Assembly (NCBI GenBank): GCA_030688735.1 | Contig: JAUYJC010000462.1 | Location: 1-37,404, forward strand | Direction: 5' to 3' | DNA length: 37,404 nt | Origin: Deltaproteobacteria bacterium | GTDB taxonomy: Bacteria > Desulfobacterota > Binatia > UBA9968 | Made by a program: the position numbers and the translations under genes | The notes under the pieces: model-generated | What the model saw: only the letters and a program-made list of their open reading frames with translations | Told to the model about the DNA's origin: nothing | Databases searched by the model: none | Shown here: in pieces, positions 1-37,404 of the stretch | How positions within the stretch are numbered: the stretch's first letter is position 1 | How the letters are laid out: the number at the start of each line of letters is the position of its first letter

Positions 1-1164
1 GGTGTGAGGTTTTCCTTCGGCGTCCTGATCAAACCCCTGGTCTCCGAGTTTTCCTGGGAACGAGGCGCGATCACGCTCGCCTACACCATCAACATGCTGG
101 TCTTCGCTTGCTGCCAGCCGCTTGCCGGCAAGCTCCTCGACCGCTTCGGTCCCAAGCGTCTTTTCACGGCGTCGGCGCTGGTCACTACCGCCGGCCTGGT
201 GCTCACCTCCCAAACCACGTCGCTGTGGCATCTCTATTGGTCCTACGGTGTGGTGGTCGCGGCGGGCATATCGGGGATCAGCATCGCCGTGGTCGCGTCG
301 GTGCTGTCGCGCTGGTTCACGCAGCTAAGGGTTTTCATGTCCGGCGTGGCGATCTCGGGAACGGCCCTGGGGCAGTTTCTTTTCATCCCATTGATCGCTC
401 TGCTGCTGGAAAATTTCGGCTGGCGCTGGACCTGGACCAGCCTGGGGATTCTGCTCTGCCTGGTCGTTGTGCCGCTTTCGCTGTTCGTGATTAAAAGCAA
501 TCCCGCCGAAAATGAACCAGCGCCAGCTGGCGACGCAAAAAAAGTTTCCAGCGATTCATCACCCCGCGTCTCCGCCGTGCTCAAGTCGAGAAATTTCTTG
601 CTGGTGGGCGCGAGCTACTTCGTCTGCGGCTTTCAGGATTTCTTGTTCGTCACCCAGATGATCCCCTTCGCCACCGATCAGGGCCTTACCGCTCAGGAGG
701 CATCGAATCTCCAGGGGCTGGCGGGATTGCTCAGCATTCCGGGTCTGCTCATTTTTGCTGCCGTCTCGGACACATTGGGCAGGCAGATTCCCCTGTTCCT
801 GACCTTCGGACCCCGGCTTGTGTGCTTCGCTCTGCTGGTTTTCTTCGACGGCACGTTCTGGATTTACGCGTCCGCCCTTTTATTCGGCTTTACGCTAATG
901 GCTCTGGCCCCGCTGGGCGCGGCGCTGGTCGGCGAACTTTATGGATTCAAACACATCGGCACACTCTCGGGGGTGATCTTCTGGGTCCATCATTTAGGCG
1001 GCGCTCTCGGCGCCTACCTGGGTGGATTCACCTATGATCTCACCCGGAGCTACTCAATGGCTTTTTCCCTCGCGATGATCCTCGCGTTGGTGGCGCTCCT
1101 GACCAGCGTTTCGATCCGCGCCCAAAGCTCGCCGCAACTAAACACTCGGAACCGGAGAACTTAA
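1..1164 (+). CDS. MFS transporter, 5'-truncated by the window edge
   Basis: This is a 12-TM-type major facilitator transporter of the monocarboxylate/oxalate-formate antiporter kind, acting in the inner membrane; the substrate is unknown. The frame is open to base 1, and the first visible residues already lie at the end of TM1 (FGVLIKPLVSEF), so about 30 N-terminal residues are missing. The cytoplasmic TM2-TM3 loop signature GKLLDRFGPKRL is near residue 40, and a charged central loop lies around residues 165-190. The frame ends with TAA at 1162-1164. It is convergent with the DHA2 transporter gene and is therefore not part of the respiratory cluster. The GTG at position 4 is unlikely to be the true start. 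Confidence 0.85.
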   Translation, partial: GVRFSFGVLIKPLVSEFSWERGAITLAYTINMLVFACCQPLAGKLLDRFGPKRLFTASALVTTAGLVLTSQTTSLWHLYWSYGVVVAAGISGISIAVVASVLSRWFTQLRVFMSGVAISGTALGQFLFIPLIALLLENFGWRWTWTSLGILLCLVVVPLSLFVIKSNPAENEPAPAGDAKKVSSDSSPRVSAVLKSRNFLLVGASYFVCGFQDFLFVTQMIPFATDQGLTAQEASNLQGLAGLLSIPGLLIFAAVSDTLGRQIPLFLTFGPRLVCFALLVFFDGTFWIYASALLFGFTLMALAPLGAALVGELYGFKHIGTLSGVIFWVHHLGGALGAYLGGFTYDLTRSYSMAFSLAMILALVALLTSVSIRAQSSPQLNTRNRRT

Positions 1165-1455
1165 CCGCAAAGAACGCACAGTACGCAAACGAAGAAATCG
1201 GATTTTCTCCCGCAAAGGCGTAAGGCACAAATAAAATTACAAATTCGAAACTCGAAATCCGAAACAAATCCAAATGATCAAAAAGCACAAAATTCTAAAC
1301 AAGTTCGTTCCGGATATCGGGTTTTAGATTTCGTACTTGAGTGTTTCGGTTTGTTTCGGATTTAGATATTCGGATTTCGGATTTTGTTTCGGTGGCGCCC
1401 CTTCGACTCGGCTCAGGACATGCTTGGCGAGATAAATCTTCTTAATGAACCGCGG
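1165..1455. repeat. Convergent intergenic region with AT-rich inverted repeat
   Basis: This gap between two convergent genes has no credible ORF. It begins with an accGCAAAGAACGCAcagtacgc-type motif. It then carries an AT-rich imperfect inverted repeat: the left arm near 1235-1270 (CGAAATCCGAAACAAAT) is mirrored near 1348-1391 (GTTTCGGATTT, CGGATTTCGGATTTTG). A motif CCTTCGACT..GCTCAGGACATGC at about 1399-1422 recurs elsewhere in the window. The arms could form a long hairpin that acts as a bidirectional terminator. No clean terminator with a T-run was identified. Confidence 0.5.
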
Positions 1456-2913
1456 TTACGACACCGGTTCGCTTTGCGCCTCTTCCTTGCCTCGCACCAG
1501 GCTGGTTAACGCTCCCAGTAGAATGATGCCCGATACAACTAAGAGTGCGTCTTCAACGGCTGACATGGTTGCGCGGGCTTCCCCAAGCGCTGAGTACAAT
1601 GGGTATCTGGCCTTAAATATCGCCGTGGTCGCGGCTACTCCCAGCATCATCCCCAGTTGCCGCGCCGTACTGACCACGCCGTTTGCGACTCCCTGCCGAT
1701 TGATCGGCACCTCTCCCATGATCGCGCTGTTGTTGGCGGAGCTGAACAGTCCAAGTCCCGCGCCCGCGAGCATCAGCCGTGCGACTATTTCGCTCTGCGA
1801 CGGCGCCGCTCCCAGGCGGCTGAAGATGAAAATCCCGCCGGCAAGCAGGACCATCCCGAGCGATGCGGGAATCCAGGGACCGACCTTATCGGCAAACCAG
1901 CCGCTGAAAGGAGCGGATATCATCATGCCCACCGGCATAGCCATGATCAAAACGCCCGCGCTGGTTGCGCCGTAACCGATGCCATCCACCAGGTAAAAGG
2001 GCACCATGAACGCCAGGGCGCTATAGCCGATATAATTGATCAGGGCGCTGGAAGTGGCGGCGGAAAAAAACCGGCTTTTGAATAGCCTGAGATCGAGCAT
2101 CGGCTCCTGGCGTCTCAGCTCCACGACCACGAAGGCGACGGCAGCGAAAAGAAAAACCACGGACAAGATGGCATCGCCGCCGGGCAACCATTGCCGCCCC
2201 TTGCCGCTGCCCATGAGAAAAAATAACGAGGTCAACGCCACCATAAACGTCAGCGCGCCGACCCAATCGAAAGGTTGTTTGGCGACGATGATTTCGTCTC
2301 TTGGCACAGCGGCCAAAGTAACGGCCGCGGCCAGCAGGCCCAGGGGAACGTTCACCAAAAATACCCAGTGCCATCCCAGGGTATCCGCCAGAATCCCACC
2401 CAAACCGGGTCCGGCAGCGAGTCCAAAGTAAACCATCACGATCTGGGCGCTCAGACCGCGGCCGCGATGGCTCTGGGGCAAGGTCTTGGTAATCAGCGGC
2501 GAGCCGGAACTGGTAATCATCCCGCCGCCCACGGCCTGGATGATGCGCGTGACGATCAACCACGCCAGACTGGAGGCCAGCGCGGAGAGCAGCGAACCGC
2601 CGATGAAGATCGCGAATCCGATCAGGAAAAGCCGCCGCTGGCCGATCATGTCGCCGAGGCGTCCGAAGGCCAGAAGCAAACCGCTGCTCACGATGAGATA
2701 GGCCAGGACCACCCATTGAATGGTGGGGAGATCCACGCCAAAGGATCTGGCCACGAAGGGGAGAATGGCGTTGAGAGCGCTGGTTTGACTGGCGACCATC
2801 AACGAGCTGAGGCCGACGGCTGCCAGCAGCCACCACTGGGCCGCCGTCAGTGATGATGGGTCGTTGCCGCGCGTCGTCGTGCTCAATTCTCCACTCGTGC
2901 TCTCCACCGCCAC
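1456..2913 (-). CDS. MFS transporter, DHA2 (EmrB/QacA) family, 14 TM
   Basis: This 485-residue inner-membrane protein is a drug:H+ antiporter-2 type exporter or a related solute transporter. Visible features are the motif-A loop GRLGDMIGQRRLF (about residue 84), the motif-C-like segment GLAAGPGLGG in TM5, and enough hydrophobic segments for 14 helices. The start is a GTG placed directly after the TGA of the upstream YwiC-like gene, so translation is probably coupled. It is the last gene of the respiratory cluster. The substrate cannot be read from the sequence. A nitrate/nitrite role is possible from context, but DHA2 proteins are not the usual NarK family. Confidence 0.85.
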   Translation of the reverse strand: MAVESTSGELSTTTRGNDPSSLTAAQWWLLAAVGLSSLMVASQTSALNAILPFVARSFGVDLPTIQWVVLAYLIVSSGLLLAFGRLGDMIGQRRLFLIGFAIFIGGSLLSALASSLAWLIVTRIIQAVGGGMITSSGSPLITKTLPQSHRGRGLSAQIVMVYFGLAAGPGLGGILADTLGWHWVFLVNVPLGLLAAAVTLAAVPRDEIIVAKQPFDWVGALTFMVALTSLFFLMGSGKGRQWLPGGDAILSVVFLFAAVAFVVVELRRQEPMLDLRLFKSRFFSAATSSALINYIGYSALAFMVPFYLVDGIGYGATSAGVLIMAMPVGMMISAPFSGWFADKVGPWIPASLGMVLLAGGIFIFSRLGAAPSQSEIVARLMLAGAGLGLFSSANNSAIMGEVPINRQGVANGVVSTARQLGMMLGVAATTAIFKARYPLYSALGEARATMSAVEDALLVVSGIILLGALTSLVRGKEEAQSEPVS

Positions 2914-3801
2914 TCAACGCAACCCGACGAGAAGCGCCACCAGCGTAATCACGTTGCTACTTACCAACGACCATCCCATGGTGCGCAGATGGCGCGGATG
3001 GACATGAACGACGCTAAATGCCACGGCGAGGAGCACAAACGGCAGGATGGCCGCGGCGGCGAGTACGGGCAAAACGTTCGCGCGGGTCAAAAAGAACGAC
3101 GCGAGCAGCGCCGCCGCGCTAAAGGCGATCGTCGCGTACGTGAGTCGGCGGTGATTGGCCGTTTGCTTGGCGCGCGCGATGGTGGCGCGCACGGTGAGGG
3201 TCGCCAACGCGGAGACCGCGCACCAGACGGCGCCGGCGATGATCGCCGCTCGTGGACTGGCGCCGCCGGCCAGGGCGATTGGGATCACGACACTCGATAG
3301 GGTCACGCAGGCAAGCAGTTCGCCTGGCAGGCTGCGCTCGCGATGAGTCAGGATGAGCCGCAGCAAAAGCGCGCCGAGTGCCAGCGGCAAGATCAGCGCG
3401 ACGCGCGCAGCCGGCGCCGCCAGCCACCAGCCCAGCCCGCCCGTAGCAATGGCGAGAGGAACGAGACCATAGGCGGTCCTTCGGGCACGGGCTCCCAGTG
3501 CCGTATGGCTTCGCCGTCCCCGCTCACCTAGCATGATCAGCAACGGTTCATGGGCCAGAAAAATCGCGACACAACCGGCGAGCCAAAGCAGTTGAACGGT
3601 GGTCGGCGCGCCGAGCGACAACGCCGTGATCAGCGGAAAGGCGACTGCGGCATACGCGCCATGCTCCCGCGGCAAGAGCGAACCGCCCGGCGCCGGGCGG
3701 CGCGCGGTCGCTGGCTTGGCACTGTTATTGCCGAGACCGCGCGATGGGGAGTCGGCTTCGGCAGGGCTTGCTTCAACGGCCGATCGGTCCGGTGGGCTCA
3801 T
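2914..3801 (-). CDS. YwiC-like multi-pass membrane protein
   Basis: This 295-residue protein has an N-terminal Ser/Pro-rich tail of about 40 residues, then the family hallmark LLPREHGAYAAV near residues 42-53, and about eight hydrophobic segments. A second conserved block is FLAHEPLLIMLGERG. Biochemical function is unknown for the family. In Bacillus subtilis ywiC lies in the fnr/narGHJI nitrate-respiration region, which fits its place here behind a nitrate/nitrite-type molybdoenzyme. The start codon lies inside the end of the TorD-like gene (29-nt overlap) and the stop abuts the MFS start, so it is embedded in the operon. Assignment rests on the PREHGAY motif and topology. Confidence 0.78.
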   Translation of the reverse strand: MSPPDRSAVEASPAEADSPSRGLGNNSAKPATARRPAPGGSLLPREHGAYAAVAFPLITALSLGAPTTVQLLWLAGCVAIFLAHEPLLIMLGERGRRSHTALGARARRTAYGLVPLAIATGGLGWWLAAPAARVALILPLALGALLLRLILTHRERSLPGELLACVTLSSVVIPIALAGGASPRAAIIAGAVWCAVSALATLTVRATIARAKQTANHRRLTYATIAFSAAALLASFFLTRANVLPVLAAAAILPFVLLAVAFSVVHVHPRHLRTMGWSLVSSNVITLVALLVGLR

Positions 3802-4393
3802 GGAAAACTACGCTCGCGTCGGGTGGTCGGCCATCGGCTTCGATTCCATCGTTTAACCAGGAAAGCACGCCTTGTAGATAAGCCGGCATCTCTACCGAGC
3901 GTGCGCGCATGCCGCGCGCCAAGCGCGCCAAATGTTCGCTGCAAAATCGTTCTCTCGCTTCCTTGGCGATCGCCGCCGACGCCGCAGTGTTGCGCATTCG
4001 CGCGTAGGCTTCCTTCAAAAATAGGTAACCGACGAAGCCGGTTTCCACCGACACATGGTCTATGGATTCTTCGCGCTGCGGATTGAACGAAAAAGCATGA
4101 TAAAAACCCGAAAGCTCCGCAATCAGACGCCCCGGATCTTCGAAGCCGCAGTAGCTGACCTCGCGGGGAGATACGGCGCCGGCGGGTCCGAAGAGCCGAT
4201 GATAGCATTCTTCCGTCGCTTGAGCAGCATCCGCGGCCCAAGGCGGCAGCCGCGGATCGCTCACTTCGGCGGCGAGGCGAGCAATCTCGATTTTCCACTC
4301 GGGGCGCGGCCGCTCGAGAAGCAATGACGCCAGACGCCACGCCGCGGCCAAAGTCAAAAGTTCGCGCGCGTCCAAGTCCGAGGAGTTTTTCAT
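3773..4393 (-). CDS. TorD/NarJ-type molybdoenzyme assembly chaperone
   Basis: This 206-residue soluble, helical protein probably binds the alpha-subunit signal peptide and apo-enzyme until the Mo cofactor is inserted and Tat export can proceed. Family features are the LTAAWRLASLLLERP-like first helix, EECYHRLFGP in the middle and the VETGFVGYLFLKEAYA block, which resembles TorD/NarJ helices. The start at 4393 was chosen because its ATG overlaps the TGA of the gamma-subunit gene (ATGA). An upstream in-frame extension merely shadows that gene. The gene overlaps the YwiC-like gene by 29 nt. Location directly behind the alpha, beta and gamma genes supports the role. Confidence 0.82.
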   Translation of the reverse strand: MKNSSDLDARELLTLAAAWRLASLLLERPRPEWKIEIARLAAEVSDPRLPPWAADAAQATEECYHRLFGPAGAVSPREVSYCGFEDPGRLIAELSGFYHAFSFNPQREESIDHVSVETGFVGYLFLKEAYARMRNTAASAAIAKEARERFCSEHLARLARGMRARSVEMPAYLQGVLSWLNDGIEADGRPPDASVVFHEPTGPIGR

Positions 4394-5481
4394 TGGCTGC
4401 TCCCCAAGGCCAGGGGGATCCAAGCCGTGCGCATTTTCCGCGCGCCCACTTCTTGATGGGACCCTTCCCACACCGCAAAGGCGACTTGTGTTCGGTTGCC
4501 TGCTTGAAGGCCTTTCGGCAGCGGGCGCGACAGCATGACGGTCCAACCATCCTTAGCGCGTTTCCCCGTGCCGCTGGAAGTTGACTTGTCGGCCAGACGG
4601 AGCGTGCCGGGTCCCTCGGCGATCAGATCCTGCACCGGCTGCGTGCGCGGTCCGGCCATCGGATTGCCCAAGCTACGCGCCGGCGCGTAGCGCTTTGCCA
4701 TCGCTACCTGCTCAGGCGAGCCGGCTTTAAGCGACGCGGCGTCGAAGGGATAGTGGTCGACTGTGGCCTGCGGGAATATAGCGTGGATGTCGTCCTTGCG
4801 GCCGTCGACCACCGCCTGAAAAACCGCTGACCAGTAAGTGATCTCCACCGGCTTTCCCTGTTCGCCCATCTGCGGCGCCGGCACGTCCGCCGTGGTCGCG
4901 GCGGGCAACTGAACGGCAACCGCGTCGCCGAACCGAGCGGGGCCGGGCAGGTCATCCCGAGCGGCGTCTTTCCAGCTCAGGCGAAAGGTGATTCTTTGAC
5001 CGTCGCTCACCGCTTGTACGTTGACGAATGCCGTAGAAGTCTGCATCAGCCTCGGTTCTACCATATCCTGCAGCAAGAGTTTCGCCGGATGGAGCGGTGC
5101 GCTCTGCCAGACCGCATCGTCGATCGACGTGGGCGCCTTCTTCTCGACGACGGCCTTGACTTCGGACTCACTAAGCGGCGGGCCTGGTTTTTTACAGCCG
5201 GCCAAGGCGCCAGCGAAAATGATGACAAGCAGGAAAACAAAGTTTCGAGGGTCCAGTAAGCCCTTGATAAGATCACCGCGCTTGTCGCTTGCGCCCGGAT
5301 TATTTACTTCCTCTCCCTTGACGGGAGAGGAATGAGGTGAGGGTGACCAAGATGCGCAGAGCCCCCTTACCCTAACCCTCTCCCACGAGGGGAGAGGGAA
5401 AACTCTTCGCTTCCTCACGCATATTGGATCCGATACCATCCCGATGGGGTTTACAACCAAGTCTCTTGCCAAGCGGTTCAT
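4390..5481 (-). CDS. Heme-b gamma subunit (EbdC/NxrC-like) with repeat-derived N-terminal insert
   Basis: This 363-residue protein resembles the heme-b subunit of type II DMSO-reductase enzymes (ethylbenzene dehydrogenase gamma type), which passes electrons between the beta-subunit Fe-S clusters and an external partner on the periplasmic side. Candidate axial heme ligands, by analogy to EbdC Met/Lys, are Met205 (PAPQMGEQGKPVEITYW) and Lys349 (GARKMRTAW). A hydrophobic segment ending ALAGC (Cys96) is a lipobox. The ATG at 5481 has a strong GAGGAG site 7 nt upstream, just behind the beta stop. Residues 27-59 are encoded by a palindromic repeat inserted in frame, so the signal segment is unusually internal. 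No other ATG exists between repeat and lipobox. Confidence 0.78.
   Translation of the reverse strand: MNRLARDLVVNPIGMVSDPICVRKRRVFPLPSWERVRVRGLCASWSPSPHSSPVKGEEVNNPGASDKRGDLIKGLLDPRNFVFLLVIIFAGALAGCKKPGPPLSESEVKAVVEKKAPTSIDDAVWQSAPLHPAKLLLQDMVEPRLMQTSTAFVNVQAVSDGQRITFRLSWKDAARDDLPGPARFGDAVAVQLPAATTADVPAPQMGEQGKPVEITYWSAVFQAVVDGRKDDIHAIFPQATVDHYPFDAASLKAGSPEQVAMAKRYAPARSLGNPMAGPRTQPVQDLIAEGPGTLRLADKSTSSGTGKRAKDGWTVMLSRPLPKGLQAGNRTQVAFAVWEGSHQEVGARKMRTAWIPLALGSSQ
5305..5402. repeat. Double-hairpin palindromic repeat inside the gamma-subunit gene
   Basis: Two G/C-rich hairpins occur here: CCTCTCCC/GGGAGAGG at 5310-5330 and CCCTCTCCC/GGGGAGAGGG at 5376-5398. The two halves are also inverted relative to each other (TGAGGTGAGGG against CCTTACCCTAACC). 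This type of element is usually intergenic in environmental genomes. Read on the minus strand it encodes the peptide PLPSWERVRVRG followed by SPHSSPVKGEE, which is its recognisable in-frame signature. It keeps the gamma-subunit frame open. Confidence 0.8.
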
Positions 5482-5492
5482 TTCCGTTCTCC

Positions 5493-10074
<4,582 letters not shown>

Positions 10075-10078
<4 letters not shown>

Positions 10079-11748
10079 TTTTTTCCCTCCCAAGTTCGCA
10101 TGAACACGATAACCGAAGCGATCTCCGCGTCCGTAAGAGTTTGCCGGACGGACGAACCGGCGCCGAAGGCCACCATCGACGAGCCGCGGCGGCCGTCCTG
10201 AATGGTCTTGAAGAGATAGGTATCGGTGGCGAGATCGAGAAAAACACGATTGTTGAGCGCGGGGCCTTCCTTGCCTTCGCCGCGGTCGCCGTGACAGGAG
10301 GCGCAGACGTCGGCATAAAGACGTTGTCCGGCCGCCGCATCCCCCTCGGCCCAACGGCGCGGCTTGGCGTCCCCCGCGTACGCGACCCCGCCCAGGTCGC
10401 GCAGATAAACCACTAAACGATCGACTTCCTCGTCGCGCAGACCGCTCTCCGACTCGCCCCAAGCCGGCATTCTTCGGCCCGGGCGGCCGCGCTTGATCTG
10501 CGCGCGCAACACATCATCGGAAACAAGGCGTAGATAATCGGCATTGGCGATGGCCGGAAATGCCGCCAGGCCGGGGTAACGCATGCCCTCGCCGTTTGAA
10601 CCATGGCAGGCGGCGCAGAAGGTTCCGTAGAGGGTCGCGCCGTCGGTGGCGAATTCCCTTGTGCCGAAGCGCTCGGCGCGAATGCGATCTTTCGGCCAAA
10701 GCGCCTGGGCGAAATTTCTCCGCCGCAGCGACAGCATGTAATAAGTCAAATGATCGATCTGGCGCTCGGTCAAACCCAATTCCGGCATGGCGGATCCCCG
10801 CACCACCGAGGCCGGGGCGCGAAAATGCTGCTTCAACCAATTGGCCAGCGTCCGCTCGCCGGCGACTTGTGCGAAGTTGAGTTGCCCCGGATCGAGATTT
10901 CCCGCCGCGGTCAGGTCCGGACCGTCGTCGCCGCCGACGCCGCGCACTTTGTGGCAGCCGCGGCATCCCGCTGTATGAAAAACCGCCTTGGCTTCGAGCA
11001 AACCGGGCGCGCCGACTCTGGAACGGAGAAATTCATCGATGGCCAGCCGTTCCGCTTCACCGAGCTCGCCGAACGCGGAAAGCCAGGGACCCGTGGGAGC
11101 CTTTTTTTTCTGCGCCAGATGTTGCGCGTACCAATCCGGCTTAAAACCGCTGGCGCCGACGCGTGATAGATCCGGTCCTTCCTGGCCGCCGGCTCCGCCC
11201 GGACGCAGCGTGCCGCCGCGCCCCTCGAGTTTGTGACAAGCCAAACAATCCGCTTGCTCAAAGCGGATTCTCCCCTGTTCGAGCCGCGCGAGATTGGGCA
11301 CGCTCAAGTGGGTGTGGCAGCCGCCGCAACCGGCATACAGATAGGCATTGGGAAGCATCGGTTCGGGCCAGTGCTCCACTTTGCCGTGGGCATCGGCGGT
11401 CTGGGTAGCCCGCCCCTGACCGCCGTGGCAAACGGTACAACCGTAAACCGCGGGATCATGGACGACATCTCTGTGGCGCCCGTAGAGGCGGTCGCCCTCG
11501 ATGCCGCTCTCGCCCTGCGCCATGCCGACATGGCAACTGACGCAGCGGTCGGTGGCGCCGATGTCGCGGCTGACGATCTGGCGCAGTTGAATCGAGAAGG
11601 CAGCGGCTTGGGATGCCGTCAGACGGGCCTCGACCTGGCGCTGAATCAGGCGCCAGTCGCTCAAAAAATTTTCCCGCACGGCGGCCCCAACCAACACGGC
11701 GAGCGCCACCAGGCTCGACCACAGAAGCAGGTGTTTGTTGGCTTTCAT
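10075..11748 (-). CDS. Heptaheme c-type cytochrome, membrane-anchored
   Basis: This 557-residue protein has an N-terminal hydrophobic anchor (residues 7-24) and seven CXXCH heme-c sites at residues 69, 104, 141, 168, 262, 378 and 482. The first four lie in a compact tetraheme-like block. The last three sit in mono-heme cytochrome-c-like modules; for the last two the following text (HGSNGEG, HGDRGEG) and Met-containing loops ([18 protein letters not shown]) look like class I cytochrome c. It lies between the cytochrome b and alpha-subunit genes and probably wires the Rieske/cytochrome b module to the molybdoenzyme in the periplasm. It overlaps nxrA by 4 nt and follows the cytochrome b gene after 57 nt. 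Confidence 0.88.
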
Positions 11749-11805
11749 CTTTCAGCCTGGATTCCGATCTGTAATCTGAGATTTGCCATTTGAGATCCCG
11801 CAGGG

Positions 11806-13374
11806 CTAGTGTCCCGGCCACTGGGATGGCGACCAATAAAAATCCCAATTCGGTCCGCGGAAATAGGTCCCGATCGCCGTCAGGACGACGAAGCCGCAGA
11901 TAAAGCAGGTAAACAGCGCGAGCGCGCCGGCGCGCGTCGAATCATATTTTTTCATCGACCGAACCGAGTAGTAGGCGTAGAGAACGGTGAGTAGCGTGCC
12001 GGGATTGATCAGGGTTATTACGAGCTGCGGCGTGGCGGGCCACCATTGACGAATCCAGCCGAAGCGAATCACGAAAGCCTCCACTGCCAACACCGCTGCG
12101 AGACCGAAGACGGCCGAGTGCATGACCAGGCGCCCGCCGCCGGGCCCGCCGAACCAGACTCCGGTGCCGTCGGTTTCGCGGTCGAGATAAGGGATCAAGG
12201 CGAGGCCGATCAAGACGATCGCGGGAACGCCGATCCCGCCCATGAAGGCCGAGTGCGACACCAATTCCTGCAGGCCGAGAAAATACCAGGGCGCCTTGGC
12301 GGGGTTCTCGGGCACCGCCGGGTTGGCGACTTCTTTGAGCGGTGCGTCGAGGAAGAGCGCAAGGATAACCGAGAGCGCGATGGTGAGCATGAACACCGCT
12401 GCTTCCGCGGTCATCAGATGGGGCATCGCCGGAACCGTTTGTTCAGGCCCGCTGCCGACGGCTGGGGTACGTCCCTTCACCAGCGCCGCCAAGCTATAGG
12501 TTTTCTGCGGCGCTTCGGTAAAGACCGGATAGACATCCTGCGAAGGAGGACCCAGGCGGCGATCGGCGTCCGAGGGCCGGGCCAGACCGCCGTCCTTGCG
12601 GATGCGCCAGAAATGAACCGCCACGAGCGCCACCAAGAGCAGCGGCAAAATCATCACGTGGAAAAGATAGAAGCGGATCAGCGCCTCCTCGCCGACTTCC
12701 TCGGCTCCCAACAGAAGCAACTTTTGTATGCCGCCGACGTCGAACCATTGGGTGATGCCGAGCGAGTCGGTCACTTCGCGCGGCGATTGCGCGATGTTGG
12801 CGCCGATGGTGATCGCCCAATAGGCGAGCTGGTCCCACGGCAGCAGATAACCGGTGAAAGACAGTCCGAGGGTAAGCGCCAGGAGTCCCATGCCGATCAC
12901 CCAGTTGAATTCGCGCGGCGCGCGGTAGGCGGCGGTGTAAAACACCCGGGCCATGTGCAGGAGCACGATCACCACCATCAGATTGCCCGACCAGCGGTGG
13001 ATGTTGCGGATGAAACGTCCCGTGGGCACGACAAAATGAATGTCTTTGATCGAGAGATAGGCGACATCCGGGTAGGGCTTGTAATAAAACATCAGCAGCA
13101 CGCCGGTGACGACCAAGACGAAAAAACAGGAGAGCGCGCCGATGCCCAGACCCCAAGTCGCCGACCAGCGCAGGCTCCAGCGGTGCACGCGCACCGGGTG
13201 GAGATGGAGAAAAACGTTGCCGAAGACAAAGGCCGAGCGCGTGCGGTCGCTGCGGGGTTTGCCGGACCTGAACATCGTCTCCTGCAGGCGGCGGGAAACG
13301 ACGCGCAAGTTTTCCATGAAGCGAGGCGCCGCCGCTTCCTCCTTCGCCGTTCTTTTGGTCGCGCCTTGATTCAT
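11806..13374 (-). CDS. Cytochrome b (b6/subunit IV fused type)
   Basis: This 522-residue quinol-oxidising membrane subunit has an N-terminal b6-like half and a C-terminal subunit-IV-like half joined in one chain. Predicted heme-b ligands are H126/H140 and H239/H254. The 14- and 15-residue steps match cytochrome b6 rather than mitochondrial cytochrome b. The motif GYLLPWDQLAYWA and the Qo-site region PAKAPWYFLGLQE are present. The position of the b6 cysteine that binds the extra heme ci is Gly74/75, so that heme is probably absent. About 65 polar residues precede the first helix. The start at 13374 overlaps the Rieske stop (ATGA), and an in-frame upstream extension is rejected. Confidence 0.9.
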   Translation of the reverse strand: MNQGATKRTAKEEAAAPRFMENLRVVSRRLQETMFRSGKPRSDRTRSAFVFGNVFLHLHPVRVHRWSLRWSATWGLGIGALSCFFVLVVTGVLLMFYYKPYPDVAYLSIKDIHFVVPTGRFIRNIHRWSGNLMVVIVLLHMARVFYTAAYRAPREFNWVIGMGLLALTLGLSFTGYLLPWDQLAYWAITIGANIAQSPREVTDSLGITQWFDVGGIQKLLLLGAEEVGEEALIRFYLFHVMILPLLLVALVAVHFWRIRKDGGLARPSDADRRLGPPSQDVYPVFTEAPQKTYSLAALVKGRTPAVGSGPEQTVPAMPHLMTAEAAVFMLTIALSVILALFLDAPLKEVANPAVPENPAKAPWYFLGLQELVSHSAFMGGIGVPAIVLIGLALIPYLDRETDGTGVWFGGPGGGRLVMHSAVFGLAAVLAVEAFVIRFGWIRQWWPATPQLVITLINPGTLLTVLYAYYSVRSMKKYDSTRAGALALFTCFICGFVVLTAIGTYFRGPNWDFYWSPSQWPGH

Positions 13375-13868
13375 ACGGCCACCGTCGTTCCCGCCGCGAC
13401 ATCCTTGCCCTCGTCGACGAGAAAATTGTCGCCGCCCAAATGCTTCACTTCGAGCCACGGCAGTCCTTTGGGCGCCGGCCCTTTCAACACGGCACCGTCT
13501 TTGGCGAATCTCGATCCGTGGCAGGGACAGTCAAAACCGTCGTCGGTGGCTTTGACGATGCAGCCCAGGTGCGTGCAAATTAGGGAGATCGCATGGACCT
13601 GGGCGCCGTCCTTGTACACGGCGACCGATCTACCCGCGGGCACGAACGGGTGGCCGGACACCAAGGAGCCGGGCAAGGTAATCTTAAATTTTTTCGACGG
13701 CGACGGGAGCACCGCGGCTTTCGGCAGACGCATCGCGCCGAGAAAGCCGAACAGCAGAGCCGCGCCAGCCGACCACCAGGCGGCAAGTCCGAGGAAATCC
13801 CGCCGCGGCATCGCTTCGGGCTCGAGCCGCGATCGCGCGGCTGCGGCGGGTTTAGCATCGATCGTCAT
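13371..13868 (-). CDS. Rieske [2Fe-2S] protein
   Basis: This 165-residue protein has both Rieske boxes, C98-T-H100-L-G-C103 and C114-P-C116-H117-G-S, and a single N-terminal membrane anchor preceded by a twin-arginine motif (PRRDFLGLAAWW). This matches Tat-inserted Rieske subunits of bc1/b6f complexes, which take an electron from quinol at the Qo site. The start at 13868 has GGAGGAG close upstream and overlaps the flavoprotein stop. With the adjacent cytochrome b it forms the quinol-oxidising (or, in reverse, quinone-reducing) module. It is short but complete for the family. Confidence 0.92.
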   Translation of the reverse strand: MTIDAKPAAAARSRLEPEAMPRRDFLGLAAWWSAGAALLFGFLGAMRLPKAAVLPSPSKKFKITLPGSLVSGHPFVPAGRSVAVYKDGAQVHAISLICTHLGCIVKATDDGFDCPCHGSRFAKDGAVLKGPAPKGLPWLEVKHLGGDNFLVDEGKDVAAGTTVAV

Positions 13869-15802
13869 GCGCTCCTCCACTCGGTTTGAAAGCTCACTCG
13901 TTCCATTGCAATGGCGTCCGCTGGACAACGCTCGACGCACAGCGCGCAGCGAATGCAGCGGTCCTCGTCTTTTAGAATCGCCGAGTTTTGTTCCAGATCG
14001 AAATCGTCGCCCAGTTGCGCGGAGAACAGCGTGTCGAGGTCCGGGGTTGGCGCGAGCCCCGATATCGGCACGATTTTCAGGCACAGCGTCGGGCAGACGT
14101 CGACGCAGCCGCCGCACAGGATGCAGCGGTTGCCGTCGAAGACCGGCGTCACGCCGCAATCGAGGCAGCGCGAGGCTTCACGCATCGCTTCGTCTCCTGC
14201 TAGGCATTTTTCCACCGACGCCCTCGGATCGTGCAACCGCTTTTCGGGTTCCAAGGCCGCCAGTTCGACCCGCCGAATATGCTCATAGCCGCCCTCGCGC
14301 CGGTAACGGTCCAGGCGAATGAAGCTCATGAGAGTTTCAGGATGAAGCGTTCGTCCGGTCACATAGGCGTACACCGAGCGCGCCGCCTTCTTGCCGGAGG
14401 CGACGGCATCGATCAAAAGCTTCGGTCCATAGGCCAGATCGCCCGCTACGAAGACCCCCTTAGCGGAAGTCATCAACGTCGTCGCATCGACCTTGGGCCA
14501 GCCGGGGCGAAACTGCTCCACGTCGGCGCCGCCTTGTTCCAAAAACGAAAGGTCGGTCGCTTGACCTGCTGCGATCAAGACCGTGCCGCAGTCCAGTGTC
14601 TGGCGGTCGGCTTCGTCGAATTGCGGCGCGAAGCGGCGCTCTGCGTCATAGACGCGCAGGCAGCGTTTGATTTCGAGTCCCGTGACCGCTCCCTGGTCCG
14701 AGCGCCGAATCGCGACCGGGCCCCAGCCGGAGATCCGCTCGACTCCTTCTTCTTCCCCTTCGCGGATCTCGACGGTATCGGCCGGCATTTCTTCCAAAGT
14801 TTCAAGGGAAACTAACCGCACCCGCCGCGTGCCGGCCAGACGGGCCGCCACGCGCGCAGTGTCATACGCCGCTTGGCGCACCACGGTGCGCGCGACGTCA
14901 TAGGCAACGTTGCCGCCGCCGATCACGACCACATCCGATCCCAGAGCCAAACTCTCGCCGAGGGCCACCGCGCGCAGGAAATCTACGCCGCCGAAGACGC
15001 CGGGGCCCTGCTCGCCGGGGAGGCCGAGAGCCCGGGGCCGCTTCGCTCCGACGGCGATGATCACGGCGGCGAAGTCATCGCGCAGAGACTGAAAGGACAG
15101 GTCGCGGCCGATTTTTGTCGCGCAACGAATCTCGACGCCGAGAGCCTCGATCACGGCAACTTCGCGCCGGATCAGTTCGCGCGGCAGACGGTACTCGGGG
15201 ACCCCCACGGCGAGCATGCCCGCAGCCACCGGCTCCAACTCGAATACCACGGGCTTGAACCCAAGCAGCGCGAGATCATGGGCCGCGCTGAGACCGGCCG
15301 GACCGGAGCCGATGATCGCAACCCGCTCACCCTGCGCCGGCACGAAGGTTCCTCGAACGGCGGCATGGAGCAACGACGCCATCTCTTCGGCATCCGCCGC
15401 CACCGCCGGCAATTGGCCGCGCAAGGTTGCCAAAATGTTTTCCACAGGCCGCGCCTCAGGGCCATAGGACTCGCAGACGAAACGCTTGAGCGCGCGGATC
15501 GCAATCGGCCGGTCAATGGCGACGAAAGAACCGTCGGCGTCGGTGCGGGGGATTTTCCCCCTGCGGCAGGAAGACTCGCAGGGAGCGCCGCAAACCCGGC
15601 CGCAGATCGAGGCGAAAGGATTGGGCCCACGCGCAATGAGATAAGCCCGTTCGAAATCTCCGTCGGCGATGGCGCGCACGTAACCGCGGGCGTCGGTGTG
15701 GACCGGGCAGGCGACTTGGCAGGCGATCAAATTCTTATGATGATCGCCGGACGGCAATTCGACGCGCATTTGATCTTGTAACATTTGACCTTCAAGCGTC
15801 AT
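13865..15802 (-). CDS. GltD-like NAD(P)H/FAD oxidoreductase with extra ferredoxin domain
   Basis: This 645-residue cytoplasmic flavoprotein resembles the small subunit of glutamate synthase. An N-terminal Fe-S domain (C28, C32, C67, C71, C75, C79; CQVACPVHTD, CGRVCGAPCESSC) is followed by an FAD site (AIIGSGPAGLSAA at 162-174) and an NAD(P) site (VVVIGGGNVAYD, about 291-302). A C-terminal double [4Fe-4S] ferredoxin has CILCGGCVDVCP near 560 and CIRCALCVERCP near 616. No glutamate synthase large subunit is present. Its operon position ahead of Rieske and cytochrome b suggests electron exchange between NAD(P)H and the quinone/cytochrome b module. Anammox bacteria are reported to carry bc complexes with a flavoprotein partner, a useful comparison. 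Confidence 0.85.
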   Translation of the reverse strand: MTLEGQMLQDQMRVELPSGDHHKNLIACQVACPVHTDARGYVRAIADGDFERAYLIARGPNPFASICGRVCGAPCESSCRRGKIPRTDADGSFVAIDRPIAIRALKRFVCESYGPEARPVENILATLRGQLPAVAADAEEMASLLHAAVRGTFVPAQGERVAIIGSGPAGLSAAHDLALLGFKPVVFELEPVAAGMLAVGVPEYRLPRELIRREVAVIEALGVEIRCATKIGRDLSFQSLRDDFAAVIIAVGAKRPRALGLPGEQGPGVFGGVDFLRAVALGESLALGSDVVVIGGGNVAYDVARTVVRQAAYDTARVAARLAGTRRVRLVSLETLEEMPADTVEIREGEEEGVERISGWGPVAIRRSDQGAVTGLEIKRCLRVYDAERRFAPQFDEADRQTLDCGTVLIAAGQATDLSFLEQGGADVEQFRPGWPKVDATTLMTSAKGVFVAGDLAYGPKLLIDAVASGKKAARSVYAYVTGRTLHPETLMSFIRLDRYRREGGYEHIRRVELAALEPEKRLHDPRASVEKCLAGDEAMREASRCLDCGVTPVFDGNRCILCGGCVDVCPTLCLKIVPISGLAPTPDLDTLFSAQLGDDFDLEQNSAILKDEDRCIRCALCVERCPADAIAMERVSFQTEWRSA

Positions 15803-15840
15803 CTCAGACCTTTGCCGTTAGACTCCCACGGCTCATGCGG

Positions 15841-16254
15841 TCATTTGGCCGCGTCGCGGGCCAAATCCGCCAACGTTGTTCGCTCCATGAGATCGCCGAT
15901 GGCCCGCTCACGGACCTTTTTCCAGCGGGAGTGCATCGGGCAGGGTTTTGCATCCGCGCAGCGATCGCTCCAGAAGATACAACGATCGAAAAGATCCGCA
16001 CCTTCCACCGCCACGAAAATCTCCTTCGTTTTGATATCCTTAGGTTTTCGCGCCAGCGCATAACCACGCACCGCGCCGCGAGAAGAAACCACCAAACCGC
16101 CGCGCGTCAGCTTTTGAAAAATCTTGGCAAGAAAGCTCTCAGGCACGCGCCGCGACCGGGCAATGTCCCGTAGCAGCATCACCGTGCCGACCGGCTTCGC
16201 CGCAAGGACCAGCAACCCGTCGATGGCGTATAAGCTTTGCCGACCGAGTTTCAT
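15841..16254 (-). CDS. Rrf2-family transcription regulator with three-cysteine sensor motif
   Basis: This 137-residue winged-helix regulator is of the IscR/NsrR/RirA group. The HTH lies in residues 25-60 (LLRDIARSRRVPESFLAKIFQKLTRGGLV) and the conserved wing contains SSRGAVRGYAL. Three cysteines (C92, C99, C105; CX6CX5C) match the position of the Fe-S ligands of NsrR/IscR, so it probably senses nitric oxide, oxygen or Fe-S status. The start at 16254 was chosen because family alignment begins at MKLGRQSLYAIDGL; upstream residues come from a repeat. It lies 38 nt upstream of the flavoprotein gene on the same strand and is likely the operon's own regulator. Confidence 0.86.
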   Translation of the reverse strand: MKLGRQSLYAIDGLLVLAAKPVGTVMLLRDIARSRRVPESFLAKIFQKLTRGGLVVSSRGAVRGYALARKPKDIKTKEIFVAVEGADLFDRCIFWSDRCADAKPCPMHSRWKKVRERAIGDLMERTTLADLARDAAK

Positions 16255-16261
16255 TTTCGCC

Positions 16262-16378
16262 GGCTCAGAGTGGAGCCCCACGGGCAAGCCCGTGGCACCT
16301 TCTACTACGCCCTTGGGGCGAAATCCTGAGCGAGAGCCCTCGGCCAAGGCCGGAGCTCGAGTCGAAGGGTCAAAAGAC
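16262..16378. repeat. Dispersed repeat with perfect 8-bp hairpin
   Basis: A perfect inverted repeat CCACGGGC-AA-GCCCGTGG occupies 16278-16295. The remainder, read on the minus strand, contains CCCTTCGACTC and GCTCAGGAT separated by a short palindromic insert (CGGCCTTGGCCG). The same CCTTCGACT..GCTCAGGA core recurs at about 1399-1422 and in the second MITE copy. It abuts the start of the Rrf2 gene and may affect its 5' leader. Confidence 0.55.
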
Positions 16379-16423
16379 TAACTCGCTCCGTTGAGCCTGG
16401 AGGCAAAATCAATACCAAGACTC

Positions 16424-16439
16424 GGAATTCAAGAATTCC
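16424..16439. promoter_or_regulatory. Candidate operator: perfect 7-bp inverted repeat
   Basis: GGAATTC and GAATTCC are separated by AA, 170 bp upstream of the Rrf2 start. Rrf2 regulators bind AT-rich dyads, so this is a possible autoregulatory site. A second copy was not found, and chance occurrence cannot be excluded. Confidence 0.25.
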
Positions 16440-16739
16440 AAACCTTCACGAGATTCGTTGCCGGAAACTTTTCCGATCGGTAGGAATAAAATCGCGGCTT
16501 TCTTCTCAAATCAGCGAAGAGGGGTTACGACGGCAAAATCACCCATCTGCACGGCCGGTGTAGATTCGGAAGGTTTTATTGCCTCACTATTGAAAGGATT
16601 TCGAAATTCTCCCGGCATCGAAAGCTCCTTGTGGTGCCCAGTCCTCGACCCAACCTATTCTGATAACGCGCAGGGTCATTAAATTCTGCGCCGCTGAGAG
16701 TACCAAATTCGCTTGAGCCCGGATCCCTCCCCTTTTTAA

Positions 16740-16967
16740 CCCGAATTCCGCAGTTGAACATGCGCGAGGGGCGAGCCTGGAGCGGCGAAGACACCCAGGG
16801 GTGCTGTTTCAAAGTCTTTTCTGCCGCTTGGCACGACGCCTTATTACTCCGACTAAATTCGCACAGCAGCGAGATCTGTCCTTAGCTCAGGGGTAGAAAA
16901 GCATTGTCTTCGTTGCACAAGGTTTGCCCCTCGCTCACAGCGTCACTTTCCTACTGCGGAATCCGGG
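16740..16967 (+). mobile_element. MITE-like element, copy 1 (228 bp)
   Basis: The ends are inverted repeats (CCCGAATTCCGCAGT at the left; ACTGCGGAATCCGGG at the right, one mismatch). The element is flanked by a 5-bp direct repeat TTTAA (16735-16739 and 16968-16972), a target-site duplication. It has no transposase ORF. About 90% of its length matches the element at 33251-33502, which has its own different target duplication. It is therefore a non-autonomous element mobilised in trans; the parental transposon is not in the window. Confidence 0.85.
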
Positions 16968-17133
16968 TTTAAAGTTTCAATAGTGTATTTTTGAAATTTA
17001 CCCAACACTCCTTGGCTCAGGGGTGACTCCAAACGGCTTTTGCGCAAATAATCGTGTTGACTATTTCACAGAGATCGAGGTAGAGGTGGCACGATGCTGG
17101 TCGAGTCGCGCCTCTCAATCAAGGAGACACACC

Positions 17134-18151
17134 ATGTTAGTACCGAAAAAACTCCGGGGATGGATCATCATCGCCGCGAGCATCGTGAATGGTCTTCTTT
17201 CCGTTTCTGGGCGAGCAGACGAAAAACTGTTGGTAGCCTATGGCGGTCACAACGAGAATGTCGCCCCCATGTGGGTGGGAATCGAAAAGGGTACGTTCAA
17301 AAGGTACGGCCTTGACGTAAGCATGCTCCAGGTCCGCAGCGGGCCGATGATCCTGGCCACTCTAGCATCGGGGGAGCGTACAGGTAACCTGGCCTGCGTC
17401 TTCTAGCGTGCTGAGTGCGGCTTCCGCAGGACTGAAGGTAGTTTGTGTTGCGTCTCCTAATAATAAGATACCTCGTGAGTTGATAGTGCGAAAGGAAATA
17501 AAGTCGTTTGAGGAGCTCCGGGGCAAAGTCATCGGCGTGCAGAGTATTGGCGGAGGCTTTTGGCTGCAAACCTTGATTGTTCTGGACAATATCGGCCTGG
17601 ACCCGGAAAAGTACCAGTTGAAAATGAGGGTCGTCGGGGACACAGCGACCATTACTCAGGCCCTTATATCAGGAAACGTTGACGCAGCCGTCTTGCCCTA
17701 TAGCTTCAGCAGTATGGCAAAAAGAGCGGGATATCGCTCGCTGGTGGACAGCGGGGAACTCAAGGCCCCTTATCAGGGTTCCGGCCTCTGCGCTCAAAGG
17801 GAGGCGATCGCAAATTCGCCGAATCTTATCATGGGCCTGGTCAAAGGAATGATCGAGGCTGTGCTGCTAATTCACGACCCGAGTTACAAGCAAGATGTCA
17901 TGGAAATTCTGAAGAAGAATCTTCGACTCGCTAAGGCGGATGACGTCGAATCATCTTATAAGGTGCTGCACACCCAGACCACCCTCGATGTGGCTCCCAG
18001 CTTGCCTGCTTGGAAAGTTCAACAGAGGATTGTAGCCCGTGTGAACCCGCGGGTTGGGCAGGTGGACATGGAGCAGGTGCTCGACGGGAGTTTTGTGCGG
18101 AGCCTGGAAGAGAGCGGGTTTTTGCCGGAAGCGGGAAGAAGGTTGAGGTGA
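17134..18151 (+). pseudogene. NMT1/THI5-type solute-binding protein, frameshifted
   Basis: The first part (17134-17406) has AAGGAG 7 nt before the ATG, a signal peptide (KKLRGWIIIAASIVNGLLS) and the family start LLVAYGGHNENVAPMWVGIEKG. It then runs to a stop after LASGE. The second part, in frame +1, continues the family fold (SVLSAASAGLKVV, PRELIVRKEIKSFEELRGKVIGVQ) to 18151. Removing one G from the five-G run at 17370-17374 restores LASGSVQVTWPASSSVLSAA, a natural joining. Intact it would be about 338 residues, a periplasmic ligand-binding protein. No permease or ATPase is adjacent. The shift may be real or a homopolymer sequencing error. Confidence 0.82.
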
Positions 18152-18381
18152 AATATTCAGCTCGGAAAAGATAGACAATAAAGTAATGCCCGGCTCGCAG
18201 CCCGCATGCCTTTAGGTGCCCCGGATGTTCCTCGCCCCCTGATCCTCGCCTCGACGCAAGCGTAGAAACGGCACCGAGAAGATTCGTAATCTCTGTGCAC
18301 TGTGCGTTTCGGGGGTGAAAAAGGATGTGGAGATCTCACGCGCCCCTTTTTTTGTTGCCGATTTTTCGTTAATCCTAGCCC

Positions 18382-19053
18382 ATGGCGGAAAAATTCAGCG
18401 CTCGGCTCAGACGCCGCGCGGGGCGAATCTGGCGTGCCATCGACGGGCATCCGTTTCTCCGCGAGCTGCACGCCGGGACCTTACCGATGAACCGCTTCAC
18501 TTATTTTATCTTGCAGGATTACGTCTACCTGCTCGACTTCGCGCAGGTGCTCTGTCAGGGCGGCGCCAAGTCGCCAGATCTCGAAACCCTGGAATTGTTT
18601 TGCCGTCACGCCCTCGGCGCGGTCGAGGTGGAGCGCAGTTTTCACGCCAGCTTCGGCAAGACTCTCGGCTTGTCGCGCCGCCAGTTGGATGCGGTGCCCG
18701 AGGGCCCGATCACGCGGGCGTATATCGGACACTTGCAGTCGGTGGCGCGCGGCGGCAGCCTGGACGAGCTTGTCGCGGCGGTGCTTCCTTGTTATTGGAT
18801 CTATGGCGAGATCGGCCGGCGCTTGTATAAAAACCGCCCGCGCAAGCCAAAGCTCTACCGGCAGTGGATCGAGACCTACGCTTCAGAGACTTTTTGGCAG
18901 CCCGTGCGCGAACAAATTCGGCTGATGGATCGACTCGGGGCCGCGGCGAACAGCCGCGCGAAGAAACTCATGACCGAGCATTTCATTTTAAGCAGCCGCT
19001 ACGAGTTCATGTTCTGGGAGCAGGCCTACCGCTTAGATCATTGGCCGGTTTAG
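18382..19053 (+). CDS. TenA/PqqC-family protein (thiaminase II-like)
   Basis: This 223-residue all-helical protein has features of TenA: Cys137 in LPCYWIYGEIG (catalytic Cys region), Glu213 in FMFWEQAY (general acid/base region) and the early GHPFLRELHAGTLP segment. TenA hydrolyses aminopyrimidine precursors in thiamine salvage. No clear Shine-Dalgarno precedes the ATG at 18382, but the family alignment supports it. The upstream NMT1/THI5-type binding protein would fit pyrimidine-precursor uptake, although it is frameshifted. Family members also include heme-oxygenase-like proteins of other function. Confidence 0.8.
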   Translation: MAEKFSARLRRRAGRIWRAIDGHPFLRELHAGTLPMNRFTYFILQDYVYLLDFAQVLCQGGAKSPDLETLELFCRHALGAVEVERSFHASFGKTLGLSRRQLDAVPEGPITRAYIGHLQSVARGGSLDELVAAVLPCYWIYGEIGRRLYKNRPRKPKLYRQWIETYASETFWQPVREQIRLMDRLGAAANSRAKKLMTEHFILSSRYEFMFWEQAYRLDHWPV

Positions 19054-19179
19054 AATTTTGTTCAAGCCGTTCCAGCCGTTCAAAAGGTTCCAGTCGTCAA
19101 AAAGCAAGCTCTCGGTTCTTAGAACACCATTTAGATTCAGTTTTTTAGCAACCCGCGGAATTCCGCCTAAATCGAGCCG

Positions 19180-19548
19180 TCATCCAGCCGAACCTCTTCG
19201 GTGGCGCGCTGCGCCCATGTGGCCCAGTCCGATCGTCAGAAGTCCGAGCAGGAGATGGATCACCCGGATCACCCAGTGAAGATCGCCGATCATCAGCGAC
19301 GCCTGGTTCATACCGATGACGACTATGAGGGCGCCGACGACGAGGGCGCAGATGGCGAGCGTCCAGCTGCCGCCTTTGGCAAAGGCCTGACCGATGCCGA
19401 TAACCGAGAGCGCGCCGACCGCCAGAAGACCGAGGAGCATATGCATCGATATGAGATTCGAAGCTGTGCCGGCCCAAAAGAGCAGGCCTAGGACCAACGC
19501 GAGTAGTCCGGCGAAACTCAAAATGACGGTTGCGATACGAATCACCAT
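19180..19548 (-). CDS. Small four-helix membrane protein, unknown function
   Basis: This 122-residue protein consists of four hydrophobic helices (about residues 5-27, 33-52, 62-82 and 90-110) with short loops and a basic C-terminal tail (AARHRRGSAG). I do not recognise a named family; helical content with regularly placed His/Met in helices (SMHMLLG, RVIHLLLG) is visible. The ATG at 19548 starts right before the first helix, with AAGGGAG about 12 nt upstream. The longer upstream frame is polar and probably untranslated. It stands alone on the minus strand between plus-strand genes. Confidence 0.65.
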   Translation of the reverse strand: MVIRIATVILSFAGLLALVLGLLFWAGTASNLISMHMLLGLLAVGALSVIGIGQAFAKGGSWTLAICALVVGALIVVIGMNQASLMIGDLHWVIRVIHLLLGLLTIGLGHMGAARHRRGSAG

Positions 19549-19839
19549 TGCGATAAGACACTCCCTTGCGATTAGAATTTTACAGGATTGTAATTGGCCG
19601 CGACTTTGATGACAATCTTTCTTTTCGCTCTTTGCCGCCGCTTCGCCGACGATTCTCAATCAGCCTTCGGCGAGGTTGCCGCCACCTAAAAACGAGCTTT
19701 CCGGCCTGTCCTCGTGGGACTCCATCCTACAGGTTTCCTGCTAACATGCTATTTGCCGATTTCCCTTTGCCCTGCCATCTGTTGTATTTTCTTTTTCGCG
19801 GTTGTAATCGATTCTGAAGTTTAGGTGAAGGACGGGAAG

Positions 19840-21561
19840 ATGGCACAAGCAGCAACGAAAGATTGGGATCTAGAAGCGGATGTAATAGTTATTGGCTCCG
19901 GAGCGGCGGGGCTACCGGCGGCGATCAAGGCGGCCGACGGCGGGGCGTCGGTCATCGTGGTCGAAGCGAATTACGATGTCGGCGGCCACGCGATAATCAG
20001 CGGCGGCCATATGGCTCTGGGCGGCGGCACGAGCGCGCAGAAAAAATATCATATTCCCGATTCGCCGGACACGGTCTTCTCGGATCTGACCGATTGGTCG
20101 ATCGTCCAACCCAACGGTTGGCCCGATCACCGCTACAACGACCGGGCGGTGATACGCGCCTTCGCCGATCATTGCGCGCTGACCTTCGAATTCTTCCTCG
20201 CCAACGGCGTAGTGTTTACCGATAAAGCTCCCGACAACCAAGGCGCATCGACGACCGGCAACTCCGCGCCGCGCGAGAATCACGCCGTCTGGACCAAGAG
20301 CGCGGGATTGGAAAGTCCCAACGCAGCCAATGGCACCAGCGTAATTCGGCCGCTCGAGGCGAGTGCCCGCGCCAAGGGCGTGCGCTTTTTGATGAGCTAT
20401 AAAATGACCAGCCTTGTGCGGGAAGCCGGGCGCGTGAGCGGCATCAGCGCGCAGTACACGCCGAGAATCATACCGGGCGCAACGGCGCCGCTAAGGAGCT
20501 TTCGCTCGGACGGCAACATTGAAAGCACCAAGCCGGCGATGAGCCTGCGCGCGCATAAAGCCGTCATCATCGCCACCGGCGGCAGCACCAGCAATTTAAA
20601 TTTTCGCCGCATGTTCGACCCCAGATTGACCGCGGTGATTCAATGCGCCGGCGAGCCCTATAGCTATCAAGATGCCAGCGGCGAGCTCGCCGCGATGGCG
20701 CTCGGCGCCTCGCTCTGGGGTTTGGTCAACCAGACTCTGGAAAATGGCGCGACCCTGCGCGCCCAGCGCACCATCGGCCAGCAGCATAACTACATCGAGT
20801 GGAAGGTCGAAAACCCGATCTTTCCGCTGGCGCGCGCCACCGGCTTGAGCGTGAAGGATTGGCAGGACCTGATTTTGGTGAACCAAGTGGGCAAGCGATT
20901 CTATGACGAGACCAAGGGCGACCCGCCGCATGGTAGCATGGGCCACCAAATCGAACCTTGCACGCCCAACGACTATCGCAATAACGAAAACATCAAGTTC
21001 AACCCGACGAAGTATAACTTTACCAACGCGGCGTTGGCGATGAACGAGTATTCGGAGCCGCCGGACTATTCCCCCGGGCCGATCTGGGCGATCTTCGACG
21101 CCGACGCGGTCCAACGGGAAGGTTGGAAGGTTGCGCCACCGCATGTCGATCCCCAGGGCTATTTTTTTAGCTCGAACACGCTCGCAGGGCTGGCGGCCGC
21201 GATCGATAACGAATATCAAGCCAAGCCGATGAAGGGCGCGACGTTGCAAGCGACGGTGGAACGGTTCAACGCTTTCGTCGACTCGGGCGAGGACAAAGAT
21301 TTCGGCAAGCCGGCGCCCAAATACAAGATTCAAACGCCGCCCTTCTATGCTGCCTGGGGGATGCCGCTGGTGCACGACATGCGCGCCGGCCTCAGAATCA
21401 ACGCCCAGTGCCAGGTGATTGACATGAACGGTCAGATGATCCCAGGTCTCTACTGTGCCGGCGAGTCAGCCGGTGGATTCAACCAACATGGCATGGGCCG
21501 CTGCGCCACGCAGGGCTACATTGCCGGCATGAGCGCCGCGGCGGAACCGCGGCGGGAATAG
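19840..21561 (+). CDS. FAD-dependent dehydrogenase of fumarate reductase/ketosteroid dehydrogenase type
   Basis: This 573-residue flavoprotein has the dinucleotide-binding N-terminus (DVIVIGSGAAGLPAAIKAADGG, then VVEANYDVGGHA) and the second FAD block HKAVIIATGG near residue 250. The C-terminal signature PGLYCAGESAGGFNQHGMGRCATQGYIAG is typical of FAD_binding_2 enzymes. It probably reduces or oxidises a C-C double bond of an organic substrate. The start at 19840 was preferred over GTG 19825 because GAAGGA lies 7 nt before it. A class II aldolase-like gene follows after 62 nt and an Fe-S protein after that, suggesting one catabolic unit. The substrate is not apparent. Confidence 0.87.
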   Translation: MAQAATKDWDLEADVIVIGSGAAGLPAAIKAADGGASVIVVEANYDVGGHAIISGGHMALGGGTSAQKKYHIPDSPDTVFSDLTDWSIVQPNGWPDHRYNDRAVIRAFADHCALTFEFFLANGVVFTDKAPDNQGASTTGNSAPRENHAVWTKSAGLESPNAANGTSVIRPLEASARAKGVRFLMSYKMTSLVREAGRVSGISAQYTPRIIPGATAPLRSFRSDGNIESTKPAMSLRAHKAVIIATGGSTSNLNFRRMFDPRLTAVIQCAGEPYSYQDASGELAAMALGASLWGLVNQTLENGATLRAQRTIGQQHNYIEWKVENPIFPLARATGLSVKDWQDLILVNQVGKRFYDETKGDPPHGSMGHQIEPCTPNDYRNNENIKFNPTKYNFTNAALAMNEYSEPPDYSPGPIWAIFDADAVQREGWKVAPPHVDPQGYFFSSNTLAGLAAAIDNEYQAKPMKGATLQATVERFNAFVDSGEDKDFGKPAPKYKIQTPPFYAAWGMPLVHDMRAGLRINAQCQVIDMNGQMIPGLYCAGESAGGFNQHGMGRCATQGYIAGMSAAAEPRRE

Positions 21562-21623
21562 GTGCTTGCGGATTCTTTGACAAACGGACTTGCGTGGGCG
21601 TTAATCAATGAGGCAAAATTTAT

Positions 21624-22382
21624 ATGGCTGAGCCTACGGAAGCATTGCGCGAAAAGGTCGCCGTTTCGTGCCGCATCCTGGCGATGGAAGGGCTGGTTGA
21701 CGATATTTTGGGTCACGTCAGCGCTCGGACCGCTAATACAGACGAAATGTGGATACGCTGCCGAAGCCCGGAGGAGGAGGGGGTACGGTACACGACGGTC
21801 GATGCGATACGACGGGTGGACTTTGACGGCAAAGGGCCTCACAGGGGCGAAAAATATGAAGTACCGAACGAACTGCCTATTCATGGCGAGATCTATAAGA
21901 AGCGGCCTGGGGTGGGCTGCGTCATTCACGCTCATCCCAGGGACGCGCTCATTTGCGGCATTACTGGATTGGAAATCCGCCCCATCTTCGGAGCGTTCAA
22001 TATACCGGCGATGCGCATGGCCTTAGAGGGCATCCCGGTGTTTCCGCGCTCCTATCTCGTCAACCGGCCGGAGCTTGCCGTTCCCATGATAGAAATCATG
22101 GGGGAGAAATCGATCTGTTTGATGAAGGGGCATGGAATTACCGTCAGCGGCAAGACAGTTGAAGAAGCCACGGTGCGCGCTTTGAATTTTAACACTTTGG
22201 CTAGAGCGACGTTGCAAATAGCTCAGACCGGCCGAGCAGCGCCGGATATCTCGCCCGAGGATATTGAAGAACTCCCCGATCTCGGCTCCACCTTCAACGA
22301 TACATGGGTTTGGCGCTACTACGTGAGGAAGCTCAAAGAAGAGGATCTCCGTTTTAACGATCGAACCGATAAGTTATCATAG
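21624..22382 (+). CDS. Class II aldolase/adducin family protein
   Basis: This 252-residue protein belongs to the zinc-dependent class II aldolase/adducin fold. Metal ligands are H102, H104 (VIHAHPRD) and H170 (LMKGHGITVSG), with the catalytic acid E83 (PNELPIHGEIY); spacing matches fuculose-phosphate aldolase. Members include aldolases, epimerases and decarboxylases for aromatic or sugar acids, so the reaction is open. GAGG lies about 10 nt before the ATG. It follows the FAD dehydrogenase on the same strand and precedes the Fe-S protein by 149 nt. Confidence 0.87.
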   Translation: MAEPTEALREKVAVSCRILAMEGLVDDILGHVSARTANTDEMWIRCRSPEEEGVRYTTVDAIRRVDFDGKGPHRGEKYEVPNELPIHGEIYKKRPGVGCVIHAHPRDALICGITGLEIRPIFGAFNIPAMRMALEGIPVFPRSYLVNRPELAVPMIEIMGEKSICLMKGHGITVSGKTVEEATVRALNFNTLARATLQIAQTGRAAPDISPEDIEELPDLGSTFNDTWVWRYYVRKLKEEDLRFNDRTDKLS

Positions 22383-22531
22383 TGTTCGACTTCGTAGGGA
22401 AGTTGACTCAGCAGCAGGTTCTCGAATATATATCGCGCTCGATGATGGCCGCCGGGCTAGTCGTCGTTTTGAAGGCGCCAAGAGCTTGACCGAGTTACTT
22501 GCTGTGCTGGTCCAAATGATTGGGGGAATAT

Positions 22532-23890
22532 ATGACCGACTCCGCTGACGCCTTCGTCAACGCAATCGAGGCTAGGGTAGGCGAGATCCTCGACCGCTGT
22601 ACGCGCTGTGGAAAATGCGTCGAGGTCTGCCCCACCGCCGCTCCCGCCGGGATCGACACCCGCGAGCCGGCCGCGATCGTCAGCGAGGTGCTCGACATCC
22701 TCCGAGGCGGCGGCGACCCGGCAAGCCGCGGCGCCCAATGGGCTCGCACCTGTACCGGCTCCGGTCGCTGTCTCTCCGCCTGCGACGATGGCGTCAACCC
22801 GCGCTTCATGCTGGCGGCGACCCGCCTCAAGCTCACCGAGCGGCGCGCCGCGAGCGAGCGGCATGCCACCGGCCAGGTCGGATTCCAGAAAATGTCTGAA
22901 GGAGTGAAGGTGCTTTCCCGCCTTCAACTCCCCGCCAACCTCATCTCCAACATGACCCGGTCCGCTCGCGCCGACAGCGGGCCTGCGCCCGACGTCGTCA
23001 TGTATCTGGGCTGCAACGTCCTCAAGACGCCCCACATCGCACTGCTCTGCCTGGAGGTCCTGGACCGGCTCGGCACGCGCTACAAAGTACTCGGCGGTCC
23101 GGCAAACTGCTGCGGCGTCATTCAGTTCCGTGCCGGCGACGCCAGGGCGGCCGGGCAAATCGGCGGCAATACGGTGGCGGGATTCGCGGCTACCGGCGCC
23201 GCAAGCGTGCTTACCTGGTGCCCGACGTGCAACATCCAGCTCAGCGAGATCGTCATGCCCGGTAGCGCGGCCGGCTTCGCCCTCGGGCATGTGGTCCCCT
23301 ACATCGCCGCGCGTTTGGACCTCCTGCGCTCGTCCTTCGTCCAGCCTGTCAACAAGCGGGTTGCCTTACACGAGCATCCGGGCGTGGCCGGGGTGACCGA
23401 AGGCGTCGTCAAGATTCTTACGGCGATCCCTGGGATTGAGCTCGTCGATCTCGAACAGCCGCGGGTCGGCTATATGTGCAACTCGCTCGCGCCCGTGCCG
23501 GAGTATAAGCGGGAGCTTCATGCCCGTGAGCTCGCCGCAGCCGAAGCCGCCGGCGTCGACTGTCTCGTCGGTATATACCACGCCTGCCATCGCGAGCTTT
23601 GCGCCCATGAAACTACCTATCCCTTCAAGATCGTCAACTTCCTCGAGCTGGTCGGCGAGGCCATGGGTATCCGGCGCGACGATCTGTTCAAGCAATGGAA
23701 GATGATGCAAGACGTTGACCGGGTGCTAGCGGAGGTCGCCGGACAGGCGACCCTGGCGGGTCTGGACCTGGAAAGCGTTCGCGAGGTGCTGGTCGCTTTT
23801 ATGCTGCGTGAGCAGCCTCTGCCGGTTGGCTCCCGGGTCGCGCCAGCATCCGAGCCCGCAGCGGCACCCCATCGTTTTTTCCATGAGTAG
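22532..23890 (+). CDS. Fe-S protein with CCG domains (HdrD/GlcF-like)
   Basis: This 452-residue electron-transfer protein resembles heterodisulfide-reductase D and glycolate oxidase GlcF. The first [4Fe-4S] motif is intact (C23-C26-C29-C33). The second has C74, Ser77, C80 and C84, so one ligand is missing. The first CCG-like domain has YLGCNVLKTPH and ANCCGVIQF; the second is degenerate (LHEHPG, YMCNS, YHACHRELC). The start is ATG 22532 after a GGGGGA stretch, rather than TTG 22520. It could accept electrons from the upstream FAD dehydrogenase, by analogy to GlcD/GlcF pairs. It ends before a convergent solute-binding gene. Confidence 0.83.
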   Translation: MTDSADAFVNAIEARVGEILDRCTRCGKCVEVCPTAAPAGIDTREPAAIVSEVLDILRGGGDPASRGAQWARTCTGSGRCLSACDDGVNPRFMLAATRLKLTERRAASERHATGQVGFQKMSEGVKVLSRLQLPANLISNMTRSARADSGPAPDVVMYLGCNVLKTPHIALLCLEVLDRLGTRYKVLGGPANCCGVIQFRAGDARAAGQIGGNTVAGFAATGAASVLTWCPTCNIQLSEIVMPGSAAGFALGHVVPYIAARLDLLRSSFVQPVNKRVALHEHPGVAGVTEGVVKILTAIPGIELVDLEQPRVGYMCNSLAPVPEYKRELHARELAAAEAAGVDCLVGIYHACHRELCAHETTYPFKIVNFLELVGEAMGIRRDDLFKQWKMMQDVDRVLAEVAGQATLAGLDLESVREVLVAFMLREQPLPVGSRVAPASEPAAAPHRFFHE

Positions 23891-24022
23891 AGAAGCAAGA
23901 CAGGGCCGGCTCGCCCCAATCCTATTTGCTTGCGGTTCCGCTGTGCCGGATAGTTTGTGCTGTCATACTTTGGCGAACGCAATCGTTGCCGGGATTACCG
24001 CAACGGCCCCGTCGTTCAAGAA

Positions 24023-25075
24023 TCATCCGCCCTTGCGGCTGATTTCCTTCATTAGCTTCTCCCAGCGTTCGAGATCTTTTTCGTATTTGTCGGTGGCGAT
24101 GCCGTGGTCCGGGCGCCAACGTTTGAAGCCGAGTTTCTTCGACGCGCTGCCGTATTCAAATTTTTCCAGCACCGCCTGGCCTTCCGGCCCCAAGAGATAG
24201 TCTGCCAAGAGTAAAGCGGCGTGGGGATGAGGCGGTTGGACCGCAATCGCGGCGCCGCCGACGTTGGTCGGCACGATGTCCATCGGCACCCATTCCACCG
24301 GCGCACCCTTCGCGATGGCGTTTAACGTGTGGTTGCGAAAGATCGCCGGCGAGGCGAGCACTTCGCCGGACGCGATCAGATCGAGGAGCGCCGGCGGGAT
24401 AATCGAGTGCAGGGCGATCTCTTGCGCCTTGAGCTTTTTCACCAGCTCCACCCCTCTGGTTCTGATGATCGCGCCGATGACTTTGTAGGTGGGATCGCTG
24501 ATGGATACTCCCATACGGCCTTTGAGCTCGGGATGCAGCAGGCCCTCATAGTTTTTCGGCACGGCGTTCTTAGACAGAAGCTTCGTATTGTAGGCAAAGC
24601 CGATGTAGGACTCGCGCGCGATGGCCCAGAAATATAGGCCGCGCTCGCCCTTTTCCTTGGCCTCTTCCGGGTAGGAGGCGAAATAAGGCGAATGGTAAGG
24701 GCGCAGGAGAAAGGCGTCGCGCATGAACATTAGATTGCCCTCGGTGGTCTCCACCGTGTCGGCAATGTAGCGCTTGGCCTTGGCCTCTTCCATCATTCTG
24801 ACCGTTATATCGCTGCCGGACACGCGGTAGGCTTCGACATTCACGCCGGGATACTTTGTCTCGAAAGCTTTGACCATGGCTTTGTACGAAGCGCCGGCGA
24901 GTGACGTATACCAAGTCAGTTTGCCTTCGGTTTTGGCGCCGGCGTAGAGAACCTGTTCGCGGTCCTTACCGCTGTAGGTCACCAACTCCGAGATGGTCAT
25001 CGGCTTGCGGGTTTGCACCCAGGCATCAGAGGGTGCCAGCAGCAACAAGCAAAGCGCAAGATATAGACGCTTCAT
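24023..25075 (-). CDS. Extracellular solute-binding protein (ABC, iron/polyamine-type fold)
   Basis: This 350-residue exported binding protein has a signal peptide (KRLYLALCLLLLAPSDAW) and the family start VLYAGAKTEGKLTWYTSLAG. It has the bilobal body typical of periplasmic proteins related to Fe(III)- or thiosulfate-binding families. AAGGAGG lies 9 nt before this ATG; an ATG two codons earlier (25081) is also possible. It is the last gene of the CoA operon. No permease or ATPase is linked, so the ligand is probably passed to a distant transporter. The ligand is unknown. Confidence 0.85.
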   Translation of the reverse strand: MKRLYLALCLLLLAPSDAWVQTRKPMTISELVTYSGKDREQVLYAGAKTEGKLTWYTSLAGASYKAMVKAFETKYPGVNVEAYRVSGSDITVRMMEEAKAKRYIADTVETTEGNLMFMRDAFLLRPYHSPYFASYPEEAKEKGERGLYFWAIARESYIGFAYNTKLLSKNAVPKNYEGLLHPELKGRMGVSISDPTYKVIGAIIRTRGVELVKKLKAQEIALHSIIPPALLDLIASGEVLASPAIFRNHTLNAIAKGAPVEWVPMDIVPTNVGGAAIAVQPPHPHAALLLADYLLGPEGQAVLEKFEYGSASKKLGFKRWRPDHGIATDKYEKDLERWEKLMKEISRKGG

Positions 25076-25171
25076 TTTCATCGACCTCCTTCTCTTTCCA
25101 GCCAACGCCGTTTGTTTATTTCTTGCTAAATTCCGCTGCCGGCTCCCATAACTGTCGAGAGCCAGTGCCGC

Positions 25172-26266
25172 CTACCTGTTCGCCTGATCGATATATTGGC
25201 GGAGGAAATTCACGACTTCCGGGCGGACCTGTGAAGCGACTTTGAACATGCGCTCGCCGGCTTCGCCAACTTCGAGGCGCGGATGAAAGCGCATGACGGC
25301 GACCGCGTTCTGCAAGAAATCCTGATCGCGCGATAGCGAGTCGAAGGCTTTGCGAAGAGTCGCGATCGACTCGGCCGGGACTTTGGGCGGCATCAGGACC
25401 ATCCTTGTCATGTTCGTGCTCGACATATTCGCCGCCTTGAGCGCTTCATACTTGATCCCCGAGGGTAGCTTGCCGAAGATTTCCTTATAGTAGTGGGTAA
25501 AAGGCAAAAGCTCCGGCACGTCCCGGCTAACCAAGACTTCGCCGCTTGGCGTCACCAGGTCAGTATAGTAAAGGGCAGTTACCATGCCCGTCTTCACCAT
25601 CTGCGGCTCGACCTGGGCGCGGTAGCCCGGCAGGGTTTCGTCGTGGTACTGCGCCTCGTTGCGCTGCACGGCGAGCCGCGCAATTGAACTCGAATTGTAG
25701 CCGGTTACATAATCGTACTTCAGTCCAAGCAAGTCGAATGACAACCGGAAACGCACGTCCTTGGAGCTGCTCACGCCGAGGCCGGCGGCGCGAAATTTTT
25801 GTGCCTTGACGAAGTCGGCGGGCTTCATGATGCCCGGGGGCACGTCCGAACGAATGTAGGATACCGTGACTCCCTGTACACCGGTAATGAATCCAAATTT
25901 GCCGATGTCGACTCGCAAAGCGGGGTCTTTAATCTGGTGCTGAAAAAGACTCCCGGTAAAATACGCGGCGGTAAAGCCGTCGGCCTTGGCCACTTCGCCG
26001 ATGTAGTTCGCCGCCGTGAGGCCGCCGCCCCCACCCATGTTTTGGACCGTGATCGTTGGATTGCCCGGAATATGACGCGGCAGATGCTTGGCGAAAATTC
26101 TGCTTTCGATATCGGTGGGGCCGCCGGCGGCAAAGTTGATGACGATGTTAAGAGTTTTGCCCTGATAGAAAGGAGTTTTTTCGGCAGCCGGGGCCGGAGC
26201 CAAACTCGCTACGACCAAAGCGAACCCGCAAAGCGAAAGCAACAGCGACAACTTTCTTTGCTTCAT
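25172..26266 (-). CDS. TctC/Bug-family tripartite tricarboxylate binding protein
   Basis: This 364-residue periplasmic protein of the Bug superfamily binds carboxylates for TctAB-type transporters. It shows a signal peptide ending APAPAAEKTP and the family blocks PFYQGKTLNIVINFAAGGPTD and ITVQNMGGGGGLTAANYI. GGAG lies about 9 nt before the ATG. The TctA and TctB membrane subunits are not nearby. It lies 17 nt from the preceding solute-binding gene, so it is clearly co-transcribed. The likely ligand is an organic acid handled by the acyl-CoA enzymes upstream (inference). Confidence 0.87.
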   Translation of the reverse strand: MKQRKLSLLLSLCGFALVVASLAPAPAAEKTPFYQGKTLNIVINFAAGGPTDIESRIFAKHLPRHIPGNPTITVQNMGGGGGLTAANYIGEVAKADGFTAAYFTGSLFQHQIKDPALRVDIGKFGFITGVQGVTVSYIRSDVPPGIMKPADFVKAQKFRAAGLGVSSSKDVRFRLSFDLLGLKYDYVTGYNSSSIARLAVQRNEAQYHDETLPGYRAQVEPQMVKTGMVTALYYTDLVTPSGEVLVSRDVPELLPFTHYYKEIFGKLPSGIKYEALKAANMSSTNMTRMVLMPPKVPAESIATLRKAFDSLSRDQDFLQNAVAVMRFHPRLEVGEAGERMFKVASQVRPEVVNFLRQYIDQANR

Positions 26267-26283
26267 ATATCCTACTCCTTTCG

Positions 26284-27288
26284 TTACAAACCAAAAATCT
26301 TTCGAAACTCGCGGGCGTGATCGTCCAGCCCCGAGTAAACTTCTTTAGGCACCGCTTTTAGCTTCAACTTGCTCTGATCCATCTTCGGCGCGAAGGGTTT
26401 TACGTCGCCGCGCGCGGGGATGCGGCGCATCTCGCGGACCATCTCCTGGCCTTTCTTCGACGTCGCGAAATTGATCAAGAGCCTGGCCGCATTCGGATTC
26501 GTCGCCTTGGCGCTCAGCCCTATGCCGCTGATCGTGACGACGATGGGATCGAAGGTCTCGATCCATTCCACCGGCGCGCCGTCGCGCTTCATGCGTTCGA
26601 TGCGGAAGCTATAAGCCCAGGCGAGCGCGGTTTCGCCGGCGCCGACCAGTTGTGCGGTGAGGCCATGACCACGGCGCCACAGCGGTTCCTGCTTGGCGAG
26701 CTGCTGCATATACTTGACGGTTTTCTCTCGTCCCCATGCGGTGATCAGCGTGCCGAACCAGTCGTAGTCGGTGGAATCCATCAGCATCTGCCCTTTCCAC
26801 CTTGGCTGGAGCAGATCGGCGTAATCTTTCGGCGCATCTTTCGCGGCCACCATCTTGGTGTTGTACGCGAGAACCAGATTGTTGGCGAACACGCCGGTCC
26901 AATATCCCTGTGGTTCTTTGAACTGGTCCATGAACGCGTCGCGTTCAGGTGCGAGATAGGGCGTGATCATTTTGCGCTCGATCAATGCGCCGATGGAACT
27001 GGTCGAGACCGCGTCGAACAGCCACTGCCCGGCGCGGATCTCGCTTAGCATCCGGTTCGTCAACTGTTCTTCGCCGGCACGCACTAGGTCGGCTTTGATG
27101 AACGGATACTCTTTCAAAAACGCGTCCAGCAAAGGCTTCGACGTATCGATGGCCATCGATGTGTACCAGACGACCTTGCCTTCTTTCTTGGCGCCCTCGA
27201 TCAATTGAGATGTGGATTGGGCGTAGAGCGACTGGGAAATGAAAAGGCCGGCAATGATGAGCGAGAGGAAGGGTAAGCGGAACTTCAT
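26284..27288 (-). CDS. Extracellular solute-binding protein (Fe(III)-type ABC family)
   Basis: This 334-residue exported binding protein has the signal peptide KFRLPFLSLIIAGLFISQSLYAQS followed by IEGAKKEGKVVWYTSMA, the typical start of this binding-protein group. A central LAYNTKMV segment and C-terminal GQEMVREMRRIP block also fit. AGGAGGAG stands a few bases before the ATG. It lies 17 nt upstream of the TctC-like gene and 87 nt downstream of the acyl-CoA dehydrogenase. Tyrosine-rich metal sites cannot be judged from sequence, so an organic-acid ligand is as likely as iron. Confidence 0.85.
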   Translation of the reverse strand: MKFRLPFLSLIIAGLFISQSLYAQSTSQLIEGAKKEGKVVWYTSMAIDTSKPLLDAFLKEYPFIKADLVRAGEEQLTNRMLSEIRAGQWLFDAVSTSSIGALIERKMITPYLAPERDAFMDQFKEPQGYWTGVFANNLVLAYNTKMVAAKDAPKDYADLLQPRWKGQMLMDSTDYDWFGTLITAWGREKTVKYMQQLAKQEPLWRRGHGLTAQLVGAGETALAWAYSFRIERMKRDGAPVEWIETFDPIVVTISGIGLSAKATNPNAARLLINFATSKKGQEMVREMRRIPARGDVKPFAPKMDQSKLKLKAVPKEVYSGLDDHAREFRKIFGL

Positions 27289-27311
27289 ACAACTCCTCCT
27301 GGTCGAATAAC

Positions 27312-27375
27312 GGTCGAGGACAGAGGATGGAGGATGGAAGATCGCGATCCTCGATCCTCTATCTTCGATCTTCGG
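27312..27375. repeat. Short palindromic sequence between dehydrogenase and binding-protein genes
   Basis: The text GAGGATGGAAGATCGCGATCCTCGATCC, with further GAGGATGG and CTATCTTCGATCTTC units, forms overlapping short palindromes (GATCGCGATC core). It fills much of the 87-nt gap. Its role is unknown; an mRNA processing or stability hairpin is possible. Confidence 0.4.
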
Positions 27376-28500
27376 CTAGGTTGCCCTTGGGTACAGCGCG
27401 TCGATCATCAAACGCTTATGATGCCCCGGCGTGCCCAGGTACTGATAAAGCGTGTGCGCCAGCACGCTGTGCGCCATCATCGGATGGCTATAATCGGTGC
27501 CAGGACCGGCCCATACCATATGCGCATAATTCGTCCCCTGATAATAGCCGTCGCTGGCCACGGCTTTAGCTTCGTGCACCGCGGCGCGCGCGGGCATGCC
27601 GCTGTCGATGCGCCAGAGCGTTTCGTAGGTTGCCCAGCGCGCCGCATCGAGATGAATTGAAATATCGACGCAGTGATCTTGGACGCGCTGAAAACGGCCG
27701 ATGGGCTGGCCGAAGACGACGCGCGTGCGGGTATACTCGCAGGTGATGTCGAACACTTCTTGAATCGCGCCCACTTGGTAGGCGGAAAGGATCGGCAGGG
27801 CCTTCTCCAACGCCGCCTCGAGGGTCGCCCAGCTCGCGCCGCTGGACCCGAGCAGCTGGTCCGGCGAAACGGCCACTCTGTCGAAGCGCACTTCGGCGAC
27901 GGAAACAAAAAATCCGACATGGGGCGTGATGGTTATCCCCGGGCTCTTACGATCCACAAGCGCGAACACGACCTTACCTTCTTCGGTGCGCGCGGCGCAA
28001 AGAAAACTCGTCGCCGCTTCGGCGTCGAAGACAAAACGCTTGGCGCCGTTCATGAGGTAGCCGTTGGGAGTCTTGCTCACGCGGGTCTCCACCGCTTCCG
28101 ATCCCCAATAGGCAGCTTTATCCGTGATCGCGGGAACGACGATCGACTCGCCTTTGCAGAGCGGCGGCAGCAATGCCTTTCTTTGCTCCTCCGTGCACGC
28201 TTCGAAAATCATCTGGGCGCTCAAAATGCCCGATGTGAAAAGCGGTCCGGGCACCGGGCCGCGACCCAGCTCTTCGAAAACCACGGCGCAGTCCATCGTC
28301 GATACGCCGGCGCCGCCGTATTCTTCCGGCAACATCATGCCGAGCCAGCCCAGCTCGGCGGCTTTTTTGACCAACTGCGGCTGAAAGGTCTGTTTGTTTT
28401 TGTACCACTGGGTCATCTGGTGCGCGGGGACTTCGGCTTTGACAAAATCGGCCGCGACCTTTTTAAACATTTCTTGGGTTTCGGTTAGTGATAGGTCCAT
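27376..28500 (-). CDS. Acyl-CoA dehydrogenase-like flavoprotein, atypical active-site region
   Basis: This 374-residue protein has the acyl-CoA dehydrogenase fold: GMMLPEEYGGAGVS near residue 55, the FAD-contact TRVVFGQPIGRFQ near residue 255, and a helical C-domain. In the C-terminal segment where many homologues carry a catalytic Glu (GFTWEHDLHLY-like), it reads GTNYAHMVWAGPGTDYSHP, with no obvious equivalent. AGGAG lies 8 nt before the ATG. It follows a second dehydrogenase on the same strand, so the two may form a mixed oligomer, as in steroid side-chain alpha2beta2 enzymes. Substrate is unknown. Confidence 0.87.
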   Translation of the reverse strand: MDLSLTETQEMFKKVAADFVKAEVPAHQMTQWYKNKQTFQPQLVKKAAELGWLGMMLPEEYGGAGVSTMDCAVVFEELGRGPVPGPLFTSGILSAQMIFEACTEEQRKALLPPLCKGESIVVPAITDKAAYWGSEAVETRVSKTPNGYLMNGAKRFVFDAEAATSFLCAARTEEGKVVFALVDRKSPGITITPHVGFFVSVAEVRFDRVAVSPDQLLGSSGASWATLEAALEKALPILSAYQVGAIQEVFDITCEYTRTRVVFGQPIGRFQRVQDHCVDISIHLDAARWATYETLWRIDSGMPARAAVHEAKAVASDGYYQGTNYAHMVWAGPGTDYSHPMMAHSVLAHTLYQYLGTPGHHKRLMIDALYPRAT

Positions 28501-28624
28501 TACATTTCTCCTACGGCTTGAACGTTTTGAACTGCTTGAACGGCTGGAACGAACAGCAACATTTCGTTCAAAATATTCAAATCGTTCAAGCCGTTCAAAT
28601 CGTTAAGACAGTTTCTCATGCGGT
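28501..28624. repeat. Intergenic imperfect inverted repeat of GTTCAA-type units
   Basis: Units such as GAACGGCTGGAACGAA and TTCGTTCAAAATATTC, then GTTCAAGCCGTTCAAATCGTT, form an imperfect long hairpin between the two acyl-CoA dehydrogenase genes. Related GTTCAAGCCGTTCCAGCCGTTC text is found at 19060-19085 after the TenA gene, so the family is dispersed. Confidence 0.6.
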
Positions 28625-29839
28625 TTAATCCGTCTCCGGCGCTTTCTCCGTGGTCGGGCGGCCCAAGCCGAGGCGGCGGGCAAATATTAACCGGTCGGTG
28701 TCCAAGGTGCCGCCACCGTGCAATTGCCCGGGGCCAGTGCGAACCGCGTATTCGAAGTCGACGACTTCGTGCACGGATAAATTCTGCTCCAAGGCATCGG
28801 CGCCCATGATCGCTTGCAGTCGTTCGCCGTTGCGCAGGCGCAACATGCGCTGATAGTAGCGTTGCTGCGGACCGCCGTAGGGATGCGGCTTCTTGGCGAA
28901 ACGGCGCCAGTAGATAAGCTGATTGAAGCGCCGCAGGGTATTCAGCTCGATCATCATGTCGGCGACGAGGTCTCGCACGCGCGGGTCCTCCATGATCGGC
29001 TTGCCGCCGATATGGGTGTTGCGGCAGTACTCGACGACGCGCTCGATTAGCGGGTCCGCCGCGATTCGGCCGTCGCCGCCATGCTCGAGTTCCATGTGAG
29101 TGCTGGCGACTTTCCAGCCGTTGTTCTCGCCGCCGATCAGATATTTCGCCGGCACACGCACGTTATCGAAAAAGACCGTGTTTTTGATCCCCATCATCAT
29201 GTCCATGTGCTGGATTTCGACGCCGGGAAGGTTGGCGGGGACATGCAGCCAGGCGAGGTTCTCGTGGCGCTTGCCCTGCGGATTGGTGCACACCAGTGTC
29301 CATAGATAGTCCGGCGGCAGATGATGGCCGACCATCGTCTTCTGGCCGTTGACGACGTAATGATCGCCGTCGCGGATCGCTTTGGTCTGGCAGTTGGCGA
29401 TGTCGCTGCCGCCGTGCGGCTCGGTGAGCACCTGCCAGACACAGGTTTCGGCGCGCGTGACCGGCGGCAGGAACTCCGTCTTTTGCTCTTCGGTGCCCCA
29501 GCGGATCAGCACCGGCGCGACGATGCGCGCCAGGGTATAGAACACATGAGACAGATTGAGGCCGTACTTGAAAAGCTCGGTTTCCAAAACCATCTGATGG
29601 TCGACGGTCAGGTCGGCGCCACCATATTTTTTTGGATAAAGGGGAAACAGCCATCCCTTGGCGCCGAGTTTTTCGGCGAGACCGCGGCGAAACTTATATT
29701 CCTCCGCGTCTTCGCGCGTCGACCAGGAAGCCGACCAGCGCAGATGCTCGCAGCCCTTGAATTGCTCCGCCATCCAGGCGGCGACCTCTTTTCTAAATTC
29801 CACGACCTGGGGTGGGTCGGCGCTAACGTTGAAGTTCAT
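28625..29839 (-). CDS. Acyl-CoA dehydrogenase
   Basis: This 404-residue flavoprotein carries the hallmark blocks of the family: FPLYPKKYGGADLT near residue 65, CVWQVLTEPHGGSDIAN near 133 (flavin/substrate contact) and a beta-domain with HYVVNGQKTMVGHH. It would oxidise an acyl-CoA to the enoyl-CoA in the cytoplasm and pass electrons to ETF. GGAG precedes the ATG by about 7 nt. The CoA transferase upstream would supply its CoA thioester. The C-terminus (HEVVDFEYAVRTGPGQLHGGGT) differs from short-chain types and suggests a bulky or cyclic substrate. Confidence 0.9.
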   Translation of the reverse strand: MNFNVSADPPQVVEFRKEVAAWMAEQFKGCEHLRWSASWSTREDAEEYKFRRGLAEKLGAKGWLFPLYPKKYGGADLTVDHQMVLETELFKYGLNLSHVFYTLARIVAPVLIRWGTEEQKTEFLPPVTRAETCVWQVLTEPHGGSDIANCQTKAIRDGDHYVVNGQKTMVGHHLPPDYLWTLVCTNPQGKRHENLAWLHVPANLPGVEIQHMDMMMGIKNTVFFDNVRVPAKYLIGGENNGWKVASTHMELEHGGDGRIAADPLIERVVEYCRNTHIGGKPIMEDPRVRDLVADMMIELNTLRRFNQLIYWRRFAKKPHPYGGPQQRYYQRMLRLRNGERLQAIMGADALEQNLSVHEVVDFEYAVRTGPGQLHGGGTLDTDRLIFARRLGLGRPTTEKAPETD

Positions 29840-29864
29840 CGTTCACTCCTTTCAGGCTTCGCCA

Positions 29865-29936
29865 GTTTCGGGTTCCGACTTCCGCGTTTCGGGTTAGGGG
29901 AGGGGAACACGAAACGCGAAACCATAAACCCGAAAC
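29865..29936. repeat. Nested perfect inverted repeats in the operon gap
   Basis: An outer pair GTTTCGGGTT (29865-29874) and AACCCGAAAC (29927-29936) encloses an inner pair CGCGTTTCG (29883-29891) and CGAAACGCG (29910-29918). The structure fills most of the gap between the CoA transferase and the first acyl-CoA dehydrogenase and could form a stable mRNA hairpin. Confidence 0.65.
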
Positions 29937-29940
29937 GAAT

Positions 29941-31122
29941 TCAAATTACTCCGTTCGCTCTCAAGTCCTTAACGGCGTTATCGTCGTATCCTAATTTTGC
30001 CAGCACCTCATCGGTATTCTCCCCGAGCAACGGCGCGGCACGAAAAAACTTCGGCGGCGTGCCGGACATGTTGATCGGGCTGCCGACCAAGTTGCTCGCG
30101 CCCATCTTGGGATGGGTAATCTGCTTGGGGATTTCCATATGCTTGATCTGCGGATCGTCGAACACTTCGTGGATCGTGTTGATCGGCGCGTTGGGAATGC
30201 TATGGGCATCCAGCCGTGACAGCCAATAACCGCGCGGTTTTTCGCCAAACCGTGCGCGCAGGATTTTCACGATCTCCCCGTGCCGGTCGGTGCGGTGCTT
30301 GCGCGTGGCGAAGCGCGGGTCGCCGATCAGGGCATCTAGCTCCGCCGCCCGGAGTAATCCCTCCCACGCTTGGTTGTGGCCCGACAAGTGAACCATGAAG
30401 GGGTTCTTATCACAATCGAGCAAACTGTAAATTCGCCCCTTGGGAAAATTTTCCCGCGACACCGCCTCGCCGCCGTTTAAATAATCCGCTACATGGGATT
30501 CGATGAACGCAATGGCCACTTGCAACAGCGACACGTCGACGAATTGCCCGCGCCCGGTCTTCGCCCGCGCCAGAAGAGCAGCCATGATGCCGTGGGCCGC
30601 GAAGATGCCGGCGGTATGATCGACGAAAGAAACGCCCGCGACCTTCGGGTCGTCGAGATCGGTCACCAGGCTCATCATCCCGCTCAACGCCTGACCAATG
30701 GTGTCGAATCCGGGCTTGTCGCGGTAGGGGCCGCTCTGGCCGTAGCCGGAGATCGAGCAGTGAATCAGTTTCGGATTTAGCTTGGACAGCTCATCGTAGT
30801 CGAGGCCAAGGCTTGTTCTTGTCGGCGGGCGAAAGTTCTCCAAGAAAATGTCCGCGCTTTCGAGCAGCTTGAGCAAAATCGGCAGGGCTTTTTTCTCGCG
30901 CAGATTGAGCGTGACGCTTTTTTTATTTCTGTTGAGCGCGCGAAAGCTTGGGCCGTAGCCTTCGTATTTTGGGTTGCGCCCGCGGTGGGTGTCGCCGCCA
31001 TTTGGCAGTTCGACCTTGATCACTTCGCAGCCGAGATCGCCAAGCAGGCTGCCGGCGTAGGGCCCAGCTACATGGCCGCTGATATCGATGCAGGTTGTAC
31101 CTTCGAGGGCTCCGAAAATCAT
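29941..31122 (-). CDS. Family III CoA transferase (CaiB/BaiF type)
   Basis: This 393-residue enzyme moves CoA between carboxylic acids in the cytoplasm. Visible are the N-terminal block CIDISGHVAGPYAGSLLGDLGCEVIKVE, the substrate-loop SISGYGQSGPYRDKPGFD and Asp168 in SFVDHTAG, the position of the catalytic aspartate that forms the acyl-enzyme anhydride. It is the first gene of the six-gene minus-strand operon and would activate the acid imported by the binding proteins. No clear Shine-Dalgarno precedes the ATG at 31122. The donor and acceptor acids are not evident. Confidence 0.92.
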   Translation of the reverse strand: MIFGALEGTTCIDISGHVAGPYAGSLLGDLGCEVIKVELPNGGDTHRGRNPKYEGYGPSFRALNRNKKSVTLNLREKKALPILLKLLESADIFLENFRPPTRTSLGLDYDELSKLNPKLIHCSISGYGQSGPYRDKPGFDTIGQALSGMMSLVTDLDDPKVAGVSFVDHTAGIFAAHGIMAALLARAKTGRGQFVDVSLLQVAIAFIESHVADYLNGGEAVSRENFPKGRIYSLLDCDKNPFMVHLSGHNQAWEGLLRAAELDALIGDPRFATRKHRTDRHGEIVKILRARFGEKPRGYWLSRLDAHSIPNAPINTIHEVFDDPQIKHMEIPKQITHPKMGASNLVGSPINMSGTPPKFFRAAPLLGENTDEVLAKLGYDDNAVKDLRANGVI

Positions 31123-31286
31123 GCGCGACTCGACGATTGGGAATGCAAGACTTCACTTACCGCAATCAAAGGACGTTTTCCAGCAGCTTGGCGAGGTCGC
31201 CGCCCGCGGGTGCGTTTTCCTGTTGAGCATCTTCGGCAACTGTGCAAGTCTATCGACGACCGCCTGTAGATTTCAGGAGGACTCCC

Positions 31287-32006
31287 ATGCGCTACGAGCT
31301 TTACTATTGGCCGTCGATCCAAGGTCGCGGTGAATTTATTCGTCTCGCGCTCGAAGATGCCGGTGCGGATTACGTGGATGTGGCGCGGCGACCGCGTGGG
31401 ATGGCAACGATGATGCGCTTTCTGGAACGCCGGTCAGTCAAACACCCGCCGTTTGCGCCGCCATTTCTCAAGGCCGGCAAGCTGGTGATTGCGCAAACCG
31501 CCAATATCCTCTTTTATCTCGGTCCGCGCCTCGACCGCGTCGCGAAAAACGAACCAAGCCGCCTCTGGGCTCATCAGCTACAGCTCACCGTCGCCGACTG
31601 GGTTTCCGAGGTTCACGACACCCACCACCCGATCGCGGGAAGCCTCTACTATGAGGACCAAAAAGGTGAAGCCAAACGGTGCGCTGCCGACTTCATGGCG
31701 AATCGCCTGCCGAAATTTTTCGATTATTTCGAGCAGATACTGAAGCGCAATCCGAAAGGGAGTGAATACCTGTTGGGCAAGAAAGTTTCCTACGTCGATC
31801 TCTCGCTGTTCCAGATGATCGAGGGATTGCGTTACGCTTTTCCAAGGACAATGGCCCGACTCGAACCGCAACACCCGAGACTGGCGGCTTTACACGATCG
31901 CGTCATGGCCCGTCCCCGAATCGCCGCCTACCTATCCTCGCCGCGGCGGCTGGCGTTCAACGAGCAAGGCATTTTCCGCCATTATCCGGAGTTGGAGGAG
32001 GGATAG
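31287..32006 (+). CDS. Glutathione S-transferase-like protein
   Basis: This 239-residue soluble protein has the thioredoxin-like N-terminus of GSTs (YELYYWPSIQGRGEFIRLALEDAGADY) and an all-helical C-domain with the N-capping motif SYVDLSLFQMIEGL. Tyr6/Tyr7 in ELYYWP is a candidate glutathione-activating residue. CAGGAGG lies 6 nt before the ATG; an earlier in-frame start is rejected. It diverges from the CoA-transferase operon with 164 nt between, so the two promoters share that gap and may share regulation. The role in detoxification or aromatic-acid catabolism is open. Confidence 0.82.
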   Translation: MRYELYYWPSIQGRGEFIRLALEDAGADYVDVARRPRGMATMMRFLERRSVKHPPFAPPFLKAGKLVIAQTANILFYLGPRLDRVAKNEPSRLWAHQLQLTVADWVSEVHDTHHPIAGSLYYEDQKGEAKRCAADFMANRLPKFFDYFEQILKRNPKGSEYLLGKKVSYVDLSLFQMIEGLRYAFPRTMARLEPQHPRLAALHDRVMARPRIAAYLSSPRRLAFNEQGIFRHYPELEEG

Positions 32007-32236
32007 ATGCAAAAGAGATGAGGCGCATAAGCACGTCAGACCGGGCCCAGTTCCCTATTACCCCATCGCTCCGACCCTGGTGAGACCTAAGAAAATTCAC
32101 AATCCAGTTTTCCAAACGTCCAATGAAGTAGCGCTCGACGCAGCACAGGGGCGCCGAACGGTCTCGTGAAACCCTGCCTCCGGTGCCTTTTCGAATACGA
32201 GGTTAGGTTTAACTACCGGGCCAAGGAAGGAATGTC

Positions 32237-33025
32237 ATGATCGGAAAATCCACCACGCCGACGCGGCTTTGCCCAAACTGTGCCAATAGTATCGGGCAAG
32301 ATGTCGCGAATTGTCCTTATTGCAAGGCCGATCTCTTATCGCAGCCCGCTCCTCCGTGGCTCAATCGTGACGAACCAGCTTCGGAATCACGACTTGCCTC
32401 GAAGAGTAACCAGCGAGCGCCAATCCCATCAAAGTTTATCTGGGCGGCCGCCATGCTCGTTGTGGCTTCAATCGCTTTTTTTGCCGGGGGGTACATACAA
32501 CGCAGCGAGCAATTACGGTCATCCCAAGCCAACTTAAGGCAGCTTCAAGCGAAAGATCAAATGATTCAAAGTCAGGAAGCGCAACTTACGCAAACGAGGC
32601 AACAACTGAACGAGAACTCCAATCAGCTCGCCGAAATAAAGACGAAACTCGATGAAAGCCAGAAAGAACTTTCGGCGATAAAGCAGCGGCGGGGGGCCGC
32701 CAACCGTGAAGTCGATCGTCTGAACGCGAGCCGGTCTGTGGCCGCTAGGAGAACTGCATCGCGCCGGCCGGACACGGCCGTGTCGTTCCCGACGCCGGTG
32801 GCGGCAAGACGAACGGCCGAGCCGGGAGTCTATGAGACAACCCGGGAGACGTCGGTCTATGAAAATCCGTCATCAGCTGCGCGCGTTATCACGCAAATCG
32901 GCAGAGGAACGCGGATCAACGTCGAAAGCTCTGCCGGCGATTGGCTGGCAGTGCGGTCGAAGCACGGCAATCCTCCGGGATACGTGCGGTCCGACGACGC
33001 TCGGCTGATCGCCCGAGCGAACTGA
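32237..33025 (+). CDS. Zinc-ribbon, single-TM, coiled-coil protein with C-terminal SH3-like domain
   Basis: This 262-residue protein begins with a zinc ribbon (CPNCANSIGQDVANCPYC, residues 12-29). A Pro-rich linker leads to one TM helix (about 67-88) and a Gln/Glu/Lys-rich coiled coil (90-150). A basic Ser/Arg linker follows, then a bacterial SH3-like domain (VYENPSSAARVITQIGRGTRINV, WLAVRSKHGNPPGYV). The ribbon would face the cytoplasm and the SH3 domain the periplasm, where such domains often bind cell-wall peptides. AAGGAAGGA precedes the ATG. It stands alone, and no specific function is assigned. Confidence 0.8.
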   Translation: MIGKSTTPTRLCPNCANSIGQDVANCPYCKADLLSQPAPPWLNRDEPASESRLASKSNQRAPIPSKFIWAAAMLVVASIAFFAGGYIQRSEQLRSSQANLRQLQAKDQMIQSQEAQLTQTRQQLNENSNQLAEIKTKLDESQKELSAIKQRRGAANREVDRLNASRSVAARRTASRRPDTAVSFPTPVAARRTAEPGVYETTRETSVYENPSSAARVITQIGRGTRINVESSAGDWLAVRSKHGNPPGYVRSDDARLIARAN

Positions 33026-33250
33026 GAAATGCCCCGACGGGGCCCGGTCTGCAATTCGATCTTCCTATCGCTCATCGGCAAGTCCTCCGAGACGTTGGCT
33101 TTCGCGCGACCGTTCGTGGGCTCTCGCGAGTTGTCAATGTAAGCGACTTTTTAACCCCTGCTATTTTCGAACCTGATTCCCTCGCCCCGATTTGCTTTTG
33201 CAGAAAGCAGGAAGGAGTCAGCGTACCGTCATGATAACGATTGTAATCAT

Positions 33251-33502
33251 CCCGAATTCCGCAGTTGAACATGAGCGAGGGGCGAACCCTTCGACTGCGC
33301 TCAGGACATGCCTGGAGCGGCGAAGACACCCAGGGGTGCTGTTTCAAAGTCTTTTCTGCCGCCTGGCACAACGCTTTATTACTCCGACTAAATTCGCACA
33401 GCAGCGAGATCTGTCCTTAGCTCAGGGGTAGAAAAGCATTGTCTTCGTTGCGCAAGGTTTGCCCCTCGCTCACAGCGTCACTTTCCCACTGCGCAATCCG
33501 GG
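33251..33502 (+). mobile_element. MITE-like element, copy 2 (252 bp)
   Basis: The inverted ends CCCGAATTCCGCAGT (33251-33265) and ACTGCGCAATCCGGG (33488-33502) are flanked by the direct repeat ATCAT (33246-33250 and 33503-33507). It matches copy 1 in the same orientation, apart from scattered substitutions and a 24-bp extra block (about 33279-33302) that carries the CCTTCGACT..GCTCAGGA motif. It has no transposase. Confidence 0.85.
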
Positions 33503-33548
33503 ATCATTGTTATGTGTGACCCCGGACGCCGGACAATCCGATGCGAGG

Positions 33549-33576
33549 TTGACATAATAGCTCCTTAACGCATACT
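33549..33576 (+). promoter_or_regulatory. Possible sigma70-type promoter before the GST gene
   Basis: TTGACA at 33549-33554 is followed after 16 nt by CATACT (33571-33576), a moderate -10 match. The position 100 bp before the GST start is suitable. Evidence is limited to hexamer similarity. Confidence 0.25.
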
Positions 33577-33674
33577 CTTCTCCCACAAATGGGAGTGACG
33601 CCGCTCGGGTCGCGTGCCCGTCAGTACGCGCCCGTGCTGCTCCGATTCAATTCGATAACTCAGGAGGTGTTACC

Positions 33675-34304
33675 ATGCTGACTCTCTATTTCAGTCCCGG
33701 CGCCTGTTCTTTGGCCTCTCATATCGGTCTCGAAGAAACCGGCGCGCCTTACGAGATCAAGCCGATCCTGCTGGCCAAGGGACAGCAGCGGACCGAGGAG
33801 TATCTGAAGATCAACCCGCGCGGCAAAGTGCCGGCGCTCAGCGTCGACGGCAAGATCCTGGTCGAGAACACAGGGATCCTCACTTACCTTACAAGGCGGT
33901 TTCCGGACAAAAAGCTGATGCCGGCCGATCCGGCGGAAGAGGCGCGCTGCATCGGGACCATGTGCTGGTTCTCGAGCGTCGTGCATCCCTCGTACCAGCG
34001 CTCCCATCGGCCCGAGCGGTTCGCCGACGGCGAAGCGGCGCAAGCGGCGGTCAAGGAAAGCGGGCGGAAATCGTTCTGGGCCAATCTCCAGGAGATCGAC
34101 TCCATGCTCCAAGCAAACGACTGGGTCATGGGCCGCGAGTTCACGGTCGTCGATGGCTACGCACTGGTCTTCTACGGCTGGGGTGCGCGCAGCGGATTTC
34201 CCATGAAGGAGCTCAGCGCCTACACGGCATGGCAGGAGCGCATGATGAAGCGCCCGTCGGTTAAAAAAAGTGTCGAGAGCGAGCAGAACGCTTCAGCTCA
34301 ATAG
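33675..34304 (+). CDS. Glutathione S-transferase, beta-class-like
   Basis: This 209-residue cytoplasmic enzyme starts with MLTLYFSPGACSLASHIGLEE, the bacterial beta-class pattern in which Cys11 is the active-site residue forming a mixed disulfide with glutathione. The glutathione-binding NPRGKVPAL with following ENTGILTYL is present. The C-domain has the motif VVDGYALVFYGW, in the place of the usual N-cap Asp. CAGGAGG lies 7 nt before the ATG. It is monocistronic between the MITE and the peptidase/ATP-grasp pair. Confidence 0.9.
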   Translation: MLTLYFSPGACSLASHIGLEETGAPYEIKPILLAKGQQRTEEYLKINPRGKVPALSVDGKILVENTGILTYLTRRFPDKKLMPADPAEEARCIGTMCWFSSVVHPSYQRSHRPERFADGEAAQAAVKESGRKSFWANLQEIDSMLQANDWVMGREFTVVDGYALVFYGWGARSGFPMKELSAYTAWQERMMKRPSVKKSVESEQNASAQ

Positions 34305-34506
34305 TTCGTGATCGCATGCACCTGCCGCTGGCAGGAGATTAGAACGTCGGGCTGCGTCGTCGCTCCCGATTGTAAAAAAAAGGCGCGACCCGGTTCCCTC
34401 CTGGAGTAACTTGTAGCTTCAGGTCCCAATACTTCAACACTCCATTGCGCCATCACTCCGTTCCTGTCGCTAGCCACCAAATCGCCGCTCTGTTAAGATA
34501 GCGGAA

Positions 34507-35562
34507 ATGGACGCGGAAGAACCCACGAAAAAACCGGCCCTGCCGAGAGCGCCGGATCCACCGCCCGACCTTGAGAGCATGAGCGACGACGAGCTCTTGC
34601 GCATGCGCATTTGCGACTTAAAGCTCAAGATCGCCGGCACCGAGCTCGAGTCGCGCATCGAAAAACTCGACGCGGAGCTTGCCGCCAAGGGTATCGCCAT
34701 CAAACCGATCTGTTATCTCGGCGACGAGTGGTTTTGCCCTGAAGGCAGCGCCACCATCGCGATCCCCTTCTATCTAGCGCATCCGCGCCTAAAAAAGCTC
34801 GAAGAAAGGATGATGATGGAGGTCGAAGGCGGCACGGAAACATGGTGCATGCGGCTCCTGCGCCATGAGATGGGGCATGTCCTCAATCACGCCTATCTGA
34901 TGGCGAAGGATAAACGCTGGCAAAAACTATTCGGACCGACATCGCTCGAATATTCGGAAAGTTACCGCGCGCGTCCTTATAGCCGCCGCTTCGTACGCCA
35001 CCTGGACGACTATTACGCTCAGAGCCACCCGGAAGAAGACTTCGCGGAGACCGTGGCGATCTGGCTCACTCCCGATCTTGAGTGGCGGCAGCAATATCGC
35101 GATTGGAAAGCGTTGGAAAAGATCGAATACGTCGACGGCATCATGCAAAAGCTCGCGGGCACACCGCCGCTGGTTTTTTCCCGCGCCAAGATCAGCGACG
35201 CCTCTCGCCTCCGATCAAAGCTTGAAGCCCACTATAAAAGACGTCGGCGCACCTACGCGCAGGAATTCCCTGACTTCTTCGATGCCGATCTGAAGAAGCT
35301 CTTCGTTGGAGCCACGGCCTCGCCGGACAGCGAGCGTGCGGCGGTGTTTTTGCGGCGCACGAATAAGTCAATTCTCAGTGCCGTTTCCACTTGGACCGGC
35401 GAACCGAAGTTTACGATCAACCGCCTGCTGCGCGCGCTCACCGAGCGCTGCGCCGAGCTCGATCTAAGATTGAAAACGGAGTCCGCTGGTGTTGAAATCG
35501 CCGCCTACTTGGCGACGCTGGCGTCGCATTATCGCCTCACCGGCAGATTCAAAGGTCCCTGA
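34507..35562 (+). CDS. Putative zinc-dependent metallopeptidase (zincin)
   Basis: This 351-residue protein has an HEXXH site at H120-E121-M-G-H124 (LLRHEMGHVLNHAY) and a downstream acidic helix SHPEEDFAETVAIWL (172-186) that could provide the third ligand (H174 or E181). This arrangement matches uncharacterised putative zinc-binding metallopeptidases. The N-terminus is Pro-rich and polar, with no signal peptide, so it is cytoplasmic. The stop is 2 nt before the start of the ATP-grasp gene, so the two are co-translated. A peptide-processing function with the ligase is inferred; the substrate is unknown. Confidence 0.8.
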   Translation: MDAEEPTKKPALPRAPDPPPDLESMSDDELLRMRICDLKLKIAGTELESRIEKLDAELAAKGIAIKPICYLGDEWFCPEGSATIAIPFYLAHPRLKKLEERMMMEVEGGTETWCMRLLRHEMGHVLNHAYLMAKDKRWQKLFGPTSLEYSESYRARPYSRRFVRHLDDYYAQSHPEEDFAETVAIWLTPDLEWRQQYRDWKALEKIEYVDGIMQKLAGTPPLVFSRAKISDASRLRSKLEAHYKRRRRTYAQEFPDFFDADLKKLFVGATASPDSERAAVFLRRTNKSILSAVSTWTGEPKFTINRLLRALTERCAELDLRLKTESAGVEIAAYLATLASHYRLTGRFKGP

Positions 35563-35564
35563 CC

Positions 35565-36590
35565 GTGGTGCGAGCAAAGAAGCGATACAAAGTTCTCGTG
35601 CTGTTCGACAGCGCCGGCACGCCGCCAGAGAATCAGGATTTTAGCAAAGAACTGAAAACTGATGATTTTGCCGCTGAAGCGCATGTCATCGGCGCGCTCA
35701 AAAAACTCGGCCACGAAGTGCGCACACTCGGCATCTGGGACGAAGCGGATCTGATCATCGACGAGCTCAAAGCCAATCCGCCCGACATCGTGTTCAATCT
35801 CACCGAACATTTTAATGAAGTATCGGCCTACGACCGCAACGTCGCCGGCCTGCTCGAGATGTTGGGCGTGCCCTACACGGGTTCGAGTCCTACCGGCTTG
35901 ACGCTCTGCAAGAACAAAGGCATGGCGAAAGAACTGCTTACCTATCATAAAATCCGCGTGCCGAATTTCGCCGTCTACTCTCCGGGCGCAACGATCAAGC
36001 GGCCGAATCGTCTCAAGTTTCCCCTATTCATAAAACCGGCAGAAGACGAGGCTTCCTACGGCATTTCGTTGGACTCGTTTGTCGAAGATGACGCGGCCTT
36101 CGAGGAACGGATTCGATTCATTCATGAGCGCATGAATCAGCCGGCGCTGGCCGAGGAATACATCGAAGGTCGAGAAATCTACGTGAGCCTGCTGGGCAAC
36201 GAGCGTTTGCGCGTGTTTCCATTTCGCGAAGTGATTTTCACCGAGATCCCGGAAGGGCAACCCAGATTCTCTACTTTCAAAACCAAGTGGGACGATGCCT
36301 ACCGCAAACGCTGGGGCATCCAAAACGTCTTCGCCGAGCCCTTTTCCAACGGCACCAACCAACGCATCGCGAAAATCTGCAAGGCCGTCTACCGCGCCCT
36401 GCGCATCCGCGGTTACGGCCGCATCGATTTGCGCGTCACCCCCGCGGAAGAAATCGTCGTTCTCGAAGCCAATCCCAATCCGAATTTGGACCGAGACGAT
36501 GAGTTTGCCCAATCGGCGATCAAAGCAGGCGTAAGTTTTCCGCGCCTCGTGCAGCGAATCCTCAAGCTCGCCCTGGCGGCGGCGCACTAA
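35565..36590 (+). CDS. ATP-grasp ligase, D-Ala-D-Ala ligase-like
   Basis: This 341-residue protein belongs to the ATP-grasp fold (carboxylate-amine ligase). It shows an N-terminal Rossmann-like domain (KVLVLFDSAGTP) and a middle block VPYTGSSPTGLTLCKNKGMAKELL. The ATP-binding region is FPLFIKPAEDEASYGIS and the C-terminal Mg-binding segment VLEANPNPNLD. It differs enough from Ddl (long inserts, TEHFNE in place of usual loops) that cell-wall synthesis is unlikely. The GTG start at 35565 is 2 nt after the peptidase stop. Peptide ligation or amidation paired with the peptidase is the best inference. Confidence 0.85.
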   Translation: MVRAKKRYKVLVLFDSAGTPPENQDFSKELKTDDFAAEAHVIGALKKLGHEVRTLGIWDEADLIIDELKANPPDIVFNLTEHFNEVSAYDRNVAGLLEMLGVPYTGSSPTGLTLCKNKGMAKELLTYHKIRVPNFAVYSPGATIKRPNRLKFPLFIKPAEDEASYGISLDSFVEDDAAFEERIRFIHERMNQPALAEEYIEGREIYVSLLGNERLRVFPFREVIFTEIPEGQPRFSTFKTKWDDAYRKRWGIQNVFAEPFSNGTNQRIAKICKAVYRALRIRGYGRIDLRVTPAEEIVVLEANPNPNLDRDDEFAQSAIKAGVSFPRLVQRILKLALAAAH

Positions 36591-36982
36591 GCGGGGCGGG
36601 AAATGGGGACAGGCTAGTTTTCGGATTCTGCTGAAAAACCCTATGAATGCTTCGACGAGGCTCATACTTCGACAGGCTCAAAAGAACGGAAAATCTGCAA
36701 TGATTTCAGAGGCTCCTCCGTTCGTCCTGAGGCTCTCGAAGGATGAACGCAGGGTTTTTCAGCAGAATCTTTTCGGAAATCGGGGGTCAGAGTGAGCCGC
36801 CTCCGGTTTCGCGGTTTGATATGATGCTGCCCATGCGGATACTTTCTGCCGAAAGCAGGTACGGACCCGGTTCCCTTTGACCAGCTATGGAACGAAGTGG
36901 TGCTGTGCCACCTTTTCGACCAGCGGCAGTAGAGATTGCCCCGGGCCGGGCGTGGCAATGACGCTTGGGGAGGGATCGACCT
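36591..36982. other. Gene-free region holding a palindromic mobile element
   Basis: The gap between the ATP-grasp gene and the MetE-like fragment encodes nothing recognisable. It is largely filled by the palindromic element at 36624-36769; the remainder shows no motif that I can name. Confidence 0.5.
36624..36769. mobile_element. Palindromic MITE-like element (146 bp)
   Basis: The termini are perfect 19-bp inverted repeats (GATTCTGCTGAAAAACCCT at 36624-36642 and its complement at 36751-36769). The internal arms (TACTTCGACAGGCTC against GAGGCTCTCGAAGGAT) are also inverted, so the entire element can fold. It is flanked by the direct repeat TTTTCG (36618-36623 and 36770-36775), a 6-bp target duplication. 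It differs from the 228/252-bp elements and has no ORF. Confidence 0.82.
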
Positions 36983-37258
36983 ATGAGACGAAGCACTGAC
37001 CGTATTCTGACCACCCATGCCGGCAACCTGCCCCGGCCGGCCGACTTGCGCGAAATGTGGTCGAAGAAAACGAGCGCGGCCGAGGACGAAGCGGCTCTGC
37101 AGGCGCGGTTGCGCTCCGCCGTGGGCGAGATCGTGCTCGCTCAGAAGAAGACAGGCGTCGATATCCCGAACGATGGCGAGTTCGGCAGGCCGATGCGCGC
37201 CGCATCGGACCGCGGCGCCTGGGGTAACTACTATATCGTTTCATTGAAATATAACTAA
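36983..37258 (+). pseudogene. MetE-like (cobalamin-independent methionine synthase type) N-terminal fragment
   Basis: Only 91 residues remain of a protein family usually near 370 residues. It begins RRSTDRILTTHAGNLPRP, then a conserved helix and GVDIPNDGEFGRPM, the start of a MetE C-terminal-domain-like TIM barrel. After GAWGNYY the frame departs and stops at TAA 37256-37258. GGAGGG lies upstream of the ATG. The break lies beside the end of an IS630-type transposase gene, so insertion of that element truncated it. The last 5-10 residues are likely insertion-derived. The lost barrel includes the zinc-binding residues, so this fragment is probably inactive. Confidence 0.75.
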
Positions 37259-37404
37259 TCACGGGGACAGAGCTTCAAACTTTTTCCAGCGATGCACTAC
37301 TGGCGCCTCGTTGATTTCAGCAATGCCTTTTAGGATGCGATCGCGCAGTTCCTCCCAGGAACCCACACGGATATGGCGAAGGAAACTGCGCGCCATCTTG
37401 CCAA
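37259..37404 (-). CDS. IS630-family transposase, C-terminal end (window-truncated)
   Basis: On the minus strand the frame encodes RSFLRHIRVGSWEELRDRIL, then GIAEINEAPVVHRWKKFEALSP and a TGA at 37259-37261. This matches the C-terminal tail of IS630-type DDE transposases (LRHIRV..S..EL..RI...I...N..PV..RW). Only 48 residues are visible; the rest lies beyond the right edge. The element's left end must lie between about 37200 and 37259, which places it inside the MetE-like gene. Confidence 0.75.
   Translation of the reverse strand, partial: GKMARSFLRHIRVGSWEELRDRILKGIAEINEAPVVHRWKKFEALSP

Follow-up and report, generated by a model that had tools for sequence, protein, structure and literature searches.

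What do a zinc peptidase and a ligase of the ATP-grasp fold accomplish together, when their genes stand side by side in the genome of a deltaproteobacterium? The window, i.e. the whole stretch of 37,404 nucleotides analysed here, corresponds to contig C336 in an assembly of 634 contigs and 6.76 Mb. The original prediction had placed in it a cytoplasmic HEXXH protein co-translated with an ATP-grasp enzyme that is Ddl-like but divergent, and had suggested that the two could make or trim a new peptide or amide metabolite. Both open reading frames were found, with the metallopeptidase motif intact and with Pfam matches to PF15887 and PF07478, respectively.

The peptidase gene (34507..35562, forward strand) begins with ATG, encodes 351 amino acids and ends with TGA at 35560-35562. 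A gap of two bases (35563..35564, forward strand) precedes the GTG start of the predicted Ddl-fold ATP-grasp amidoligase gene (35565..36590, forward strand, 341 aa), in which a second GTG is present at 35568. As only two bases separate TGA from GTG, the predicted co-translation is plausible. On the 5' side of the pair, Pfam identified two glutathione-transferase genes, an SH3-domain gene and a CoA-transferase.

Three other features of the window are recorded here. A 216-nt direct repeat, 93% identical, occurs at 16761-16976 and 33296-33511 with 16.5 kb between the copies, which might represent an element dispersed through the genome. Just 3' of the ligase gene, at 36660-36765, an inverted-repeat-like stretch was noticed by eye (acttcgacaggctca ... 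tgaggctctcgaaggatgaacg). Finally, translations of the region 5493-10462 on the reverse strand resemble molybdopterin oxidoreductases and ferredoxins, forming a large gene set.

The peptidase carries the sequence LLRHEMGH, whose HExxH codons (H120-E-M-G-H124) lie at 34864..34878 on the forward strand, as computed from residues 120-124 of the ORF. Its match to PF15887 (Peptidase_Mx) scored 33.9 bits against a gathering cut-off of 27 and spans only profile positions 90-164 of 236, which correspond to the catalytic core. Residues H120, E121, H124, Y170, E177 and E181 are invariant in all 90 peptidases of alignment A2, every one of which matched PF15887 at E<=0.01. Because the motif and the family match hold throughout and the order of the pair is kept, the finding is not a chance one. 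The other invariant residues fall into the block Y170-A-Q-S-H-P-E-E177-D-F-A-E181 (35014..35049, forward strand, from residue numbers), defined by the invariant columns of alignments A1 and A2. We take Y178 and E185 to be zinc-site residues of PPEP-1; since their Y-x6-E spacing equals that of Y170-x6-E177, E177 is likely the third zinc ligand and Y170 the putative transition-state tyrosine. No signal peptide was evident by eye.

In the AlphaFold2 model (pLDDT 90.2) the catalytic core lies at residues ~41-220, the C-terminal part being helical. Foldseek found no match for the model in the PDB at E<=0.001, and a sequence search against solved structures returned nothing relevant. When residues ~41-220 were compared by VIA-align, M34-type gluzincins ranked first, with the catalytic domain of lethal factor (Z 10.5, 135 residues, 3.0 A), PPEP-3 (Z 8.5) and a putative zinc peptidase of Bacteroides (4l7a, Z 7.4). 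The fold which the model appears to share with M34/PPEP enzymes says nothing of the function of the peptidase. Assignment to TIGR04549, the substrate-import zinc hydrolase lipoproteins, was rejected (25.7 bits against the NCBIfam cut-off of 75).

The ligase matched PF07478 (Dala_Dala_lig_C) with 90.2 bits (E 1.7e-25, gathering cut-off 24), and its AlphaFold2 model (pLDDT 92.7) matched Ddl structures with a best E of 2.3e-24. Is it, then, a D-Ala-D-Ala ligase? Against TIGR01205 (Ddl) it reached 109.3-109.6 bits, far below the NCBIfam cut-off of 245.65, while the same genome encodes a true Ddl on contig C232 (372.6 bits). A quick tree with 57 rows, built with every third row of the alignment of 76 pair ligases, set nine Ddl rows apart (100) and united the 26 pair ligases in one clade (100). 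The ligase is therefore Ddl-like in fold but divergent, as had been claimed, and the D-Ala-D-Ala ligase of the cell is another protein.

The residues point in the same direction. Like Ddl, the pair ligases combine the ATP-grasp fold with the catalytic K, R, D, E and N (K241, R286, D288, E301 and N303, kept in 76/76). They differ from it in that HGxxGEDG, which we take to be the Ddl signature and which is found in the own-genome Ddl, occurs in none of the 76. A second Ddl pattern failed on the own-genome Ddl as well and was dropped. Residues 81 and 313 are acidic in all 76 pair ligases, and 74 of these also have an acidic residue 312; by sequence alignment with E. coli DdlB, we take residue 81 to stand at the position of His63 and residues 312 and 313 at that of Ser281, so that an acidic residue stands at the former and an acidic pair replaces the latter.

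A zinc peptidase beside a Ddl homologue is also the layout of VanA/VanX, and together with the PF07478 match and the Ddl fold it could suggest an alternative D-Ala-D-X ligase working with a D,D-peptidase on peptidoglycan. VanX, however, has an M15 fold without HEXXH, and a separate strong PF07478 match was present in 8 of the 12 partner genomes examined. In three of these twelve, the Pirellulaceae-type planctomycetes G297, G302 and G303 (loci L137, L152 and L168), the best PF07478 match was the pair ligase itself, and a follow-up of seven genomes found neither TIGR01205 nor TIGR01143 (MurF) above cut-off in any of the three. The other four had MurF above cut-off, the Ddl match of G306 (176 bits) lying below the cut-off of TIGR01205. 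As locus L152 is on the chromosome record of Planctomycetes bacterium TBK1r, an assembly gap is an unlikely reason for the absence of Ddl and MurF in G302. A role in peptidoglycan is unlikely for a ligase that persists where Ddl and MurF are lacking. The low TIGR01205 score, the separate Ddl, the lost motif, the tree and the genomes with no Ddl or MurF above cut-off led us to reject a Ddl or VanA/VanX identity, and we regard a peptidoglycan role as very improbable. In databases the pair ligases are likely annotated as D-Ala-D-Ala ligases, which in G297, G302 and G303 would mislead; in planctomycete genomes this ligase alone gives no ground for inferring Ddl or peptidoglycan.

The original prediction looked to other genomes for conservation of the pair, and it is conserved there. 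A contig scan with a 19-sequence alignment gave at least 544 confirmed relatives, from which the best 80 were kept, so that close relatives are favoured. Among these best 80 of at least 544, the ligase gene lies directly 3' of the peptidase gene and in the same orientation in 76; at the remaining four the contig ends 0-284 nt past the peptidase. By their record titles, these best 80 represent about 13 phyla, including Acidobacteriota, Verrucomicrobiota, Planctomycetota, Omnitrophota, Nitrospirota, Bdellovibrionota, Pseudomonadota, Fibrobacterota, Kiritimatiellota, Methylomirabilota and candidate phyla, and the pair is also carried among them by Deltaproteobacteria, also labelled Myxococcota. 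The median spacing between the genes is -1.5 nt with the start codons chosen in this analysis. At seven high-GC loci (L060, L061, L082, L087, L089, L091 and L096), homology or codon-position GC served to locate the relevant genes. The tree of the peptidases closely follows that of the ligases (distance correlation r 0.92 over 76 pairs, a value that includes a share from common species history; best of 500 shuffles 0.11).

Co-occurrence, for which the counts are confounded by kinship, was assessed in 199 planctomycete genomes (peptidase in 49, ligase at E<=1e-40 in 54, both in 48) and in 297 genomes of the window's phylum (peptidase in 22, ligase in 49, both in 22/22). The genes are adjacent and co-oriented in 39 of the 49 peptidase-bearing planctomycete genomes and non-adjacent in the other ten, and 6 of the 54 ligase-bearing ones lack the peptidase; for the strongest planctomycete peptidase matches, all 30 loci returned were adjacent to the ligase. 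Single cases include a peptidase without ligase (G486), a strong ligase with no peptidase detected (G371), a pair cut at a contig edge (G504) and genomes with both genes unlinked (G311, G389 and G439). In G439 a gene for a retropepsin-like aspartyl protease (L264:6202-6663) overlaps the start of the unlinked peptidase gene. Within the window's phylum the pair is adjacent in five of 22 (the window genome, G198, G209, G056 and G092), the other 17 peptidases belonging to two families whose ligases are encoded elsewhere in the genome.

The non-adjacent peptidases of these two groups (17/22 and 10/49) are what one would cite for chance neighbours with unrelated functions. Against this stand the adjacency at 76 of the best 80 loci across about 13 phyla, the mirror trees and the lack of a third neighbour; the conservation of the pair refutes such a reading, to which we give next to no credence. 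No match was obtained in plasmids, phages or viral contigs, the viral scan, made with a single sequence, covering close relatives only, and phage or plasmid cargo was rejected on this result.

Two further checks named in the original prediction, for a third gene and for a short precursor peptide nearby, came out negative. Clustering of all ORFs of at least 80 codons in 84 loci revealed no third conserved gene; the other clusters were frames overlapping the pair or groups of at most eight loci, mainly from related planctomycetes. In one case (G454) the peptidase and the ligase are separated by a kinase/cyclase and by an ORF of 249 aa that matched no Pfam family. Likewise, no conserved precursor peptide (an ORF of 20-110 aa within 1 kb) was found in 77 loci, 63 of them with full flanks, on which basis a graspetide (RiPP) cluster was rejected. 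An Anbu/alpha-E/CP-ATP-grasp operon was dismissed too, as such neighbours are not conserved in the 84 loci and the window has GST and CoA-transferase genes instead. Given that the module comprises just two genes and that no precursor of its own came to light, the substrates of the pair are probably common cell components.

These results bear on a sequential maturation, in which the peptidase would trim a protein or peptide and expose a carboxylate or amine, to which the ligase would then add an amino acid or amine (tailing). Where the genes are adjacent and co-oriented, the order is always peptidase then ligase, and the fold matches of the peptidase are endopeptidases. In the available sections of PMC8939145, moreover, the peptidases of graspetide branches 7 and 8 are proposed to supply peptides from proteins encoded elsewhere. 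However, no conserved precursor was found within 1 kb, and gene order is not separable from order of action, so that we consider this pathway possible but doubtful.

The sisters of the pair ligases offer another view. The closest of them (97) are either the second-position ligases of tandem operons or ligases adjoining lysine 2,3-aminomutase. Loci L077-L079, L081, L083 and L085 hold operons in which two Ddl-like ATP-grasp ligases stand in tandem; at L079 Pfam identified, in order, deoxyhypusine synthase, an arginase-family gene and pyruvoyl arginine decarboxylase (PvlArgDC), followed by the two ligases. These operons look like a polyamine-conjugating pathway. Although they represent a sister clade, they differ from the pair in having two ligases and no adjoining zincin. 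At L080 and L092-L094, four loci of one family with the same gene order (Pfam in L094), a Ddl-like ligase adjoins lysine 2,3-aminomutase.

ATP-grasp enzymes of the Ddl type are known for small-molecule substrates. This, and the sister ligases beside arginine decarboxylase, arginase-family, deoxyhypusine synthase or lysine 2,3-aminomutase genes, would fit a purely small-molecule metabolism without protein substrate, in which the ligase makes a dipeptide or aminoacyl-amine as storage compound, osmolyte or conjugate, which the peptidase recycles. On the other hand, the pair has no conserved neighbour that encodes a transporter, a decarboxylase or another pathway protein, and the matched M34-like zincins in the PDB are endopeptidases acting on proteins. 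We rate this metabolism as rather improbable, noting that it overlaps with the proposal set out below.

Based on our observations, i.e. a co-inherited pair with intact catalytic motifs, a ligase that has lost Ddl features and no third gene, we tentatively suggest a self-contained two-gene module that makes and cuts an amide, and favour it, short of any firm commitment, over sequential maturation and purely small-molecule metabolism. The ligase would use ATP to activate a carboxylate as an acyl phosphate and would then join it to an amine, a chemistry that we infer from the Ddl-type ATP-grasp fold of its model. The co-expressed cytoplasmic zinc endopeptidase would cleave that amide, or a peptide carrying it, and together the two enzymes would set the level of one conjugate. 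As the genes travel together across phyla without a third partner, we infer that both act on one product, an amide-linked compound that they probably make and cut. Counted against such a make-and-cut module are the unlinked or solo ligases and the 17 of 22 peptidases of the window's phylum which do not lie beside a ligase.

The acceptor would perhaps be a cationic amine similar to polyamines or lysine. Two observations hint at this: the pair of acidic residues where Ddl would have Ser281, and the polyamine and lysine-aminomutase neighbourhoods of the sister ligases. This is the weakest step of the mechanism, as the polyamine context belongs to the sister clades and not to the pair. An unlikely extension is a phylum-spanning conjugation cycle, in which the ligase would tag proteins encoded elsewhere with a small group of amine or amino-acid type through an amide or isopeptide bond and the zincin would remove it; if true, it would constitute a bacterial tag/de-tag pair in Planctomycetota, Acidobacteriota, Verrucomicrobiota, Omnitrophota and others.

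The make-and-cut module would matter as two genes kept over long evolutionary spans in about a dozen phyla, hiding amide-bond chemistry behind a likely Ddl annotation. The pair itself is without a published description in the open-access literature, to which our search was confined, subscription papers being outside its scope; the pairing of peptidases with ATP-grasp enzymes is an established theme (PMC6376114, PMC5666114, PMC8939145, in the parts available), the first two, in those parts, describing predicted peptide ligases with peptidases. The available part of PMC6774946 shows no relation to the pair.

That ATP-grasp/peptidase pairs are known elsewhere, as the original prediction stated, holds for a Caballeronia plasmid, where the neighbours of a canonical Peptidase_Mx gene encode a transglutaminase, an alpha-E protein and a circularly permuted ATP-grasp enzyme. 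As a rule for Peptidase_Mx it fails: among five plasmid regions with the canonical protein, an ATP-grasp neighbour occurs in one and a transglutaminase neighbour in two, and the arrangement was not seen in G092. Parts of such Anbu-type operons share with the pair the Pfam peptidase family and an adjoining ATP-grasp gene, but have a different ATP-grasp type, extra genes and, in the canonical member, a PF10005 zinc ribbon. This ribbon is N-terminal in L221, the one member tested, and is not among the matches of the window peptidase at E<=1.

The M34/PPEP gluzincins appear alike in the fold of the catalytic core (Z 8-10.5 over ~135 residues). The search of solved structures by sequence gave no match to them, identity is 13-17%, the flanking parts differ and the peptidase has no secretion signal visible by eye. 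In RimK/RimB, Pup ligase/Dop, glutathionylspermidine synthetase/amidase and cyanophycin synthetase/cyanophycinase, a ligase and a hydrolase act on one amide conjugate. These pairs differ from the one described here in their hydrolase folds, which are unrelated, and in their ligases, which belong to other families.
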